This document shows positions 1 through 64,000 of a DNA stretch of 64,000 nucleotides, one piece after another; position 1 is the stretch's first letter, and each line of letters opens with the position of its first letter. Under the pieces are notes generated by a model. The model saw only the letters and a list, made by a program, of their open reading frames with translations, made no database searches and was not told the origin of the DNA. The stretch covers positions 4,207,501 to 4,271,500 of the forward strand of contig NZ_CP145886.1 of assembly GCF_038049935.1 (NCBI RefSeq), in the 5' to 3' direction. The stretch comes from Rossellomorea sp. y25. GTDB taxonomy: Bacteria; Bacillota; Bacilli; Bacillales; Bacillaceae_B. The position numbers and the translations under genes are program-made.

Positions 1-260
1 AAAAGAATATACCACATTTTTAAATCTTATATCAATAGGAAATTCATTAATCCTTCCAAAATGGTGTTTTTTTAATTCTTTTAATAACTACAAGGCCCTC
101 CTGCTCTCCCATATTGAAGAATTCAGTAAAGTATCACTACATCGTCATATTTAAACTATTAGCAACTAAGATCCCCCTTCAATTCTTCTTCCTCATTAAA
201 TTGTAGTATCAATTCCGGTTTTCAAATTTAATTTTGCACGCACCCAATAATTTCATAAAA
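1..260. other. AT-rich intergenic stretch, no gene seen
   Basis: I see no open frame with a ribosome binding site here. It probably is the 3' flank of a gene lying to the left of the window, because it ends in a strong terminator. Confidence 0.5.
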
Positions 261-309
261 GAGGTCCGTCCCTCATCGCTTTAAAGCGATGTGGGACCGA
301 CCTCTTTTT
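261..309. terminator. Strong bidirectional terminator
   Basis: A 21-bp stem (GAGGTCCGTCCCTCATCGC arm at 261, matching arm ending at 304) with two mismatches is followed by TTTTT on the plus strand and preceded by AAAA. The arm contains GGTCCGTCCCTC, also seen in the loop of the hairpin after sipW, so it may derive from the REP-like family of this genome. Confidence 0.8.
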
Positions 310-386
310 CAGGTTTAAGCTTGTTTACACACTATCTTTATGAGTTGAATACGATAGTAGTAGATTATGAATGAGGTGATGGATTC

Positions 387-2429
387 ATGGAGCTTCCAAC
401 GATTTTGTGTGGGCCGATTGTTCGTCGGGTGGAACCTGCACAAGCTTTTATTTGGATTGCATTGAGCAAGCCATATGATATTAAAGCGGAGTTATTCAAG
501 ATAAAACTGGGTAACGAATCTCAATGTTTTGACTATATGAGCATAGCCTGTGAGACTGAGACGAAAACGGTACAAGCAGGAAAGAACTTATATATAAGTT
601 TAATTAACATTTCTCCACAAGCCGGATCTTTTCCTACTAATAAATTATTAGGGTACAATTTATTGTTTGATGATAGTAATGAAACACTGGACCTGGGCAG
701 CTTCGACTTACTCTCCCCTACTCACCCACACTCGATTGTCTACGAAAATCTCGCTTACCCTACCTTTTATATTAACGAAGGAACTCCATCGAATATTCTA
801 TACGGTTCATGTCGAAAGCTCCACGGGGAGGGGGCGGATGTGTTGTCAGAAGCAGATCATGTCATTGCAACGTCTTATATTCATACTGACAGACCTTCCT
901 CTCTATTTTTAATGGGAGATCAAATATATGCTGATGATGTGGCAGATCCCATTTTTAAAATCATAACAAGGTTCGGAAAAGAGCTGGTGGGACAAGAGGA
1001 AGACCTATGTGCCGTCGACCCCCGCTTAGAAGAAGAGCCTTTTAGACAGGGACTTCAACAAATCAATGGCAGGCAATATATGACGGAACACTTTTGCAAA
1101 TTCACTTCCAGAAAAGCGGCAAATCATCTGTTAAGCTTGAGTGACTATGCAGCCATGTATATTTTGTCGTGGAGTCCCTCATTATGGGAGCTCGCACATA
1201 AGGAAGGGATGTTCGATACCTTTCAAGAAGCAGTTGATAACAATGAAGTCTATTTCGCTTTTAAGGATTGTCAAAGCAAAGAGCATAAAACGGAATATCG
1301 GCGGCTTCAAGACCGCTACCAAAAGCAGATGAAAGAACTGGCTCATCTGGAGGAAGCCTTGTATTCTGTCAGAAGAGTACTGGCCAATACCCCGACCTAT
1401 ATGATGTTTGATGACCACGATATGTCAGATGATTGGAACCTGACACAGGATTGGAAAACGAGCGTTTGGAACGCTCCTTTAGGAAGACATGTCATTAGTA
1501 ACGGCTTGGCATCCTATTGGCTTTTTCAAGGCTGGGGAAATGAGCCCGATACGTTTACCCATTTCGGTCAAACCATGCAAACCTACTTTGACTCTTTTCA
1601 TCCCGGTTCACTCCCCCACTCCAACTGGGTACAGGCTCTATGGAACTATGAATCTTGGCATTTCACCGCCCCCACTGCACCAAAGGCTGTATTTCTTGAT
1701 ACAAGGACCCAGCGCGGTTATGTGAATAAACCAAAGCCTGTGAAGGTAGGAAGACGAATAGATGAAGAAAGATATAGTCCAAACCTTATTAATCAGGAGG
1801 GATGGTACAGGATTTCCACTAAACTGACCGCGTCTGGTTGGAATGAAGGTGAGCCCTTAATCCTTGTATCCCCTGCTCCCCTTTACGGAATCGGATTAAT
1901 TGAAAACTTTCTACATGACTATATGCTTCCACTGAGGACGTTTGGTTTACCTGTCCAAAGCGACTTTGATTTAGAAGCATGGAAATACAACGGGAAAGGC
2001 TTTAGCGACTTCCTTCATCAGGTATTAGCCTGGAACCCAAGTGACTGCATCATCTTATCAGGCGATGTGCATTCGGCTTCGTCCGTTACATCTGATATTA
2101 CCTTTCGTGATGGCCGGACCCTTACGATTCATCAGTTCACAAGCAGCCCGATCAAGAATATGAGCTATACAGGGATTTGGGGTGCCATCATGAAATTCAT
2201 CATTGCCTTAAATGCCAGAAAAAGGACCGACCGGACGATCTACCGGTACTGTGATCATCAGTTTGATCTATTTCAGGAGGAACAGGAAAGTAGCACTCCT
2301 TCTGACTATGTATGGAAGGAAAGCATTCGTTACAGGCATATAAACGATTCTTCGATTATTGAAACCAATAATAACATTGGGTTGTTAAGGGACGGAGGGA
2401 CAGGTCCGGTGTCCCGGATCATTGTTTAG
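387..2429 (+). CDS. PhoD-like metallophosphatase (alkaline phosphatase D family)
   Basis: The 680-residue protein has the metal-binding motifs of the PhoD-like family: MGDQIYADD near residues 176-184, MFDDHDMSDDW near 340-350 and LSGDVHSAS near 560. By family it would hydrolyse phosphomonoesters or diesters using a Fe/Ca-type metal centre. There is no signal peptide or Tat motif, so unlike secreted PhoD it is probably cytoplasmic. The start follows GAGGTGATGGATTC. It stands alone between terminators. The C-terminal residues (RDGGTGPVSR) are encoded by a partial copy of the GGGACAGG repeat, so the native C-terminus has probably been rewritten. The substrate is unknown. Confidence 0.8.
   Translation: MELPTILCGPIVRRVEPAQAFIWIALSKPYDIKAELFKIKLGNESQCFDYMSIACETETKTVQAGKNLYISLINISPQAGSFPTNKLLGYNLLFDDSNETLDLGSFDLLSPTHPHSIVYENLAYPTFYINEGTPSNILYGSCRKLHGEGADVLSEADHVIATSYIHTDRPSSLFLMGDQIYADDVADPIFKIITRFGKELVGQEEDLCAVDPRLEEEPFRQGLQQINGRQYMTEHFCKFTSRKAANHLLSLSDYAAMYILSWSPSLWELAHKEGMFDTFQEAVDNNEVYFAFKDCQSKEHKTEYRRLQDRYQKQMKELAHLEEALYSVRRVLANTPTYMMFDDHDMSDDWNLTQDWKTSVWNAPLGRHVISNGLASYWLFQGWGNEPDTFTHFGQTMQTYFDSFHPGSLPHSNWVQALWNYESWHFTAPTAPKAVFLDTRTQRGYVNKPKPVKVGRRIDEERYSPNLINQEGWYRISTKLTASGWNEGEPLILVSPAPLYGIGLIENFLHDYMLPLRTFGLPVQSDFDLEAWKYNGKGFSDFLHQVLAWNPSDCIILSGDVHSASSVTSDITFRDGRTLTIHQFTSSPIKNMSYTGIWGAIMKFIIALNARKRTDRTIYRYCDHQFDLFQEEQESSTPSDYVWKESIRYRHINDSSIIETNNNIGLLRDGGTGPVSRIIV
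2389..2417. repeat. Partial REP-like GGGACAGG palindrome
   Basis: GGGACGGAGGGACAGG is followed by GTCCCGG. This is a half copy of the palindromic family found at several other sites in the window; here it lies inside the 3' end of the phosphatase gene. Confidence 0.6.
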
Positions 2430-2582
2430 GGACAACAAGCCTCTCCTATTGTCCGGAAAACTAATTCGCTCTCTTCTTTTTGGCTATCAAGCGACTCCAA
2501 ATAGAAGAGAAAGTACATAGTCATTCGCCCCTATGTGAATGAGACGTTATAGCTGTCCCGGGTCTCGTCTCCGCCCTTCAGT

Positions 2583-2885
2583 TCAGATAACCTCCATTAG
2601 CCAATAACCATGCATCATACAGGTAAAACTATAAGAGGCTGCCGCAATGACTGAGACACTGAGTAAGACATTAGAAAACTTTTTATCCGGATGGAGTTTG
2701 TAAAGAAGAATAAATAAGGATAGAGAAAGCCCACCTTTCAATAGGAGAAATAACCAGGGACTGGCGGAGTAAAGATTATTCATTAAAGGATTGGCTTCTG
2801 TCATGTAATCGAAATGTAGCCCATACAGGGTCAGAAATGCATCTAAGAGGTTTATAATTGCGATGTAAAGAAGAAGTTGCCTCAT
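2583..2885 (-). CDS. Small membrane protein, DUF5658-like
   Basis: A 100-residue protein with about three transmembrane segments. It begins MRQLLLYIAIINLLDAFLTL and has the pattern LDAFLTLYGL...EANPLM near the N-terminus that I associate with DUF5658 membrane proteins of unknown function. The start is placed at the ATG at 2885 because AGGGAGG lies 8 bases upstream; the longer frame would put this ribosome binding site inside the gene. Monocistronic. No function can be given. Confidence 0.7.
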   Translation of the reverse strand: MRQLLLYIAIINLLDAFLTLYGLHFDYMTEANPLMNNLYSASPWLFLLLKGGLSLSLFILLYKLHPDKKFSNVLLSVSVIAAASYSFTCMMHGYWLMEVI

Positions 2886-3071
2886 GGAATGGACCTCCCT
2901 GTTCATTATACAAGATATTTATTGTTCTTTTTCGAGAACATATAAGTCTATTATATTACAGATGACCGATTTATACGAGATAATAAATCCGTTAAAAAGA
3001 ACTTCAAAGGTTTGGTTTTTAAAATAACCATCGTGTCGATGTTTCCTTCCGTTGCTAAGATGTTTTCAATA

Positions 3072-3146
3072 TTAAACAAACGTTTATTAAGTTGATTTTG
3101 TGCCATTACTTATAGAGATTCAGCAATCAATCATACGTTTGTTTAA
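3072..3146. repeat. 12-bp inverted repeat upstream of the DUF5658-like gene
   Basis: TTAAACAAACGT at 3072-3083 is repeated in inverted form (ACGTTTGTTTAA) at 3135-3146. The 11-mer ACGTTTGTTTA recurs at 53569-53579. The form is compatible with a TetR-type operator, but no gene start lies close by. The rest of 2886-3209 shows no gene. Confidence 0.35.
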
Positions 3147-3209
3147 AAATGACACTGGCTGGATTCTTCTTTCTGCAACACTTTTTTAAATAGTCTCAAT
3201 CCTAAACAA

Positions 3210-3240
3210 AACCCCAACCCTTTCTCTCAGGGTTGAGGTT
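3210..3240 (-). terminator. Terminator of the amylopullulanase gene
   Basis: A 12-bp stem (AACCCCAACCCT / AGGGTTGAGGTT) with a 7-base loop, followed on the minus strand by TTTTGTTT, 27 bases after the stop codon. Confidence 0.8.
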
Positions 3241-3266
3241 GTTTGTTTTTATCCATTTCTATCATA

Positions 3267-6200
3267 CTATTGCTTCTTTTTCTTCCCCTTCTCATCCACC
3301 TTGATCACAACAGTGGTCAAAGGATCCAAAGTCAAAGTATCTTTGGTCAATGTAAAGCCAGACTTCTTAGAAACCGGCTTAGTTCCCGCTTCGTCGTTGT
3401 CTACTACAACCTTACCTTTAGAGAAGTCATAGTCACCCACCGATAGGGTACGCGCTTCGCTATCCGCATTGACGAATACGTAGTACTCACCCGTACCATC
3501 TGTAGATGCATTCTTGTAAGCTAGCAACAAGTCTGTATCCTGGATTTCAGGCAAGTCAAGCAGTGATACATTCTGATCAACCAGCTCTTTCTCACCCAAT
3601 CGGAAAGCATTGGTTGATCTTCTGAGCTTAATCAAACCTTCTGTATATTCTCTCGTAGTTGTATTAACTTCATACTTCTTCTTATTCGTTGCTTTTTCCC
3701 AGTCAAACTTATTGATAGCGTCGGATGAATCATATGAGTCGTGAATGAAGTAGCCGAATGGGTTTCCTTCTTCATCTTCCAGCTCATGGTATTTCTGTTC
3801 CGGTACGCCTTCCCCTAGCCATTGCTTCGTTCGTCCATATTCCTGACCAGCGTGGATAAAGGCCGTTCCTTGTGATGTCAGGATCATGGAGTTCCCAAGG
3901 CGGATACGCTTATGAATCTCCAGGTTGTTTTCCGGGATGGCCGGATCCTTTTTGATCGATTGGGCAATGACATCGTATAACGGCAGGTTGTCATGTGCTG
4001 CGATGTATTGGACCATGTCGCCCGGGTCGTCGTCTGCCGTGTTGCCCGGCTGTCCTTTGATGTTGTTAAAAATCGTGTTGATGTCGCGTGCGCCGTTTGT
4101 CAGGAATCGTGGCTCACCTTCTGAACCGAATCCGGATTTCAGTTCATTACGGATTTCGTCGGAGAAGACTCCTACGTCGTCGGTTTTGTCCATCCAATCT
4201 TGATCCGCTCCCATTCCTTCTAATGAAGGATCGGATAAGTGACCGGCGAATGTTCTCCAGCCTTCACCGATGAACAATGCATCCGGGTTGATTTCAGCCG
4301 CTGCGTCATAGGCTTTTTGAATGGATGGGTAGGTTGCGTCGCCCATCATATCGAATCGCATACCATCGATTTTGTATTCGTCAAACCAGTATTTCACTGA
4401 GTCGACCATCAGCTTTTCAGCCATGGTATGGTTGGTTGCCAGGTTGTTTCCGAAACCTCCAAGGAAGTTTCCTTTGTCGTCCTGGAACGCATAGTAGTTT
4501 GGAACGATATCGTTCAGTGTGCTTGTTTTAGCCATATGCGTGTAGACCACGTCGAGGACGACACCCATACCCTTGTCATGAATCGCGTCGATCAATCGCT
4601 TCGTTTCTTCGATTCGTAATTGTGGATCAGTGGCATCCTGTGAATACGCACCATCCGGGGAAAAATAACTGTGAGGGTCATAGCCCCAGTTGTATTCATT
4701 TCCTCCCGCTGAATACTCAAGCTCCCGTTCGCCCATATTCGTTTCATCGCCGTAGTACCAGGCCATGATGGGAAGCAGTTGAACGTGTGTCACACCCATT
4801 GACTTGATATAATCAAGCTTTTTGATGAAGGCGTCATAGGTGCCCCATCTTTCCTTCTTCAAATCTTTTTCAATTGAAGGGTCGGACGTAAAGTCACGGA
4901 CGTGGACTTCGTAAATGACCGCATCTTCACGTTTTTCATAGCCATCAATGGAAGCATAACTGAATTTCTTAGGATCGGTTCCTGTTAAATCGACGATCGC
5001 TGCCTTCCCGACATTATCGCCGTCAGGCCCAGCTTCACCCTCTGTATTCACTGTAAAAGCAGCCATTGATTTCGCGTAAGGATCCAATACTTTTTTCGTT
5101 ATGCCGTCATTGGTTACTTCATATTGATAGTAGTAACCTTTCAAATCTTTCACCTTTAAGTCATTCGCTTTTACGTCTGTTGACCAGACACCTTTTTCAC
5201 CAAGGGTCAGTTCCACACTGCCGATTGGTTTTGCGGCATCTTTATTATCAAAGAAGTTCGCGACTACCTTGCTTGCTTTCGGTGCCCATAGTTTTAAGGT
5301 CGCGTTTCCTTTATTATATGTGGCACCGAGGTCGTCACCATCATAGGCATACTTGTTATCGATCAGTCTCCAGCCAGCTGCCGCTTTAACGGTTCTGCCT
5401 GAGTAGGTGATGGATAACGGCAGTTTTTCCAGGTCAAAATCAGCTTTTACTTCCACTGTTTTGTCTCCGGTGATTTCAGCACTTTCCACTGTCACATCGG
5501 ATCCGGCACTGTCTTTCATGGCTAAACCGGACAATAACGCTTCCTCTGTCAAACCATCTGTCATCGTGAAGTTCAGACGGATCGTATCGTCAGAAATGAC
5601 CTCGGAAGAAATCAGTCCCGTTGCTACGTCGCCATGTGGGGAAATGTAGACATTGTCTTCACCCTGCTTCACCCACAGATGATCATATTTATCCAGTAAG
5701 TTGAAGGACTTGTCTCCGCCATCTTTCTCTCCCGTAGCTTCATTCACTACCAGGAATCCAAGGCTTTTAGCACCTTCATTAAGTTCAACATCTACGTAAG
5801 CACCATAACGGTCCTTTTTCGTAAAATCAATGGCATCTGCCGGCCACGTGGCAGGGGCATTCTTCACGTCTCCCCACGTCCATAAACCGAAGTTTTCATA
5901 ATTCCCGTCTTCACGCTCATAATGAATACGCACCGTGTTTTCCGGCAGATCAACCGGCTCATACGTATACACTTTATCCGATCCTTGTTGGATCCAAATC
6001 TCGTTTACCTCAGGTGAAGTGATCGTAAATCCTTTATCTCCACCATCTTTACCGGCATCGCCTTTTGTAATATCCATTACAAGGAAGCCGATGTTTTTCG
6101 CACCCTCAGCAAGTGGTACGTCAATGTACGCGCCGTAGCTGTCGGTCTTTTCAAACATGGTAGCACCTGTCGGCCAGTTTGCCGATGGTGATTCCACGTC

Positions 6201-8852
6201 ATTCCATAGCCATGCACCGTAGTTTTCGTAATTTCCATCGGTACGGTTATAGTGGATGCGGATGTTGTTTTCCGGAACCGGCTCTACTTCAGGATCTTCT
6301 CCCCCTGAACCTGATCCAGCTTCAGCACCTGTAATCTTACCGCCTTCAACGGTCAGCAATGCGGTACCGCCGTCTGCTTTGGAAGGTAGAGTCATCGTAA
6401 TCTCATTTCCTCCGTCAGCATTGAATGTCTCACCGGAATACGCATTCGTCACGACTGCATCCGGAGAATCCACTGTCAACGTGATCTCTTTCGCTTCGTC
6501 CGCCACGTTCAACCCAACGTAGACAGAGTCCTCTTTATAGTCACGGGAGAATACGAGGAATTTATCGCTATTCGAACCACCGACAGTCTTTCTCTCCCCT
6601 TTAGCAAACACATCGGAATGTGCCCCTCTAAAGTTTAAAATCTTCGTATAGTGCTCTAACACGTCATTATTTTCTACATCATCCCAGGCAAAATCATAAC
6701 GGTTATCATACTGAGGATAATTGTTTGCACCGCTTTGCCCTAGTTCTTCACCATAATAAATGACCGGCTGCCCCTTCGACGTTGCCTGAAGTGAAGCGGC
6801 CACTTTCAGCTTGCCTTCATCTCCGCCTAACGAATACAAGAAGCCGTCTTCGTCATGACTTCCTAAAAATTGACCGAGTGTTGCCGTGTTATCAATCTTT
6901 CCGTTTCGTGCCGTCAGCTTATCATTGGCTGCTTTCAGGTCGCCGTTTACAAAATCTTTAGCTATACCTTTGAAACCGAAGTCCAGAAGGGAGTCCATCA
7001 TTCCGGTATCAAGATATCCCAGCTGATTGTCTGAACTTGCTCCCCAAGCTTCACCAATCATCTTGTGCTGAGGCATTTTTTCCGTGATGGCGTTTTTAAA
7101 GGCCATCCACGTAGCATCTTCCACGTGCTTCACAGTGTCGACGCGGAAATAATCGATCGTATTCCCTTTTGCCGTTGTCGCTTTCTCGATCCAATCCGTT
7201 TGCCAATCGATGATTTGCTGGCGGACTTCTGGATTTTCCGTGATGACGTCTGGTAATCCTGCTAGTTCTCCGACAACTTCATCCGTGCCAACATTGCCTT
7301 GGCGTACGATGTCGCTGTACTTGTTGCGTTCTGCATCCGTCGGGTAACCTGGTGGACGCTGATCGGTGGCTAAGTCACCATCGATCTCTTTTAACCCATA
7401 CCCCGTATGATTCAAGACCACATCGACCATGATTTTAATGCCGCGGTCATGTGCCTCATCGATTAAGGTATGGAACTCCTCCATTGATCCAAAGTGAGGA
7501 TTCAGCTCACCGAAGTTACTCGCCCAGTAGCCGTGGTAACCAAAATAAGGCTGATCCGATTCCCCGTTTGTTTCAACGGAACGGACATCATACTTAATAT
7601 TTTCAACGACCGGACTGATCCAGATCGTATTCACGCCAAGGTTATCAAGGTAATCAAGTTTCTCCGTGATTCCCTTGAAATCTCCACCCTGGTACGTACC
7701 GCGTTTGCTTTGATCATAATTCAAATTGTAAGGATCATCATTCGACGTATCCCCATTGAAGAATCGATCTGTCAGCATAAAATAAATAATAGATTCATCC
7801 CAATCAAGATCCGAATCGCCGACAGACTGTCTTGCATTTACTTCGATTTCAGTCGTTCCCTCATAATAGTTCCCGTATGAATCCACTACGGTCAGAGGAA
7901 TCGTTTTCGTCCCTGCCGTAATGTCATCATCGACGGCTAATGTCACTTCTTTTAATGAAGGATCGATTTCAAGTTTCTCTGATCCGCCAAGTGAAGAAAC
8001 ATCTGCCGTGATCTTTTGGATTTTCACATCCTCTGTCAGTCCAGCTACATCAACCGTCAAGACAGCGTTCTCATTATAGTCCACAGCAGTTGGAGCCACT
8101 GAACCAGTAACCGTCAGATCAGCTTTTTGGAAATCAAGAAATGATTGCCCGTCCATTGAATTGTAAGGGTCACTTACTTCTGTCGTTTCACCGTCTTTTG
8201 TGACCAGGAATGAGTACGGGTTCTTTCCATTCGGAATGTTCTCGTATGATAGAACGAATCTCTCATTCTCTGGTTCATACGTCATTTCCTTTGTTTCCCC
8301 GTTGTACTTCAACTCTACCTTTTCGATTGAATCCATCGTATCGTTTGCGAACAATTCTTTATCACGATAATAGAACGTCGCACTCCCCTGATCGATGACC
8401 GGGGCCGATCCATCAGGCACAATGCGGATTTCCTCGACACCGCTTGTTATGTACGCCTTGGTGAGGGTGTCGTTTTTGTTCACTTTTATAAAACGATCGC
8501 CAAACTCCTTCTCCGCCGTATTCCAGTCCTCGGTACTGCGAAGAACGAAACCGAATTGCTCTGTTTCAGGTGCAACGGCAATGTTCGCTACCGCCACTCC
8601 GTTTTCATAGGAGTCAAAGTTGATTTGATCATTCTTTACTCCTGTGTTCCAGGCCCATATATTCCAGCCGTCATACGTTTGGTCTTCACGCTCATATGTG
8701 AAGCGTACTGTGCGTTCACCCGTATCAGCTGCGTCAGTCGTGGTATTTCCATCCGCGACAGCAGAAGCTGCCGGTGCAAACGGTGACCACAGACTGATGA
8801 GTATCATCAAAGTCATAAAAATCGAGAATCGACGCTTTGTCTTATTTCCCAT
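3267..8852 (-). CDS. Secreted amylopullulanase (alpha-amylase plus type I pullulanase)
   Basis: A 1861-residue extracellular starch enzyme with two catalytic halves. Order: signal peptide (1-31, ending APAASA); a pullulanase-associated starch-binding domain (46-145); an Ig-like segment (about 250-345); a GH13 alpha-amylase domain (350-800) with nucleophile D572, acid/base E601 and D667; two further starch-binding PUD-type repeats (864-965 and 972-1070, each RIHY.R.DGNYEN); a CBM48-like segment (about 1165-1265); and a GH13_14 pullulanase domain with YNWGYDP at 1387, nucleophile D1501, acid/base E1530 and D1621. This would cut alpha-1,4 and alpha-1,6 bonds of starch and pullulan. The same amylase-then-pullulanase order is known from the alkaline amylopullulanase of Bacillus sp. 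KSM-1378. There is no LPXTG anchor. Two LacI-type operators lie upstream. Confidence 0.93.
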   Translation of the reverse strand: MGNKTKRRFSIFMTLMILISLWSPFAPAASAVADGNTTTDAADTGERTVRFTYEREDQTYDGWNIWAWNTGVKNDQINFDSYENGVAVANIAVAPETEQFGFVLRSTEDWNTAEKEFGDRFIKVNKNDTLTKAYITSGVEEIRIVPDGSAPVIDQGSATFYYRDKELFANDTMDSIEKVELKYNGETKEMTYEPENERFVLSYENIPNGKNPYSFLVTKDGETTEVSDPYNSMDGQSFLDFQKADLTVTGSVAPTAVDYNENAVLTVDVAGLTEDVKIQKITADVSSLGGSEKLEIDPSLKEVTLAVDDDITAGTKTIPLTVVDSYGNYYEGTTEIEVNARQSVGDSDLDWDESIIYFMLTDRFFNGDTSNDDPYNLNYDQSKRGTYQGGDFKGITEKLDYLDNLGVNTIWISPVVENIKYDVRSVETNGESDQPYFGYHGYWASNFGELNPHFGSMEEFHTLIDEAHDRGIKIMVDVVLNHTGYGLKEIDGDLATDQRPPGYPTDAERNKYSDIVRQGNVGTDEVVGELAGLPDVITENPEVRQQIIDWQTDWIEKATTAKGNTIDYFRVDTVKHVEDATWMAFKNAITEKMPQHKMIGEAWGASSDNQLGYLDTGMMDSLLDFGFKGIAKDFVNGDLKAANDKLTARNGKIDNTATLGQFLGSHDEDGFLYSLGGDEGKLKVAASLQATSKGQPVIYYGEELGQSGANNYPQYDNRYDFAWDDVENNDVLEHYTKILNFRGAHSDVFAKGERKTVGGSNSDKFLVFSRDYKEDSVYVGLNVADEAKEITLTVDSPDAVVTNAYSGETFNADGGNEITMTLPSKADGGTALLTVEGGKITGAEAGSGSGGEDPEVEPVPENNIRIHYNRTDGNYENYGAWLWNDVESPSANWPTGATMFEKTDSYGAYIDVPLAEGAKNIGFLVMDITKGDAGKDGGDKGFTITSPEVNEIWIQQGSDKVYTYEPVDLPENTVRIHYEREDGNYENFGLWTWGDVKNAPATWPADAIDFTKKDRYGAYVDVELNEGAKSLGFLVVNEATGEKDGGDKSFNLLDKYDHLWVKQGEDNVYISPHGDVATGLISSEVISDDTIRLNFTMTDGLTEEALLSGLAMKDSAGSDVTVESAEITGDKTVEVKADFDLEKLPLSITYSGRTVKAAAGWRLIDNKYAYDGDDLGATYNKGNATLKLWAPKASKVVANFFDNKDAAKPIGSVELTLGEKGVWSTDVKANDLKVKDLKGYYYQYEVTNDGITKKVLDPYAKSMAAFTVNTEGEAGPDGDNVGKAAIVDLTGTDPKKFSYASIDGYEKREDAVIYEVHVRDFTSDPSIEKDLKKERWGTYDAFIKKLDYIKSMGVTHVQLLPIMAWYYGDETNMGERELEYSAGGNEYNWGYDPHSYFSPDGAYSQDATDPQLRIEETKRLIDAIHDKGMGVVLDVVYTHMAKTSTLNDIVPNYYAFQDDKGNFLGGFGNNLATNHTMAEKLMVDSVKYWFDEYKIDGMRFDMMGDATYPSIQKAYDAAAEINPDALFIGEGWRTFAGHLSDPSLEGMGADQDWMDKTDDVGVFSDEIRNELKSGFGSEGEPRFLTNGARDINTIFNNIKGQPGNTADDDPGDMVQYIAAHDNLPLYDVIAQSIKKDPAIPENNLEIHKRIRLGNSMILTSQGTAFIHAGQEYGRTKQWLGEGVPEQKYHELEDEEGNPFGYFIHDSYDSSDAINKFDWEKATNKKKYEVNTTTREYTEGLIKLRRSTNAFRLGEKELVDQNVSLLDLPEIQDTDLLLAYKNASTDGTGEYYVFVNADSEARTLSVGDYDFSKGKVVVDNDEAGTKPVSKKSGFTLTKDTLTLDPLTTVVIKVDEKGKKKKQ

Positions 8853-8911
8853 TCATGTTTTCCCCCTCTTAAATTGGATTAATAGAATAATAGAAGTGCT
8901 CTTGATGATTG

Positions 8912-8925
8912 TGGAAACGTTTGCA
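8912..8925. promoter_or_regulatory. LacI/CcpA-type operator proximal to the amylopullulanase gene
   Basis: TGGAAACGTTTGCA, centred on CG, matches the cre/LacI-family pattern with two deviations at the W positions. It lies about 60 bases before the start codon, where binding would block transcription. Confidence 0.55.
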
Positions 8926-8977
8926 CAAAGAGTTAAAAAAATGTGAGATCAATATTAATGTAGTTATTTCGAACTAG

Positions 8978-8991
8978 TGCAAACGCTTGCA
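8978..8991. promoter_or_regulatory. LacI/MalR-type operator distal to the amylopullulanase gene
   Basis: TGCAAACGCTTGCA is a near-perfect palindrome around the central CG, typical of LacI-family repressors of maltose and starch genes. It is 66 bases from the proximal site, about six helical turns. Confidence 0.6.
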
Positions 8992-9297
8992 ATTTTCTGT
9001 CTTTTTTATTTTACAATAAATTCAAAGGAGTGGCTATATGACAAAAGGGGGATTTTTTTCCTATTATTAGTGTAAACATAGTGGCTGCTTTATAGTAGTA
9101 GATGATTTCACTACAGGATGCTTCTTTTGGGGTGAGACTTTGCTCGATTGAAGGTCCAAAGGCTATATTTTGTATGCTTATGGACGGAAAATGACTTTAG
9201 ATTGTCTTTTTTTTCAGCTGGAGGGGGAAGCTGAACGGATTGGCGGGTGCCGGTATGGCTTTTGATTCTGATACGGAACCCTCTCGCAGTTAAATCC

Positions 9298-9383
9298 ATC
9301 CTGATTGGGCAATTTTCAATCCTGTTTTGAGATTATTAATCCTGATTTTGATTTATTGATCCTCATTACGATTAATTGATCCT
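9298..9383. repeat. Degenerate tandem repeat with 20-bp period
   Basis: ATCCT occurs at 9298, 9319, 9339, 9359 and 9379, each followed by an AT-rich 15-mer such as GATTTTGATTTATTG. The rest of the 9012-9476 gap has no gene with a ribosome binding site. Confidence 0.6.
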
Positions 9384-9476
9384 TCGTGTCAAATTTTCTT
9401 TGTCGGGGCGCCCGGAAGCAGTAATCATTCAAGTCGACGTTTCTCATCTACCGATTGCAAAAGAGCCAAAAAAAAA

Positions 9477-9503
9477 TAGGAACAAGCGGATGCCTTGTTC
9501 CTA
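9477..9503 (-). terminator. Terminator overlapping the lipase stop codon
   Basis: TAGGAACAAG pairs perfectly with CTTGTTCCTA (10 bp, loop of 7) and is followed on the minus strand by a run of nine T. The stop codon is inside the stem. Confidence 0.85.
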
Positions 9504-11609
9504 CAATGTCACACGATCCACTTGTTGACGAAGTTGGATCATGTTATCTTTCACTCGTTGTGAAATTTCACATAATGCTTCAATCGAATTTCCTTTATGT
9601 TGACTGAGCTGGTGGACGATGTCGTCAAAGAGCATTTCCATTTCTTCATGGATGGCCATGGCCGATACATTGTAAATATGGATATTGGAGTAGCTCGTCA
9701 GATCAAAAATCGCCGAGTCGATATAAGGTCTGAAGCTGTCCAGTAACGCCGGGAATCCAATCGTCAATCGGGTCAATCCGTCTCGGAGTCCTTCAATGGT
9801 CGCAGCCAACTCATCGATCGGCTCCAGTGCGGAAGAAACGTACGAGCGGATTTTGTCATCGAAATCAGAGAAGATGCTGATGAGCTTTCCAGGAACCGTC
9901 CCACTTAGGGCAATATTCATGGCACCATTGATTTGAGCGGAGATGACCTCCAATGTGTTTTCGATGGCAAAAGCAAGCCCAGTCAAACCTCCCAATAGCG
10001 GCAATAGAAAACGGTGTGAAACTCCCTTGAAAGCTTCAAAGGATCCATCCAGGTAGATCTCTTTCACCTTCATACCGATAAGCATGTGATGAGACGTTTC
10101 CAGCACGTAGTCGTTCTTCTTCGGCATCACTACTTCATGTTGAACCGAGGCCCCCCCTGAAATGCTTGCACTTAAAGAAGAATCACGTTCTCCAAAGTTT
10201 TTTGCAAGGTCCCCAACCTGACTCTGAAATTCTGCTATGTGACTATTCATCTGCGCACTATTGAAGTTGATAATCTTATAGTGTGCCAGCATCTCGTTCA
10301 CAAGAAGATCCTCCAAGGTTTCTTTCCCCCCGCTAAATAGCTCAGGAATTTCTTTATGAAGGATGTTCTGCAGGAATCCTGTCAAACTGGTAATCTCCTG
10401 TTTGAATTCAAGCAGCTGATTCCGGGCCTGACCGAAAATACTTTCGACACTGACGCTTCGGTTGAATAAGTGCTCCACGAGTTCGACAGGTGGGGAATTC
10501 AAAACACCATTGAGAGATTTACTGGCGTTTTCAGCCATATTCAAAAGAGAAATAAGATGGTCGATCTCCGAGGTCAAACGATGTCCCGTCGTCGTGATGC
10601 CTATGAATAAAGGGTTCCCGATCAAATTTTCGAAGGAATCCTCAAAGATCATCTGCAGGCGGCTCAACCGCTCGGAGTACCGGTCTCCCTCATGCTGGGC
10701 GATTTCCTGTGAATGGATCAAGTAGTCCCCGGCATACCCCAACCTTGTGGTGACATCACCTGCCAGGGCCTCAGCCAACAGGTTAAGATTCTCACGATTG
10801 ATTTCGATCCTTTCCGAATGACCGCCATAGAGGGGTTCCCCCGTCCAGATGCTAGTCATGATGTGGGCATCGGCTTCAACATGGATTTCACCGTAACCAG
10901 GTTCCCCATCTAGACCAATTACGTATTTCCCACCATCGGTATACCCCGTATGATTGTTTGTCAGGATACTGAACTTCTCGCCGATCACCGGTATCCCTGT
11001 CGAAATATCGTATCTCTTTCCTGGAATTCGCGAATCAAGATTCAGGGCAATGAGAGTTCCGGTTAAGACGTCATAGTTGGTGAAGTAATTGGTGATGTTG
11101 TCGTAGCTTTTGTTAGGATCGATCACCCCTTTTGGAAGAAGTGCCGGGTTTAGGGTAACTGCTTTAATATCTGGGCGATTTCTGACGGCGTAGGTTGCTA
11201 ATGGACCACCAAGAGAGTTTCCCGTGGCGTATTTCACTCCGCCTTTATTTTTACTTTCCTTATCTACTTTTGCGAGATAACTTTCCGCTGCCTCCAGTTG
11301 GGGGAGTGTCAAATCGCTTAAAAGTTGGACATCTGTTAATAAATCTTGATTCCCGTTTACAGCACCTGCATCTGTACCAACATAAATTACTGAAATTTCT
11401 TTTGTCTTAAAGTTCTCGACTGTTAGAGCATCAAGTCCTGATGGGTGTTCATACATTGTGTCTATGACCTTATAGTCATGACCATTAACGGTTACTTTGT
11501 CAGTAACTTTTGGATGCTCATAAGCAACTAACCCAGCTAATTCAACTAAATCTTTATCCATATTAATTTTATTTACTTCTTGTATAAGTGGTTTTTGTAA
11601 TTTAGTCAT
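9501..11609 (-). CDS. TslA-like lipase, candidate type VII secreted toxin
   Basis: A 702-residue protein with an N-terminal alpha/beta-hydrolase domain (about 1-280) and a long helical C-terminal region (about 290-702). The nucleophile elbow GNSLGG puts the catalytic Ser at 132; D180 (TNYDVLTG) and H220 (NNHTGYTDGG) fit the rest of a lipase triad. This lipase-first, helical-domain-last layout is that of Staphylococcus aureus TslA, a phospholipase A exported by the type VII system and neutralised by the lipoprotein TilA. There is no Sec signal peptide. I chose the ATG at 11609 because AAAGGTGA lies 8 bases upstream; the GTG at 11621 sits within that site. The gene directly follows lipoprotein genes by 14 bases, which supports a toxin-immunity operon. 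Toxin function is inferred. Confidence 0.7.
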   Translation of the reverse strand: MTKLQKPLIQEVNKINMDKDLVELAGLVAYEHPKVTDKVTVNGHDYKVIDTMYEHPSGLDALTVENFKTKEISVIYVGTDAGAVNGNQDLLTDVQLLSDLTLPQLEAAESYLAKVDKESKNKGGVKYATGNSLGGPLATYAVRNRPDIKAVTLNPALLPKGVIDPNKSYDNITNYFTNYDVLTGTLIALNLDSRIPGKRYDISTGIPVIGEKFSILTNNHTGYTDGGKYVIGLDGEPGYGEIHVEADAHIMTSIWTGEPLYGGHSERIEINRENLNLLAEALAGDVTTRLGYAGDYLIHSQEIAQHEGDRYSERLSRLQMIFEDSFENLIGNPLFIGITTTGHRLTSEIDHLISLLNMAENASKSLNGVLNSPPVELVEHLFNRSVSVESIFGQARNQLLEFKQEITSLTGFLQNILHKEIPELFSGGKETLEDLLVNEMLAHYKIINFNSAQMNSHIAEFQSQVGDLAKNFGERDSSLSASISGGASVQHEVVMPKKNDYVLETSHHMLIGMKVKEIYLDGSFEAFKGVSHRFLLPLLGGLTGLAFAIENTLEVISAQINGAMNIALSGTVPGKLISIFSDFDDKIRSYVSSALEPIDELAATIEGLRDGLTRLTIGFPALLDSFRPYIDSAIFDLTSYSNIHIYNVSAMAIHEEMEMLFDDIVHQLSQHKGNSIEALCEISQRVKDNMIQLRQQVDRVTL

Positions 11610-11623
11610 ATCCCAAATCACCT

Positions 11624-12550
11624 TTATTTAGATTTAATTAATTCAGTTTTTATTGAATTATCCTTATATCCCTCAGATGATTCTTTGTGTACACCATTAT
11701 CATTGATTATGATTTGATAAGTCCCATTAGGAATTGAATTCAATTTTTCTAAATCATTTGATACTTTATCTAGAATACTTTTACTCGGAGATACTTTATC
11801 CTCTTTCATAAATAGAATAATATTAATGTTTATATATTGTTCATCAAATGATTTTTTATCGAATGCATTTTTCAGGTCTTCTATGTTGGTATTCGAATTT
11901 TCCATATATAAATCATACACTGGCTGTATTGCCTCATCACCATTAAATGAAGTAATCGAATAATAGGGAGTCATGAAACCTGATCCGCCAACATTCTGAA
12001 GTGATTCAACAGTTCTACCCACTACCTCTTTTTCGGATACAACTCCATCAAGATAATTATCCAGATTAATAAACTCATCTTCGAAAATCAGTCTATACAA
12101 ACCTTCTCGAATTCCTTCTTCAACAACATCTTCCTGGGACCTTACTTCTTCGGAAATGATTTCTTTAGTTTTCTGGTTGATTGGAACAATGGCATAAGAA
12201 TAAAAATGGACAGGTCCTGTCGACTCTACAAATACCGTCACTCCATCTACATTTCCTACTAGATTATGAACTTTTACCTCAGTCTTATATTTTTCTAAGA
12301 AAAATTCCTTGACCGCTTTTTCTACTTCTTCTCTTTTAGCTTCAGCAATTTTATCGTTTTCTTCACCATTATTTAATGTGTACCCTTCACCTTTATAATC
12401 TTGCACTCTTTCATACTGAGCTGCCACTTCATTTTGTGCACTTTCCTTTTCATCCACACCATTACCATTCGCATTATCCATATTCATACATCCTCCAAGT
12501 AATAATGAAAGTCCGATTCCATATATAATCCACTTATTTTTTCTGTTCAT
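11624..12550 (-). CDS. DUF1672-like lipoprotein, candidate immunity protein (copy 1)
   Basis: A 308-residue lipoprotein with signal sequence and lipobox LLLGGC (Cys 21). The conserved body runs from VQDYKGEGYTL through VHNLVGNVDG.TVFVES, GLYRLIFEDEF, ESLQNVGGSG.MTPYY to the end motif IINDNGVHKES.EGYKDNSI. I assign it from memory to DUF1672, the family I associate with the TilA immunity lipoprotein of TslA systems. It starts after TTAGGAGGATCAGACATTC and sits 14 bases ahead of the lipase gene, so the two are probably cotranscribed. Anchored on the outer face of the membrane it could protect the cell from its own or a sibling's lipase. This is the only intact copy directly coupled to the toxin. 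Confidence 0.75.
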   Translation of the reverse strand: MNRKNKWIIYGIGLSLLLGGCMNMDNANGNGVDEKESAQNEVAAQYERVQDYKGEGYTLNNGEENDKIAEAKREEVEKAVKEFFLEKYKTEVKVHNLVGNVDGVTVFVESTGPVHFYSYAIVPINQKTKEIISEEVRSQEDVVEEGIREGLYRLIFEDEFINLDNYLDGVVSEKEVVGRTVESLQNVGGSGFMTPYYSITSFNGDEAIQPVYDLYMENSNTNIEDLKNAFDKKSFDEQYININIILFMKEDKVSPSKSILDKVSNDLEKLNSIPNGTYQIIINDNGVHKESSEGYKDNSIKTELIKSK

Positions 12551-12889
12551 GAATGTCTGATCCTCCTAATTGGATGGGTTCATTTAAAGAATTACCTTTA
12601 TATTGTATAAAAGTCTGTAAAGTATTAACAGTTCAATCGGGTAATACTTAGAGCAATCCAGTAAAACAGGAAAAAAGTAGGGGAGCAGACTTCTTCGTTA
12701 CGTTTCTTTCATCCTATTCATTTCACATATTCAACTTATGTCTTCAGACTCATATATTTGTATAATTACCCCAATTATTCAAATGATAACCTATAAGTTC
12801 TGAAAATAAATCTCCTGAAATTTAAGCTTATCACCAGGTCGGGAGTAGCTAGATAATCATAGTGGGTCACACAGCTCACCACTTTAACA
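12551..12889. other. Intergenic stretch in the lipoprotein array
   Basis: AT-rich; no gene or clear terminator was found between the first lipoprotein gene and the decayed second copy. Confidence 0.5.
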
Positions 12890-13812
12890 TTACTTCTTTA
12901 CAATGGAATCCGGAAACGTTAATTGCAAAGAATTATCTTTAATCCCATCGTCTACTTTTTCGTAATTAAATTATCATTAATGATTACACTGTAATTTCCT
13001 TTAGGTATCAAGCTCATAGACCTAATATCCTGCTGAACTTTATTAAATATTTCTTTATTAGGTTCTACATTTTCACTCTCCATATATAACTGAATGGTAA
13101 TATTATAATCTTCTGCTACGAAATCAGCTTTCGAAAATAGCGATTTAAGTTCACTGATGGGTATGCCAGGATCTTTCAGATATGCCTTATACACAGGTTG
13201 GATGGCTTTATCGTCCGGTGGAGTGGATAGATAAAAATAGGGGGTCATATAACCTGCCCTTCCGACATTTTCCAGTGATTTTTTCCTTTTCCCAACCACT
13301 TCATTTTCGGACTCTATCTTACTTAGATACTGGTCCATTAAATTCATCTTCAAATATAAGGTGATATAGACCTCCTTGAATGGCGCTCTCGCTTTCACCG
13401 TCCAAAGACGTAACGTCATCCTCTAATACCCTTTTGCGACTCAAATCGATTGGCACTATAGCGGTTGTAAAAAAGTGCACAGGTCCTTTCGACTCAACAA
13501 ATACTGTCGCACCATCCACATTTCCGACTATGTTATGGACTTTGACATCTGTTTTATACTTTTCCATAAAGAAATCCTTAGCTGCTTTTTTTACTTCATC
13601 ACTTTTTTCCTCTGCAATCTTACCTTCCTCTTCTCCATTTCTGAGGACATATCCGTCACCTTTATAATCTTGCACTCTCACAAAAGTATCTTTATATACT
13701 CCGTTAGCCTCTTTTGAATCAACATTGTTTTTTCATTATCCTGATACATACATCCACCAAGGAATAATAAAAGTCCGATTCCTCATATAACCCATTTATG
13801 TTTAGCATTCAT
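12890..13812 (-). pseudogene. Decayed DUF1672-like lipoprotein (copy 2)
   Basis: The full length of the family can still be followed, but it is interrupted at least four times. Codon 10 is TGA where copy 1 has a Tyr codon (KWVI-stop-GIGLLLFLGGC against KWIIYGIGLSLLLGGC). There is a frameshift in an A-run after the lipobox, another near 13360 that separates LIFEDEFNGP from the MDQYLSKIE part, and a last one near 12953 that separates IINDN from DDGIKDNSL. The lipobox Cys survives. No intact product can be made, so this copy no longer protects. Confidence 0.85.
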
Positions 13813-13856
13813 ATTTGTCTTATCCCTCTCTCTTCATAACCTCTATGTATGAGTAC

Positions 13857-14780
13857 CTACTCCTTAACAATCTCATCCGGAGTCGTCTTTTCGAGGGAAT
13901 TTTCTTTCACCCCTTCAAACGACTGTTTGAGGACTGTATTGTCATTGACGAAAATACTGTATGTTCCTTTTGGTATATCATCCATACTTTCAATATCGTT
14001 TACAACTCTATTAAATACCTTCTCATCCGGGTCAGTTTCTTTATCTTTCATAAATAAATTAATGACTACCTCAAAATAAGTAGGAATAAACGCTTGTTCA
14101 TTGTAAGTAGCCTTTAATTTTTCTCTACTAACCCGGGGATCTTCCATGTATAGCTCATAAACTGGTTTAATTGCTTCATCATTTGAAACGGAGGAAGATA
14201 AAAAGTAATAAGGTGTCATATATCCTGATCCACCAACATTCTGAAGGGATTCAATCGTTCTTCCAGTAACGGGTTCTTCCTTTACAATTTTCTCTAAATA
14301 CTCCTCCAAACGATCAAACTCGTCTTTAAATATTTTTCTGTATAAACCTTCTGTTATGGCACCCTCCACCTGTCCTTCTTGAGAAAACACATCGTCTGAC
14401 AGAATTTTTTTATTTGATTGATCGATTGGAACAACTGCATACGTGTAAAAATGAAGAGGATTAGTTGATTCCACAAATACTGTAGCTCCGTCTATATTGC
14501 CTACAATATTATGGACATGTACCTCTGTCTTATATTCTTTCAAGAAAAAATCTTTTACCGCTTTCTCTACTTCTTCACGTTTGCCTTCGGCAATCTTGTC
14601 TGTTTCTTCCCCATTTTTCAGGGTGTATCCTTCTCCAATATACTCCTGGACACTTACAAATTGATTCTTCACCTGTTTTTTAGGATATTCTTTTTCATTC
14701 ACACCATTCCCATTCGCACATCCGCCTAGCAACAATGGAAAGGCGATTCCGCATATAAACCATTTATTTTTAGTGACCAT
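13857..14780 (-). CDS. DUF1672-like lipoprotein, candidate immunity protein (copy 3)
   Basis: A 307-residue paralogue of copy 1 with signal sequence and lipobox PLLLGGC. It keeps all family blocks (VQEYIGEGYTL, VHNIVGNIDGATVFVES, ESLQNVGGSGYMTPYY, IFVNDNTVLKQSFEGVKENS). The start at 14780 follows GGAGGTG by 9 bases; a longer frame without a ribosome binding site exists. Its divergence from copy 1 suggests it may neutralise a different toxin variant. It lies upstream of the decayed copy 2 on the same strand. Confidence 0.75.
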   Translation of the reverse strand: MVTKNKWFICGIAFPLLLGGCANGNGVNEKEYPKKQVKNQFVSVQEYIGEGYTLKNGEETDKIAEGKREEVEKAVKDFFLKEYKTEVHVHNIVGNIDGATVFVESTNPLHFYTYAVVPIDQSNKKILSDDVFSQEGQVEGAITEGLYRKIFKDEFDRLEEYLEKIVKEEPVTGRTIESLQNVGGSGYMTPYYFLSSSVSNDEAIKPVYELYMEDPRVSREKLKATYNEQAFIPTYFEVVINLFMKDKETDPDEKVFNRVVNDIESMDDIPKGTYSIFVNDNTVLKQSFEGVKENSLEKTTPDEIVKE

Positions 14781-14817
14781 GAACGTATACACCTCCACTA
14801 TTGAACTTAAAACATTC

Positions 14818-15228
14818 TTAATCCATCAGAAAAACATCCTCTTCTATCGAATTATCTTTAAACCCCTCAAAGGATTCTTTATGGACTCCATTATCATTTA
14901 CCGCTACCCTGTAGGTCCCCCGGGGAATCGATCCAGCTTATTAAATTCATTTTCAAAAATGAGACGATATGATCCCCCCTTGATCCTGTCCTCTACTTGC
15001 CCCTCTTCCGTAAACACGCGATCCGTCAGCACCTTTTCCTACTTCCCCACGATTGGATTCTGCAATTTTGTCGGTTTCTTTTCTATTTGGGAGGGTGTAT
15101 CCTTGTCCATTATAGTCCTGGACGCTTACATATCCACCTTCCTCTACCCCTTCCTGAGAAGAAATGCCACCTCCGAGCAGCAAGAAAATAAAAGAAATAC
15201 AAATGATCCATGCTCCGGTTTTGTTAAT
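14818..15228 (-). pseudogene. Remnant of a DUF1672-like lipoprotein (copy 4)
   Basis: Fragments line up in order with copy 3: NKTGAWIICISFIFLLLGG at the signal sequence, VQDYNGQGYTL, then in another frame VLTDRVFTEEGQVEDRIKGG and SYRLIFENEFNKLD, then RGTYRVAVNDNGVHKESFEG to the stop. Two internal deletions remove roughly residues 80-130 and 175-265, the lipobox Cys codon is now Gly, and no ATG remains at the front. Confidence 0.85.
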
Positions 15229-15252
15229 ACCTATGTAACTCGCCCTGAATAA

Positions 15253-15654
15253 CTTTTGTAGTACTTCTTTATTGTAAAAGATAGTGTAAAATATTAACAG
15301 TTTGAGGATTTTAAGTTATTGTTCCAAAGAGGTTTTAAATAGCAGAGAAATAAGGAATATCACTAACGTGGGAATGAGAGGAATAGTGAAGTGTTACCGA
15401 AAAGGGTCCCGTAATCTATTAAGGATTGATGAAACTCTATTGAATCAGAAGTTCTTTCAGATCATCTTCCTTCACCATGGTCAATATTTCAAGTGGCAAG
15501 AAAACAGGAAAAAGCTGATTACATTACATAATCAGCCTATACACGAGCTTCTTAAGTACAGAGATAATTCCTTTGGACTGAGGTTCATTTTGAGTGGCTT
15601 TAACTGCGGAACGATAGCTTTTTTCAAGTGAATCTTGTTATAAACAAATGAAAA
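15253..15654. other. Intergenic stretch, no supported gene
   Basis: A 109-codon plus-strand frame (15302-15631) lacks a ribosome binding site and runs into the sipW terminator. A short minus-strand stretch (about 15530-15635) reads like LEKSYRSAVKATQNEPQ, which may be the tail of a lost gene. Confidence 0.4.
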
Positions 15655-15688
15655 AAGAGAAGCAAAAGGTCCGTCCCTCGCTTCTCTT
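15655..15688 (-). terminator. Terminator after sipW
   Basis: AAGAGAAGC pairs with GCTTCTCTT around a 16-base loop and is followed on the minus strand by TTTTTTC. The loop holds GGTCCGTCCCTC, as in the terminator at 261. Confidence 0.75.
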
Positions 15689-15696
15689 AAAACAAA

Positions 15697-16269
15697 TTAA
15701 GATACATTCTTCTCTATCGCATCTACCTTTTTTGCTGAAAGATCGATGGTCGAGATGGCTTTCCAGATCGTAAAACCTGAATATAAAAGGAGTAAAACTC
15801 CCGGGATGATGAACATCAATGCACCGTTTTTCGAATTCATGAAATTCATGAAGTATCCTATATAGGGAATCGTGAACCCATTGTATTCTGCCACTACATT
15901 TTCAGATAGCACAGGTTCAAGGTCCGGAGCGTCGTTATTGTCCCCTTTTGTTTTATACATTACATGTTCTCCGCTCTTTATCACTTCCAAAACCCGGTGA
16001 GTGATGAGAATGTTCTCTTTCTCTTTAAATGTAATAACATCGCCTTCTTTAAAACGGGTCATATCTCCCCCGGGCTTCACCGCAATGATTGATCCCGTTT
16101 GGATATCAGGTTCCATCGACCCTGATAATACTGTCTTTATTTGATAGCCCATGAATTGGGGTTCCCCACCGGCTGCCTTGGATGAAACGACAACAAATAT
16201 CATTATGAACAATACAGCATACAGAACGACCGTAATACTCGTACTTAGTATTCTTTTTGCTAGCTTCAT
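15697..16269 (-). CDS. sipW: Signal peptidase I, ER-type (SipW-like)
   Basis: A 190-residue membrane protease. One N-terminal transmembrane segment (about 8-30) is followed by LSGSMEPDIQTGS with the catalytic Ser, the box DVITFKEKENILITHRV with the His used by ER-type enzymes in place of Lys, and KGDNNDAPD. A second transmembrane segment lies at about 150-170. SipW-type peptidases process TasA and TapA. It is the last gene of the tasA-tapA-sipW series, 23 bases after tapA. In Bacillus subtilis the order is tapA-sipW-tasA, so the locus is rearranged here. Confidence 0.92.
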   Translation of the reverse strand: MKLAKRILSTSITVVLYAVLFIMIFVVVSSKAAGGEPQFMGYQIKTVLSGSMEPDIQTGSIIAVKPGGDMTRFKEGDVITFKEKENILITHRVLEVIKSGEHVMYKTKGDNNDAPDLEPVLSENVVAEYNGFTIPYIGYFMNFMNSKNGALMFIIPGVLLLLYSGFTIWKAISTIDLSAKKVDAIEKNVS

Positions 16270-16292
16270 TTTTTATCAACCTTACCTTTCTT

Positions 16293-17162
16293 TTACTCTT
16301 GATTACTAGTTTTATCAGGTGAAGCTGGAGATGGTTCTACCTGTTCTTCTTCCTTGGATGGGGGCGCTTCTGAATTTTGGACACTTGCTCCTGTAACTTC
16401 GGGTTGTGCATTCTCTTCTGGTTCTGGCTCAGCAGGTACTGCAGGCTGTTCAGGTTCTTGCTTTTCCTCTTCCTGTGGTGGAGATTCTTCCTTATTGTTC
16501 TCTTTAATTTGATCATTAGCTGTGTCAGTTTCGGTTACTTCCTGTTCTTCTTTTTTGTCTATTTCTTCTGGTGGCACAGGTTTACTTTCATCTCCGCCCT
16601 TATCAGGGGCTTTTGGTGTTTCTTTGTCGCACTTTATAGTAATTGTTTCACTCCATAATTCATGTCTGGTATCTTCCTTATTTCCGTGTCCTGGGCGTTG
16701 AAGGGCTTTGAATTTATAAGATCCCGGCTTAGTTGTGTTAAAGACGATCTTGTCTGTTCCACCTTCAGGTATAGGTTGAATCATCCCACTACTTATCTTT
16801 TCACCGGCTTTCATAGGATTTTTTCCACCAGGTTCATAGAATACTTCATATTCCGTTGTACCTTGCATGGCACTTCCCGTATTCACAATTCTGGTTGAAA
16901 TATCAATTGGGGAACAAGCCTTAACCGTCCTATCCTGTTGATCAGGGAAGCTTAGAGAACTGTTATCCCATATACTCCAAGTTCCAGCAGTGATTACACC
17001 AGTTACATGGTCTTGATCGTTAAAGTAGGCGCCTGTACTACCGTCTACAAAAGAAGTCGTGATGGTAGTGGCATACCAGATGACCATTAACTGACATAGA
17101 AGCTTCCACTTTTTTGTTGGGGTTTTGTGTTTTCTTGTTCTTGGGTATCTTATGGAGATCAC
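16293..17162 (-). CDS. tapA: TapA-like amyloid fibre assembly/anchoring protein
   Basis: A 289-residue exported protein. The basic N-terminus and hydrophobic stretch (KWKLLCQLMVIWYATT) precede STGAYFND, the usual cleavage region of TasA/TapA proteins. The middle (about 45-180) carries CSPIDISTRIVNTGS and PGSYKFKALQRPGH...ELWSE, matching TapA in plan. The C-terminal third is a disordered tail rich in Glu, Pro and Lys, as in B. subtilis TapA. The start is a GTG without a well-spaced ribosome binding site; no better in-frame start exists before the signal sequence. Two hairpins separate it from tasA upstream. Confidence 0.8.
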   Translation of the reverse strand: MISIRYPRTRKHKTPTKKWKLLCQLMVIWYATTITTSFVDGSTGAYFNDQDHVTGVITAGTWSIWDNSSLSFPDQQDRTVKACSPIDISTRIVNTGSAMQGTTEYEVFYEPGGKNPMKAGEKISSGMIQPIPEGGTDKIVFNTTKPGSYKFKALQRPGHGNKEDTRHELWSETITIKCDKETPKAPDKGGDESKPVPPEEIDKKEEQEVTETDTANDQIKENNKEESPPQEEEKQEPEQPAVPAEPEPEENAQPEVTGASVQNSEAPPSKEEEQVEPSPASPDKTSNQE

Positions 17163-17192
17163 ATCCTTTGGATATGTGATGAATTAATTTCT

Positions 17193-17229
17193 TGAAGAAG
17201 TCAGAAGTTATATCCTTCTGACTTCTTCA
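17193..17229 (-). other. Perfect 15-bp hairpin between tasA and tapA
   Basis: TGAAGAAGTCAGAAG at 17193 pairs without mismatch with 17215-17229 around a 7-base loop. No T-run follows in the direction of transcription, so it is more likely an RNA stability or processing element than a terminator. Confidence 0.7.
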
Positions 17230-17255
17230 GAAAATCAAATTATTATTTAATAGAA

Positions 17256-17281
17256 GAAAGGTGGGTGGGGACCCACCTTTC
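17256..17281 (-). terminator. Attenuator-type hairpin just after tasA
   Basis: An 11-bp GC-rich stem (GAAAGGTGGGT / ACCCACCTTTC) with loop GGGG lies 12 bases after the tasA stop and is followed only by CTTCTATTAAAT. A leaky terminator would give more tasA than tapA-sipW message. Confidence 0.6.
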
Positions 17282-17293
17282 CATTATTCTATC

Positions 17294-17887
17294 TTAACGT
17301 TCTACACCTGCGCCTTGCTTACCATCAAATGTCCATTCTAGTTTAAGGGAATCGCCTTGGAATCTGTTTTGGTCTTGGCCATTCTCTACAAATTCGTATT
17401 GAACATAAAGAGTATCTGTACTCCCTGCAGCAAGGTTCCCTCCATGCTCAGCAAACCACCCACTCCAGAAATTCCCTTCAATAACATCTGGAGACATATT
17501 TTTCAAATCATATAAAGTTGTGGACCAAATTGGTGCATCTAATTTATCTGCATTTATTAAGAAATTAACTCGAATATGTTTTCCTAAATCTTCTGTATTG
17601 TTATTATTTGCATCGGTTACAGTGTATTTCGTCATTAAATCAATTGTTGCAATATCAAGCGTTCCACCATTAACTAATTCAAATGAACGTAGCATTGTAT
17701 CTCCTGGTTTAATATTACCTACATCGACAATTGTTGTTGGATTTGCACTCAGATCTAATGTACCTGCTGCAAACGTTGCGTTAGCTTCTGCAGTATCACT
17801 AAAGTACGCATATGTACCTCCCCCAACTAATGCCAATCCTAGTGCCGCTGATGCTACGCCTAAACCTAATTTTTGCTTAATACTCAT
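17294..17887 (-). CDS. tasA: TasA/CalY-family biofilm fibre protein
   Basis: A 197-residue secreted protein with signal segment KQKLGLGVASAALGLALVGG followed by TYAYFSDTAEANATFAAGTLDL, the family hallmark. TasA forms the main protein fibres of the biofilm matrix and is processed by SipW. The start at 17887 is chosen because GGAGGAATTTAGAA precedes it; the longer frame covers that site. It is the first gene of its operon here, under a promoter at 17971-17999 flanked by SinR-like boxes. Confidence 0.9.
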   Translation of the reverse strand: MSIKQKLGLGVASAALGLALVGGGTYAYFSDTAEANATFAAGTLDLSANPTTIVDVGNIKPGDTMLRSFELVNGGTLDIATIDLMTKYTVTDANNNNTEDLGKHIRVNFLINADKLDAPIWSTTLYDLKNMSPDVIEGNFWSGWFAEHGGNLAAGSTDTLYVQYEFVENGQDQNRFQGDSLKLEWTFDGKQGAGVER

Positions 17888-17943
17888 TTCTAAATTCCTC
17901 CTCGTTTTCATCCTATTATTCGGTTCGTTCAAAAGTTTATTTT

Positions 17944-18109
17944 GTTCTTTTTAACGAACCTTACACTTGAAGTATAAGACAAATGTCATAGATTGAAAAA
18001 CTTCAAATCCGGTCGTTTATTCGTTAAAAAGAACAAAAAGCGTGGTTTTCCTCTATTTATCTCTATATATCTTATCTTTCTATTTATTATTGAGAACGTT
18101 TTGTTCTTT
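17944..18109. promoter_or_regulatory. SinR-type operator cluster upstream of tasA
   Basis: The SinR-like box GTTCTTT occurs at 17944-17950 (inside GTTCTTTTTAACGAAC), in reverse as AAAGAAC at 18028-18034, and again at 18103-18109, where it forms an inverted pair with AGAAC at 18093-18097. The boxes lie on both sides of the predicted promoter, fitting repression by SinR, the known regulator of tasA operons. Confidence 0.6.
17971..17999 (-). promoter_or_regulatory. Putative sigma-A promoter of tasA
   Basis: On the minus strand TTTTCA and TATACT are separated by 17 bases, about 85 bases before the tasA start codon. Confidence 0.55.
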
Positions 18110-18135
18110 ATAATATACACCCGAACGCGAGTCAA

Positions 18136-18156
18136 GGGACAGGTTCCCTGGCTCCC
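18136..18156. repeat. REP-like palindrome next to the transposase remnant
   Basis: GGGACAGGTTCCCTGGCTCCC, one member of the family spread over the window, directly abuts the 3' end of the RAYT remnant. Confidence 0.55.
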
Positions 18157-18158
18157 AA

Positions 18159-18676
18159 TCACTTTACTCTGTGAATCCCTTTTCTGAATACTCCAGTCAC
18201 CTTAGATAGTTGACTTTCCGATACACCTTTAGTGTTTTCAACATTGCTAAGAATTTATTTCTCCGTTCCTTATTCATTTTCTGAAACATGCTGTTGTTTG
18301 TAACTACTAGCTTGCACATATATAGTCGAACTTCGGATCTGTTTTACGATCGCTTAAAGTAACTTCTAGGCATGTACTTATAAACCGTGCATGACATAAA
18401 AGTCCACATCGGTTGTATTTGGTATTATTCCAATAAACGCAACTTGAACTGATTTTTTAATGAGGATAGGTATAGGGTCGGAGGTTTCTTTAATAAAACG
18501 TGAACATCATTATCCATAATGAAATAGGTAATAAGCTTATTATTACTTTTATACTTTAGTAACGTGCCGACAAATCTTTGCTTATCTTCGTCGTTTTAAA
18601 AATTGTTTGACTGTTGTTTCCTCAACATAATATGATAAATCCCACTTCTGCTCTTTATCCTGGCTTTCCTTGGCAT
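18159..18676 (-). pseudogene. Remnant of a REP-associated tyrosine (Y1) transposase, RAYT
   Basis: The start MPRKARIKSRSGIYHIMLR is characteristic of Y1_Tnp proteins of the RAYT type. After a frameshift DEDKQRFVGTLLKYKS and MDNDVHVLLK follow, the latter being the HUH region with its first His changed to Asp. The end (ERRNKFLA, then NVENTKGVSESQLSKVTG in another frame) matches the family's C-terminal helix-turn-helix. Frameshifts, stops and deletions make it non-functional. GGGACAGG palindromes flank it, as expected for the elements such enzymes mobilise. The remaining stretch up to 18879 shows no gene. Confidence 0.75.
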
Positions 18677-19055
18677 TTAGCAAACCACCTTAACCCGTGT
18701 ATTTTTTTATAGTTAACCATTTACTACCTCAGAAAACATTCACCCTCCTTTTATTATTCACATGAATACAAACTCTACTGTAAGTTCATTAATAAGGGCA
18801 TTTTACTGGCTAACCATAGTTTTCACCTCTTCATATGCAATTAGAAAACGAAGTGCTATGTGTCTTGGTCAGGGGGAATTAGGTAATTGGATGAAAGGTG
18901 AAATAGAGTTTAGAGCGCTGAAAAGAATATGGTGAATTGGTGGGGAGTTGTATAAAGTATTCGCCATTAGCCCTGTAAATTCTGCAATCCTCCTTTCTAA
19001 AAAGAGGAACCATGGAACCTGTCCCCTTGCTTACCTCATTAATAAGAAAAGAGAA

Positions 19056-19091
19056 AAAGGAGCCAAGAGAACTATCCCCTTTGGCTCCTTT
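19056..19091 (-). terminator. Terminator after the subtilase gene
   Basis: AAAGGAGCCAA pairs with TTGGCTCCTTT around a 14-base loop, 12 bases past the stop codon. A REP-like AACCTGTCCCC fragment lies just beyond at 19016-19026. Confidence 0.75.
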
Positions 19092-19102
19092 ACTAATCCA
19101 CA

Positions 19103-22100
19103 TCAATCCATATACTTTAAAACCTCTCCTACCACTGCTTCATTAATCCCCCCACCAATCTGATGAACTTCTGAAGAAGTCTTACCTTCAATAGTATCAA
19201 TCTGAGATCTTTCCAGTCCTTTTTGTGAAACGAGCAGTACTGGTACGCCGAGTTTAGACGCAAGTGGACCTGCTGATAGGGCGTCAACCAGTTTGGCTGT
19301 TTCGGATTTGGCAATTAAAATGGTTGGATAGTGATTTTCTGTGTAGAATTTTTCTATCACTTTCGCATTGGTATCATGTCGGGAAAGGCCGCTGATACGG
19401 TTGCCCTCCACATTCTTAGTTGTGATGCTATTTATTTCTTTCATGATGGCTGCATCAAGTACCGCTGCTCCCCCGATAAAGTGAGCGTTCGATAAATCTT
19501 CCGATTTCAACCAGTCATACGTGGCTTTAGGAACAGATTTTTTCTCTGAAAGAATGATCGGTTGTTTCACCTTTCCAGATTGGACCGCAATCGACAGTGC
19601 ATCCGGTTCCCCTCTTCCATAAGCAAGATATGCTTCCGTCACATCGACTGATTTATCGAGCTGCTTTGCAATGAGTAAAGAGGTTTCGTAACGATCTTTA
19701 CCTCCAATACGAGAAACACTATAACCCACCTTCAAAAGTGCTCCTTTTACCTCATCGGAAATAACCCCGCTACCACCGATTAATACAATTTTCTTCGTGC
19801 CAAGTCGTTTTAATTCTGCTTCTGTTTCTGCTGGCAACGTCCCTTTTGTTGTCAGTAGAATTGGTGCGTCGTGTGCAGAAGCTAATGGTGTGGCGGTTAA
19901 ACCATCTGCAATCGCACCACCGTTAACTAAAAATACTGTTGAGGATGTTTCCCACCCCTGTTTCGATACTTCAACAGCGGTTGAATACCTCGTTGTGCCG
20001 ATCAGGGTTTTCAGTTGAGGTTTTCCTTTCTCAACTTGTACTTTAGCAATGGCACTCTTGTTACCTGCTTGGTCTTCTGCATGCACACTGAGTTCGGTGC
20101 CTGCTTTTTGTTTACTGATTGCAATCGTGAATTCACCATTATTATTCGCAGATGTTTTCCCGATTTCCGTTGAATCTGAACTCGCATAGACTGTGGAATT
20201 CGCTTCTGCTTTTCCTGTAATCGACGTTGACTGGTCTCCTACAGGATTTACAGTCGGCTTCGCTGGTGACGTTTTATCTTCGACAGTAACTTTTACTGTT
20301 TCACTGTGATTTCCTGATGCATCCACTGAATACACACTTACTTCTGTACCCGCTTTTTGCTTACTGATTGTAATGGTAAAATCACCATTACTGTTCGCAG
20401 TGGCTCTGCCAAGCTCAGTTGAACCAACTTTAGCAAGCACATTAGTGTTCGCTTCTGCTTTTCCAGTGATAGAAAGCGAATTATCTCCTACTGGATTTAC
20501 GGTTGGTTTTGCTGGAGCTGTCTTATCTTCAACCTTTACAGTTGTCGCTTCACCTTTGTTACCGACAGCATCTACTGCATACACACTAATCTCCGTGCCT
20601 GCTTTTTGCTTGCTGATCGCCAAAGTAAAATCACCTGTGCTGTTTGCAGATGTCTTTCCAATCTCTGCTGATCCGACTTTTGCAAACACAGTTGCGTTTG
20701 CTTCCGCTTTTCCTGTAATCGACGTTGACTGATCCCCTACTGGATTCACAGTCGGCTTCGCTGGTGCTATTTTGTCTTCGACAGTAACATTTACTGTTTC
20801 ACTCTGATTTCCTATAGCATCCGCTGCATATACACTTATTTCGGTACCTACTTTTTGTTTACTGATTGTAATGGTATAAGCACCACTACTGTTAGTCGTT
20901 GCTCGGCCCAGCTCTGTTGAACCCACTTTTGCAACCACTATAGAGCCCACTTCTGCTTTCCCTGTGACGGCAGTCGAGTTGTCGCCTATCGGGTTAACAG
21001 TTGGTTTAGCAGGCGCTGTTTTGTCCTTTACCGTCACCACTGCTGATCCACTTTGGTTTCCAGATCCATCGATGGCATAAACGCTTAATTCCGTTCCCGC
21101 TTTTTGTTTAGCGATTCCGACTGTGAATGATCCATCACTCGTCGAAGACCCGATGATTTCAGGTCCGGCTTTGACCTCTACCGTCGCCCCTGCTTCCGCT
21201 TTTCCAGTCACTGAGGTGTGGCGGTCGGTTACTTCATTCACGGTTGGAACATCAGGGCTTGTTCCGTCCATTACCGTAATGGACGTTGCTTCACTTGTGG
21301 TATCACCGTCTGTCACGGTTACCCATAGAGTCGTCCCTGCCGGTTGTTTTGGAATATCAATATAAAAACTTCCTCCATAAGGAAATCCGTTTCCAATGAC
21401 TTGTTGTCCATTGGTTACTTCAATATAACTATCATCGCCTGTTTCAACGGTTCCTTCTACATATGTAGAGTAATCATATACTTGTGAGACTTGAGGAGGT
21501 GCTACATAGCGGGCAACTCCGACTGCTTTTCTGGCATTCACACGGCCATGCCCAAAATAGTCGTCCTTCCCTGATTCACCGAGGTCATCGGCTGTAGCAT
21601 ACAAACGTTGTTCGACTTGAGCATTTGTCAAATCAGGTTCATTTGCTACTATAAGTGCTGCTACCCCGGCTACCACTGGTGAAGCCATGGAAGTTCCGCT
21701 CATGGTTCCGTATGAATTATAGGGTAAAGAAGAAAAAATGGAAGAACCGGGTGCGGCTATATCAATTTCACTTCCATAGTTTGAAAAATACGATTTTTGA
21801 TCATAGCGATCTGTCGATGCCACAGAGATGACATTCGGGTAGGAAGAAGGATAATGAGTTAAACTCGTATTTTCATTCCCTGCCGCTGCCACTACAACCA
21901 CTCCATTATTATATGCATATTGAATCGCTTCATTATAAGAGTAACTATAATTATAGCTACCTAAACTCATATTAATAATGTCTGCCCCGTTATGGACTGC
22001 ATAGTAAATTCCCTGGATAACATCAGAAGAATAAGCATATTCATCTGTAAATGCATCAATCGGCATGATACTCGTAAATGGAGAAACACCTGTTACCCCA

Positions 22101-22681
22101 GTCCAGTTGTCCATGGAACTCCCTATTATTCCCGCTACATGGGTACCATGATCACCTTTGGTCAGGGTGTAGGGGGAATCGAACACTGTATCATAAGGAG
22201 AAACAATACGATCTCTCAAATCCTGATGATCCATATCCACACCATTGTCAATGACAGCCACCACCACATCCGATGAACCTCTTATTTGATCCCATGCTCT
22301 TTCGGACTCGATCATTTGGTGGTGCCACTGAACACTATAATAAGAGTCATTCGGTACGTGGTTCAATTTAATCAAGTGATCAGGTTCTGCATACTCTACA
22401 TCACGATCATTCTCTAGATCCTTTATAAAAGATTCCACATCCTGCCCTTCAGGGACATCCATTGTCACAATCGGAGCGGCATCATTTTCTTGATTTGCCA
22501 ATACCTCATACCCCTCAATAGCTGCTTTATCCACTGGCTTTTTCAACTTCACAATCACTCGTTTTGCTAATTGATCATCTGAAGGAGCAGCAGTATCTCC
22601 ATTTGCCTTTGCCACTTCAACAGAATAAAAAGGCATACCAAATAAACCTAAAACCATCACCAAAATCAAAACTTTTTTCAT
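19103..22681 (-). CDS. Large surface subtilase with Ig-like and CWB2 repeats
   Basis: A 1192-residue secreted serine protease. Order: signal peptide (1-27), I9-type pro-domain (about 40-105), S8 peptidase domain (about 115-395) with catalytic D145 (VIDNGVD), H178 (GDHGTHVAG) and S331 (GTSMASP), a linker domain (395-475), five Ig-like repeats of about 83 residues (475-900, each PTVN..GD.ST..TGKAEA...AKVGS), and three putative cell wall binding repeat 2 modules (about 910-1192, RYSTAVEVSK, RYETSLLIAK, RHDTNAKVIE). CWB2 modules hold proteins on the wall through anionic polymers, so this is a wall-bound protease. The Ig repeats are nearly identical in places, so their number may vary between strains. 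Monocistronic. Confidence 0.92.
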   Translation of the reverse strand: MKKVLILVMVLGLFGMPFYSVEVAKANGDTAAPSDDQLAKRVIVKLKKPVDKAAIEGYEVLANQENDAAPIVTMDVPEGQDVESFIKDLENDRDVEYAEPDHLIKLNHVPNDSYYSVQWHHQMIESERAWDQIRGSSDVVVAVIDNGVDMDHQDLRDRIVSPYDTVFDSPYTLTKGDHGTHVAGIIGSSMDNWTGVTGVSPFTSIMPIDAFTDEYAYSSDVIQGIYYAVHNGADIINMSLGSYNYSYSYNEAIQYAYNNGVVVVAAAGNENTSLTHYPSSYPNVISVASTDRYDQKSYFSNYGSEIDIAAPGSSIFSSLPYNSYGTMSGTSMASPVVAGVAALIVANEPDLTNAQVEQRLYATADDLGESGKDDYFGHGRVNARKAVGVARYVAPPQVSQVYDYSTYVEGTVETGDDSYIEVTNGQQVIGNGFPYGGSFYIDIPKQPAGTTLWVTVTDGDTTSEATSITVMDGTSPDVPTVNEVTDRHTSVTGKAEAGATVEVKAGPEIIGSSTSDGSFTVGIAKQKAGTELSVYAIDGSGNQSGSAVVTVKDKTAPAKPTVNPIGDNSTAVTGKAEVGSIVVAKVGSTELGRATTNSSGAYTITISKQKVGTEISVYAADAIGNQSETVNVTVEDKIAPAKPTVNPVGDQSTSITGKAEANATVFAKVGSAEIGKTSANSTGDFTLAISKQKAGTEISVYAVDAVGNKGEATTVKVEDKTAPAKPTVNPVGDNSLSITGKAEANTNVLAKVGSTELGRATANSNGDFTITISKQKAGTEVSVYSVDASGNHSETVKVTVEDKTSPAKPTVNPVGDQSTSITGKAEANSTVYASSDSTEIGKTSANNNGEFTIAISKQKAGTELSVHAEDQAGNKSAIAKVQVEKGKPQLKTLIGTTRYSTAVEVSKQGWETSSTVFLVNGGAIADGLTATPLASAHDAPILLTTKGTLPAETEAELKRLGTKKIVLIGGSGVISDEVKGALLKVGYSVSRIGGKDRYETSLLIAKQLDKSVDVTEAYLAYGRGEPDALSIAVQSGKVKQPIILSEKKSVPKATYDWLKSEDLSNAHFIGGAAVLDAAIMKEINSITTKNVEGNRISGLSRHDTNAKVIEKFYTENHYPTILIAKSETAKLVDALSAGPLASKLGVPVLLVSQKGLERSQIDTIEGKTSSEVHQIGGGINEAVVGEVLKYMD

Positions 22682-22948
22682 ACATAATCCCCTTTAAATA
22701 ATAGTGTTTAGTCAACCGAAGGTCACAAAGAAAAAAGTACAGAACAATGTCTGTAACCTTTTACAAAAACAGGAATTTTATGGTTGTAAATACATAATAC
22801 TTTCATCCTATTAAATTAGCAATATATGTTTTTGATAGAAGGATGCAAAATTAACAATTTCATAAAAATATGGAAATATTTGTTGAACACCAAAAAGAAA
22901 TAAGAGATAATATTTATTGAGTCTAAAGTAATAGGAGGAAAGAATTAT

Positions 22949-23434
22949 ATGAACTGTTATTATCATCACGGTACTGCCGGGTCAGCTAGTTGTCATGAAT
23001 GTGGAAGGACATTATGTAGTTCCTGTTCAGATCGCTTCAATCCCATTTTATGTGAGGGCTGTTTTACAAGCAGTCAAAGTAGTGAGCGGAAAGAAATAGT
23101 AAAGAAATTCACTATTTCCGGAATTTTATTGTTTATAGGGATGATTTTTAGTATTGGTTCAGGATCCCTAGGAACGGCTATCATATCTACTTATTTTATT
23201 GCGGCAATCCCATTTGGATGGACACTTATTTCTCGCATACTTAGTGGTTGGGTATTATTTATGGGAATAAGAGGGTGGATCATTTATCCATTTGCGAAGC
23301 TCCTGGCTTCGTGGGTTATCGGAGGTTTTGTAGCTCCATTCTATTTATACAAGATGATCAAACGCTTTAAAGAAATTAATAATGACATGAATACTGTGAT
23401 CCAAGAAAATGCTGATTTAAAAGCTGGAGCATAA
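22949..23434 (+). CDS. Zinc-finger membrane protein of unknown function
   Basis: A 161-residue protein. The N-terminal 40 residues form a B-box-like metal site (CYYHHGTAGSASCHECG, LCSSCS, ILCEGC), followed by three or four transmembrane segments (about 55-150) and a short charged tail. It starts after ATAGGAGGAAAGAATTAT. Such small zinc-ribbon membrane proteins occur in bacilli without known function. It stands alone, divergent from the subtilase gene, and ends at a terminator. Confidence 0.75.
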   Translation: MNCYYHHGTAGSASCHECGRTLCSSCSDRFNPILCEGCFTSSQSSERKEIVKKFTISGILLFIGMIFSIGSGSLGTAIISTYFIAAIPFGWTLISRILSGWVLFMGIRGWIIYPFAKLLASWVIGGFVAPFYLYKMIKRFKEINNDMNTVIQENADLKAGA

Positions 23435-23453
23435 CCTTTAATGTAGATCAATG

Positions 23454-23486
23454 ACCCCGGATTTAGTAGCTGACTAGATTTGGGGT
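23454..23486 (+). terminator. Terminator after the zinc-finger membrane protein
   Basis: ACCCCGGATTTAG pairs with CTAGATTTGGGGT (two wobble or mismatch positions) around a 7-base loop, followed by TATTTATTTTCC. Confidence 0.75.
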
Positions 23487-23742
23487 TATTTATTTTCCTT
23501 AAATACCCTTAATTCTGCCTGCATTCTCCAAGGAGTCGTGCTATTTTTAACTTTATTGTGGTAAACTGTGAACACCAACATTGAACGTTCACGACAAAAA
23601 CTTTACCCTAACTAAATGCCTGTACTCTACCACCTTCTGTATTTGAGGAACGAGCCGTGCTCAAAGGCTAGCTTTGTTTACAGAACTTTTTAAAAATTTT
23701 ATCTTTTTTCTTGTGTCTCATATCAACACTAATTCGCCCCCA

Positions 23743-23901
23743 CTACCTCCGAAATGCTCTTCTCTCAGCATATGGTACGCACTTAAAGCAAACCGCTATC
23801 TTCTTACCTCTATCATTGAAATAGTGTCTATCTTGAATAGGCTTTTGGTGGCAGATCGCACATCTGGATGGCTTTATCCACTTTTGAATAAGTTTAATCA
23901 T
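23743..23901 (-). CDS. 52-residue zinc-ribbon protein
   Basis: The frame begins MIKLIQKWIKPS and carries two CxxC pairs, RCAICHQKP and VCFKCVPYAE, 20 residues apart, with many basic residues. AGGAAAGGATAGACAGTT precedes the ATG. The two CxxC knuckles make a real gene likely even though it is short. It is alone in the 23.4-24.2 kb gap; the remainder of that gap shows nothing else. Function unknown; it may bind nucleic acid. Confidence 0.6.
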   Translation of the reverse strand: MIKLIQKWIKPSRCAICHQKPIQDRHYFNDRGKKIAVCFKCVPYAERRAFRR

Positions 23902-24190
23902 AACTGTCTATCCTTTCCTGTTTTCTATAATTTCTGTATTCAGCATACCCTTATTTCCTATTAAACACTTATACTGAAAGTCCAGAAATTATAATTATCT
24001 GAAAATAAATATAACATAAAATGGTAATTAATTTTAAGAGCACTTATTCCCCCACACATATGCCAACTCCATTAAATATTGTAAATTGTCCAAGAAGCTG
24101 TTTTCTTATTATTCCCTCCCCGTCCCATATGCCTATATTATCTTTCTCTCTCATATAGTAGAGTAATCAACTAAAAAAGGGGTGAACCAT

Positions 24191-26293
24191 ATGAAAAAAG
24201 TGATTTCACTGACGTATTTATTCGGGGTTGTGTTTTTATTGGCAAGTGCACTTTATTTTTTCGCTTCTAACTGGCAGGTGTTTTCGCGGCTTGAGAAAGT
24301 GGCTTTGGCGGGATTTTTGATTGTATTGTTCTATGGGGCAGCTTTTCTGTTGGACCGTGTGTTAAAGGGGGCCCACTTCCTTTCAAACTGGCTGATGGTC
24401 AGCGGGGTGATTTCCTTCGGCTTGTCCGTCGCCTTACTCGGGCAGCTGTACAATTCCCATGCGGACAGTTTCTTGCTGTTCCTTGTCTGGTCTATTCCGG
24501 CGCTTTTATTCAGCTTGAACACAAGGTATAGCGGATTTTACGTATTAACCCATATCCTCATCCATTTGACGATTTATTTTTATCTGTTCCCTTCATCTCC
24601 ATTCGGGCACTGGACACTCGCCCATACATGGATCGCGTTTGGAGTAGGAATTCTGAACACTCTCTTATTTTTGATCATTAAAAAAGGCTACCTTGCATCA
24701 AAGCCGCTCCTTTATCTGAGCCTGATCTCAGCCAATCTCCTCCTTATGGTCACAGCATTCGATAACGAGTATTCCGTTTTCTTTACCCTGTTTTATGTTT
24801 TCATCCTGGCCGTTGGCGTGTACAGGTACTTTCATAAAGAAACATCCATCTTCATCATCCTTTCGATGTTTGGAACAGGCTTTATCATCATCAAAATGTT
24901 CGAGTTGATGGCAAGGTATGTATCCAGCCTTTTCTTTGTCGGTCTCTTATTTGCCGCCGTTCTGTTACTAACGGGAAGTGTTTTTCTTGTGAACTATTTA
25001 CGGAAGCATTCCTCTTCCCGTCATTGGACAAAGATAATCTTCATTGCAAGTGTCACGACCATCGCCTCTGTTTTCATCGTGGCGTCTGTTTTCGGACTGC
25101 TTTCATTGCTCATGGTCGATGTCTCAATGGTCACTCTATTTGTATTCGCGACGGTATTTCTCGTCATCCCAAGCACGTTGACCAGCTGGCCGTCTCCTGT
25201 AAAGTATTCACTCATGATGACCGGTATCATCATCGGGATGACAGCAAGTGTGTTTGATGAATTTTCGTTTGTGATGTTTCTCGTTCTGGCCTATGTGTTT
25301 TATGTTGAGAAACGGTCCGCTGCGAGGTTTGTATTCTACTTACTCTTTCAATTGAACACAGCAATCTTCTTGGGCCAAACCCTGGATCTAGGTACCCATC
25401 CCCTCCTTGTCGTGATGACGCTCTTGAATGTTGCCGTGTACCTTGCTACTTATAAAAAATATATCCTACAATATGGAGCGTTTCTCATTGGCTTCCTTGC
25501 CTTTTTCTCGTTAACTACAATCGTCCTTTCATTAACGCTTCATATTGTCTATACCGCTCTGTTTTTTCTGACCGCGACAGGCTGCGTCTATTACTTCAAA
25601 AAGCAGGACCGCACCTTCTATTGGGTTTCATCGCTGGTATTCTGGTTCATGCTTATCGTCCAGCTGTATTATGATCTGGCCTGGAAGCTCGTCCATAAAT
25701 CCCTGCTTTTAGCCGTGTTGGGAATCCTCTTCTTAATGATGGCGGTTTATCTGGATAGGAAAGTTGGTTCTGATCAGAAATCACACTCAATGCTTGCCGG
25801 TAAGAGACTCGGAATCATTCTGATCATACTTCTTCAAGCGGGATGGGTTGGGTACCAGGTTTATTCCAACGAGACCCTTTTAAAAAATGGGGAAACGATC
25901 GTACTGGAACTTCAACCTGTCGATCCGAGATCTCTCCTCCAGGGTGACTATGTGGAATTGAATTACACGATTTCTCAGCTTGAAGACACCTCCATTGAAG
26001 ACAACGGACCCATCACTATTGTGTTGCGCAAAAATGCACAAGGCATCCATGAACATGTGGGTATTTATCGCTTTAACGAGAAATGGAATACTCCTTACGA
26101 AAAGAAACCCGGTGATGTCCTACTCAACGGAAAAGTTACAAACTCATGGGACAACAACGCCCAGATCACATATGGAATCGAACATTTCTTCATCCCGGAA
26201 GGAACCGGGCTGGATGTTGAGGGGAAAGTGAAGGCTGCAGTGGTGAAGGTAAGTGATAAGGGGAATGGGATTTTGGTGCGGTTAAGGGACTAG
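24191..26293 (+). CDS. DUF2157/GDYXXLXY polytopic membrane protein
   Basis: A 700-residue protein with about 18 predicted membrane segments. The N-terminal region (SALYFFASNWQVFSRLEKVALAG) has the DUF2157 pattern; the middle is a long run of hydrophobic helices; the C-terminal soluble part (about 555-700) contains VDPRSLLQGDYVELNY, the GDYXXLXY motif. The two parts are separate proteins in many bacteria, so this is a fused form. The start at 24191 is preceded by AAAAAAGGGGTGAACC; the GTG at 24182 lies within that site. Function unknown. The gene is convergent with the ferredoxin gene. Confidence 0.8.
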   Translation: MKKVISLTYLFGVVFLLASALYFFASNWQVFSRLEKVALAGFLIVLFYGAAFLLDRVLKGAHFLSNWLMVSGVISFGLSVALLGQLYNSHADSFLLFLVWSIPALLFSLNTRYSGFYVLTHILIHLTIYFYLFPSSPFGHWTLAHTWIAFGVGILNTLLFLIIKKGYLASKPLLYLSLISANLLLMVTAFDNEYSVFFTLFYVFILAVGVYRYFHKETSIFIILSMFGTGFIIIKMFELMARYVSSLFFVGLLFAAVLLLTGSVFLVNYLRKHSSSRHWTKIIFIASVTTIASVFIVASVFGLLSLLMVDVSMVTLFVFATVFLVIPSTLTSWPSPVKYSLMMTGIIIGMTASVFDEFSFVMFLVLAYVFYVEKRSAARFVFYLLFQLNTAIFLGQTLDLGTHPLLVVMTLLNVAVYLATYKKYILQYGAFLIGFLAFFSLTTIVLSLTLHIVYTALFFLTATGCVYYFKKQDRTFYWVSSLVFWFMLIVQLYYDLAWKLVHKSLLLAVLGILFLMMAVYLDRKVGSDQKSHSMLAGKRLGIILIILLQAGWVGYQVYSNETLLKNGETIVLELQPVDPRSLLQGDYVELNYTISQLEDTSIEDNGPITIVLRKNAQGIHEHVGIYRFNEKWNTPYEKKPGDVLLNGKVTNSWDNNAQITYGIEHFFIPEGTGLDVEGKVKAAVVKVSDKGNGILVRLRD

Positions 26294-26310
26294 GCTGCGG
26301 TGGAACTAAG

Positions 26311-26441
26311 GGGCCTGTCCCTTGTCTCTTCCATGAATCAAAAAGGTGGACTAATAAGGAGAATGCTGCTTATTAGCCCACCTTTATTTCATTAAGCTCG
26401 GTTGCGGGGACCGAGGGACAAGGTGCCTGTCCCCCCGTCCC
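26311..26441. repeat. REP-like composite with embedded terminator
   Basis: GGGCCTGTCCCTTGTC on the left and GGGACAAGGTGCCTGTCCCC plus GTCCC on the right flank the hairpin at 26342-26385. This is the same head-hairpin-tail plan as at 45044, 45526, 53404 and 53589. Confidence 0.6.
26342..26385. terminator. Bidirectional terminator
   Basis: A 16-bp stem (AAAGGTGGACTAATAA / TTATTAGCCCACCTTT, one mismatch) between convergent genes, with short T-rich flanks on both strands. Confidence 0.75.
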
Positions 26442-26445
26442 ACCA

Positions 26446-26673
26446 TCACCCAAACGGCGTATCCGACAGTTTAATAGATTCCGTCGGACAGTCTTCATAT
26501 GCTTCTTCCACGTCTTCCATGAATTCTTCCGGAATTGGTGTTGTCCCTTTGTTATCATCCAACAAGACAAATGCCAGTCCTTCTTCGTCGTAGTCGTATA
26601 CTTCAGGGGAGGATACTCCGCATGATCCGCAGGCAATACAGGTTTCCTGGTCTATGATCGTGTATTTACCCAT
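26446..26673 (-). CDS. Ferredoxin with one [4Fe-4S] cluster
   Basis: A 75-residue ferredoxin. [18 protein letters not shown] supplies three Cys (C-x2-C-x2-C) and DCPTESIKL the fourth, the layout of monocluster Bacillus ferredoxins. It is the last gene of an operon whose previous gene encodes ferredoxin-NADP reductase (12 bases apart), so it is a likely electron carrier to the oxidase at 34.2-34.9 kb. The start at 26673 follows GGAG by 7 bases; a TTG further upstream lies in the ribosome binding site. Confidence 0.88.
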
Positions 26674-26685
26674 ATTCAATCTCCT

Positions 26686-27708
26686 TTACGCTTTGATGGT
26701 TTCTTTCTTATCCGTTTGCCCCATCACGCTTGTACTATGTAATGGCTGCACGCGTGCACTGGGATCGACATATTGTTTGGCATGGCTTACGGCTACAGGT
26801 GCCTCGCCGAACCCGGTGGCGATCAGTTTGATTTTCCCTTGATAGGTGGCGATATCGCCGACGGCAAAGATCCCTTTTATATCCGTCTCCATTTTATAAT
26901 CGACGACAATTGAATTCTTCTCGATTTGAAGCTCCCAGTCTTTTATGGGACCAAGTGAAGAAATGAAACCGTAATTGACAAGAACATCATCCACATCAAC
27001 AATTTCAGTCCGCTCCTCTTTCGCGCGGTGAAGGACGACGTGACGAATCGTGGAGCTCTCTGTATTCAATTCCGCTACATTGTAGGGGGTCATGATCCTG
27101 ACATTCGAATTCATTAGCTGCTGAACACTGTGTTCATGGGCCCTGAACTTATCCCTTCTATGAACGAGTGTTACCTCGCTTGCAATCGGTTCGAGCATAT
27201 TCGCCCAATCGACCGCTGAATCCCCGCCTCCGCAGACCATCACTTTCCTGTCTTTGAAGCGTTGTAGATCATTAACGAAATAATGAAGGTTCTGATATTC
27301 CTCGTCTAACCCTTCGATTCCCAGCGGGCGTGGCTTGAATGCCCCCGCACCTGCTGTGACGATGATGGTTTTGGTCTGGTGGACTTCCCCATTATTCGCC
27401 GTTAATAAAAAAGACCCATCAGGAAGCCTTTCCACTTTTTCCACAGTCTGACCCAGACTTACAGAAGGATTGAACTGAAAGGCTTGCTCCTTTAAGCCGT
27501 CAACTAAATCCTTCGCAAGCACTTTAGGGAACCCCGCTACATCATAAATATATTTTTCCGGGTACAGAGCCGACAGCTGGCCTCCTAATTGAGGCATACT
27601 TTCTATGATCTTCACGCTCATCTGACGCATCCCTGCGTAAAAAGCCGTAAATAATCCTGTCGGTCCTCCCCCGATGATTGTGACATCAAAAACTGGACCT
27701 TTTTCCAT
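26686..27708 (-). CDS. Ferredoxin-NADP(+) reductase, thioredoxin-reductase-like
   Basis: A 340-residue flavoprotein. [16 protein letters not shown] near the N-terminus binds [15 protein letters not shown] near 155 binds NADPH, and GIFAVGDIA near 290 is the second FAD motif. The CxxC redox pair of thioredoxin reductase is missing, as in the YumC/TrxR-like ferredoxin reductases of Gram-positives. It would pass electrons from NADPH to the ferredoxins of this cluster. It lies in the operon led by the promoter with the GTATAC operator at 28858-28870. Confidence 0.9.
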
Positions 27709-27742
27709 ACACTCAAACCCCTTTTCTTCAACGTTGTTTGAC

Positions 27743-28222
27743 CTATAACTTCTTTAACAAAAGAAGCAAGTCCGTCTCTACCGCTGCATTGCCTGGCAGG
27801 GAACTGACTCCCACTGCACATCTGGCATGCTTCCCATTTTCCCCGAACAATTCAACCAGCAGATCGGATGAACCATTGATCACCTTCGGAACATCTGGAA
27901 AACCTGCTTCACAACTGACATATCCTGTGACTTTCACGACACGTTCGATAAGGCTGAAGCATCCCAATACATCCTTCACGATTGCGAGCTGATTAAGTGT
28001 CGTCAACCGCGCGGCCTCGTATCCTTCCTCTATCGATACATCCACTCCAACCCTTCCTTTGTAGGGGAGATCTCCATTCCACTTACAGGTCACCCCGCTG
28101 ACGAATAAAAATGGATCCGCTCGTACCGACCCTAAGTAATGCCCCGACGGTTTAGGCTTTTCGGGCAGGATCAGTCCCATTTCTTCAAGCCTGTCTTCAA
28201 CCTTTATCAATTGTTTCTCCAC
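27743..28222 (-). CDS. RidA-family (YjgF) imine/enamine hydrolase-like protein
   Basis: A 159-residue protein with the RidA fold pattern: [20 protein letters not shown], then [27 protein letters not shown] and a C-terminal [22 protein letters not shown]. RidA-family members hydrolyse reactive 2-imino or enamine intermediates or act in specific catabolic paths. The Arg of classical RidA (CARVAVG-type) appears here as HARCAVGV. The start is GTG, preceded by GGAAGGAAG. Placed with ferredoxin genes and near an aspartate-dehydrogenase-like gene, it may clear an imine formed in this pathway. Confidence 0.82.
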
Positions 28223-28269
28223 ATCGATCTTCCTTCCTGGCGAGTGCCATTAAATCAAGATGCAGCAGA

Positions 28270-28452
28270 TTATGATGTTTGCAAAAGCGTTTCCCTTCTA
28301 TTTTTGAATGTACTTGGTTGATGGGAATAGAACACATTGAGGTTTGCCTGTTTATCGCAAAAAGAACATTTCACACCCTCCGGAGCCTTGCGGATATGAG
28401 GGACATCCAATATTTCAATTGCCTTCGTCACATGTTTTTTACACGTCCACAT
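28270..28452 (-). CDS. 60-residue protein with CxxC motif
   Basis: The short protein has MWTCKKHVTKAIEIL and VKCSFCDKQANLNVFYSHQP, so a possible metal site of Cys 4, His 7 and the KCSFC pair. AGAGGTG lies 6 bases before the ATG. It sits between the 2Fe-2S ferredoxin and RidA genes in the same operon with short spacing, which supports that it is real. It could be a small zinc or iron protein tied to the pathway; function unknown. Confidence 0.65.
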   Translation of the reverse strand: MWTCKKHVTKAIEILDVPHIRKAPEGVKCSFCDKQANLNVFYSHQPSTFKNRRETLLQTS

Positions 28453-28485
28453 TTGCTACACCTCTTTCATTTAATGTGTTTCGTC

Positions 28486-28833
28486 TTATTTATTGACTAC
28501 TTGTTTTTGGATTTTATCCGGTTTTCTTTTCTTCACAACCTTTGTTGTTTCTTCATCCCAGGAAATCGTGACATCCCCATCCGTGACAAATGTTTGGCAC
28601 CCTAAGCGATATCCTTTTTCAAGCCATTCTTCGCCGAGCTTTCTCCGTTCCTGAACCTTCACGTTGTCCAGGTTCTCAGCTCCCTCTTCGATCTTGCAAA
28701 GGCAGCTTCCGCATATCCCCCCACCGCATTTGTTAGGAAGATCGCCATCGTATCGTAAGGACATTCGTAATATATTTGAGTTTTCAGGTACATCCAGAAC
28801 TTTTCCACTTGTAGAATAATTGATTTTAGGCAT
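28486..28833 (-). CDS. [2Fe-2S] ferredoxin (first of two)
   Basis: A 115-residue ferredoxin with the plant-type motif KCGGGICGSCLC (C-x4-C-x2-C) and the fourth Cys in GYRLGCQT, about 38 residues later. The C-terminal tail is rich in Lys. The start at 28833 follows GGGAGGAATACTCG; a longer frame reading from 28878 runs through the operator and promoter and is rejected. It leads the operon of small Zn protein, RidA, reductase and [4Fe-4S] ferredoxin. Confidence 0.88.
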   Translation of the reverse strand: MPKINYSTSGKVLDVPENSNILRMSLRYDGDLPNKCGGGICGSCLCKIEEGAENLDNVKVQERRKLGEEWLEKGYRLGCQTFVTDGDVTISWDEETTKVVKKRKPDKIQKQVVNK

Positions 28834-28857
28834 CGAGTATTCCTCCCTTAATCCTTC

Positions 28858-28870
28858 TTGGTATACAATA
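28858..28870. promoter_or_regulatory. GTATAC operator before the 2Fe-2S ferredoxin operon
   Basis: TTGGTATACAATA, with an overlapping inverted TATACCA, 25 bases before the start codon. It belongs to the TTTGGTATACAAA family found at about ten places between 28.8 and 40.7 kb. Confidence 0.75.
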
Positions 28871-28964
28871 TACCACAAACGAAATATTCTGACAATATAT
28901 TTTTAGTCATTTCTCACTTTTCTGAATTTTAATTTGAATAACGAATGCTCTACTGCTATACTTC

Positions 28965-28977
28965 TTGGTATACAAAA
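28965..28977. promoter_or_regulatory. GTATAC operator before the aspartate-dehydrogenase-like gene
   Basis: TTGGTATACAAAA lies 31 bases before the ATG at 29008, on the divergent side of the same intergenic region as the previous site. Confidence 0.75.
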
Positions 28978-29007
28978 TTCCATCAAAACGAAAGGAAGGA
29001 TTCCATC

Positions 29008-29814
29008 ATGTTAAAAGTAGGATTAATCGGGTACGGCGCGATCGGGAAAGATGTTGTCTCCTATATAAAGGAAGATAAGGTAGAGGGGACAGAGGTGCAC
29101 GCGATTCTCGTAAGGAACTCAGAGCAATATGAAGAATTAAAGACTGAGAGTTTCATGGTGAGGGATAGCGAGGAAACCTTCTTCTCTTCCGGACTGGACG
29201 TAATCATAGAATGTGCGGGCCATGATGCTGTCTATCAATATGCAGTGAAATCCCTATCAACGGGCAGTCACTTTATAACGGTATCTGTAGGAGCGTTCTC
29301 TGATGTGGAGCTATATGAGGAAGTCGTCGAAGCAGCAAGGAAGTATGGCCGTAAATTGATTCTTCCTTCAGCTGCCATAGGAGGCTTGGACCGCATCGCT
29401 GCGTCCTCCATCAATGAGCTGGATGAAGTAAAGCTCATTACCCGCAAACCACCGGAGGCATGGAGAGGAACGGTCGCTGAAGCAAAAGTAGATTTAGATA
29501 CCATCAAGGAAGAATTTACAATCTATGAAGGTACAGCCCGTGAATCTGCTAAACTCTTTCCGCAGAGTACGAATGTTTCTGCTGCCCTCAGCATTGCCGG
29601 GGTAGGGTTTGATCAAACGAAGGTACAGGTACTGGTAGACCCGGGAGTGAAGAATAATACCCATCAGATCGTAGCAAAGGGATACTTCGGCGAGGTGGAA
29701 CTGACCATCCAGAATACCCCGTCGGCAGACAATCCTAAATCGGGCTACATTGTAGCCATGAGCATTTGCAAAGCCTTGAATAACCTTACTTCCCCTGTTG
29801 TCATTGGGATTTGA
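29008..29814 (+). CDS. L-aspartate dehydrogenase-like (NadX/DUF108) oxidoreductase
   Basis: A 268-residue NAD(P)-dependent enzyme. GLIGYGAIGKDV at the N-terminus is the dinucleotide-binding loop. The C-terminal part keeps NNTHQIVAKGYFGEVELTI with the catalytic His and TPSADNPKSGYIVAMS, as in aspartate dehydrogenases, which interconvert aspartate and iminoaspartate/oxaloacetate with release of ammonia. The start at 29008 follows AAAGGAAGGATTCCATC. In B. subtilis-type genomes aspartate for NAD synthesis is oxidised by NadB, so a catabolic role in this cluster is more likely. Together with RidA, which can hydrolyse iminoaspartate, it suggests that an amino acid or amine is the end product of the path. 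Confidence 0.8.
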   Translation: MLKVGLIGYGAIGKDVVSYIKEDKVEGTEVHAILVRNSEQYEELKTESFMVRDSEETFFSSGLDVIIECAGHDAVYQYAVKSLSTGSHFITVSVGAFSDVELYEEVVEAARKYGRKLILPSAAIGGLDRIAASSINELDEVKLITRKPPEAWRGTVAEAKVDLDTIKEEFTIYEGTARESAKLFPQSTNVSAALSIAGVGFDQTKVQVLVDPGVKNNTHQIVAKGYFGEVELTIQNTPSADNPKSGYIVAMSICKALNNLTSPVVIGI

Positions 29815-29833
29815 GTCCACTTCCACAAAAAAA

Positions 29834-29861
29834 GACTGTGTCTCATCATTCAGACACAGTC
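29834..29861. terminator. Bidirectional terminator
   Basis: GACTGTGTCT pairs perfectly with AGACACAGTC around an 8-base loop, flanked by AAAAAAA and a T-rich stretch; it serves both convergent genes. Confidence 0.85.
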
Positions 29862-29866
29862 CCTCT

Positions 29867-30544
29867 TTATTTTTTCTTCACTTTTTCTTTTTGCTTTTCG
29901 ATGAAATGGATATAGGCTTTTTTGGAATTTTCAATGTGGATCTTCGTTAAGAATTCGGCCATATCCGCTTCTTTATCCCTTACCGCTTTCATGATTTGGA
30001 TATGCTCCTTTAAGGATTCCTTCCTGCGTCCCGGGGTTTCGTATCCCATACTGGCAGACATCTGAATATAATCGGTCAACCCGGAAAGGATTTGGAAAAG
30101 CTTCGGGCTTTTGGCGGCTTTATAGAGGAGGAGGTTCATCTCGATATGTTCCGTATCGATCCCTTCTCCCTCACCTTTTTCCAACGCTTCCAGCTTTTCG
30201 ATCTTCTCATTGAACTCTTGTTGTATGTCGTCATCCATTTTCTGCGCGGCAAGCTTTGCAGCCAAGACCTCGAGTGAAGAAAGAATCGTAAACACTTCGA
30301 TGACTTCCTCTTCAGATATATTGGAAACAATGACGCCTTTTCTAGGGACTGTCTTGACGAAGCCTTGAGATTCAAGCCGGAACAGTGCTTCACGAATCGG
30401 GGTCCGGCTGATATTCAGTTTACTTGCCACTTCCCTCTCGATCAGGCGGTCACCTGGCTTGTATTCTCCGCCCAGAATCAAATCTTTTAAATAAATATAT
30501 GCACGCTCACGGATTGAAAGTAATTCCTCTTCTTCCCACTTCAT
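29867..30544 (-). CDS. GntR regulator, FadR/FCD subfamily
   Basis: A 225-residue regulator. The N-terminal winged helix (residues 10-75) has the GntR signature GDRLIEREVASKLNISRTPIREAL.RLE..G, and the C-terminal two thirds is the all-helical FCD ligand domain (EHIEMNLLLYKAAK, then KEHIQIMKAV). FCD regulators usually bind palindromes with a central GTATAC-like core, which fits the repeated operator in this cluster, so it is the obvious candidate controller. No such site is seen before its own gene. Effector unknown, probably a pathway substrate. The start follows GAAGGGGATAATGAA. Confidence 0.88.
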   Translation of the reverse strand: MKWEEEELLSIRERAYIYLKDLILGGEYKPGDRLIEREVASKLNISRTPIREALFRLESQGFVKTVPRKGVIVSNISEEEVIEVFTILSSLEVLAAKLAAQKMDDDIQQEFNEKIEKLEALEKGEGEGIDTEHIEMNLLLYKAAKSPKLFQILSGLTDYIQMSASMGYETPGRRKESLKEHIQIMKAVRDKEADMAEFLTKIHIENSKKAYIHFIEKQKEKVKKK

Positions 30545-30943
30545 TTCATTATCCCCTTCTCCGATATAAAATCACTTGTTTATCTATTTTATCAAAGACT
30601 CTGTCATTTTTATATTATTAAGATATTTTTGACGTTACTTATGATGGAAAGGGCGCTTGTAACGCAAAACTAAGATATTTAGAGAATAAAACTTTAGTTT
30701 TTATCCATCTCAAATTTCTTTTCTTGAAAATCACCTGCCAAGTTGGCACATTTGCCTTAAAAACCTTCACTTTCTGCTGATTATCCTCTGAAATGTAGAC
30801 CATTTTAGTTGTTGTTGTGCCACTTTCCACTAAACTTGTGCCAAATTGTGGACGACAATAACCATTATCGTTTACACGCAAGCACCATCCCCAACCCCAG
30901 CCACATAAAAAAATGCAAAAATCACTTTCTAAAAATGCAAAAA
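30545..30943. other. Intergenic stretch before the GntR gene
   Basis: A 103-codon minus-strand frame here has no ribosome binding site and low-complexity codon use. It holds the GntR promoter presumably, but I could not place it. Confidence 0.4.
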
Positions 30944-30964
30944 CGATCAAGCTGAACTTGATCG
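30944..30964 (-). terminator. Terminator after the chrA pair
   Basis: CGATCAAG pairs with CTTGATCG around CTGAA, followed on the minus strand by TTTTTGC. Confidence 0.75.
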
Positions 30965-30971
30965 CCTTCCA

Positions 30972-31505
30972 TTAATTCGATAAAAAGATTCCTCCATAAA
31001 ATAGTGCACATACAATCACAAGTGCCGGATGGACCTTAAGCTTTTTCATGACTAGAAAGCCTGCAGCAGTCAGGATCACAAGATGCAATACTCCGCTTTT
31101 TTCAAAGGCGGACAGGAAGAATTGATATGCCAGTACCCCGAGTAAAACGGCAATGACGGGCTGTACGGATAGTGTCATCAGCTTTACCTGCGGGGAATCC
31201 TTGAAAAGGTTCACGAATTTGAAAAGGATGATGACGGCGATCGCTGATGGAAGAATGGTTGCTGCAAGGGCAATCACCATCCCCAACACGCCTCCCATTT
31301 CATAGCCGATGAACCCTGCCATCTTCGTCGCGATCGGTCCGGGCAGGACGTTTGCAATCGCGAACAGATCCCCGAACTCGCCCAGGGTCATCCATTCATA
31401 GCGGTTGACCACTTCGTTCTGAATCAATGGAATCGTTGATGGCCCGCCGCCATACCCAAGGAGATTCGAGATGAAAAACGCCCAGAAAATATCCCAATAG
31501 ATCAT
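30972..31505 (-). CDS. Short ChrA-family transporter subunit (second of pair)
   Basis: A 177-residue membrane protein with one CHR domain: GYGGGPSTIPLIQNEVV near 18-34 and ANVLPGPIATKMAGFIGYE near 52-70, then four or five membrane segments. Short-chain ChrA proteins work as pairs with opposite topology; the partner gene overlaps this one by 4 bases (ATGA). By family they export chromate, but in a catabolic operon the real substrate may be another anion. Confidence 0.85.
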   Translation of the reverse strand: MIYWDIFWAFFISNLLGYGGGPSTIPLIQNEVVNRYEWMTLGEFGDLFAIANVLPGPIATKMAGFIGYEMGGVLGMVIALAATILPSAIAVIILFKFVNLFKDSPQVKLMTLSVQPVIAVLLGVLAYQFFLSAFEKSGVLHLVILTAAGFLVMKKLKVHPALVIVCALFYGGIFLSN

Positions 31506-32098
31506 ACGCTCTTTTCCTTTCTTGGCTCATACATGTCTTCAGACACTTCTTTCCTCCGGTTCTTATATGCGGCCACGATAAAGGCTCCAAGTAGGCAAGC
31601 CCCGATCATGATTCCCGGATGTAGATTCAGGAACTGGATCAGTACAAGGGAAACGCCACCCAGCCCAAATGCGATGGGCAGCCCGAGACCTTTACGTGCC
31701 TTGTCTGCGAACTTGTACGCCATCTCAAGCAGCATGATCCCGATGATCGGCGTCACTCCCTGCACCATTCCCCCTACAATCGGGGACGTCCGGTACTTGT
31801 AAAGGAGGCCGAGCATGAATAACATTCCAAACAAAGAAGGAAGGATATGGGCCAGGATCGCTACTGCCGCTCCCAGGTTACCATTCACTTTGTATCCGAT
31901 ATACGCAGCCATCTTCGTAGCGATCGGACCCGGCAGCGTGTTGGCAAGTGCCAGGGTCTGGCCGAACTCATCCTCTGTCATCCATTCGTATTTCTTCACT
32001 GCTTCATATTCGATCAATGGTATGGTGGAGGGTCCTCCCCCATATCCGGTCACTCCCGTTCTGGCAAAACCAACCGTAAGGTCCAAATAAGATTTCAT
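31502..32098 (-). CDS. Short ChrA-family transporter subunit (first of pair)
   Basis: A 198-residue CHR-domain protein, paralogous to the next gene (TGYGGGPSTIPLIEYEAV, ANTLPGPIATKMAAYIGYK). The start at 32098 follows AGAAGGAGTAGGC; the ATG at 32116 has no such site. Cotranscribed with the upstream GlcG-like and aldehyde dehydrogenase genes. Confidence 0.85.
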   Translation of the reverse strand: MKSYLDLTVGFARTGVTGYGGGPSTIPLIEYEAVKKYEWMTEDEFGQTLALANTLPGPIATKMAAYIGYKVNGNLGAAVAILAHILPSLFGMLFMLGLLYKYRTSPIVGGMVQGVTPIIGIMLLEMAYKFADKARKGLGLPIAFGLGGVSLVLIQFLNLHPGIMIGACLLGAFIVAAYKNRRKEVSEDMYEPRKEKSV

Positions 32099-32148
32099 GC
32101 CTACTCCTTCTTTCATTATTTTATCGTCAGGACCTCGGCTGCAATGAC

Positions 32149-32622
32149 TTATTTCTTAATATCTGCATCTGTTACGACGTCATGATCCTTTAAGTGGGAC
32201 TGCAATGCTTTCAGCGCAGCTGTTCCGACAGCCGTATCCTGTTCACCGTTACCGCCGCTGACCCCGATGCCGCCGATGACTTCACCATCCACTACGATCG
32301 GAAATCCTCCGACAAATACCGCAAACTTCCCTGGGAGCATCTGCTGGATACCAAATGCTTCATTCCCCGGCAATACAGGCCCGTTCGGTTCCTTGTTAAA
32401 TAAATGAGTGGAACGCTTATGCCCCGCTGCCGTAAACGCTTTGGCAATCGCGATGTCGGGACCGGTGATCCGGGCGCCGTTCATACGTTCAAGGGCAATC
32501 ACATGTCCTCCGTCATCGACAACTGCGATGGTTTCAAGTACATTGATTTCTTCTGATTTTCTTTTTGCCTCTTCTATGATTACTTTTGCTTCTTCGAGTT
32601 GGAGTCTTAGTACAGTTTTCAT
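32149..32622 (-). CDS. GlcG/HbpS-family protein (DUF336)
   Basis: A 157-residue protein of the haem-degrading/GlcG family: LAR-type N-terminal helix (LRLQLEEAKVIIEEAK), VVDDGGHVIALERMNGA, and the glycine-rich PIVVDGEVIGGIGVSGG..EQD at the C-terminus. Members bind haem or corrinoids or accompany glycolate, propanediol and aromatic catabolic genes with unclear function. It is 24 bases after the aldehyde dehydrogenase gene. Confidence 0.82.
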   Translation of the reverse strand: MKTVLRLQLEEAKVIIEEAKRKSEEINVLETIAVVDDGGHVIALERMNGARITGPDIAIAKAFTAAGHKRSTHLFNKEPNGPVLPGNEAFGIQQMLPGKFAVFVGGFPIVVDGEVIGGIGVSGGNGEQDTAVGTAALKALQSHLKDHDVVTDADIKK

Positions 32623-32645
32623 ATCGTCGTTACCCCCAGAGAATT

Positions 32646-34109
32646 TTAGTATCCTATATATACGGTCTTGATTTGAGTGAAGAAATCGAGTCCTGCTCTT
32701 CCAGATTCACGGAAGGTGGACGTACTTGACCTCTTGATGCCGCCAAATGGAGCGTTCATCAGGTTACCGGTCGTTGTCCGATTCACTTTCACGGTGCCGG
32801 CTTTGATATCTTTCGTGAACTGTTGGGCCGTTTTTAAGTTATTGGTCACAATCGATGCGGACAGACCGTATTCAACGTCGTTGGCCACTTTGATCGCTTC
32901 AGCATAATCAGAAACCTCGATCACCGCGATGACAGGACCGAAGATTTCTTCTTTCGCAATCCTCATGGAAGGATCGACCTCCGTAAAGATCGCCGGACGA
33001 ACGTAATAGCCCTTTGCATAATCGCCTTCCGTTACATGCTCTCCCCCGTACAGTAAGTCGGCTCCCTCTTCTTTACCGATTTCAATGTATTTCAACACAT
33101 TCGTCAATTGCTTCTCACTCGCCAACGGACAAACCGTGATCCCTTCTTCAAATCCGTTACCGATCTTTAGGTTCTTTGTTTTTTCCACCAAAGCACTGAG
33201 GAATTTCTCTTTGACCTCTTTCATCACGATGACACGACTGGTTCCCGTACAGGCCTGACCACTTAGATTGTAGCCGCCATTCACTGTCAATTTAGCTGCA
33301 AGCTCGATATCGGCATCTTCCATCACAATCAATGGATTCTTCCCGCCAAGCTCCATCTGTGTTCTCGTATCGAAGGAAACATTACGATGAATGCGTTCCC
33401 CGGCGCCAGTAGATCCTGTAAACGTCACAGCCTTCACTGCTGGATGGTCGACCAGGCTGTCACCTATTTCACGGGAGTTCCCCGTTACAAAATTAAGTAC
33501 CCCATCCGGAAGTCCGGCGTGTACCAAAGCTTCCACTAATCGATAAGCAACCAATGGCGTTTCAGAGGATGGCTTGAATACAACCGTATTTCCTGTGATC
33601 AATGCAGGCGCTATTTTACGGGCAGGTATCGATAATGGAAAGTTCCAAGGAGTGATGACGGTGATGACACCAAGCGGCTCAAGCTTCGATGATACATCCA
33701 TGTTGGGATCATCCTGGGGAAAGGTCTCTCCGCTTTGGCTTTGACCTTCGACCGCATAATATTTCAGGGTTTCAGCAGATCTCAGCACTTCCCCACGGGC
33801 AGCCCCGATCGGCTTCCCTTCTTCCTGAGTCAATTCCTTTGCAAATTGATCTACATGGTCGATCAAATATTGAGCTGCCTTGTTAAGGATCGCTGCCCTC
33901 TTGGAAGGCGCCGTATCAGACCAGGAAGGAAAAGCGGCATCCGCAGATTCAATGGCCCTTTTCACGTCCTCTTGTGTCGACGCCTGGAAGACACCGACCA
34001 CTTCTTCTTTATTGGCCGGGTTAAGGCTGACAAACGTTTTTTCACTGGAGGAATCCTCCCATTGACCATTAATGTAGTTTTTGTATAATTCGGCTTTTGC
34101 TACTAGCAC
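32646..34109 (-). CDS. NAD(P)-dependent aldehyde dehydrogenase
   Basis: About 487 residues, the usual ALDH size. Visible: TPWNFPLSIPARKIAPAL with the catalytic Asn, TFTGSTGAGE for cofactor binding, MELGGKNPLIV with the general-base Glu, and SGQACTGTSR with the catalytic Cys. The sequence resembles succinate or alpha-ketoglutarate semialdehyde dehydrogenases. I prefer the GTG at 34109, because AGGAAAGG lies 9 bases upstream and touches the ATG at 34118 that gives three more residues. It probably oxidises an aldehyde released by the oxidase encoded just upstream. Confidence 0.88.
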   Translation of the reverse strand: MLVAKAELYKNYINGQWEDSSSEKTFVSLNPANKEEVVGVFQASTQEDVKRAIESADAAFPSWSDTAPSKRAAILNKAAQYLIDHVDQFAKELTQEEGKPIGAARGEVLRSAETLKYYAVEGQSQSGETFPQDDPNMDVSSKLEPLGVITVITPWNFPLSIPARKIAPALITGNTVVFKPSSETPLVAYRLVEALVHAGLPDGVLNFVTGNSREIGDSLVDHPAVKAVTFTGSTGAGERIHRNVSFDTRTQMELGGKNPLIVMEDADIELAAKLTVNGGYNLSGQACTGTSRVIVMKEVKEKFLSALVEKTKNLKIGNGFEEGITVCPLASEKQLTNVLKYIEIGKEEGADLLYGGEHVTEGDYAKGYYVRPAIFTEVDPSMRIAKEEIFGPVIAVIEVSDYAEAIKVANDVEYGLSASIVTNNLKTAQQFTKDIKAGTVKVNRTTTGNLMNAPFGGIKRSSTSTFRESGRAGLDFFTQIKTVYIGY

Positions 34110-34153
34110 TCGAAACATCCTTTCCTATTCATTTCTCGGATATGATGAACAAA

Positions 34154-34181
34154 TGGCAGTTCCCATACCAGGAAACTGCCA
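34154..34181 (-). other. Hairpin between oxidase and aldehyde dehydrogenase genes
   Basis: TGGCAGTTCC at 34154 pairs with GGAAACTGCCA (one bulge) and is followed only by ATTTGTT, so it is a possible attenuator rather than a full terminator. Confidence 0.5.
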
Positions 34182-34212
34182 CTTATGCATTTTTTACAAT
34201 GTTCTAAGTATC

Positions 34213-34941
34213 TTAAGCCTGTACAAGAGCACCTAAATCTTTTTCAAGATACTCTTTCCATAATCCGTCCATGTACATGCGGCGCATTTTCGCTCCTACA
34301 CGCACAATCTCCAGGCATTCCTGCTGAAGTTCCGGCGTATCAGCATGCTCCAACACGATTTTGTATCCACGCTCTCCATGGATTTCATCCGATACGATGT
34401 GCAGGTCGAAGAATTCGATTTCTTCATCTGTGAATCCGTATTTTTCACGAAGGACCGGCGTTTGTTTACGATAAATATCAGGTACTTGTGATTCCAAACC
34501 TACTACTAATGCTGCCGTTGCCACTACGAAGTTTTCACGTGCCGCCACTGAATAGCACCAGCTTTGCAGTCCAAGAGTCGTTGCAGCCATATTCTTCGGA
34601 TCTCTTACTCGATCGCCTGTCGTTCCACACGCTTCAGCAAAACGGATCAACAAGTCGGTATGGCGATCTGCGGCGATTTCTTCTTCATACATATTTTGAA
34701 GGGTGAAATCTTTCGCGTCTTCGAATTTTGGATGATCAGGCGTATTGTGATAGATATAAGAAAGATAGTTCGCGAAAGGCCCAACATAGTGGTAATGGTT
34801 TTCAGCCCATTTTGCAAAGTGCTTTCTCTCGAGCTTCCCTTCTGCCCAAGCAGTTGTAAAAGGAGCCTTTTGACTATGATTTCCCTTGATTGCCTCTTCC
34901 AGCTCTTTACGGAATTCATCTTTAGATAATAGTTTTGTCAT
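34213..34941 (-). CDS. Haem-oxygenase-like diiron oxidase (TenA/PqqC/CADD superfamily)
   Basis: A 242-residue all-helical protein. It keeps the complete metal-ligand set of haem-oxygenase-like diiron oxidases: E87-x6-H94 (EEIAADRH), E150 (VVGLESQ) and H181-x3-D185-x2-H188 (HIVSDEIH), with nearly the same spacing as CADD. Such enzymes activate oxygen for C-C or C-N cleavage or N-oxidation. With two ferredoxin types and a ferredoxin reductase in the same regulon, it is the probable oxygen-using key enzyme of this path. The start at 34941 follows TAGGAGGAGAATGATC; the longer frame up to 35115 spans operators and is rejected. Substrate unknown. Confidence 0.8.
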   Translation of the reverse strand: MTKLLSKDEFRKELEEAIKGNHSQKAPFTTAWAEGKLERKHFAKWAENHYHYVGPFANYLSYIYHNTPDHPKFEDAKDFTLQNMYEEEIAADRHTDLLIRFAEACGTTGDRVRDPKNMAATTLGLQSWCYSVAARENFVVATAALVVGLESQVPDIYRKQTPVLREKYGFTDEEIEFFDLHIVSDEIHGERGYKIVLEHADTPELQQECLEIVRVGAKMRRMYMDGLWKEYLEKDLGALVQA

Positions 34942-34995
34942 GATCATTCTCCTCCTAAAAGTATGCTGCAGTTGATCTGCACATTGTATTGTGTA

Positions 34996-35009
34996 TTTTG
35001 TATACCAAA
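34996..35009. promoter_or_regulatory. GTATAC operator proximal to the diiron oxidase gene
   Basis: TTTTGTATACCAAA, 55 bases upstream of the start codon. Confidence 0.75.
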
Positions 35010-35102
35010 TAGTGTTGAAAAAACAACCATATCTTCCTTTTCGACTGAAGTGACAGCATCTAAAGAGATACAGTTCGTGAAAACAACTACTTAGCTTGTT
35101 CA

Positions 35103-35116
35103 TTTGGTATACCATT
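35103..35116. promoter_or_regulatory. GTATAC operator distal to the diiron oxidase gene
   Basis: TTTGGTATACCATT, 107 bases from the proximal site, close to ten helical turns, so looping between two bound dimers is possible. Confidence 0.7.
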
Positions 35117-35194
35117 GACTTTATACTACCCTATGAATCGTACTTTGTAAATATACTTTTCTGATTTTTTTTAAAATTATAATTTTAATGCTGG

Positions 35195-36661
35195 CTACAT
35201 GAACAATATGGCCGCAAGGGTTGCCACCACAAGCCCTGTCATGACGGGAATGAAGTTCTTTCTGGCGAGCTCCAGTACGGATACCCCGCAAAAGCCTGCC
35301 ACCGCCACTAGGGATGACCATGCGATCAGTGTCCCGCCGCCTGTCCAAACAGATCCCATCTGACCGATCGCCGCCAGTGTACCAGGGTCAATCCCGGCTG
35401 AACCTGACATGGCACCTGATAATGCTCCCACTAAAGGTAGTCCTGAGAAGCCTGAACCATCCAAACCAGTGATGATACCAACTAAAAGGATACCAAAGGC
35501 ACTAAAGAAAGCGTTTTCAGGAATAGATGCTTGTGCAGACTGAACGAGATCGAATAGAAAGGCAGGCTTGGCCGCTTCTTCCCCAAGTGATAGAATCGAC
35601 CCGGTAAAATCCGAGCTCCCCAGGAAGAAGAATCCGGCTATCGGGATAACAGGACCCATGGCACGAAACGCGAAAACAAAACCGTCTGTGATGTGATCCC
35701 CGATTTTATCCAGGGCATGGATTCTTCCAAATGCAATGGAAGCCAAAATCAGCAGTACGGCTGCGACTCCACCGATAAAGGCAGCACCGTCCCCACCTGC
35801 AAATCTCCCCGCCTCTGCATCACTAAACTTGGTAGAAAACATAAAAATCATGACGGCAAGCATGGACAATGGAACGAGAACAGCAAACACTTTCCCCCAT
35901 ATTTCTTTTCTGCCTCTGTAAACCTCAAGCTCAGACGCCGCGGATACTTCAGCTTCCACAACACTTTTGTCCGCAGTCATGGCATTCAATAGGTTGACCG
36001 CATTCTCTGCTTCTTCGCTATTCGGCTTGGCAATCGACTTATACATCATTGCATAAGCAACCCCGACAGCTGTCACTCCTGTTATAATCGATAAAATCAT
36101 CGCTTTATCCGCAACCTGCACCGTTTCCATCCCCCCGGATGTTGCCGTCAGCATCGGCGCGATCTGCATGATATAGTCAGACGATAACGCCATCCCCTGT
36201 CCGGCAATCGCCACGATCATCGCGGCCCCCATCGCCGGCAGGCCGGCACGCATGGCAGCAGGAACGAGCAGAGCACAAATAAGTGGAACAGCCGGTGTCG
36301 GCCAGAAGAACAATGAAATGACATACGTCACTACCATTAATACGAAAAAAGCGATATGACCGTTGACCATGACTTTCTGTATGGGCACGATCATCCGTTG
36401 ATCGGCTCCGATATCTTTCAGTGAGTTTAATAGAGCGACCATCAGGGTAATAATTAAAAAGATACTGAATAATTCTCTGGCTGCAACCAGATTGGCGTTG
36501 AAGACCGCCATAAAACCGCCGACGAGGGACCCTTTATACAACCAGGCAACCAAAAAGGTCCCGACGATCGTCGGCAGTACAACCCCTTTCCGAAACAACA
36601 TCGTAACGATGACAAGTGCAGTAACCAATGCATACAACCAATGAGCAGCAGATAAATCCAA
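35195..36661 (-). CDS. Polytopic carrier, ion-transporter-superfamily-like
   Basis: About 488 residues with roughly 12 membrane segments, two glycine/serine/proline-rich stretches (FFWPTPAVPLICALLVPAAM and LDGSGFSGLPLVGALSGAMS) and a charged loop in the middle (near 210-245). The plan recalls GntP/DcuC-type carriers for organic acids but I cannot place the family firmly. TTG at 36661 is the preferred start because GGGAAGGGTGA precedes it; a GTG at 36679 lacks a site. It follows the creatininase-like gene by 32 bases and likely imports the pathway substrate. Confidence 0.7.
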   Translation of the reverse strand: MDLSAAHWLYALVTALVIVTMLFRKGVVLPTIVGTFLVAWLYKGSLVGGFMAVFNANLVAARELFSIFLIITLMVALLNSLKDIGADQRMIVPIQKVMVNGHIAFFVLMVVTYVISLFFWPTPAVPLICALLVPAAMRAGLPAMGAAMIVAIAGQGMALSSDYIMQIAPMLTATSGGMETVQVADKAMILSIITGVTAVGVAYAMMYKSIAKPNSEEAENAVNLLNAMTADKSVVEAEVSAASELEVYRGRKEIWGKVFAVLVPLSMLAVMIFMFSTKFSDAEAGRFAGGDGAAFIGGVAAVLLILASIAFGRIHALDKIGDHITDGFVFAFRAMGPVIPIAGFFFLGSSDFTGSILSLGEEAAKPAFLFDLVQSAQASIPENAFFSAFGILLVGIITGLDGSGFSGLPLVGALSGAMSGSAGIDPGTLAAIGQMGSVWTGGGTLIAWSSLVAVAGFCGVSVLELARKNFIPVMTGLVVATLAAILFM

Positions 36662-36693
36662 AGCATTCACCCTTCCCACTTTTTTGTAGCGAT

Positions 36694-37464
36694 TTAATTC
36701 AGCATTTCAACTTCGAGACGTAATAATTCCCTTAACGCTTGTGCAATATTCTCTGTCGCTTCTGTAACAATCTGTTCCCCTATCTCTCTCGATGCCTTTG
36801 TTGCGTCCCCGATACATCCATTTTTCGTCATTTCTTCATACTGATAGTATCCTTGAATCGCTTTTCCCGGTCTTAATTGTTTATATCTCCCCCCTTCACA
36901 GAAGTCTCCCGACGTCAATTTGTCCGGTCTGATCAAGTATGGTGCTAAGTAAAGCGCTTCTGATACTTCGCGTTCACAGCTATGCCCGAAAATCGGGGAA
37001 TGGATGAAATCCTTGATCGATTCTTTAGCAGATGAGGTGGTTTTTGCATAATAAACCTCAACCCCCTCCTCCTCTGACAGGACCGTGCTCGCCACACTTA
37101 ACGTCGATTGATTTCCCCCATGCGCATTTAGGAATAGAAATTTATTGATCCCATGACGCTTTAAAGAACGTACCATATCCCTTAAAATCGCGATTAATGT
37201 ATCCGGCTTCAGGGAAATGGTCCCCGGGAAATTCATGTGATGGGGAGATACGCCCATATTGACCGTCGGGGTAACGATCAGATGCGGGTGCATCCGCTCG
37301 GCAATTTTTTTCGCCATCTCGGTTGCAAGTACCGCATCACAGCTTTCAATCATGTGAGGACCGTGCTGTTCATGGGCCCCGATCGGTATGACCGCCATCT
37401 TAACGGTTTTTAACGCCTCCTCTACCTCTTCCCAAGTCATATTTGTCAGTACGTACGAATCCAT
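36694..37464 (-). CDS. Creatininase-family amidohydrolase
   Basis: A 256-residue protein with the family motifs PIGAHEQHGPHM, SCDAVLA, GVSPHHMNFPGTISL, LNAHGGN and FGHSCEREVSEALYLAP; the His, Asp and Glu residues that bind two metals are present. Members include creatininase, MftE and formamide-type amide hydrolases, all opening amide or lactam bonds. In this regulon it may open a cyclic or acyl amide in the substrate. The start at 37464 follows AAGGGGTGACAAT; the longer frame reaches through the operator. Confidence 0.85.
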   Translation of the reverse strand: MDSYVLTNMTWEEVEEALKTVKMAVIPIGAHEQHGPHMIESCDAVLATEMAKKIAERMHPHLIVTPTVNMGVSPHHMNFPGTISLKPDTLIAILRDMVRSLKRHGINKFLFLNAHGGNQSTLSVASTVLSEEEGVEVYYAKTTSSAKESIKDFIHSPIFGHSCEREVSEALYLAPYLIRPDKLTSGDFCEGGRYKQLRPGKAIQGYYQYEEMTKNGCIGDATKASREIGEQIVTEATENIAQALRELLRLEVEMLN

Positions 37465-37493
37465 ATTGTCACCCCTTACACTTTTTACGGTAT

Positions 37494-37506
37494 TTTGTAT
37501 ACCGAT
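37494..37506. promoter_or_regulatory. GTATAC operator before the creatininase-like gene
   Basis: TTTGTATACCGAT, 30 bases upstream of the start codon. Confidence 0.7.
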
Positions 37507-37523
37507 TAAAACCACAAAAAAAA

Positions 37524-37853
37524 TTAACCCTTTGCCTCTGCTGCCGCTTTTCTTTTCTTGACGTCCACACCTTCCTGCGTCAGTTCGATATCCGCTTTAA
37601 TGTTCAGCTGACACGTGAGCCGGTAGTTTTCATTCACCAATTCCCCCAGCATTTTATCCTCCTTCCAATTGGGTGGATCCAGGTTTTCACCGCCACTCAG
37701 CACTTTACATGTACACTTCGTACATTTCCCCATCCCGCATCCATATTTCAGTTTCGGAAACTGCTTAATTCCTGCCAGTACAACCAAATTAGCGCCATCT
37801 TTCACATCCTGTTCAACGATTCCACCTTCAACATACAGCTTGACATTTGGCAT
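37524..37853 (-). CDS. [2Fe-2S] ferredoxin (second of two)
   Basis: A 109-residue ferredoxin with GCGMGKCTKCTC (C-x4-C-x2-C) and the fourth Cys in YRLTCQL. It differs from the first ferredoxin enough to suggest a separate partner. The start at 37853 follows AAAGGAGTGTTTTGT. Its own operator lies upstream; the gene ends 18 bases before the next operator, so it may also run into the creatininase operon. Confidence 0.88.
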   Translation of the reverse strand: MPNVKLYVEGGIVEQDVKDGANLVVLAGIKQFPKLKYGCGMGKCTKCTCKVLSGGENLDPPNWKEDKMLGELVNENYRLTCQLNIKADIELTQEGVDVKKRKAAAEAKG

Positions 37854-37902
37854 ACAAAACACTCCTTTACCGTGACATTTATCACAATTTTTAGAATTTT
37901 CT

Positions 37903-37914
37903 TAAGTATACATA
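37903..37914. promoter_or_regulatory. Weak GTATAC operator before the second ferredoxin
   Basis: TAAGTATACATA keeps the core but not the flanking TTTGG/CCAAA. Confidence 0.5.
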
Positions 37915-38091
37915 TGAATCTATAAAAATGTAAACCCTTTCGTAAGGTTTTCTTACAAAAACGAGATTGGAAATGACTGTAAGTTTTGAAAGTGAAAAAG
38001 GATAAATTAGCGACGAATCAACAAATAAATAAAAATTCTGAAAACTATATTGATTTCATTCGGCTCTTCCTTTACACTGTAGACAAGAAGA

Positions 38092-38106
38092 TTTGGTATA
38101 CAAAAT
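38092..38106. promoter_or_regulatory. GTATAC operator before the 111-residue gene
   Basis: TTTGGTATACAAAAT, 42 bases upstream of the start codon; among the best matches to the family consensus. Confidence 0.75.
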
Positions 38107-38147
38107 ACAAAGTGTACTGAATCAATCATGAAGGAGTGGGTTTTATT

Positions 38148-38483
38148 ATGGAAAAGTATATTGTACTGACCAACAAGGATACCTTTCAGACGATACTAGA
38201 AAATGACGGATTCCAGCCTGTAGAAACGTATCACTTTTATTTCTTCGATAAATTGAAATCTTCCTATACCATTGCCAGAGTCCTGGATGACGATGCGAAG
38301 ATTCAATTGTATGAGAAGTATGAGGGGAAAGAGTATGTCAATCATATCCGGGTGAAGTTCTTCGAATCCTTCGAGACGATCGAAGGCGCACGCGAGGAGT
38401 TATATGAAATTGTGAAGGCGAATGGAAACAGCGAGGACTCGAAACATTCCAAGCTGGTTAAGTCTGATGAATTAGCTGTCTAG
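38148..38483 (+). CDS. Unknown 111-residue protein of the GTATAC regulon
   Basis: A soluble acidic protein beginning MEKYIVLTNKDTFQTIL, with an alternating pattern that suggests an alpha/beta ferredoxin-like fold (YHFYFFDKL, YTIARVLDDD, HIRVKFFES). I do not recognise the family. AAGGAGTGGGTTTTATT precedes the ATG at 38148. It has its own operator and terminator, and its divergence from the second ferredoxin gene supports co-regulation. It may be a small accessory subunit. Confidence 0.7.
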   Translation: MEKYIVLTNKDTFQTILENDGFQPVETYHFYFFDKLKSSYTIARVLDDDAKIQLYEKYEGKEYVNHIRVKFFESFETIEGAREELYEIVKANGNSEDSKHSKLVKSDELAV

Positions 38484-38512
38484 TAAAGTAATAACCTCAA
38501 TCTGTTATTATA

Positions 38513-38562
38513 CAGGCTTACTCGATCCTTTGGAATGTGGAGGGTTAGGTAAGCCTGCTTTT
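38513..38562 (+). terminator. Terminator after the 111-residue gene
   Basis: CAGGCTTAC pairs with GTAAGCCTG over a 27-base loop, followed by CTTTTTTG. Confidence 0.7.
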
Positions 38563-38579
38563 TTGTGGGAGTGATGGTT

Positions 38580-38770
38580 GATTTCCGTTCCGAATGACCT
38601 TTTTCCGCGGGGCTTGCGGTGAGATTCCTCTAAGTTAAGTACCTATGTTGTCTTAGCCCCTGGCTTTATATAACTTCCAGAATTGATGAATGATAGTTTG
38701 AAAACAGGGACCGTCCCTTTCCGCTCCAGGCACTTGCCTTCCGCTGCAATCCACTCTTTTCTGCTACATT
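38580..38770. repeat. Worn intergenic repeats
   Basis: TTTTTCCGCGGGGCTTGCGG near 38610 and CCGCTCCAGGCACTTGCC near 38730 look like degraded halves of a Bacillus intergenic repeat I know by its CCGCGGGGC core. A short GGGACCGTCCC palindrome lies at 38707. No gene is seen in 38563-38912. Confidence 0.4.
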
Positions 38771-38912
38771 TTGACGGACAAATTACGTGTTAAAAAAATA
38801 TAAAAAACAGACCTTATTTTAGATTGAGGGTTCTCCAAGACAAACTATCTAAATCTCCGCACCAATCAGCTCTTTTTGTATTCTATTTATTTTTAAAAGA
38901 GATCCCAACGAA

Positions 38913-38962
38913 AAACACCTTTGATTCTAGTATCTACAAACATACAAAAATCGAAGGTGTTT
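38913..38962 (-). terminator. Terminator after the 461-residue carrier
   Basis: AAACACCTTTGATT pairs with AATCGAAGGTGTTT over a 22-base loop; the minus-strand side continues into TTTTTCG. Confidence 0.7.
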
Positions 38963-38967
38963 TTTTC

Positions 38968-40353
38968 CTATATAAGAATCTGCAAAATGATGAGGTACGT
39001 CACGGTCAATGCCAGAAAAGAAATCGTAAATGTAAAATTCCAATTCGATACTTTGAAGGAGCTTGTCTTTACAATGGTAGACATTAGACCGATCGTTGCG
39101 TTATAGGGTCCCATGAGAAACGCAGATACTGCCCCTGCGAGCATGGAAACCGTCAGGATATAGGGTGAAACATCCAAGCTGTGAGGGTCAAGTGTTCCTG
39201 CCAGTAAGGCAAGTGCCACCGCTGGATGAAGTCCGATAAACGCCAGGATCAAAGGTATCAGAGGGATTAATAGGACAAAGATTTCAATCCCGATTGTATC
39301 CTTGAAAGCGGTAATCCATTCATTCACCAGATGATCTGTATGGGAGAATTCAATCGCCGATATAAAGAAACCTGCAGACAGAAAGATGAAAAACTGATCT
39401 TTCATTTTTAATAAATGGTGCTGATAGTGATCCACCAGCCCATTTTTAAAATTCCGTGCTTTTCCCAACAATAGACACCATATGAAAGCGAAGGGAATGA
39501 CGAGCAGTGACACGACGATCAAGAACGAAAGGGACAACCAATGCTCCAGGAATGAAATCACGACATTAAAGGCAAGGATCGCCAGCAAAATATGTGACAG
39601 CTTTCCTGCCCCCGCCTTTCCCTCCATCCCCTCAATGGCTGCAGCCGTCTCGTTAGCGGCGGGGCTTGTACGATAGGAAGGACGATTTCTCCTCTTTCTG
39701 AATCCGCCTGTATACCAATCAAGCAGCAGTCCCATCACACTTAAAGGAAGTACATAAGGAAGCAACCCGCCCCACTTCACCCCCGTCATATCAATTACGA
39801 TCCCGACAATCGGAGTCACCGGGGCCCACATCAACGGCATGGAGAATCCGTGAGTGATCGCTCTGCTCATGAACCTTTCTTTATCTTGGAGCGGAAAAGC
39901 ATCCGCAGCCGGCCTGACAGAGAAATACGTCATCGGCAGCGTGGCCAGATTCATGAAAATACTAAAGAAATATGAAATCCCTGATGTGAGACTATATAAG
40001 CTTGTTGAGGATTTCACCCTCCTGGATATAAAGCCTTGAATATTCTCAGAGTAGTTTCCGAGCTTGATAGGAAGCGCTAACAAAGGGACCAAAGCAAACA
40101 ACGTCAGAAGATTGAGCATCGGGCCGAATGAAAACAGAATATCTTTCAAACCGGCGTCACCCTTCAACAACATGATGAATCCCAATACAAGAAACGTCCC
40201 CCCTATCACCCTTACAAACTTGTTTACTCTGAATAAAGTGATCATGACAATCAGGAAGGAAATCACAGAAATGATGGGAGAAATATTGATACCACTGAAA
40301 AGTTCGTTGATCAAATAAAACAGGATGGAAACACCGGATAAGAATTTTATCAT
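38968..40353 (-). CDS. Polytopic membrane carrier of unknown specificity
   Basis: A 461-residue protein with about 11 membrane segments. It carries LATLPMTYFSVRPAADAFPL, MPLMWAPVTPIVGIVIDMTG and FIGLHPAVALALLAGTLDPHSL, a pattern seen in DUF401-like and other ion-transporter-superfamily carriers. Three GTATAC operators lie in its upstream region, so it is under the same control as the catabolic genes and could be a second importer or an exporter of a product. Confidence 0.7.
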   Translation of the reverse strand: MIKFLSGVSILFYLINELFSGINISPIISVISFLIVMITLFRVNKFVRVIGGTFLVLGFIMLLKGDAGLKDILFSFGPMLNLLTLFALVPLLALPIKLGNYSENIQGFISRRVKSSTSLYSLTSGISYFFSIFMNLATLPMTYFSVRPAADAFPLQDKERFMSRAITHGFSMPLMWAPVTPIVGIVIDMTGVKWGGLLPYVLPLSVMGLLLDWYTGGFRKRRNRPSYRTSPAANETAAAIEGMEGKAGAGKLSHILLAILAFNVVISFLEHWLSLSFLIVVSLLVIPFAFIWCLLLGKARNFKNGLVDHYQHHLLKMKDQFFIFLSAGFFISAIEFSHTDHLVNEWITAFKDTIGIEIFVLLIPLIPLILAFIGLHPAVALALLAGTLDPHSLDVSPYILTVSMLAGAVSAFLMGPYNATIGLMSTIVKTSSFKVSNWNFTFTISFLALTVTYLIILQILI

Positions 40354-40419
40354 CTAATCACCAATTCTTTTTTCTGATTATTCTATATATTAAACCTCTT
40401 GAGAATGAAAATCAATTGT

Positions 40420-40432
40420 ATGGTATACATTA
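40420..40432. promoter_or_regulatory. GTATAC operator before the 461-residue carrier
   Basis: TATGGTATACATT, 67 bases upstream of the carrier start. Confidence 0.65.
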
Positions 40433-40556
40433 TTTCAGAAAAAACCAGGTTTTTTGATTGTGTTTACTCTTTCCTATTACAACATAAGTATCGGTTCCTT
40501 GCTGATAATTGACTTATAACATGGATTTAATACGGTTTTCGGAAATCCACCTCTTT

Positions 40557-40574
40557 ATTATGGTATACCATAAT
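40557..40574. promoter_or_regulatory. Perfect 18-bp GTATAC palindrome
   Basis: ATTATGGTATACCATAAT is fully symmetric and is the best palindrome in the family. It lies midway between the carrier gene and the small gene at 40712, and may serve both. Confidence 0.75.
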
Positions 40575-40620
40575 GCTTTATTCATCTATTTTTTTACGTT
40601 AATTACATTTAAAATAAGGT

Positions 40621-40633
40621 ATTTGGTATACAA
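40621..40633. promoter_or_regulatory. GTATAC operator at the small-gene promoter
   Basis: ATTTGGTATACAA ends 7 bases before the -35 box at 40640. Confidence 0.7.
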
Positions 40634-40639
40634 TTATCA

Positions 40640-40668
40640 TTGACTTCCTATCATATCCTTCTTATACT
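40640..40668 (+). promoter_or_regulatory. Sigma-A promoter of the 28-codon gene
   Basis: TTGACT and TATACT are separated by exactly 17 bases, a close match to consensus. Confidence 0.8.
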
Positions 40669-40711
40669 AAAGATATTAAGAAAAATATAAAAATCTCCGG
40701 GAGGGGTCCAT

Positions 40712-40798
40712 ATGTTCCAACTATTATTTGGATCTAAACACGCTTTAGAAAAAGCAAACCGCAAATTTGCCAGACTAAAACGAACGTTAAAGTTTTAA
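40712..40798 (+). CDS. 28-residue basic peptide
   Basis: The frame (begins MFQLLFGSKHALEK, ends RLKRTLKF) is preceded by CCGGGAGGGGTCCAT. It has a consensus promoter, a regulon operator and a strong terminator of its own, so a 230-base transcript is predicted that can only encode this peptide. The peptide is rich in Lys and Arg with an aromatic start, and could be a helix. It may be a small regulator or stabilising subunit for a membrane protein of the regulon, or the RNA itself may be the product. Confidence 0.6.
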   Translation: MFQLLFGSKHALEKANRKFARLKRTLKF

Positions 40799-40858
40799 TG
40801 ATATAACATTTTGTCCAATGTATTTCTCAATTGGAAGGCAGTTCAGTTCCAGATCCAA

Positions 40859-40893
40859 GAGGTGTTCCAAGCACTAGGAGCACCTCTTTTTTT
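40859..40893 (+). terminator. Strong terminator of the 28-codon gene
   Basis: GAGGTGTTCC pairs with GGAGCACCTC (one G-T pair) around an 8-base loop, followed by seven T. Confidence 0.85.
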
Positions 40894-40965
40894 GGGACAT
40901 GGGGACAGGTATCGCGTCCCGGCACTTCTTATAGCGGGACAGGGTGCCTGTCCCCTTGTCCCCCG
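40894..40965. repeat. REP-like composite at the end of the ABC ATPase gene
   Basis: GGGACATGGGGACAGG, GCGTCCCGG, GGGACAGGGTGCCTGTCCCC and TTGTCCC in 72 bases. The right part lies within the coding region of the ATPase and supplies its last residues (GGQGDRHPVPL). Confidence 0.65.
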
Positions 40966-41870
40966 GATTCGTTCTGCAAAAAAATATCTTCCAAAGACGG
41001 TTCATCAACATTAATCCTGTATAAATCAATATTATGTCCGGTGAATGCCCGGACGATTTGCGGGATTTTCTTTTCTGATTCGATTACAAGAGATGTGACA
41101 TTTCCTCTTGTCTCGATCTCTTTTCCCACGGTTTCAAGGTACTGGTTGATGAGATGAGGGTTTCCGTTTTCCAGGGAAGAATGCTTGATCTCCACCTGGA
41201 TGGAGGAAGAATAATGGGCCCTTAATCCCTCTAATGTTCCTTCATTGATAATTTTTCCATCTTTCATGATAGCCATGCGGGTACAGATTTTTTCGACCTC
41301 ATTTAAGTTGTGGGAGGTCATGAAAATGGTTTTTCCTTCTCTCTTCAAATCCAATATTAGCTGCTGGATGCTAAGTCCTGATTCCGCATCGACACCTGAA
41401 GTTGGTTCATCCAAAAAGACCAGATCGGGGTCATGAACGATCGCCTGGGCAATCCCTAATTTTTTCTTCATACCGAAAGAAAATTTTCCGGCCTTTACGT
41501 TTGCATGTTCTAAAATCCCCACTCGATCCAGAACCTTTTTTCCTTGTGCCGTTGATATTTTTTTGCCGTTAATGCTGGCAAAATATTTTATGTGACCAAG
41601 TGCGGTTAAGGAATCATAAAAGGTTGAGTAATCAGGTAAAACCCCGATTCGGCTGTATACGTTCTCAAGCTTTGTTTCACCCAGCAGCTTGAATTCTCCT
41701 GAAGTAGGTTTTATCACCCCGGTGATCATATTGATAAAGGTGGATTTTCCTGCGCCATTCCTTCCCAGGAACCCGTATATCTCCCCTTTTTCCACATGTA
41801 AACTTACTTCACTGACTACCTTTTTGGAACCAAATTGTTTCGTGAGTCCGTTTGCCTCTATCACATTCAT
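40929..41870 (-). CDS. ABC transporter ATP-binding protein
   Basis: A 313-residue ATPase: Walker A GRNGAGKST near 37-45, signature FSFGMKKKLGIAQ, Walker B DLVFLDEP and the switch His in TSHNLNE. The C-terminal 85 residues are the usual extension of CcmA/BcrA-type ATPases. It overlaps the permease stop by one base (TAATG). The last eleven residues come from a REP-like repeat. Divergent to a two-component system, it may be its target. Confidence 0.9.
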   Translation of the reverse strand: MNVIEANGLTKQFGSKKVVSEVSLHVEKGEIYGFLGRNGAGKSTFINMITGVIKPTSGEFKLLGETKLENVYSRIGVLPDYSTFYDSLTALGHIKYFASINGKKISTAQGKKVLDRVGILEHANVKAGKFSFGMKKKLGIAQAIVHDPDLVFLDEPTSGVDAESGLSIQQLILDLKREGKTIFMTSHNLNEVEKICTRMAIMKDGKIINEGTLEGLRAHYSSSIQVEIKHSSLENGNPHLINQYLETVGKEIETRGNVTSLVIESEKKIPQIVRAFTGHNIDLYRINVDEPSLEDIFLQNESGGQGDRHPVPL

Positions 41871-42553
41871 TATAAATCTCTCCTCTTGAAGATCTCTCTT
41901 GCAACGATGAATAGTAATACCGCATAAATGAGATTGATTAAGATATAGTAACTTCCAAGCGTTGAATAATAATAGGGGGTTAAATACTTAAACCAGTTCG
42001 TATAAATGCTATCGGCATAGATCGCCCAAAAACTGAGCGCAGGGAACACAAGAGCGAATACGATGCCGAAAAACATCGAGACGGCAGGCTTCGGCATCAC
42101 AATGGAAAAGATAAGATTCAATGCCAGGGCGACCGAAAGAAACAACATGCAATCCACAACACCAAGCCATAGGAATTCTTTCGAAACAAATGTTACCAAC
42201 AGATAAGAAACCGTTATGCAAAAGAACCAGAAAAACCAAACCCCCAGATATTTTCCTAATAAAATCTTCGTTCGGGTGGTCTTCGTCACTAAAAATCTCA
42301 TCGTGCGGCTGCTGATTTCCCGGTTCATTAAATCATGAGACAGGCCTGCTATAAATAAAAACCCTAATCCAAATACGATCATCAGGGTTCCAATCGCAAA
42401 TCCATCCTTACTCCCACCTAAATCCAACTGATCTGCAACCGTAGTCATGAAATCTGCCAATACATAACTTATCCCAAAGATGATTGCGATGACGATGATC
42501 GATTTAACACTTTTAAAATGTCCTTTAAATTCATTCATGCATATTGCCCACAT
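41870..42553 (-). CDS. ABC transporter permease
   Basis: A 227-residue ABC-2-type permease with about six membrane segments (ISYVLADFMTTVADQ, IGTLMIVFGLGFLFIAGLSHDLMNREISSRTMRFLVT). The segment DLMNREISSRTMRFLVTKTTR is typical of the family. Paired with the following ATPase gene; together they could export a lipid-active compound or peptide. The start follows AAAGGAGTGGTAATGA. Confidence 0.85.
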   Translation of the reverse strand: MWAICMNEFKGHFKSVKSIIVIAIIFGISYVLADFMTTVADQLDLGGSKDGFAIGTLMIVFGLGFLFIAGLSHDLMNREISSRTMRFLVTKTTRTKILLGKYLGVWFFWFFCITVSYLLVTFVSKEFLWLGVVDCMLFLSVALALNLIFSIVMPKPAVSMFFGIVFALVFPALSFWAIYADSIYTNWFKYLTPYYYSTLGSYYILINLIYAVLLFIVAREIFKRRDL

Positions 42554-42645
42554 TCATTACCACTCCTTTCTAAAAATAGTATACTATTGGTAAATTAAGA
42601 TAAATTTAACTCATCCTTAACATTACCTTAAAAAGGAGCCGAGAA

Positions 42646-43359
42646 ATGGAAAAAGGAAAAATACTGATTGTAGACGATGAAGTGGAAATTCTAAAAATGA
42701 TAAAGCTGGTGTTAAACAAAGAAGGATTCCAGTCGGTGGAAACATGCACAACCGGGGAGGAGGCAATCAAATTAATGGAAGGCAATCGATATGATTTGAT
42801 CCTTCTGGATGTGATGCTCCCCGATATGCATGGATATGAGATTTGTTCAACGATCAGGAAGAAATCCAACGCTCCGATCTTCTTTATTTCGGCCCGGAAT
42901 TCTGATCTGGATAAATTGACCGGGTTCACCCATGGCGGTGATGACTATATCACCAAACCGTTCAATCCTCTTGAAGTGGCCGCAAGAGTAAAGGTCCAAA
43001 TGAAGCGGTATCTTGCCTCTCAAGGAGAGAAGGAAGAAGGAGAAATCCTGGACTTCGGTCATTTTAAGCTGAATACGAAATCGGCAGAGTTATGGGTTGA
43101 GGATCGCCTGGTCCCTTGTTCCGCTCAAGTATATAACCTCCTGCTTTTTTTCTGTAAAAACTCTGACAGGATCTTTTCAAAAGAGCAACTCTATCATCAA
43201 GTATGGAAAGATCATGTACTGATGGACGATAACACCGTCATGGTCCATATAAGAAAAATCCGCGAAAAAATCGAGAAAAACCCCAGCAAGCCAACTTTTT
43301 TGCAAACTGTCAGGGGGCTGGGATATAAGCTGGTAAGCGGAAAGAGCCGGACACTATGA
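42646..43359 (+). CDS. OmpR-family response regulator
   Basis: A 237-residue regulator. Receiver domain (1-120) has the acidic pair DDE at 10-12, phosphoacceptor Asp in LILLDVMLPDMHG, and the switch Lys in YITKPFNPLE. The C-terminal winged helix (about 135-235) contains DNTVMVHIRKIREKI and TVRGLGYKL. It starts after AAAAGGAGCCGAGAA and overlaps the kinase gene by 4 bases. Confidence 0.93.
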   Translation: MEKGKILIVDDEVEILKMIKLVLNKEGFQSVETCTTGEEAIKLMEGNRYDLILLDVMLPDMHGYEICSTIRKKSNAPIFFISARNSDLDKLTGFTHGGDDYITKPFNPLEVAARVKVQMKRYLASQGEKEEGEILDFGHFKLNTKSAELWVEDRLVPCSAQVYNLLLFFCKNSDRIFSKEQLYHQVWKDHVLMDDNTVMVHIRKIREKIEKNPSKPTFLQTVRGLGYKLVSGKSRTL

Positions 43360-45083
43360 ATCTACGAAAAAAACTGACCATACACTTTTTATCGCACTTC
43401 ATTTTCTTGTTAGTTGTCATCATTGTGCTGATCATCATTGCCCTTGTCACACTGTCCTTCATTATCTCTCAATCTGAGATGAAATCAGACTTCTCAAGAA
43501 CTTCCAAAGAGTACATTGAACACGCCATAGAGATTAAGGGACAGAAAGTGAACATAAATCAAGATGTGAAAGAATCTGTCAAAAAAAATGAAGGATGGCT
43601 GCAAGTCGTTAATCGGGATGGCCGCGTAATCGGTCAATACAATACTCCATCAGAATTGCCCGCTTCCTATACCTTCATGGATATACTCTCCTTAGAGAAC
43701 CGAATGTACAGAATGAACTATTGGAAAATCCCAGACGGCCACACCGTCATCTATGGGGAAAAAGTAAGAAGCATTAAAATCAAAAATGAACTGACCACAT
43801 TGGACGACTTTCCCGAAATCAGCAAGGAAGTTCAAGATTATTTAGTTCAAAACGATGCCTGGATACAGATCTATAACTCTGAGGGAGATATGATCAAGGA
43901 TTACGGAGCACCTAAGACGTTACACTACTCGTTTAACGAACTATTGGGAGTCAAGGAAGAACCGTGGAATTCAAAGTATGACCTTTCGTTATACCGTCCT
44001 GACAGCAGTAGTCATTTATATGTAATTGGTACGGAGAATACATACTACAGCCCCGATGCGATCACGGATGGCATGATCGACCGTTCGTTTATCAAAGGCT
44101 TCTTGATCGTTTCTACCATTCTTGGCCTAATGATCATATTACTGGGGCTATGGTACGGAAAGAAATTCGGGGTTCCTTTGTTGTATATGATGAAGTGGAT
44201 CAACGATATGTCTGAAGGAAAATATGTCATCCCTCTAAATAAAAAAGGAGTAAGCCCTTTACTAAATAAAGCAGGAATGCTGCATAAACGATACGCTTTC
44301 TTTAAGGATGTCGTTCATTCTTTGGAAAAGCTCACATCCACCTTGAAGAAAAATGAACAAATCCAGAAAAAAATGGACAAAACAAGAGAAGAATGGATTA
44401 CGGGTCTTTCCCATGATTTAAAGACTCCCATCAGCTCAATCTATGGATACTCCACCCTCCTCGTTTCTGATTCTTATACGTGGAGTCAAAACGAGATGAA
44501 TGAATTCGGGCAAATCATACAAGACAAATCCCATTATATGAGTGAATTAATTGAAGATCTGAACCTGACGTATCGACTGAAGAATGATGCCCTCCCCCTC
44601 CATAAAGAGAGAATCGACGTCATTTCATTCTTGCAAAAATGGATGACCCAGCATCAATCCTCTGATAAACCGATTCTTCTCGAGACAGCCCATCAGGTGG
44701 TGTTCCTCGATGTGGATCCAAAATGGTTTACGAGAATTATGAATAATTTAGTGGTCAATGCCATCAAACACAACCCTATCGGGACCATCATTAACATTAG
44801 GGTACTGAAGTCAGAGGACTCCATCATCATAAGTGTGGAAGACAACGGGACAGGGATCGATTCTGAAAGCATACAAAACCTATTTAATCAATATTACCGC
44901 GGCGGAAATACCAAAGACAGTGATAACGGCTCAGGATTAGGGATGGCCATTGCTCATCAGCTGGTGTCAGCACATGACGGAAAAGTCGAAGTAACGAGTA
45001 AGCTGAACACCGGAACAACCATCCGATTGATCTTTCCTCATAAGGGACGGAGGGACAGGTCCCTTGTCCCGAAATCTAAGTAG
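43356..45083 (+). CDS. Sensor histidine kinase with duplicated extracytoplasmic domain
   Basis: A 575-residue kinase: a transmembrane segment (about 10-38), an outside region (40-240), a second transmembrane segment (about 243-265), a linker, the H-box ITGLSHDLKTPISSIYGYSTLL (about 348-368) and ATPase domain with NNLVVNAIKHN, DNGTGID and GSGLGMAI. The outside region contains two similar halves (NEGWLQVVNRDGRVIGQY / NDAWIQIYNSEGDMIKDY), suggesting a tandem-duplicated sensor module. The C-terminal residues RRDRSLVPKSK derive from a REP-like repeat. Confidence 0.9.
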   Translation: MNLRKKLTIHFLSHFIFLLVVIIVLIIIALVTLSFIISQSEMKSDFSRTSKEYIEHAIEIKGQKVNINQDVKESVKKNEGWLQVVNRDGRVIGQYNTPSELPASYTFMDILSLENRMYRMNYWKIPDGHTVIYGEKVRSIKIKNELTTLDDFPEISKEVQDYLVQNDAWIQIYNSEGDMIKDYGAPKTLHYSFNELLGVKEEPWNSKYDLSLYRPDSSSHLYVIGTENTYYSPDAITDGMIDRSFIKGFLIVSTILGLMIILLGLWYGKKFGVPLLYMMKWINDMSEGKYVIPLNKKGVSPLLNKAGMLHKRYAFFKDVVHSLEKLTSTLKKNEQIQKKMDKTREEWITGLSHDLKTPISSIYGYSTLLVSDSYTWSQNEMNEFGQIIQDKSHYMSELIEDLNLTYRLKNDALPLHKERIDVISFLQKWMTQHQSSDKPILLETAHQVVFLDVDPKWFTRIMNNLVVNAIKHNPIGTIINIRVLKSEDSIIISVEDNGTGIDSESIQNLFNQYYRGGNTKDSDNGSGLGMAIAHQLVSAHDGKVEVTSKLNTGTTIRLIFPHKGRRDRSLVPKSK

Positions 45084-45142
45084 AGACTGGGGTTATACTC
45101 CCCTCCTCTTTTTCACTCTTGGGACAGAGTGCCTGTCCCCCC
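45044..45142. repeat. REP-like composite after the kinase gene
   Basis: Head GGGACAGGTCCCTTGTCCC, a middle hairpin region (GACTGGGGTTATACTCCCC) and tail GGGACAGAGTGCCTGTCCCC. It begins inside the kinase reading frame. Confidence 0.7.
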
Positions 45143-45386
45143 AACATACATAGATAAGGGAATATCAGAGAAAATGATTCTTTCGTCTGGTATTCTCTTT
45201 CTTGTTGAAAGAGAATGTACAATGCTATGATTAACTTCAAATACTAATATATTACATTTTTACATATAAAAGGGTATCGTGAATGTAACAGCTATAATTA
45301 TTATGAAGAATTCTAACAATCGTGATCATTATTCGAATGTTATACAAAAGCAATAAAACAACAATCAAACAGGAGGTGAACAAGTT

Positions 45387-45524
45387 ATGGCAAGCGTAGC
45401 AAAGAAAGAGCACAAAACATTTTTCCAACGATTAAGTTTCGGATTTACCATTTTTTGCGTCGTGTTTCTCATTATGAGGTTTACGGGATTATTAGACCCT
45501 GTTATTGAGTTATTTAAAGGATAA
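45387..45524 (+). CDS. 45-residue single-span membrane peptide
   Basis: The peptide starts MASVAKKEHKTFFQRL, continues with a hydrophobic stretch (FGFTIFCVVFLIM) and ends TGLLDPVIELFKG. An excellent site, AGGAGGTGAACAAGTT, precedes the ATG. A REP-like composite begins right after the stop. Function unknown; the frame is too clean at both ends to be chance. Confidence 0.7.
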   Translation: MASVAKKEHKTFFQRLSFGFTIFCVVFLIMRFTGLLDPVIELFKG

Positions 45525-45525
45525 A

Positions 45526-45629
45526 GGGACGAAGGGACAGGTCCCTTGTCCCAGGGTCTAAATAGAGATGAGGGGATTAGTCCCTTCGTCTTTTTCAGTT
45601 TTAGGACGGGGTGCCTGTCCCCGTTTCCC
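45526..45629. repeat. REP-like composite
   Basis: Same plan as at 45044: head GGGACAGGTCCCTTGTCCC, hairpin GAGGGGATTAGTCCCTTCGTC, tail GGACGGGGTGCCTGTCCCC. Probably also ends transcripts from both sides. Confidence 0.75.
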
Positions 45630-45687
45630 ACCCTTGCTTCTTGTCCCTCAATAAATATGGGGTTCAGACTTAACGTTCCCGTCCCAA

Positions 45688-47184
45688 TCACCTAAACCTC
45701 TTCAATCCTTCGTTCAGTTCTTTCGTTTGCTGATATACTTTTCTGTAAAGTTCATATAAGATTTCATAGGTATCGACGTTTTCAGGATCAGGCACGAAGG
45801 AGTCTTCAAAGGATATGAATACTCTGGAGCAATCTTGCAGGGAACTGTACCAGCCGCAGCCATATGCTGCTAGAATGGCGGCTCCTAGCGCAGGGCCTTG
45901 TTCGTTCGATAATGTAATGATTTCCGCATTGAATATATCTGCTTGCATTTGGAGCCATTCTTTATTTTTTGTTCCTCCACCTATCGATATGATGGTATCG
46001 ATTTGACTACGGCTTTGTCTTAAGATATCCAGTGCTTCTTTAAGTGAGAACGTGACGCCCTCCAACACAGCACGGACAAAATGCTTTTTCGTATGATTCG
46101 CATCCATTCCTATGAAGCTTGCACGAATTAAAGCATCGGCATGTGGCGTTCGCTCCCCTACTAGATAAGGAGAGAATAAGAGTCCATTTGAGCCGGGTGG
46201 AATGTCTTCTATTCCATCAAGAAGAGAAGTAAACGATTCCTTTTCAGCAAAAACGTCCCGAAACCAGCTTAGGCTATAGCCGGCAGACAAGGTTACCCCC
46301 ATGCTGTAAAAAGCATTTTCCTTCCCATGGTTAAAATAATGGACTTTTCCTTGGTAATCTGTATGATTTGGAGTTTCATAAGAGAGCACCACACCTGACG
46401 TTCCAATACTGCATAACGTTTTTCCTTCTGTGAGGATTCCAGCCCCGATAGCACCACAAGCGTTATCCGCTGCGCCTGCAAATACTTTTGTAGATACTGA
46501 GAGTCCTGTTTCTTGTGAAAATTCTTCCGTGATATTTCCCATAAAAGCATGAGACTCCACTAATGGAGGATATATTGCAGAATCGATTTCAAATGCCTCA
46601 CAGATTTCTTGACTCCATTCTTTTTTCTCTACGTTTAGTAAGAGTGTTCCGGCTGCATCGGAGTAATCCATCCCAATGTTTCCTGTAAGTCGATAACGAA
46701 GATAGTCTTTAGGCAGTAATATGTGTCTGACCTTCTCAAAGATATCGGGTTCGTTTTCCTTTACCCAAAGTAACTTGGGCAGGGTAAATCCTTCTAATGC
46801 TTGGTTCTTTGTAATGGCCAGAAGCTTATCTTTACCCAGCACGTCAACCACTTCTTCACATTGCTTGGACGTTCGCGTATCGTTCCACAGAATGGCATTT
46901 CGAAGTACTTGGTTGTTTTCATCCAAAAGAACCAAACCGTGCATTTGACCTGAAAAACTTATTCCTTCAATCTCTTCTTTTTTTCCGTTAAAATTCTTCA
47001 TTACTTCTGCGAGGATTTCCTTTGTTTTTATGTACCATTGTTCTGTGTCTTGCTCACTAAATCCTGATTTTTCTTGAATCATTGGGTAATGCTTAGATAG
47101 GGTTTGATGAACGATCCCCCCTCGATCCACTACTATTGCTTTGACGGCGCTTGAACCCAAATCGATTCCAATTACATATTTCAT
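45688..47184 (-). CDS. xylB: Xylulokinase
   Basis: A 498-residue FGGY-family sugar kinase that phosphorylates D-xylulose. Visible: GIDLGSSAVKAIVVD phosphate-binding loop, ISFSGQMHGLVLLD and WNDTRT near 75-100, GAADNACGAIGAGI with the catalytic Asp, and GGGTKNKEWLQMQAD in the C-terminal domain. Length is standard. The start at 47184 follows GGGGGGATGGAC. It is divergent from an AraC regulator, and other genes that yield D-xylulose lie at 51.5-53.4 kb. Confidence 0.92.
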   Translation of the reverse strand: MKYVIGIDLGSSAVKAIVVDRGGIVHQTLSKHYPMIQEKSGFSEQDTEQWYIKTKEILAEVMKNFNGKKEEIEGISFSGQMHGLVLLDENNQVLRNAILWNDTRTSKQCEEVVDVLGKDKLLAITKNQALEGFTLPKLLWVKENEPDIFEKVRHILLPKDYLRYRLTGNIGMDYSDAAGTLLLNVEKKEWSQEICEAFEIDSAIYPPLVESHAFMGNITEEFSQETGLSVSTKVFAGAADNACGAIGAGILTEGKTLCSIGTSGVVLSYETPNHTDYQGKVHYFNHGKENAFYSMGVTLSAGYSLSWFRDVFAEKESFTSLLDGIEDIPPGSNGLLFSPYLVGERTPHADALIRASFIGMDANHTKKHFVRAVLEGVTFSLKEALDILRQSRSQIDTIISIGGGTKNKEWLQMQADIFNAEIITLSNEQGPALGAAILAAYGCGWYSSLQDCSRVFISFEDSFVPDPENVDTYEILYELYRKVYQQTKELNEGLKRFR

Positions 47185-47321
47185 GTCCATCCCCCCAGTT
47201 GTCAGTCGTTCCACGTATATTTGTCAAAATTCTTGCTATCTATGAAAAACACTTATTATTGTGGTAATATTCTAATAACTATCAAGGTAAGTATTCTACT
47301 AAAAAAATAGAGGTGGAAAAA

Positions 47322-48212
47322 GTGTTACGAGATGAGCAATTACGTGTTTTCTGGATGTCCCGCATAGATTACGAGAAAAATACCGGTGTTAGAAGTCATT
47401 TCCATGATGATTTGTACCAATTCCTCTATCTTATAGATGGAGAAGGGACAATCCATATTAACGATGAGACATATGAGTTACTCCCTAAGCATGCTTATTT
47501 TATTTCAAAAAGATATAAGCATCGTTTTTATTTTACACGCCCTTCCTCCACCATCGATCTAAAATTTGATATGATCAGTAACGACTTGGAAAATCTTTTA
47601 AAAGCAGATTGTTTTCCGGTGCCATATTTCATGGGTGATTCTCCCAAGTTGAAAGAATTGTTTAAACTATCCGTTATGAATCTAAAGAATTCCAGCCCCA
47701 TTATTCCTTACCGGATAGACGTTGGTTTTAAAGACATATTACTGGCCATGATACAGGAAAATTCTTTTACACAAGATACCAGTCCCCGCTCCATGTATTC
47801 ATTAAAAAGTGAGTTCCACCCTGATTTTCCAGTGATAGACTATCTGTTGGAAAACCTTCAATCCAGCATTACCCTTGAAGATATTGCGAAACATTTCAAC
47901 TTTCATCCACACTATATCATCGACTTATTCAGGAAGAAATTTGATACAACCCCAATGAAGTTGCTGCAGGAGTTACGGATCGAGAAGTCAAAAGAGTATC
48001 TGGAATTCAGCAATTATACCGTTACGGAAATTGCCGAACTTGTTGGCTTATCTGCTCCATATTTCTCAAGGTTGTTCCATTCGAAAGAAGGAATTTCTCC
48101 AACAGAGTATAGAGAGCAAGCCCGAACGGTCGTCGGGAAACATATCCTTCTAGAAGAGGATTTTTCGCCTTCCTTAAAAAAACAACCTGAGATTTCTAAA
48201 GATATTCTATAA
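47322..48212 (+). CDS. AraC-family transcriptional regulator
   Basis: A 296-residue regulator: N-terminal cupin-type sensing domain (FHDDLYQFLYLIDGEGTIHIND) and C-terminal double helix-turn-helix (about 180-275; ITLEDIAKHFNFHPHYIIDLFRKKF.TTPM, then YTVTEIAELVGLSAPYFSRLFHSKEGISPTEYR). The GTG at 47322 is preferred because AGAGGTGG lies 6 bases upstream. Lying between xylB and the TRAP/dehydrogenase operon, it probably activates both in response to a pentose or pentitol. Confidence 0.9.
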   Translation: MLRDEQLRVFWMSRIDYEKNTGVRSHFHDDLYQFLYLIDGEGTIHINDETYELLPKHAYFISKRYKHRFYFTRPSSTIDLKFDMISNDLENLLKADCFPVPYFMGDSPKLKELFKLSVMNLKNSSPIIPYRIDVGFKDILLAMIQENSFTQDTSPRSMYSLKSEFHPDFPVIDYLLENLQSSITLEDIAKHFNFHPHYIIDLFRKKFDTTPMKLLQELRIEKSKEYLEFSNYTVTEIAELVGLSAPYFSRLFHSKEGISPTEYREQARTVVGKHILLEEDFSPSLKKQPEISKDIL

Positions 48213-48216
48213 TGAA

Positions 48217-49497
48217 TTATTGAAATATGCTTGGTATATATAAGGTTATATGTGGCACAAAAGCAACCAACAACAAGATGGCAAGCATACTGACATAAAA
48301 TGGAAGTAACGCTTTCACAGCACCTTCAATTGGTATTTTGGCAATAGCACTTCCAATAAACAAGGCTCCTCCAACCGGGGGAGTGACAAGACCAATCGCC
48401 ATACAGATCATCATGACAATCCCGTAATGTATAGGGTCCATCCCGATACTTGTTGCAATTGGTAACAGGATTGGTGTGGTAATCAAAATAATGGGGGCAA
48501 CATCTAAGATCATACCAAGCATCAACAAAATAAAAATGATGATGAGTGTGATCAGAATCGGATTACTGGTTAAACTTAATAGATTTTCTGAAATGAGTGC
48601 AGGAACCCTCAATAAAGCTAGCAACCAAGCAAATCCACTCGATGTCGCAATCAAAAATAATACCAAGGCCAGCGTTTTAAATGTTCGTCTTAATACAGGG
48701 ATAATCATGGATAATGGTACTTCCTTATTGAAGACAAAGCTGACAACAAATGCATACACAACCGCAATGGCTGCAGATTCTGTGACCGTGAATATACCTG
48801 TCATAATTCCACCGATAATGATGACACCCGTCATTAAACCAGGGATACTTCCCTTGATGGCAGCAAGGATTTCCATAAAAGATGACGGTTTTTCTGCTGG
48901 GTACTTTCTTTTGACCGCAATTAGATAAGCAGTAACCATCAGTCCAAGGCCTAGGAGAATTCCAGGAATGATGCCTCCGAGAAATAAAGAGCTGATGGAG
49001 AGCCCTCCTCCAGCTGCCAATGCATAAATGATCATGTTGTGGCTTGGTGGAATGACAATGCCCTGGGTCGCTGAGGTAACAGTTACAGCTACTGAATAAT
49101 CCGCGTCATACCCCTTTTTCTTCATCATCGGGATCATGACCGAACCCGTGGAAGATGTATCTGCCAAGGCGGATCCCGATATACCGCCAAAGAGCATACT
49201 TGAACTGACATTCACCATCCCTAGACCGCCACGGAACCTTCCAACAATCACATCAGAAAGTTTGATCAGTCGCTGTGAAATTCCACCAGCATTCATGATT
49301 TCACCTGCCAGGATAAAGAACGGGATAGCCAATAACGGAAAGCTGTTTACTCCCGCAACCATGCGCTGTGCAAGAACGGACATTGGAATATCAAGAAGGA
49401 AGGCAACCGCCATGGATGTCAAGCCCATTGCCAAGGCCACCGGTACCCCAATCACTAAAAATACAAGGAATAATACGATCAAAGTGGCGATAGCCAT
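48217..49497 (-). CDS. TRAP transporter large permease (DctM type)
   Basis: A 426-residue permease with about 12 membrane segments and the family signatures PFFILAGEIMNAGGIS, GGISGSALADTSSTGSVMIPMM and VTSATQGIVIPPSHNMIIYA. It moves the substrate with sodium, using the binding protein and small subunit encoded upstream. It overlaps the small-permease gene by one base. Substrate inferred to be a pentitol or pentose from context. Confidence 0.92.
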   Translation of the reverse strand: MAIATLIVLFLVFLVIGVPVALAMGLTSMAVAFLLDIPMSVLAQRMVAGVNSFPLLAIPFFILAGEIMNAGGISQRLIKLSDVIVGRFRGGLGMVNVSSSMLFGGISGSALADTSSTGSVMIPMMKKKGYDADYSVAVTVTSATQGIVIPPSHNMIIYALAAGGGLSISSLFLGGIIPGILLGLGLMVTAYLIAVKRKYPAEKPSSFMEILAAIKGSIPGLMTGVIIIGGIMTGIFTVTESAAIAVVYAFVVSFVFNKEVPLSMIIPVLRRTFKTLALVLFLIATSSGFAWLLALLRVPALISENLLSLTSNPILITLIIIFILLMLGMILDVAPIILITTPILLPIATSIGMDPIHYGIVMMICMAIGLVTPPVGGALFIGSAIAKIPIEGAVKALLPFYVSMLAILLLVAFVPHITLYIPSIFQ

Positions 49498-49988
49498 TAC
49501 CCCTCCACCTCACTTTCTTCTTTCACACCTTGCCAAAACCCTAAAAATTCGGAAAGCAAATAGATTATGACCAGCGCACCCGCTGCAGGTACGACAACAT
49601 AAAGGAGGGCTGAAGGTACACCGATACCGGGGATACTGGAATCCAGCATTTTATAAGAAAACTTACTTCCTTCAATCAGCATGAAGAAACCGAATAAAAT
49701 AGCTAATAGGCGCTGTAGTACATTCAATACACGCTGAAGCTTTTTGGGCATTTTATCCTCAAAAAGAGTGATTCTAATGTGACTGTTATCCTGAAAACCG
49801 ATGGCAATACCAAGAAAGCCAATCCACACCATCAGTAGTAGGGACATTGGTTGAATCCAAGTCGGTGTATAGTTCAACCCAAACCTCGAGATGACTTGGT
49901 AACTAATGATAACGGTCATGACCACAATCATTAGTAGAACGAAGGATTCTGTTATCTTCCTCACAGTTAAAAGAGCTCTGTTAATCAT
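49497..49988 (-). CDS. TRAP transporter small permease (DctQ type)
   Basis: A 163-residue protein with four membrane segments and the DctQ pattern VISRFGLNYTPTWIQPMSLLLMVWIGFLGIAIGFQDNSHIRI. Together with the large permease it forms the membrane complex. It ends where the large permease gene begins. Confidence 0.9.
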   Translation of the reverse strand: MINRALLTVRKITESFVLLMIVVMTVIISYQVISRFGLNYTPTWIQPMSLLLMVWIGFLGIAIGFQDNSHIRITLFEDKMPKKLQRVLNVLQRLLAILFGFFMLIEGSKFSYKMLDSSIPGIGVPSALLYVVVPAAGALVIIYLLSEFLGFWQGVKEESEVEG

Positions 49989-50056
49989 GTAGTCTCCTCC
50001 TTACTTATTCCTTTTTAAAATAGGCAAAGAGTAGGAATACCCTTTGCCCCAATGTT

Positions 50057-51091
50057 CTATCTTGCTTCATCAATCGCGTCGAATAAAGGACCATATGTTG
50101 ACTCATATTCTTTATAAAGCGGTTGGACCTTCTCCCTGAATTTAGCTCGTTCTTCATCGGACAATTCCACCACGTTATTTCCTGATTCCATTACACGATC
50201 CATCGAGGTTTGGGCATATTTATCGTACTGCTCCAATTGCGTTTTTTCTGATTCCAATGCAGCTTCTTTAATGATTTTCTGATCGTCCTCGGAAAGCTTA
50301 TCCCAAGAGCTCTTACTCATGAATAATACTCCCGGGATTCTCAAATGTTCGGAGAGTGTGAAGTTCTTGGCCACTTCAAAATGACCGTCTGCTACATAAG
50401 TGCTGACATTATTCTCTCCTCCCTCGATGACTCCCATTTGTAAAGCGCTGTACACCTCAGAAGCAGCAAGTGGTGTAGGTGAAGTTCCCAGCTTTTTAAA
50501 GGCGTCAATGAGGATGTCATTTTGCATTACACGAATCTTTTTCCCTTTTATGTCCTTGACTGTTTCAATTGGTTCAGTCGAATAAAAGCTTCTTGCACCT
50601 GCGTCATAGAAAGCCAGCCCAATAAGATCTGATTCTTCTAAATCAGAAAATAAATCTTCTCTTAACGATGATTCCAACGCATTCCACATATGTTCCCTGC
50701 TATCAAATAGGAACGGGAAGCTAAAGATTCCCAGACTATCTGCAAATTGCGTTAACGGACCTGCATTCGCTCTTCCTATATCAATGATACCTACTTGAGT
50801 CTGTTCAATGGTGGTCGTTTCATCTCCAAGCTGACCACCAGTATATACTTCCACTTTTATTCTTCCATCAGAAAGTTCCTCTACCTTTTTAGCAAACTCT
50901 TTTTCTGCTATGGAATCTGGATAATCATCTACTTGAGGCTCTGAGAGTTTCAATACAATTTGATCACCGGATTTGACAGCGCTATCATTTTTGTCACTAC
51001 TTGTGGTTCCCTTGGAAGAACAGCCTACGATACCAGCAACCATTAGTAATACGGACATAAATATCACAAGCTTCCTATTCAACCTATTCAT
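50057..51091 (-). CDS. TRAP transporter substrate-binding lipoprotein (DctP type)
   Basis: A 344-residue lipoprotein with lipobox VAGIVGC near residue 24 and the DctP motif KDIKGKKIRVMQNDILIDAFKKLGTSPTPLAASEVYSALQMGVIEGGENN, where the Arg binds the acid group of typical substrates. The FAKKVEELSDGRIKVEVYTGGQLG stretch is also family-typical. In this locus the ligand could be an aldonate or related sugar acid as well as a polyol. Confidence 0.9.
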   Translation of the reverse strand: MNRLNRKLVIFMSVLLMVAGIVGCSSKGTTSSDKNDSAVKSGDQIVLKLSEPQVDDYPDSIAEKEFAKKVEELSDGRIKVEVYTGGQLGDETTTIEQTQVGIIDIGRANAGPLTQFADSLGIFSFPFLFDSREHMWNALESSLREDLFSDLEESDLIGLAFYDAGARSFYSTEPIETVKDIKGKKIRVMQNDILIDAFKKLGTSPTPLAASEVYSALQMGVIEGGENNVSTYVADGHFEVAKNFTLSEHLRIPGVLFMSKSSWDKLSEDDQKIIKEAALESEKTQLEQYDKYAQTSMDRVMESGNNVVELSDEERAKFREKVQPLYKEYESTYGPLFDAIDEAR

Positions 51092-51110
51092 CTTTGTGGT
51101 ACCCCCTCAT

Positions 51111-51530
51111 TCATAATTGGTCTTTAATCGTTTTAATCAATAGTTCATATTCCGCTTCATTCATAAACTTCTTATGTGTTGGAGCATTCACGAAGGCCTC
51201 ACCCCACTTTTCTCCATTTTCATATTTAGGGACAATATGAAAATGGAGATGGGAAACGACATCCCCATAGATGGCATAGTTGATCTTCTGGGGTCGAAGG
51301 GCTTCCTGCAAAGCTTTAGCAGCCTTTGCTACATCCTCCATAAATGCCTGGAGTTCAAAGGGTGTCAGTTCAAACAATTCTCTTTTATGACCGTTGAAAG
51401 CCAGAATGGATCTGCCTCGATGGGTTTGATCCCTATTAAGATAGAAGGTCGAGGTGGTTAAGACCTCCATTCTAATCATCAAATCGCTTAACCTGCTGTC
51501 TTTTTTGCAGTAAAAACAGGTGTCACTCAT
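51111..51530 (-). CDS. HIT-family hydrolase-like protein
   Basis: A 139-residue protein of the histidine triad family, with HLHFHIVPKY supplying the triad and an N-terminal CFYCKKD that may bind zinc with other residues. HIT proteins hydrolyse nucleoside phosphoramidates or similar bonds. The start at 51530 follows GGAGGG by 5 bases and overlaps the dehydrogenase stop by 8 bases, so its translation is coupled to that gene. Its presence inside a polyol operon is unexpected. Confidence 0.85.
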   Translation of the reverse strand: MSDTCFYCKKDSRLSDLMIRMEVLTTSTFYLNRDQTHRGRSILAFNGHKRELFELTPFELQAFMEDVAKAAKALQEALRPQKINYAIYGDVVSHLHFHIVPKYENGEKWGEAFVNAPTHKKFMNEAEYELLIKTIKDQL

Positions 51531-52566
51531 TGGTTCCCTCCACTTCACAATCAATCATGACGTGGATCGTGTCCCCGCGATGGTTATTCCTTGTCTTGAA
51601 AGCTTCATCGACTTTAGACAAGGGGAAAATGTGAGTGATGGTTTCCTTTGTATTTACAAGACCATCCATTACGAGTTTCAGTCCTTCTTCAAAATAACGG
51701 CGGTTGTCTATATCCCTTTTAGGTTCTGTCGATAAGATATCAAGACGCTTCTTATGAACCTTAAAGAAATCGATTGGTTCATGACAGGTGCCGATACATC
51801 CGTACATCACGATTCTTCCGTTTTGTGCAGCTGCATCGATTGCGTCCACCATTCCAGAGCCTTCGAGGAGGCAAGGGATGACGATGTCAAATCCTTCAGG
51901 AAAATTCTCTCCCACTACATCCATGGTTTTCGCATCTGCCGATGGCATTTTATACGTATGGGTAGCCCCATATTTCTTTGCCAATTCCAGCTTTTCATCA
52001 AACAAGTCTGTTACCACTAAATTTTTCGGGCTGTAAAGTTTCACTACTTGAGTCAATGCAAGCCCGCTTACTCCCTGCCCCATAATGAGTACATTTTTGT
52101 TTGGGGATATATCAGCATTTTCTGCGGCGGATAATAATGCTGGTACTACTTCTATTAATGAACCTTCTATTAATGGCAGTTCTTTAGGAAGCACTTTAAC
52201 GGAGAAGGGTTTGCAGCACACGTACTCTGCGAAGGCCCCCCAGATATAACGAAGAGCTACATGATCTCCCACTTTCAACCCTAGGACATTATCTCCGACT
52301 TTATCAATGACACCCGCTACTTCGTGTCCCAGCCGTGTCGGGTAAGAGATAAATTCTGGCTCACGGACCCCGCGATAAACTTCCACATCACTTCCACAAA
52401 TGCCGACCCATTTTACTTTGATTCTGACTTCCCCTTCAGCCGGCTCCGGGATCGCTGCCCGTTTAATTTCTATTTTTTCTATGTCTGATAATACTGCACA
52501 CATTTGAGTCCCTACTCCATCATGCTCCACTAATTGCATTGGAGGTACGGTCATTTTACTTACCAT
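51523..52566 (-). CDS. Zinc-type medium-chain alcohol/polyol dehydrogenase
   Basis: A 347-residue MDR-family enzyme like sorbitol/xylitol dehydrogenases. VGICGSDVEVYRG supplies the catalytic Cys and TRLGHEVAGVI the His-Glu; VLIMGQGVSGLALTQVV is the NAD-binding loop. The four-Cys lobe for a structural zinc is absent. It should oxidise a pentitol or hexitol to a ketose. With xylulokinase and D-lyxose isomerase in the locus, D-arabinitol or xylitol to D-xylulose is the simplest reading. First gene of the operon, with a cre-like site upstream. Confidence 0.85.
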   Translation of the reverse strand: MVSKMTVPPMQLVEHDGVGTQMCAVLSDIEKIEIKRAAIPEPAEGEVRIKVKWVGICGSDVEVYRGVREPEFISYPTRLGHEVAGVIDKVGDNVLGLKVGDHVALRYIWGAFAEYVCCKPFSVKVLPKELPLIEGSLIEVVPALLSAAENADISPNKNVLIMGQGVSGLALTQVVKLYSPKNLVVTDLFDEKLELAKKYGATHTYKMPSADAKTMDVVGENFPEGFDIVIPCLLEGSGMVDAIDAAAQNGRIVMYGCIGTCHEPIDFFKVHKKRLDILSTEPKRDIDNRRYFEEGLKLVMDGLVNTKETITHIFPLSKVDEAFKTRNNHRGDTIHVMIDCEVEGTNE

Positions 52567-52599
52567 AATTTAATCTCTCTCCTTCGTTGTTCGTTTTTT

Positions 52600-52613
52600 T
52601 GTAACCACTTACA
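52600..52613. promoter_or_regulatory. cre-like site upstream of the polyol operon
   Basis: TGTAACCACTTACA matches the CcpA cre pattern except for the central CG, here CA; 34 bases from the start codon. The rest of 52567-52860 holds no other recognisable element. Confidence 0.5.
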
Positions 52614-52860
52614 TTTGTATTTCTACTATAGGTGAGGAGTAAGGATAGTTCTATGGAGAGAATTCAAATGAATTTAACCAAAATTCAGATTTGTATAAAA
52701 ATAACCTATTACCGTCTCGAGTTAACGGGATTTCATGAGATAGGACTGATTTATGGATATCTGAATATCAGATAAGAGAACACTCATATCTGTCATAGAA
52801 AAAATTAAGGTAGTACATTATGCTTCAGGGAGTGACATCACTACTATAGGAGGGATCATT

Positions 52861-53403
52861 ATGCTTTCACGTGAAGAATTTAATCAAATAAAGACGGAAA
52901 CATTGGCTTATTTCCAGAAGGCAAACATTAGATTAACGGATAATGAAATAGAAAGGATCGAGGTAGCGGATTTCGGGCTCAATCGAATAAAAGAATTGGG
53001 ATTACAGTTAATTGAGTACGTAAATACAGAACGCTGTTGTGCAAAAGATCTCGTGCTCCTTCCCAGGCAAACATGCCCTGAGCACTTACATCCCCCAGTA
53101 GGAGAATCGCCAGGGAAAGAGGAAACGTTCAGATGCCGCCTTGGAACCGTCTACTTATATGTACCGGGTCCAACAACAGAAAGTCCAAGAGCGATTATTC
53201 CCGAAGACAAACATGACACCTTCACTGTTTGGAATGAGATCATTCTTAAAGAGGGAGAACAATATACTATCCATCCAAATACTCTCCATTGGTTTCAAGC
53301 AGGAGAGGAAGGGGCCATCGTATCTGAATTTTCGACAAAAAGTACGGATGAGAATGATATATTTACAGATAAAAGTATTGAGAGGATTCCGGTTGTGGAG
53401 TAA
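52861..53403 (+). CDS. D-lyxose ketol-isomerase (cupin type)
   Basis: A 180-residue cupin. CPEHLHPPVGESPGKEETFRCRLG gives the metal-binding His, His and Glu, and YTIHPNTLHWFQAGEEGAIVSEFSTKS the second His, as in D-lyxose isomerases, which convert D-lyxose to D-xylulose. It starts after ATAGGAGGGATCATT. It lies next to the divergent dehydrogenase/TRAP operon and its product is the xylulokinase substrate. Confidence 0.85.
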   Translation: MLSREEFNQIKTETLAYFQKANIRLTDNEIERIEVADFGLNRIKELGLQLIEYVNTERCCAKDLVLLPRQTCPEHLHPPVGESPGKEETFRCRLGTVYLYVPGPTTESPRAIIPEDKHDTFTVWNEIILKEGEQYTIHPNTLHWFQAGEEGAIVSEFSTKSTDENDIFTDKSIERIPVVE

Positions 53404-53507
53404 GGGACGGAGGGACAGGTCCCTTGTCCCAGGGTCTGAATTGAGACGCGGTGGTTTGTTCCCTCGTCTCTCTCACTTTTAGGACGGGTGTCTTGTCCCC
53501 ACGTCCC
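53404..53507. repeat. REP-like composite
   Basis: Head GGGACAGGTCCCTTGTCCC, middle with GTTCCCTCGTC, tail GGACGGGTGTCTTGTCCCC and GTCCC. It begins at the base after the isomerase stop codon. Confidence 0.75.
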
Positions 53508-53588
53508 TATTAAACAACTGTTTAAAGGTCTAAAAAGGAGAATCAAGCCACTTCGAGAACCTAATCAAACGTTTGTTTAGTGGGCCAT

Positions 53589-53684
53589 AGGGACAGGTGC
53601 CTTGTCCCAGAACCAAAATAAAGACGAAGGGATGAATCCCCTCGTCGCTTTTATGTTTGGGACAGGGTGCTGTCCCAAAGTCCC
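53589..53684. repeat. REP-like composite
   Basis: Head GGGACAGGTGCCTTGTCCC, hairpin GACGAAGGGAT..ATCCCCTCGTC, tail GGGACAGGGTGCTGTCCC. It lies just past the stop of the MFS gene and may act as its terminator. With the copy at 53404 it forms a close tandem pair. Confidence 0.75.
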
Positions 53685-53691
53685 TATTTTA

Positions 53692-54927
53692 TTACGCTTC
53701 TATTTCGATTGCTTTATCAAACTCGACTTTTCTAACATCTTTGAAATAGATCACCCATGTATTTAAGATGAACACTAAAGATGCTAAGAGAATAAGAGTC
53801 CATGTCATGCCAAGCGCTTCAGACAGCGGGCCGGCCAATACGAATCCCACTGGCATAAATACAAAGGAAACAAAGGAATCCAATGAACCGATTCTGGAGA
53901 GCATGTGCTCGGGTACCTTCTGCTGAACAAGTGTATCCCAGAACACCGCACTGATAATAATACTTGCGCTGGCAAACATAGCCACGATCATGATCAACCA
54001 GTGTGAAGCCGGTCCAATCAGCATGAGAATCTCAAGTGGCACTAAAACGGTCATTAAGGTAAATGCAAACTTTAATGGATTCTTGGGCTTTAAATTATGA
54101 GATAATAAACCTCCAAGTAAGCCGCCAACCGATGCAGCGGTTAAAATTAATCCCCACTTCTTCGGACCATCTAATTGATCTATAAGGGCTAGTGGCCCCA
54201 GGACATTAAATGCTGCAACTGCAAAATTCAACAGGGAGAATGTGACAAGGGATTTCCATATCCAAGTATGACTTCGGGCTACTTTTATCCCTTCTTTTAA
54301 ATCTTGCCAATAGGAGTTATCTACGCTGGTTTCCGACTTGTATTTAGGTAAAACCATAAGCATGAGGAGCAGGCTTACAAAGAATGTCATGGCATCAATG
54401 AAAAAGATTACGTCAAATCCGACCAATACGACCAATATCCCCGCTATTGCAGGACCTGCTATTTCAAATATGCTATTCACGATGCTTAGAAGTGAATTAG
54501 CCTGTTGAAGCTGGTTTTTTTTAACAATTTGTGGGATCAATCCACCTGATGCAGGGGAGTGAAAGGCACTTACTGCCCCATATAGTAATGCCGAAGCTAC
54601 TAAATGCCATAGTTCAATGGAATGCGTGAAAAATAAATAAGCAATCAATAAATGGTTGGCCCCTTGGAGCAGGTCTGAACATATGAGAATGGCCTTTCTT
54701 GAAATACGATCGGCCCAAACCCCTCCAAACATGACAAACACCACTCTTGAAACCCAAAGTGCCCCCAGCACGAGACCGAGACTGGTTGCGCTTCCTGTAA
54801 CCTCCAATACGGCAAATGTAATGGTGACAGGTATAAGGGTATTACCAATAGAAGAAATGACATGTGACAGCCAAAACGTAAGAAAGTTCAGATCTTTTAG
54901 AACATGTGTAGTTAAATGAGTTTTCAT
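53692..54927 (-). CDS. MFS exporter of the RiPP-type cluster
   Basis: A 411-residue MFS protein with about 12 membrane segments, of the EntS/MFS_3-like efflux type (FWLSHVISSIGNTLIPVTITFAVLE, GVWADRISRKAILICSDLLQG, FHSPASGGLIPQIVKKNQLQQANSL). Its start overlaps the preceding JmjC gene by 4 bases, making it the last gene of the precursor operon. It probably exports the modified peptide or confers self-resistance; no ABC-type peptidase exporter is seen in the cluster. Confidence 0.88.
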   Translation of the reverse strand: MKTHLTTHVLKDLNFLTFWLSHVISSIGNTLIPVTITFAVLEVTGSATSLGLVLGALWVSRVVFVMFGGVWADRISRKAILICSDLLQGANHLLIAYLFFTHSIELWHLVASALLYGAVSAFHSPASGGLIPQIVKKNQLQQANSLLSIVNSIFEIAGPAIAGILVVLVGFDVIFFIDAMTFFVSLLLMLMVLPKYKSETSVDNSYWQDLKEGIKVARSHTWIWKSLVTFSLLNFAVAAFNVLGPLALIDQLDGPKKWGLILTAASVGGLLGGLLSHNLKPKNPLKFAFTLMTVLVPLEILMLIGPASHWLIMIVAMFASASIIISAVFWDTLVQQKVPEHMLSRIGSLDSFVSFVFMPVGFVLAGPLSEALGMTWTLILLASLVFILNTWVIYFKDVRKVEFDKAIEIEA

Positions 54928-55712
54928 TGAATTCCTCCTGCGGTTGATAGACTGGATGTACCTTTCATTTCCTTTAGCTTGTTGAGTACTTTGAGCCAGG
55001 CTTCCTTCTTCCTTTTCTCAAGATAGATCTCTGCAAGATGTACGTTACTTTCGTTGAGAAAATTCCCCGTGACGGAAACCGTTGGTTCGAGGTTAACTAC
55101 TTCATGTGCCCAACCACTCGGTGTGAAAACCAAATCTCCCGGAAACTGAAGAACTTCCACTTCGAATCGGGAAGAAGGAAACTCGGATGTATATCCATCA
55201 TCTAATATATTCTTGGCAATAGATTCTGAAGGAGATAGGAACCTCCACTTTTTCGTTCCACTTAACAGTAAATTCCATGCACTGCTCATCATTACATCAA
55301 TGTGAAGGGCAGTAGCGGATGATTGGGGACCTAGAAATAACCAGAGCCAGGGTGGCTTCACTCCTTTGGGTAAAGAGTCTAACCAATTAGAAAAAGTTGG
55401 AGGGAGCTCGATTTTCTCCATGATCTCGTCTAACATTTCCTCGTTACGCAGATTGGACGCATACCATGGTTCCCTATCACACGTTCTTTTCATATACTTC
55501 AAATATTCTTCTATGGTAAATTCCCGGGTCTCCCGCTTCCCTTTTTGGCTTGCTGCAATTAAGGAAGCACTATGTTTCGGAGACTCAATAGTATTCGATA
55601 AAAGATCGTAACATGCCGGCACTGATAAATGCCTTCTTATTATAAATGGCTGGTTCAATGCATCTAATGAGATTTCTTCCTCTTTGGTCAATTCGTTAAC
55701 GGTGATAGTCAT
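54924..55712 (-). CDS. JmjC/cupin-8 Fe(II) oxygenase-like protein
   Basis: A 262-residue protein of the classical JmjC hydroxylase size. PPWLWLFLGPQSSATALHID gives HxD near 150, and GDLVFTPSGWAHEVVNLEPTVSVTGNF the distal His; RWEF-type motif appears as KKWRFLSP. These bind Fe(II) in 2-oxoglutarate-dependent hydroxylases of peptides and proteins. It overlaps both neighbours by 4 bases. It differs from the other three oxygenase-like proteins of the cluster in size and lacks their C-terminal extension. Likely hydroxylates a precursor residue. Confidence 0.85.
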   Translation of the reverse strand: MTITVNELTKEEEISLDALNQPFIIRRHLSVPACYDLLSNTIESPKHSASLIAASQKGKRETREFTIEEYLKYMKRTCDREPWYASNLRNEEMLDEIMEKIELPPTFSNWLDSLPKGVKPPWLWLFLGPQSSATALHIDVMMSSAWNLLLSGTKKWRFLSPSESIAKNILDDGYTSEFPSSRFEVEVLQFPGDLVFTPSGWAHEVVNLEPTVSVTGNFLNESNVHLAEIYLEKRKKEAWLKVLNKLKEMKGTSSLSTAGGIQ

Positions 55713-56926
55713 TTCATACCTCCGTGTACTTTACACGTACAAGCAATTTCGATACTTTTGTTCAAATAGAGTAACTTAATCAATTGTAACGCTACAGTTT
55801 CTTCTCCTACTTCATCTACTATGTCCTTTAAAGAGAACTTTCGAGTTTTGTGAATAAAGTTCACTGCTTTTTCAATTACTGGATCATAATTCAATGTACA
55901 TTTCCTGCCTCGTAGATAAAGGATTAGTTCACTACCCACTTTTTTTATTGGTATTTCAGTATTCTTCCGTACTTTAAAACAGGACTTTGTAAAATCAACC
56001 GAAGCCGGCTGTTTTATACCAGTTGGATTTCCTATAAAGCCACCATTGCTTTTGATTTTATTTCGCTGGTCGAGTACTCCTTGGAAGAGTAATTCCCCAA
56101 GATCTTTATAGTTTATATTCAATTCTTTTTCTATTATGGAATGAAATTGTTCCTCAATAGAATTTTCTTTTGACCAGGATAAGGTTAAAGATTCGGCTGG
56201 CTGATGCTTCAAATTAGCTATCCCTGAACGAACTAACGAGGAAGCGCTGCTTGGAAACAAAGCCGTCCCCAGTGTAACTGAAAAATCCGGGGTATAAAGC
56301 AAATGATACATTTTGCTTGGAATGAAAATCATATCACCGGGTTCGAGTACAACATGTACAGCAGATTTTTCCCACTCTGATCCAGACTCCAACAGATCTG
56401 TTCTCCCAGTGATACTTGGATCTGGTTCTGATTCCCAGTACCAAATCTCTTTATTCGATGGTCCACAATGAATCAGGAAGATAGGTTCGTTATCCGGGTG
56501 AATACCAAATGGAGTATATCCATAGTTACCAAATATCGCATAAGAATCCGCACCCATTACCAGGTCCTTTTCACCCAAATTAGCCAGCACCTTAGAAGTA
56601 AGGATCTCATGTACTTTTTCACTATAATCCGTTATCCGGTCAAATAATACGCAGAATTCGTCATCTCCAAGCCAATGAGAAAACCATTGTTCCAATGAAT
56701 CATAATTCCCTACTGGAGAGTCTTTCAATTTATTTCTTAACCATGGCTTGACTGCATCCTTAACATTAATATTCATTTGGGGAATTCTCTCACTATTTTG
56801 CACTTCCCCCACAAAATCAGTGTAAATTTCATCCCAATCCATCTTTTCCAGAAATGATTTCCAAACGACTGGGCGTGTAAAGTGACCGGTTTCTTCCTCC
56901 AGATTATATAATGCGGTTATACTCAT
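55709..56926 (-). CDS. Cupin/JmjC-like oxygenase with C-terminal winged-helix-like domain (paralogue 3)
   Basis: A 405-residue protein. YTPFGIHPDNEPIFLIHCGP gives HxD near 165-170, and LEPGDMIFIPSKMYHLLYTPDFSVTLG the distal His, so the Fe(II) triad is intact. A C-terminal segment (about 325-400; ELILYLRGRKCTLNY, then FSLKDIVDEVGEETVALQLIKLLYLNKSIEI) looks like a winged helix. It is paralogous to the genes at 56.9-58.2 and 59.4-60.6 kb. It overlaps both neighbours by 4 bases. Predicted to modify the precursor peptides; specific residue unknown. Confidence 0.8.
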   Translation of the reverse strand: MSITALYNLEEETGHFTRPVVWKSFLEKMDWDEIYTDFVGEVQNSERIPQMNINVKDAVKPWLRNKLKDSPVGNYDSLEQWFSHWLGDDEFCVLFDRITDYSEKVHEILTSKVLANLGEKDLVMGADSYAIFGNYGYTPFGIHPDNEPIFLIHCGPSNKEIWYWESEPDPSITGRTDLLESGSEWEKSAVHVVLEPGDMIFIPSKMYHLLYTPDFSVTLGTALFPSSASSLVRSGIANLKHQPAESLTLSWSKENSIEEQFHSIIEKELNINYKDLGELLFQGVLDQRNKIKSNGGFIGNPTGIKQPASVDFTKSCFKVRKNTEIPIKKVGSELILYLRGRKCTLNYDPVIEKAVNFIHKTRKFSLKDIVDEVGEETVALQLIKLLYLNKSIEIACTCKVHGGMK

Positions 56927-58176
56927 TTTCCGTCCTCCTTTACGATTAAGCCCTTATATTGAATGGCACAATCAACCAAGAACGCAGCCACTTCGGAAGA
57001 TAGTACGTTTGTCATTTCCTCAATGAGACCCGAGTACGTTATCTCGTTCTTACCATCCATTATTTCGATACACTGAGCAATGCCGGGTATATTATTAAGC
57101 TGGAGAAGCCTCCCGCGAATAAATAATGTGATCTTTTCTTCTTCAATGATGTGAAGGATAGGAAAACATGAAGGTTTAATCAATGTTGCATGACTCAAAT
57201 CATTAGTAGTATCCATTTCTTTCAGGATAGGTTTGTGTATAGCGTAGCCATTGCTTTTTAGTAGAAGATGATAAAAATAAGATCCTTGCTTTATTCCCTT
57301 TTCAAGATCATCCCGATGAGACTTTGTTATGGAATCAATTTGCTCATATATACTATTTTCCAAGTTTTCTTCTTGTACAAAATAATGAGGCTGATTGCCG
57401 TTTAGTTTTGTTAGCATCTTTATGCCTTCTGTCCCAACCGTCCCTGCGGAAGAAGGATAGAGGATGAATCCTAAAAATGAAGAAAACCCTACGTTCTTAA
57501 ATACATGAAAATCTCCCTTCGGAATAAACAGACAATCACCGGGTTTCAAAATATAATGGGTAGCGTGTTCTACAAGGTTTTCAGGATCAAAACGGCGATC
57601 TGAACTTCCGGTTAACCTTACGTAATCCTCTCTCTTCCATATCCAGACGTGCTTTTCTTCCGGTCCAAGATGAAAGATCAAGGAATGGTCTGGATCTTCA
57701 TGTATCCCAAAAGGCGTATATCCGGCATTCGCAATAAAGGCATACGCATCTACTCCTGCAAGCGGAACACCAACATGGTCAATAATCGGTCTGATTACTT
57801 CAGACGTTACTTTCGTATGTAGCCTGTCATTCCATTTCATGACTCCATTAAAGGTAAAGCAGTAATCTTCGTACCCGATCGTTTCTTTAATCCATTCATC
57901 CAAATCCTCTTCATGGTCAAAACGTGTATTCCATAGTTTTTCGAGAAGATCATAACGTTGGCCATTATCAATGAAAACCCTTAAATTTGCTTTTTCTTTA
58001 TGACCTTCCACTTTGGTAATGGCATGTTTCAGTTCAGTCGTTACTTGCTCTGGATTTAGCAGCATATCGGGTATCAATGCATAGTCTTCTAAGCCATTCG
58101 TTTCTTGAATCAACCTTTTTATCCAATTATCAGCTACGATCGGATCAACGTTATTTGGTTTGGTAACCAGTTTCAT
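56923..58176 (-). CDS. Cupin/JmjC-like oxygenase with C-terminal winged-helix-like domain (paralogue 2)
   Basis: A 417-residue protein. YTPFGIHEDPDHSLIFHLGP supplies HxD and LKPGDCLFIPKGDFHVFKNVGF the distal His. The C-terminal part (KITLFIRGRLLQLNN, then ITYSGLIEEMTNVLSSEVAAFLVDCAIQYKGLIV) parallels that of its paralogues. The start at 58176 follows GAGGTGAAGAAA; the GTG at 58185 is part of that site. It overlaps the arginase-family gene by 26 bases. Confidence 0.8.
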   Translation of the reverse strand: MKLVTKPNNVDPIVADNWIKRLIQETNGLEDYALIPDMLLNPEQVTTELKHAITKVEGHKEKANLRVFIDNGQRYDLLEKLWNTRFDHEEDLDEWIKETIGYEDYCFTFNGVMKWNDRLHTKVTSEVIRPIIDHVGVPLAGVDAYAFIANAGYTPFGIHEDPDHSLIFHLGPEEKHVWIWKREDYVRLTGSSDRRFDPENLVEHATHYILKPGDCLFIPKGDFHVFKNVGFSSFLGFILYPSSAGTVGTEGIKMLTKLNGNQPHYFVQEENLENSIYEQIDSITKSHRDDLEKGIKQGSYFYHLLLKSNGYAIHKPILKEMDTTNDLSHATLIKPSCFPILHIIEEEKITLFIRGRLLQLNNIPGIAQCIEIMDGKNEITYSGLIEEMTNVLSSEVAAFLVDCAIQYKGLIVKEDGK

Positions 58177-59389
58177 TTTCTTCACCTCTATATGTTTTAT
58201 TATGTTGATTTAATATCAGTTGGGTAGCCAAGTTGGCTGCTGATAATGCAGCTAAATTAGGCTTCTTATCTCCGGCACACACTTCTACGAAATCTGCGCC
58301 TACCACATTGAAATGGGTACTCAAGTACTCCATGAGGGAAGACGCCTGATGATAGGAGATTCCCCCGATAACCGGCCATGCCACTTCTGGTGCATGAACA
58401 GGATCAAGCACGTCTACATCGAATGAAATATAAATTGGAGTATTTCTATCCAGGGTTGAAAAGATCGAGGTCGCATTTTCCATAGAATGAATATCATTCG
58501 ATGAATACACATACAAACTGTTCGATAATCCCATTTCATTCGTAGACTTTCTTTCAAACTGGCGGATGCCCACTTGGATTAACTTATAAAAGTTCTTCTC
58601 TTTCATTAATTCACTGAACACATTTCCAATCGTAAGACCATTTGTATTTCTTAATTGGCTTTCATAACGGTCAGTATGTGCATCAAAATGGATGATCGTT
58701 AGGTTTTCATACTTATCCATAAGGGTTGAGACGACTGGGTAAGTCACCGTGTGATCCCCTCCCAGAACAATCGGCTTCAGCTGGTGATCAGACATTTTAT
58801 CAACGATATAGCTTACTTTTTTGTTCACATCTTCTATGGTCTCAATCCGCGAATCATAGCTTACATCTCCTGCGTCATAAGGCGTAACGCTTTTCGCTTT
58901 GAAGCTTCTTGAGTAATTCATATCGAGTAAATACTCTTCATCAGAGGGAATGGGATCAAAGAGTTTGATATTGGATCTTATTAATGCTGTTCCATTAACG
59001 GGACTCATATTCCCTTTATGTTCGTAGGATACAGGAATGCCTAAGAAACAAAATCGATGATTGAATCCCTTGTTTTTCAATTGGTTGAGATCCAACTTCT
59101 CACCGATGGTATCCTTAGGTTGTGTAACAAGTCCATTCCTGTAGAGAGAATGCACTTCCTGAGGGATTATGATAGACTCACCCAGCAATAACTCCAGTAC
59201 TTTTCCAGTCAATCCCTTTTCTTCTAATTCTTCAAGGCTACTGGGCTCTTTCACCATCTCGATCACTTTGCTGAAATGAAGATTCGTTTGGATTTTCTTT
59301 TTCTCAAAGGGAAGGATTATGTTCAGAACTTCATCTTTTCGTTCAACTGCAATAGTAGGGTTGAGGACAAAATGTTTAAGCATACTCAT
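58151..59389 (-). CDS. Arginase-family enzyme, candidate peptide arginase
   Basis: A 412-residue ureohydrolase. The catalytic domain (about 120-410) has all manganese ligands: VLGGDHTVTYP, IHFDAHTDRY and ISFDVDVLDP. It carries about 105 extra N-terminal residues (VERKDEVLNIILPFEKKK, then SSLEELEEKGLTGKVLELLLGESIII) with the pattern of a winged-helix leader-binding domain. Peptide arginases known from RiPP clusters (OspR of landornamide) turn Arg of a precursor into ornithine. The three precursors next door each contain two or three Arg, so this role is likely. The start at 59389 follows GAGGTGGGAATTC and overlaps the preceding gene by 14 bases. Free agmatine or arginine as substrate is the alternative. 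Confidence 0.82.
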   Translation of the reverse strand: MSMLKHFVLNPTIAVERKDEVLNIILPFEKKKIQTNLHFSKVIEMVKEPSSLEELEEKGLTGKVLELLLGESIIIPQEVHSLYRNGLVTQPKDTIGEKLDLNQLKNKGFNHRFCFLGIPVSYEHKGNMSPVNGTALIRSNIKLFDPIPSDEEYLLDMNYSRSFKAKSVTPYDAGDVSYDSRIETIEDVNKKVSYIVDKMSDHQLKPIVLGGDHTVTYPVVSTLMDKYENLTIIHFDAHTDRYESQLRNTNGLTIGNVFSELMKEKNFYKLIQVGIRQFERKSTNEMGLSNSLYVYSSNDIHSMENATSIFSTLDRNTPIYISFDVDVLDPVHAPEVAWPVIGGISYHQASSLMEYLSTHFNVVGADFVEVCAGDKKPNLAALSAANLATQLILNQHNKTYRGEENETGYQTK

Positions 59390-60620
59390 GAATTCCCACC
59401 TCAAGGACCCCGCACTTATATAAGGTTTTACATAGTAAATAGATGGAGTCCTCATTGACCTGATCATGAAATGTCTTTACTAACTCTTTAACGTTTAAAG
59501 AGCATTCCATATTTAACTTCTTCATTATTTCAAGAATGACATCATGCTTGACAAGGCTAATCATATTAGCCCTCGCAAACACATCCAGACCATCCTCCTT
59601 TTCCAACACCAGCAGCTTGAAGGGAGTAGTCAATGAAATCGAGCTATCTTTCCAAGCAGCAAGAGCAGGAAATTCCTTTTCAGTTGTTTTAGTAGGCACT
59701 CTGAACCCCAAATTACTTCTGATTCGAAGAACATACTGAATAATGGCTTCTTCTGCAGGATCACTGGATTTAATAATTTCTTTTAATGGTATAATCCCGT
59801 TTTTTTGATTATTTTCCACGTGAAGCGTTTGTTTAATGATGGATTTTATATCTATGGAGCCAGGATCACCTAATTCATGTCGGGCCAGTTCCATTGCCCG
59901 TTTAAATAGATCATTTTCATCAAATCTAATCATGGCGACTGCTAATGAAACACTGAAATCAGTATTCTCCCCAACGTGAAAATATTTACTGGCTGGAAGG
60001 AAAAACCAATCATTTTCCGCTATTGTGTTTTTCTGGGAATGAGAGAATAATTGTGAGGAAGGATTAATCAATGGTTCATATGAACCTCTGACTTTCTTAT
60101 ATGTTTCTGGCTCCCACAAATACATATATCTTTCGTTGGGTCCCAGATTTAAATGGAGGGCCTCTGAAATCTCATCAATGTGGACCCCAAATGGAGTATA
60201 CGTCGTATTTCCGATAAAATATGTAACCTCTAAATGCAACAACTCCTCATTGAGTTGCCCTTTGGCTGCTTCGAACAGGCTCCCGCACCAATTAACTATA
60301 GGGTTATACCATTTTTCGACCCGGTTGATAACCACAAGAAAATCCTGACCTTTAAATGTCCTTCTTCCCCATTCCTCTATTTCCCCGAAAGAATGAGGAG
60401 GATTCAAAAGAATATATTCTTCTAAATCCTCACGTGATTCACCATTAACATAAATGCGTAGGTTATTCCTATAAGAATCATCTGTTCCGGCGGATTTGGC
60501 CATCGATAAGAGTGTATGAAATGGAGCTTCATAGACGTTTGTAATGTCCAATTGATTCTTCAATGCTGCCGGTTCCATAAAATTCTTTGTAGATGCTTGC
60601 AACTCTTGAAATAGACTCAT
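59376..60620 (-). CDS. Cupin/JmjC-like oxygenase with C-terminal winged-helix-like domain (paralogue 1)
   Basis: A 414-residue protein, the first enzyme gene after the precursors. YTPFGVHIDEISEALHLNLGP gives HxD near 167-170 and DWFFLPASKYFHVGENTDFS the distal His. C-terminal segment: FKLLVLEKEDGLDVFAR, then CSLNVKELVKTFHDQVNEDSIYLLCKTLYKCGVLEV, winged-helix-like. It starts after TAAGGAGGAGTAATAA. One arm of the 24-bp inverted repeat lies 22 bases before the start codon, so its translation may depend on RNA folding around the precursor genes. Confidence 0.8.
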   Translation of the reverse strand: MSLFQELQASTKNFMEPAALKNQLDITNVYEAPFHTLLSMAKSAGTDDSYRNNLRIYVNGESREDLEEYILLNPPHSFGEIEEWGRRTFKGQDFLVVINRVEKWYNPIVNWCGSLFEAAKGQLNEELLHLEVTYFIGNTTYTPFGVHIDEISEALHLNLGPNERYMYLWEPETYKKVRGSYEPLINPSSQLFSHSQKNTIAENDWFFLPASKYFHVGENTDFSVSLAVAMIRFDENDLFKRAMELARHELGDPGSIDIKSIIKQTLHVENNQKNGIIPLKEIIKSSDPAEEAIIQYVLRIRSNLGFRVPTKTTEKEFPALAAWKDSSISLTTPFKLLVLEKEDGLDVFARANMISLVKHDVILEIMKKLNMECSLNVKELVKTFHDQVNEDSIYLLCKTLYKCGVLEVGIHEYA

Positions 60621-60641
60621 TTATTACTCCTCCTTAGAAGT

Positions 60642-60665
60642 TTAAACCAAAGATCGAGGGCCACA
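60642..60665. repeat. Left arm of a perfect 24-bp inverted repeat around the precursor genes
   Basis: The arm begins TTAAACCAAAGATCGAGG and ends GGCCACA; its exact reverse complement is at 61159-61182. The 493 bases between contain only the three precursor genes. Confidence 0.9.
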
Positions 60666-60698
60666 GTTCCTCATATCCCGGTGATTATGTAGATTCTA

Positions 60699-60815
60699 TT
60701 AGTGACCTACATGTGTTACTGGACGCGCTGCCAGTTCTTCATCTCTTAATTCAGAGAAACTGATATCAAGATCCTTCAATGATACTTTTTCTTCGTTCTT
60801 TTTCATTTCTGCCAT
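60699..60815 (-). CDS. RiPP-type precursor peptide, copy 3
   Basis: 38 residues, begins MAEMKKNEEKVSLKDLDI and ends DEELAARPVTHVGH. It differs from copies 1 and 2 only at residue 19, Ser instead of Arg. GGAGGAAATCATC precedes the ATG. Arg 24, Arg 31, His 35 and His 38 are candidate modification sites; the leader is probably the Lys/Glu/Leu-rich first half. Confidence 0.85.
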   Translation of the reverse strand: MAEMKKNEEKVSLKDLDISFSELRDEELAARPVTHVGH

Positions 60816-60847
60816 GATGATTTCCTCCTATTCTATTAGTGAGTGTA

Positions 60848-60964
60848 TTAGTGACCTACATGTGTTACTGGGCGTGCTGCCAGTTCTTCGTCTCTTAATT
60901 CAGAGAAACGGATATCAAGATCCTTCAATGATACTTTTTCTTCGTTCTTTTTCATTTCTGCCAT
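60848..60964 (-). CDS. RiPP-type precursor peptide, copy 2
   Basis: 38 residues, identical in protein to copy 1 but with synonymous changes in the DNA. GGGAGGAAATCATC precedes the ATG. Start codons of the three copies are exactly 149 bases apart, so the array arose by tandem duplication. Confidence 0.87.
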   Translation of the reverse strand: MAEMKKNEEKVSLKDLDIRFSELRDEELAARPVTHVGH

Positions 60965-60996
60965 GATGATTTCCTCCCATTCTATTAGTGAGTGTA

Positions 60997-61113
60997 TTAG
61001 TGACCTACATGTGTTACTGGGCGTGCTGCCAGCTCTTCGTCTCTTAATTCAGAGAAACGGATATCAAGATCCTTCAATGATACTTTCTCCTCGTTCTTTT
61101 TCATTTCTGCCAT
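60997..61113 (-). CDS. RiPP-type precursor peptide, copy 1
   Basis: 38 residues; begins MAEMKKNEEKVSLKDLDI, then RFSELRDEELAARPVTHVGH. Arg at 19, 24 and 31; His at 35 and 38. No Cys, and few Ser/Thr, so lanthionine-type chemistry is unlikely; this fits arginase and oxygenase enzymes. GGGAGGGGAATCTC precedes the ATG. First-transcribed copy. Confidence 0.87.
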   Translation of the reverse strand: MAEMKKNEEKVSLKDLDIRFSELRDEELAARPVTHVGH

Positions 61114-61158
61114 GAGATTCCCCTCCCTTCAATACAATTTTCGGGTAAGAGTTTTTAT

Positions 61159-61182
61159 TGTGGCCCTCGATCTTTGGTTTAA
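61159..61182. repeat. Right arm of the 24-bp inverted repeat
   Basis: Exact reverse complement of 60642-60665, lying 46 bases upstream of the first precursor start and 60 bases after the 194-residue gene. Confidence 0.9.
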
Positions 61183-61241
61183 CCTATTTCTTAATTGAGT
61201 GTACTCCGTAAGTAAAATGTTTTCTTTTTACCCCCGCTAAC

Positions 61242-61826
61242 TTACAGGGCACTTTTCCCTTTTATCCAATGAAGATAGGCCAAGGGAAGTTTCGAGATAC
61301 CTACTGGGTTCTCTGCAACTATATCTTCCAATTCACCGTGTAATTCCAGAATTCTTTTCATTTCCTTTTTCACTCCTTCACTATCCTTTTTTATTGATTC
61401 CTGCAAGGTCTCCTGGTCATCATCTTTCACCTTCAAACCAAACCCGACTGCAAGAGATGACTTAGATTGTTCCTTGAGCTTGTTCCACTCTTCAACTTCC
61501 AGTGAATGAAAGGGAACTAATGTCTCATTTGAAAAATCAAACCAATAAACCCCAGTCTCCCCTACGCCTTTTACTATGTTTTCTCTTAATAAAACAACGA
61601 TAGGCTGGAGGTTTAATTGATTTAATTCTTCCATAACTTCATACAACATCTGAGCTAAGGTATTTAAGTGTACCAGTGGGATTTTTTCAACTTCAGTTCC
61701 CGATTGTTTTTTAGTAAATCCGATGGTGTCTTTAAATATTTGAAAGGGAAATATTCCTTTATTGTCCAAGCTCCTTTCAGACTTCTGATAGCGAGGATCT
61801 GTTTGGTTTCCAATCTCACTCGTCAC
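61242..61826 (-). CDS. Unknown 194-residue protein at the head of the RiPP-type operon
   Basis: A soluble, Glu/Lys-rich protein with no motif I recognise; recognisable stretches are VYWFDFSNETLVPFHSLEVEEWNKL and a C-terminal helix-rich part ending LPLAYLHWIKGK. Start is GTG with AGGAGGT 11 bases upstream, a rather long spacing. It is on the same strand, 128 bases ahead of the precursors, and after the quorum-sensing genes, so it may be an accessory, regulatory or self-protection protein of the cluster. Confidence 0.6.
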   Translation of the reverse strand: MTSEIGNQTDPRYQKSERSLDNKGIFPFQIFKDTIGFTKKQSGTEVEKIPLVHLNTLAQMLYEVMEELNQLNLQPIVVLLRENIVKGVGETGVYWFDFSNETLVPFHSLEVEEWNKLKEQSKSSLAVGFGLKVKDDDQETLQESIKKDSEGVKKEMKRILELHGELEDIVAENPVGISKLPLAYLHWIKGKSAL

Positions 61827-62018
61827 TTGTGACTCTTACCTCCTTTCTTAACGTTTTTTCTTTCTAAATTAACTATAATGGATGAATATGGTTAACTAAA
61901 ATAAGTAAAATAGTCGTTAAAATTTCCTTGATAACGTCAAAATTAAGCCTTAGGATTTTACAAGAATGACGTTGAATAACCGTTGGATCCAATCTGCTTT
62001 CCCGAATTCATATAAAAA
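61827..62018. promoter_or_regulatory. Probable promoter region of the RiPP-type operon
   Basis: The 190 bases between the terminator at 62019 and the 194-residue gene are AT-rich; TTAGTT with TATAGT 16 bases on (minus strand, near 61875-61902) is a possible promoter. I cannot define a regulator site. Confidence 0.35.
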
Positions 62019-62045
62019 AACCTGCTATCTCTTCGATAACAGGTT
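62019..62045 (-). terminator. Terminator of the regulator-peptide unit
   Basis: AACCTGCTATC pairs with GATAACAGGTT (one G-T pair) around TCTTC; the minus-strand side is followed by seven T. It separates the quorum-sensing genes from the RiPP-type operon. Confidence 0.85.
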
Positions 62046-62061
62046 TTACTAATAGGATTGA

Positions 62062-62226
62062 TTAACTTGTATAGCCTTGTGAAAAAGGACCAGGTTGAGA
62101 TTCATCATTAACAAGAATTTGTTGCTGGGAATCACCAGGGTTCTTTTCAATTCCCTTTGTGTAAGATATGACCGTTCCGCTTAATACGAATGATAAAGAT
62201 AATAAAAGCACTTTTATTTTCAACAT
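62062..62226 (-). CDS. Secreted signalling pro-peptide (NprX/Phr-like)
   Basis: 54 residues: N-terminal export signal (MLKIKVLLLSLSFVLSGTVI), a polar middle, and a C-terminal end NDESQPGPFSQGYTS. Small peptides like this, directly downstream of an RNPP-type regulator, are cleaved outside the cell to five- to eight-residue signals and re-imported by an oligopeptide permease. The start at 62226 follows AAAGGGAGAGTTGAAT. The mature signal may lie within SQPGPFSQ, but this is a guess. Confidence 0.72.
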   Translation of the reverse strand: MLKIKVLLLSLSFVLSGTVISYTKGIEKNPGDSQQQILVNDESQPGPFSQGYTS

Positions 62227-62348
62227 ATTCAACTCTCCCTTTTTCATCTGATAATCATATCTTAAATGAAGAAGGGGGTTAAAAATAACTAGTAAAATCA
62301 CCGTGCTTTTTCTCGCAATTATACCATTATTTAGGTCTATTTATTTAC

Positions 62349-63638
62349 TTATTGATAGATTTTGGGAGCCTCTTTTACCTTATTGTCATTTTTTAATGCA
62401 ATCTGATAGTACTTTGCCGCCATTTTATATGCATTCACATTATAATAATGGTCGCCTAGCGTGACTGCATGCTTTTTTGCCAACAAGAATTGCTGATGAT
62501 CCAGAGAGAAGTGAATGAGTTGCTGCATTTCTTTCTCATAGTTATAATCATCCCTGCGCACTTTGTATAATTCAGCTACTAATGCATGTATATCTACATA
62601 TAAATAGCGCAGATCCAACGTTTCAACAATTTCTATGGCTTCATTTAAGTAGGTATTGGCCAGATTCCATTCTTTTAACTCAGAATATACTTCTACTAAA
62701 CCTCTTAAAGAATAAATTCTTTCTTTATCATTCCCTTTATGTATAGTAAGACTCTTCTTGAAATGTACAATAGCCTGGTCAAACTCTTTCATCCCTTGAT
62801 AAACTCTTCCATAGTTGTATTCTATCATTCCTTCAAATGTATTATCATGATATTCATCCACCAATGATTTAGCTTTTGAAAGACAGTCTTTCGCCTCTTC
62901 AAACATTTGGTCTAAATGATATTGAACGCCTAAAGTGATGAGCACAGAGATGATATTAGTGGTGTTTTCAAATCGTTTGTATAATTTATAAGCCTTCAAT
63001 GTATAGTGACGACTGATGTCTTGTTTTTTGTTCAACCTCTGCTTGACCAAGCCCAAATTATAATACAAATGAGCCCTTTGAATGCTCTCATCATCTTCCA
63101 TCAATCTGTCCGCTTCTGAATAATAGTCATCAGCTTTATGGAAGTTTTGCTTTTGATAGAAATAGTTTCCGCAGGCGATATAGTAAAACATAGAATCTTC
63201 AGGATAGTATTCGTGTACGCGATCAGGTAATAATTTCAGAGAATTGGTATAGATACGATCCGTATTTTTCATTGAATTTATCCGAACATAATAATGCAAT
63301 AAGACTCCATGGATCTGCAACAGAACAGGTACAGGATGCATCTCCATAGAATGAATCTCTAAAAAGGAGATTTCCCTTTCCGACATATGGTTCGTTACTT
63401 TATAATGGTCAATCGTTTCTTGGATGGTCGCCTCAAAATTGGTAATATCGTTATCTGTTAAATATTCAATGGCTACATCCAGTTTTTCAGAGATTTTATG
63501 TAAAAATGCCTTGGAAGGTTTTATTTTTCCATTCTCTATTCTGCTAAGGTACGTAATGGAACAAATACCTTCCACTAATTCAGACTGATTCATTCCTTTA
63601 TGAATTCGCAATTGCCTTATTCTTTCTGCTAGAAACAA
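62349..63638 (-). CDS. RNPP-type quorum-sensing regulator (NprR-like, HTH plus TPR)
   Basis: A 429-residue protein. The N-terminal Xre-type helix-turn-helix (about 5-60; IRQLRIHKGMNQSELVEGICSITYLSRIENGKIKPS) is followed by at least eight TPR-like repeats (about 130-420), the peptide-binding part of NprR and PlcR. The start codon is TTG with AGAAGGGATGAAACA upstream. A secreted pro-peptide gene follows 122 bases downstream, as with nprR-nprX. The RiPP-type operon on the same strand is the nearest candidate target. It may also act as a phosphatase-like antagonist, as NprR does. Confidence 0.85.
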   Translation of the reverse strand: MFLAERIRQLRIHKGMNQSELVEGICSITYLSRIENGKIKPSKAFLHKISEKLDVAIEYLTDNDITNFEATIQETIDHYKVTNHMSEREISFLEIHSMEMHPVPVLLQIHGVLLHYYVRINSMKNTDRIYTNSLKLLPDRVHEYYPEDSMFYYIACGNYFYQKQNFHKADDYYSEADRLMEDDESIQRAHLYYNLGLVKQRLNKKQDISRHYTLKAYKLYKRFENTTNIISVLITLGVQYHLDQMFEEAKDCLSKAKSLVDEYHDNTFEGMIEYNYGRVYQGMKEFDQAIVHFKKSLTIHKGNDKERIYSLRGLVEVYSELKEWNLANTYLNEAIEIVETLDLRYLYVDIHALVAELYKVRRDDYNYEKEMQQLIHFSLDHQQFLLAKKHAVTLGDHYYNVNAYKMAAKYYQIALKNDNKVKEAPKIYQ

Positions 63639-63682
63639 TGTTTCATCCCTTCTTCTACCTTTTTTGGAATTTGAATGCCAGA

Positions 63683-64000
63683 CTACCTTCTATTGGACCT
63701 TGTCCGATCACCGGAGACCTTCTTCCATTTTTCCTTTTCAAGTAACTGAGTTCTTTTATTCGTCTGTCTGTCTAAATAGGCTAGTTCTTTCTGGAACTTC
63801 TTGAAGTTATCATATCGTTTTTGATCCAGCATTCCTTCCTCAATAGCCTGTTTCACACGACAAGCTGGCTCATTTTCATGCCGGCAATCACTGAACTTGC
63901 AGTATTTAGCTAATTCTTCAATATCTGAGAAGCTTTTTGTCATACTATTGTCTACATCCCAAAGTTGCAGCTCTCTCATACCAGGGGTATCAATCAGGAC
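63683..64000 (-). CDS. rsgA: Ribosome small-subunit-dependent GTPase RsgA, C-terminal part (5' end outside window)
   Basis: About 105 residues run to the window edge. They begin with LIDTPGMRELQLWD (G3 motif of the GTPase) and contain the zinc knuckle YCKFSDCRHENEPACRVKQAIEEG, the C-terminal domain of RsgA/YjeQ/CpgA, a GTPase that checks 30S maturation. The typical ending with basic residues (RTRSNRR) is present. Bacilli often carry a second RsgA-like paralogue, so this may be that copy. Confidence 0.87.
   Translation of the reverse strand, partial: VLIDTPGMRELQLWDVDNSMTKSFSDIEELAKYCKFSDCRHENEPACRVKQAIEEGMLDQKRYDNFKKFQKELAYLDRQTNKRTQLLEKEKWKKVSGDRTRSNRR

What the first reader, a model, noticed from the sequence alone, without database searches (positions are those of the whole stretch)
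53692..61826. Candidate undescribed RiPP cluster: three tandem precursors, peptide-arginase-like enzyme, four JmjC/cupin oxygenases and MFS exporter
Three 38-residue peptides (two identical, one with a single change) are followed by enzyme genes joined by 4- to 26-base overlaps. The arginase-family protein has all Mn ligands plus an N-terminal domain not found in free-arginine enzymes. Four proteins keep the HxD...H iron triad. Known: peptide arginases make ornithine in RiPPs (landornamide), and JmjC proteins hydroxylate peptides. Inference: the product is an Arg-to-ornithine and hydroxylated peptide from the C-terminal ARPVTHVGH region. I know no described RiPP with this set, notably three paralogous cupin proteins.
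Basis: partly seen in the sequence, partly recalled or inferred. Interest (0 to 1): 0.95.

Follow-up and report, generated by a model that had tools for sequence, protein, structure and literature searches.

The report
Undescribed arginase–oxygenase modified-peptide gene cluster
A Bacillus relative carries an operon that most likely makes a small peptide, converts its arginine to ornithine, adds oxygen with several iron enzymes and exports it, with an extra copy of a ribosome-linked GTPase next door as a possible self-protection gene.

Summary
Three tandem 38-aa precursors are followed by a tight operon: three cupins, a PF00491 arginase, a JMJD6-like JmjC protein and an MFS exporter. The precursor is a real gene family: codon changes between genomes are mostly synonymous, and relatives sit beside the same kinds of enzyme in several Bacillota and Proteobacteria.
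(1) Core arginine tracks the arginase: 12 of 12 loci with it keep Arg; Pontibacillus lacks it and has Gly.
(2) One cupin, modelled, has the full ribosomal-oxygenase fold (YcfD, NO66), C-terminal winged helix included.
(3) The conserved block starts with an RsgA-type ribosome GTPase, a TPR regulator and a pheromone-like peptide. In the genus, this extra RsgA occurs in 3 of 36 genomes, exactly those with the cluster.
A long inverted repeat with paired changes flanks the precursor array. Best reading: an undescribed RiPP class giving an ornithine-containing, hydroxylated peptide, perhaps acting on the 30S ribosome with RsgA as immunity. Chemistry, product and target are untested; Streptomyces relatives keep Arg without an arginase nearby. 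A 2025 paper on dioxygenase macrocyclisation in RiPPs could not be read and might overlap.

The parts
63683..64000 (-). RsgA-type ribosome small-subunit GTPase, extra paralogue (353 aa); continues outside the window to about 64744
   Evidence: L053:5184-6245; PF03193 over cut-off; cluster-type copy in only 3 of 36 genus genomes; first gene of the conserved block
62349..63638 (-). HTH-TPR regulator (429 aa), resembling regulators that sense peptide pheromones (resemblance recalled)
   Evidence: PF01381 and PF13424; conserved in L017, L018, L019, L047
62062..62226 (-). 54-aa secreted pheromone-like propeptide with conserved DE[SY]QPGP near the C-terminus
   Evidence: same motif in 5 of 5 loci looked at
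61242..61826 (-). conserved 194-aa protein of unknown function
   Evidence: only a sub-threshold DUF7444 match, E 0.0065; conserved in L017, L018, L019, L047
61159..61185 (.). arm 1 of the inverted repeat flanking the precursor array
   Evidence: 27 nt, 96% complementary to arm 2
60997..61113 (-). precursor copy 1
60848..60964 (-). precursor copy 2, same protein as copy 1
60699..60815 (-). precursor copy 3, R19S
60639..60665 (.). arm 2 of the inverted repeat, just upstream of the cupA ribosome-binding site
59376..60620 (-). cupA, cupin/JmjC oxygenase (H147, D149, H215) with C-terminal domain homologous to that of cupB
   Evidence: no Pfam hit; triad invariant in 11 of 11; hhalign 98.1% to the cupB C-terminal domain
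58151..59389 (-). arginase-family enzyme with extra N-terminal domain (residues 1-90) of winged-helix-like topology
56923..58176 (-). cupB, ribosomal-oxygenase-fold enzyme (H162, D164, H227, numbered from the longest ORF)
55709..56926 (-). cupC, JmjC_2 enzyme (H143, D145, H208)
   Evidence: PF08007 E 4.4e-6
54924..55712 (-). JmjC enzyme, JMJD6-like (H137, D139, H203), proposed ornithine hydroxylase
   Evidence: PF02373 E 1.6e-12; JMJD6 E 4.4e-22
53692..54927 (-). MFS exporter
   Evidence: PF07690 and PF05977

Best explanation
This is a RiPP operon of an undescribed class. The ribosome makes a 35-51 aa precursor, in several tandem copies in most of the Bacillota loci. Its leader (a conserved Asp-Leu and a later Glu) is probably gripped by winged-helix, RRE-like domains carried by the modifying enzymes (inferred). 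The PF00491 arginase hydrolyses the conserved core Arg (AARP) to ornithine (supported by co-loss, not shown). The small JMJD6-like JmjC enzyme then hydroxylates that ornithine, as BipG and PbsQ do in biphenomycin (inferred). Three cupins, at least one of ribosomal-oxygenase fold, oxidise other core residues, most likely the histidines of the (N/T)HVGH tail (inferred). The MFS protein exports the product after leader removal by a host protease (inferred; no dedicated protease was recognised in the block). A TPR regulator and its pheromone switch the operon on at high cell density (inferred). The extra RsgA GTPase protects the producer, which would place the target at the 30S subunit (hypothesis, about 0.45).
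Against: No product, mass shift or bioactivity is known. The two Streptomyces loci keep Arg with no arginase in the 17-19 kb held. rsgA is not in the held DNA of Oceanobacillus L020, of the seven proteobacterial loci L021-L027 or of the four Pantoea and Klebsiella loci. Oceanobacillus and Sodalis have the arginase but no JmjC. The winged-helix link of the arginase N-terminus is weak (hhalign 67.6% and 26.8%), and no RRE family was hit. P0186, a core with Arg, could not be tied to any arginase, and P0174 (Photorhabdus khanii, Cys in place of Arg) was not checked for one.
Confidence: 0.74

Rival explanations
1. It is a RiPP operon, but RsgA, the TPR regulator and the 194-aa protein are an unrelated neighbour unit carried along; the product has another target (for example membrane or metal binding).
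For: rsgA is absent from the held DNA of the proteobacterial, Oceanobacillus, Pantoea and Klebsiella clusters. His-rich hydroxylated cores could also bind metals (recalled).
Against: The same block in 4 relatives from three genera; exact co-occurrence in 36 genus genomes; a second, distant association in Streptomyces.
Confidence: 0.35
2. The product is a peptide metallophore: ornithine plus hydroxy-histidine or hydroxy-aspartate residues chelate iron or another metal.
For: Cores end in HVGH, DVGH or DTGH, or carry RHIR; hydroxy-His and hydroxy-ornithine are siderophore ligands (recalled).
Against: No siderophore uptake or Fur-type gene was recognised among the proteins of the block that were scanned; RsgA has no obvious role in metal uptake.
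Confidence: 0.12
3. The arginase-family enzyme acts on a free small guanidine compound, and the Arg/Gly difference in the peptide is coincidence.
For: The nearest fold is agmatinase; the Arg-to-Gly change rests on one well-placed locus (Pontibacillus) plus one unnamed contig; two Streptomyces loci keep Arg without an arginase nearby.
Against: In the 8 genomes searched with the arginase profile, only the six cluster arginases match from profile position 20 or earlier; the others begin at 74 or later. Arginase and precursor are found together in Bacillota and Proteobacteria.
Confidence: 0.13
4. The short ORFs are chance repeats and not a precursor.
For: None beyond their small size.
Against: Mostly synonymous changes, ribosome-binding sites and a conserved family found beside the enzymes in 13 loci.
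Confidence: 0.01

Closest known systems
Biphenomycin / pbs pathway (BipC or PbsE arginase, BipG or PbsQ JmjC/cupin ornithine hydroxylase)
   Same: A peptide arginase and a JmjC-type hydroxylase act on one core Arg; MFS transporter (passages of PMC12707348 and PMC12257519)
   Different: There the arginase is UPF0489/PF12640 and the FRF core is built with an MNIO and a B12 radical SAM enzyme. Here the arginase is PF00491, no MNIO or radical SAM protein is among the operon proteins scanned, and there are three large cupins
Enteropeptin arginase KgrD
   Same: PF00491 arginase acting on a RiPP (abstract and introduction of PMC12703449)
   Different: KgrD needs a thiomorpholine-containing substrate; no enzyme for that was recognised here, and precursor and partners differ
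Landornamide-type peptide arginases (OspR, FlmR, OhkR)
   Same: Arg to ornithine in a RiPP core
   Different: PF12640 family, other precursor types
Ribosomal oxygenases YcfD, NO66, MINA53
   Same: Whole fold of cupB, HxD...H triad; NO66 recognises NHXH (PMC4556315, passages) and several cores here read NHVGH
   Different: 9-14% identity; encoded beside a RiPP precursor; action on a ribosomal protein not tested
JmjC_2 proteins with RRE-like domains noted in RiPP-like contexts (PMC12710340)
   Same: That paper mentions in one passage PF08007 proteins with an RRE-like fold and bacterial homologues in RiPP-like contexts
   Different: No precursor, arginase, RsgA or chemistry is given in the passages seen

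Membership tests
RiPP | short genetically encoded precursor with conserved leader and core next to tailoring enzymes | tested here: met
RiPP | post-translational modification of the precursor | not testable with these tools
   needs mass spectrometry
RiPP | leader recognition by an RRE or equivalent domain | tested here: inconclusive
   strand-strand-strand-helix-helix-helix order in both models; hhalign 98.1% between the cupA and cupB domains, 67.6% and 26.8% for the arginase domain; no RRE family hit
RiPP | leader peptidase or exporter-peptidase | tested here: inconclusive
   MFS exporter present; no protease recognised in the conserved block; one block protein has no known function; the subtilase upstream lies outside the block
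PF12640 peptide arginases | PF12640 domain | tested here: not met
   only PF00491 was hit
Ureohydrolase superfamily PF00491 | fold and six Mn ligands | tested here: met
Ribosomal oxygenase (ROX) fold | JmjC core, dimerisation helices and C-terminal winged helix | tested here: met
Ribosomal oxygenase (ROX) | hydroxylates a ribosomal protein | not testable with these tools
   substrate here is inferred to be the precursor
Biphenomycin family | MNIO, B12 radical SAM enzyme and FRF core | tested here: not met
   none among the operon proteins scanned; core lacks FRF
RsgA GTPase | GTPase motifs and zinc knuckle | tested here: met
   own cluster copy has GSSGVGKS, DTPG, SKCD and the C-x4-C-x-H-x5-C knuckle; PF03193 over cut-off

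The most novel reading that the evidence does not exclude
An undescribed RiPP class spread over at least two phyla, in which enzymes of the ribosomal-oxygenase fold were recruited to hydroxylate a peptide whose Arg is turned into (hydroxy)ornithine. The product attacks the 30S subunit, Bacillota and Streptomyces producers survive through a dedicated RsgA GTPase (a new kind of antibiotic self-protection), and a conserved long-range stem around the precursor genes sets the peptide-to-enzyme ratio.
Probability: 0.35. Interest if true: 0.92.

Novelty: new variant of a known kind. Interest (0 to 1): 0.78.

Why it matters
If right, this adds a RiPP class spanning Bacillota and Proteobacteria, with distant relatives on Streptomyces, Pantoea and Klebsiella plasmids. 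It extends ornithine formation in RiPPs to PF00491 arginases with a possible built-in leader-binding domain, and shows ribosomal-oxygenase-type enzymes serving natural-product chemistry. The RsgA link makes a specific and cheap prediction about target and immunity, which is rare for an orphan cluster.

Tried and rejected
Chance ORFs were rejected. Membership in the PF12640 arginases and in the biphenomycin family was rejected. The arginase ORF start at 59467 was rejected. A published description was sought in ten searches and none was seen in the listings; the library is open-access PMC only and long listings were cut at 20. Two RRE surveys were searched by term: PMC7470986 has none of arginase, cupin, JmjC, Photorhabdus, agmatinase; PMC12710340 has one relevant passage. 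PMC2922099 (passages) describes cupin clusters around a methionyl-tRNA synthetase paralogue, some with an arginase; I judged them another system. Xia et al. 2025, JACS 147:26693 (2-oxoglutarate dioxygenase macrocyclisation in RiPPs) was seen only as a title in a reference list and not read.

More Bacillota clusters were sought in 150 relatives, 397 order, 398 class, 9 Pontibacillus-family, 18 Sutcliffiella-family and 398 phylum genomes (the sets overlap and include the own genome). Beyond loci already known, they gave the Sutcliffiella cluster and one weak hit (G617, E 4.2e-9, not followed). Lysinibacillus and Peribacillus clusters are known only as proteins, so their gene order could not be read. 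The PDB realignment of the arginase model did not cover residues 1-90; no relative of that domain was listed. The RsgA tree is weakly supported: cluster copies do not form one clade there, and it is not used. In the stem test four proteobacterial loci gave no signal (z -1.1 to 0.9), nor did Sutcliffiella (z -0.7), where I had cut the segment at a wrong start; its arms were then read from the DNA. My hand alignment of the Oceanobacillus arms was shifted (11 of 28 paired), whereas one search finds a 16-nt exact stem there. The repeat-peptide clusters of Streptomyces and Nostoc were set aside as a different system. Of the 18 loci, precursors were found in 11 (L017-L027). L028 is cut off at cupB, L029 and L030 gave none that I recognised (a 32-aa ORF at L029:7905 was not followed), and L031-L034 are short weak matches that I did not examine.
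Full report
Observation. The operon is real and lies on the - strand. Precursors at 61113-60997, 60964-60848 and 60815-60699 read MAEMKKNEEKVSLKDLDIRFSELRDEELAARPVTHVGH, twice the same protein and once with R19S, in 149-nt tandem units. Behind them come cupA, arginase, cupB, cupC, JmjC and MFS; a 194-aa protein of unknown function lies ahead of them. With the starts implied by database versions (412 aa arginase; 417 aa cupB) neighbours overlap by 14, 26, 4, 4 and 4 bases. Pfam and PDB comparison gave PF00491 for the arginase (E 9.4e-48), JmjC_2 for cupC (E 4.4e-6), JmjC for the small enzyme (E 1.6e-12, nearest JMJD6) and MFS for the exporter. cupB was below Pfam's cut-off and cupA had no Pfam hit. 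The host is Rossellomorea-like, judged from its nearest protein relatives.

The precursor is a gene family. Between window copy 1 and one copy of each relative, 29 codons show 11 synonymous and 0 nonsynonymous changes (L017), 12 and 2 (Sutcliffiella L047) and 13 and 4 (Pontibacillus L019). A profile of 13 precursors found 57 proteins among 163 candidates, the inputs' own included, with names from Photorhabdus, Photobacterium, Collimonas, Undibacterium, Massilia, Peribacillus and others. Of these 57, 54 keep Arg at the core position; the exceptions are P0174, P0185 and P0201. In the 13-row alignment, Asp, Leu and a later Glu of the leader are invariant. Gram-positive cores mostly read A-R-P-V-(T/N)-H-V-G-H; proteobacterial cores mostly read A-R-P-(V/I)-R-H-I-R.

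Neighbourhoods. A scan of one genome for each of 84,980 species gave 18 loci with a cupB relative. Rossellomorea (L017, L018) and Sutcliffiella (L047) follow the window's order. Pontibacillus (L019) lacks arginase and JmjC, and Oceanobacillus (L020) lacks cupC and JmjC. In Photorhabdus (L022-L025), Photobacterium (L021) and a Neisseriaceae bacterium (L026) the order is precursor, cupA, cupB, a long ORF, JmjC, arginase; Sodalis (L027) is alike but without JmjC. The long ORF is an ABC transporter in the four loci scanned (L021, L022, L026, L027). A 2OG oxygenase follows the arginase in L021 and L026. Plasmids of Pantoea (L049, L073, L074) and Klebsiella (L050) carry arginase, two cupins and an MFS-type transporter, three of the four with a GNAT gene; a divergent small gene there ends GRDR(S/R)DTGH. 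Two Streptomyces plasmids carry a peptide ending GPRQDVGH, two cupins, MFS, a 2OG oxygenase and rsgA.

Arg and arginase. Among 13 loci whose DNA was read (window, L017-L027, L047), 12 have the arginase and all 12 have Arg in the core. The one without it, Pontibacillus, has AAGPVNHVGH. The Pontibacillus genome holds three other ureohydrolases, whose matches begin at profile position 83 or later and so miss the N-terminal domain. In the block comparison its gap falls on the arginase gene, 59397-58152. Two further AAGP precursors (P0185, P0201) share a contig length, 1,747,543, with cupB protein P0134; no arginase in the 120 listed of 359 hits has that length. That is suggestive only. The four Pantoea and Klebsiella loci have both arginase and Arg. 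Against: the two Streptomyces loci keep Arg without an arginase in the DNA held, P0186 (Arg) could not be tied to any arginase, and P0174 was not checked. The JmjC gene occurs in 10 of the 12 arginase loci and not in Pontibacillus, which fits an enzyme acting after the arginase, as BipG and PbsQ do (PMC12707348, PMC12257519, passages).

A larger block and RsgA. The conserved segment runs from window-frame 64859-64744 down to 53680-53737 in four relatives. Beyond it little matches. In L017 TRAP-transporter genes like those at window 50929-48217 recur about 2.5 kb downstream, so that flank may be shared. In L047 the held DNA ends some 300 bases beyond rsgA, so its upstream flank is untested. The block therefore begins with an RsgA-type GTPase, then an HTH-TPR regulator, a 54-aa secreted peptide with DE[SY]QPGP (5 of 5 loci) and the 194-aa protein. 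All 36 genomes of the genus match RsgA; a cluster-type copy at 86-100% identity is in 3 of 36, the next best copies being at most 54%. These are the same three genomes that carry cupB. The own genome has three RsgA genes at full domain length. Linkage also holds for Pontibacillus and Sutcliffiella (59-63% identity) and, at 31-33%, for two Streptomyces plasmids; it is absent from L020-L027 and from the four Pantoea and Klebsiella loci (whole genomes or records for seven of these). A ribosome-assembly GTPase kept as an extra copy in a biosynthetic block suggests self-protection at the 30S subunit. This is inference.

Stem. A 27-nt inverted repeat (96% complementary) encloses the precursor array and ends just before the cupA ribosome-binding site. 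Exact stems are 24 nt in three Rossellomorea genomes, 15 nt in Pontibacillus and 16 nt in Oceanobacillus. Sutcliffiella pairs at 27 of 28 positions of a hand alignment, wobbles counted. Duplex energies lie 5 to 8 standard deviations below 300 base shuffles in window, L017, L018, L019 and L020; Sutcliffiella gave z -0.7 because I cut its segment short. Over six loci the hand alignment pairs 140 of 168 cells, against 43 of 150 to 90 of 162 when one arm is slid. Several pairs change on both sides between lineages, though three of the six rows are near-identical. A role in transcript processing or in the peptide-to-enzyme ratio is my guess; a DNA-level role is not excluded. Four proteobacterial loci tested show no such stem.

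Verdict. No step of the chemistry, no product and no target has been shown.

Noticed in passing
L075, L077, L078, L080 (Streptomyces plasmids) and L052:8728 (Nostoc plasmid): cupB relatives sit beside tandem-repeat peptides such as LKLGMRPG and LKVGVRPDA. In Streptomyces the neighbours are an aminoacyl-tRNA-ligase-like gene, TauD, desaturase, amidinotransferase, DUF3865 and arginine deiminase genes; in Nostoc a lysyl-tRNA-synthetase-like and an ornithine decarboxylase gene. They look like a second, multicore RiPP type with a repeated Arg-Pro core.
   Followed up: partly
L049, L050, L073, L074: Pantoea and Klebsiella plasmids carry a compact arginase-cupin-cupin-MFS-type cluster, three of the four with a GNAT gene, and a divergent small gene ending GRDR(S/R)DTGH.
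   Followed up: partly
L020:7259-7513: Oceanobacillus has one intact precursor and a second, degraded-looking copy, both enclosed by the inverted repeat.
   Followed up: no
L019:6066-6851 and L020:6404-7213: Methyltransf_24 genes next to the precursor in the two Bacillota clusters that lack the JmjC gene.
   Followed up: no
P0162, P0174, P0181, P0188: Photorhabdus-type precursors with altered cores (RQIC, ACPV, SRSVQPI), possibly clusters losing function.
   Followed up: no
window 53404-53680: Short repeated palindromes of the type GGGACAGG...CCTTGTCCC downstream of the MFS gene.
   Followed up: no
L053:6461-9880 (just outside the window): A large subtilase precursor upstream of rsgA, outside the conserved block; a possible host protease but with no evidence of a link.
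   Followed up: no
Photobacterium genome G779: It has two RsgA genes, neither on the contig of its cluster.
   Followed up: no
L029:7905: A 32-aa ORF ending GGVRG just before the cupA relative of Roseibium; could be an unrelated precursor type.
   Followed up: no
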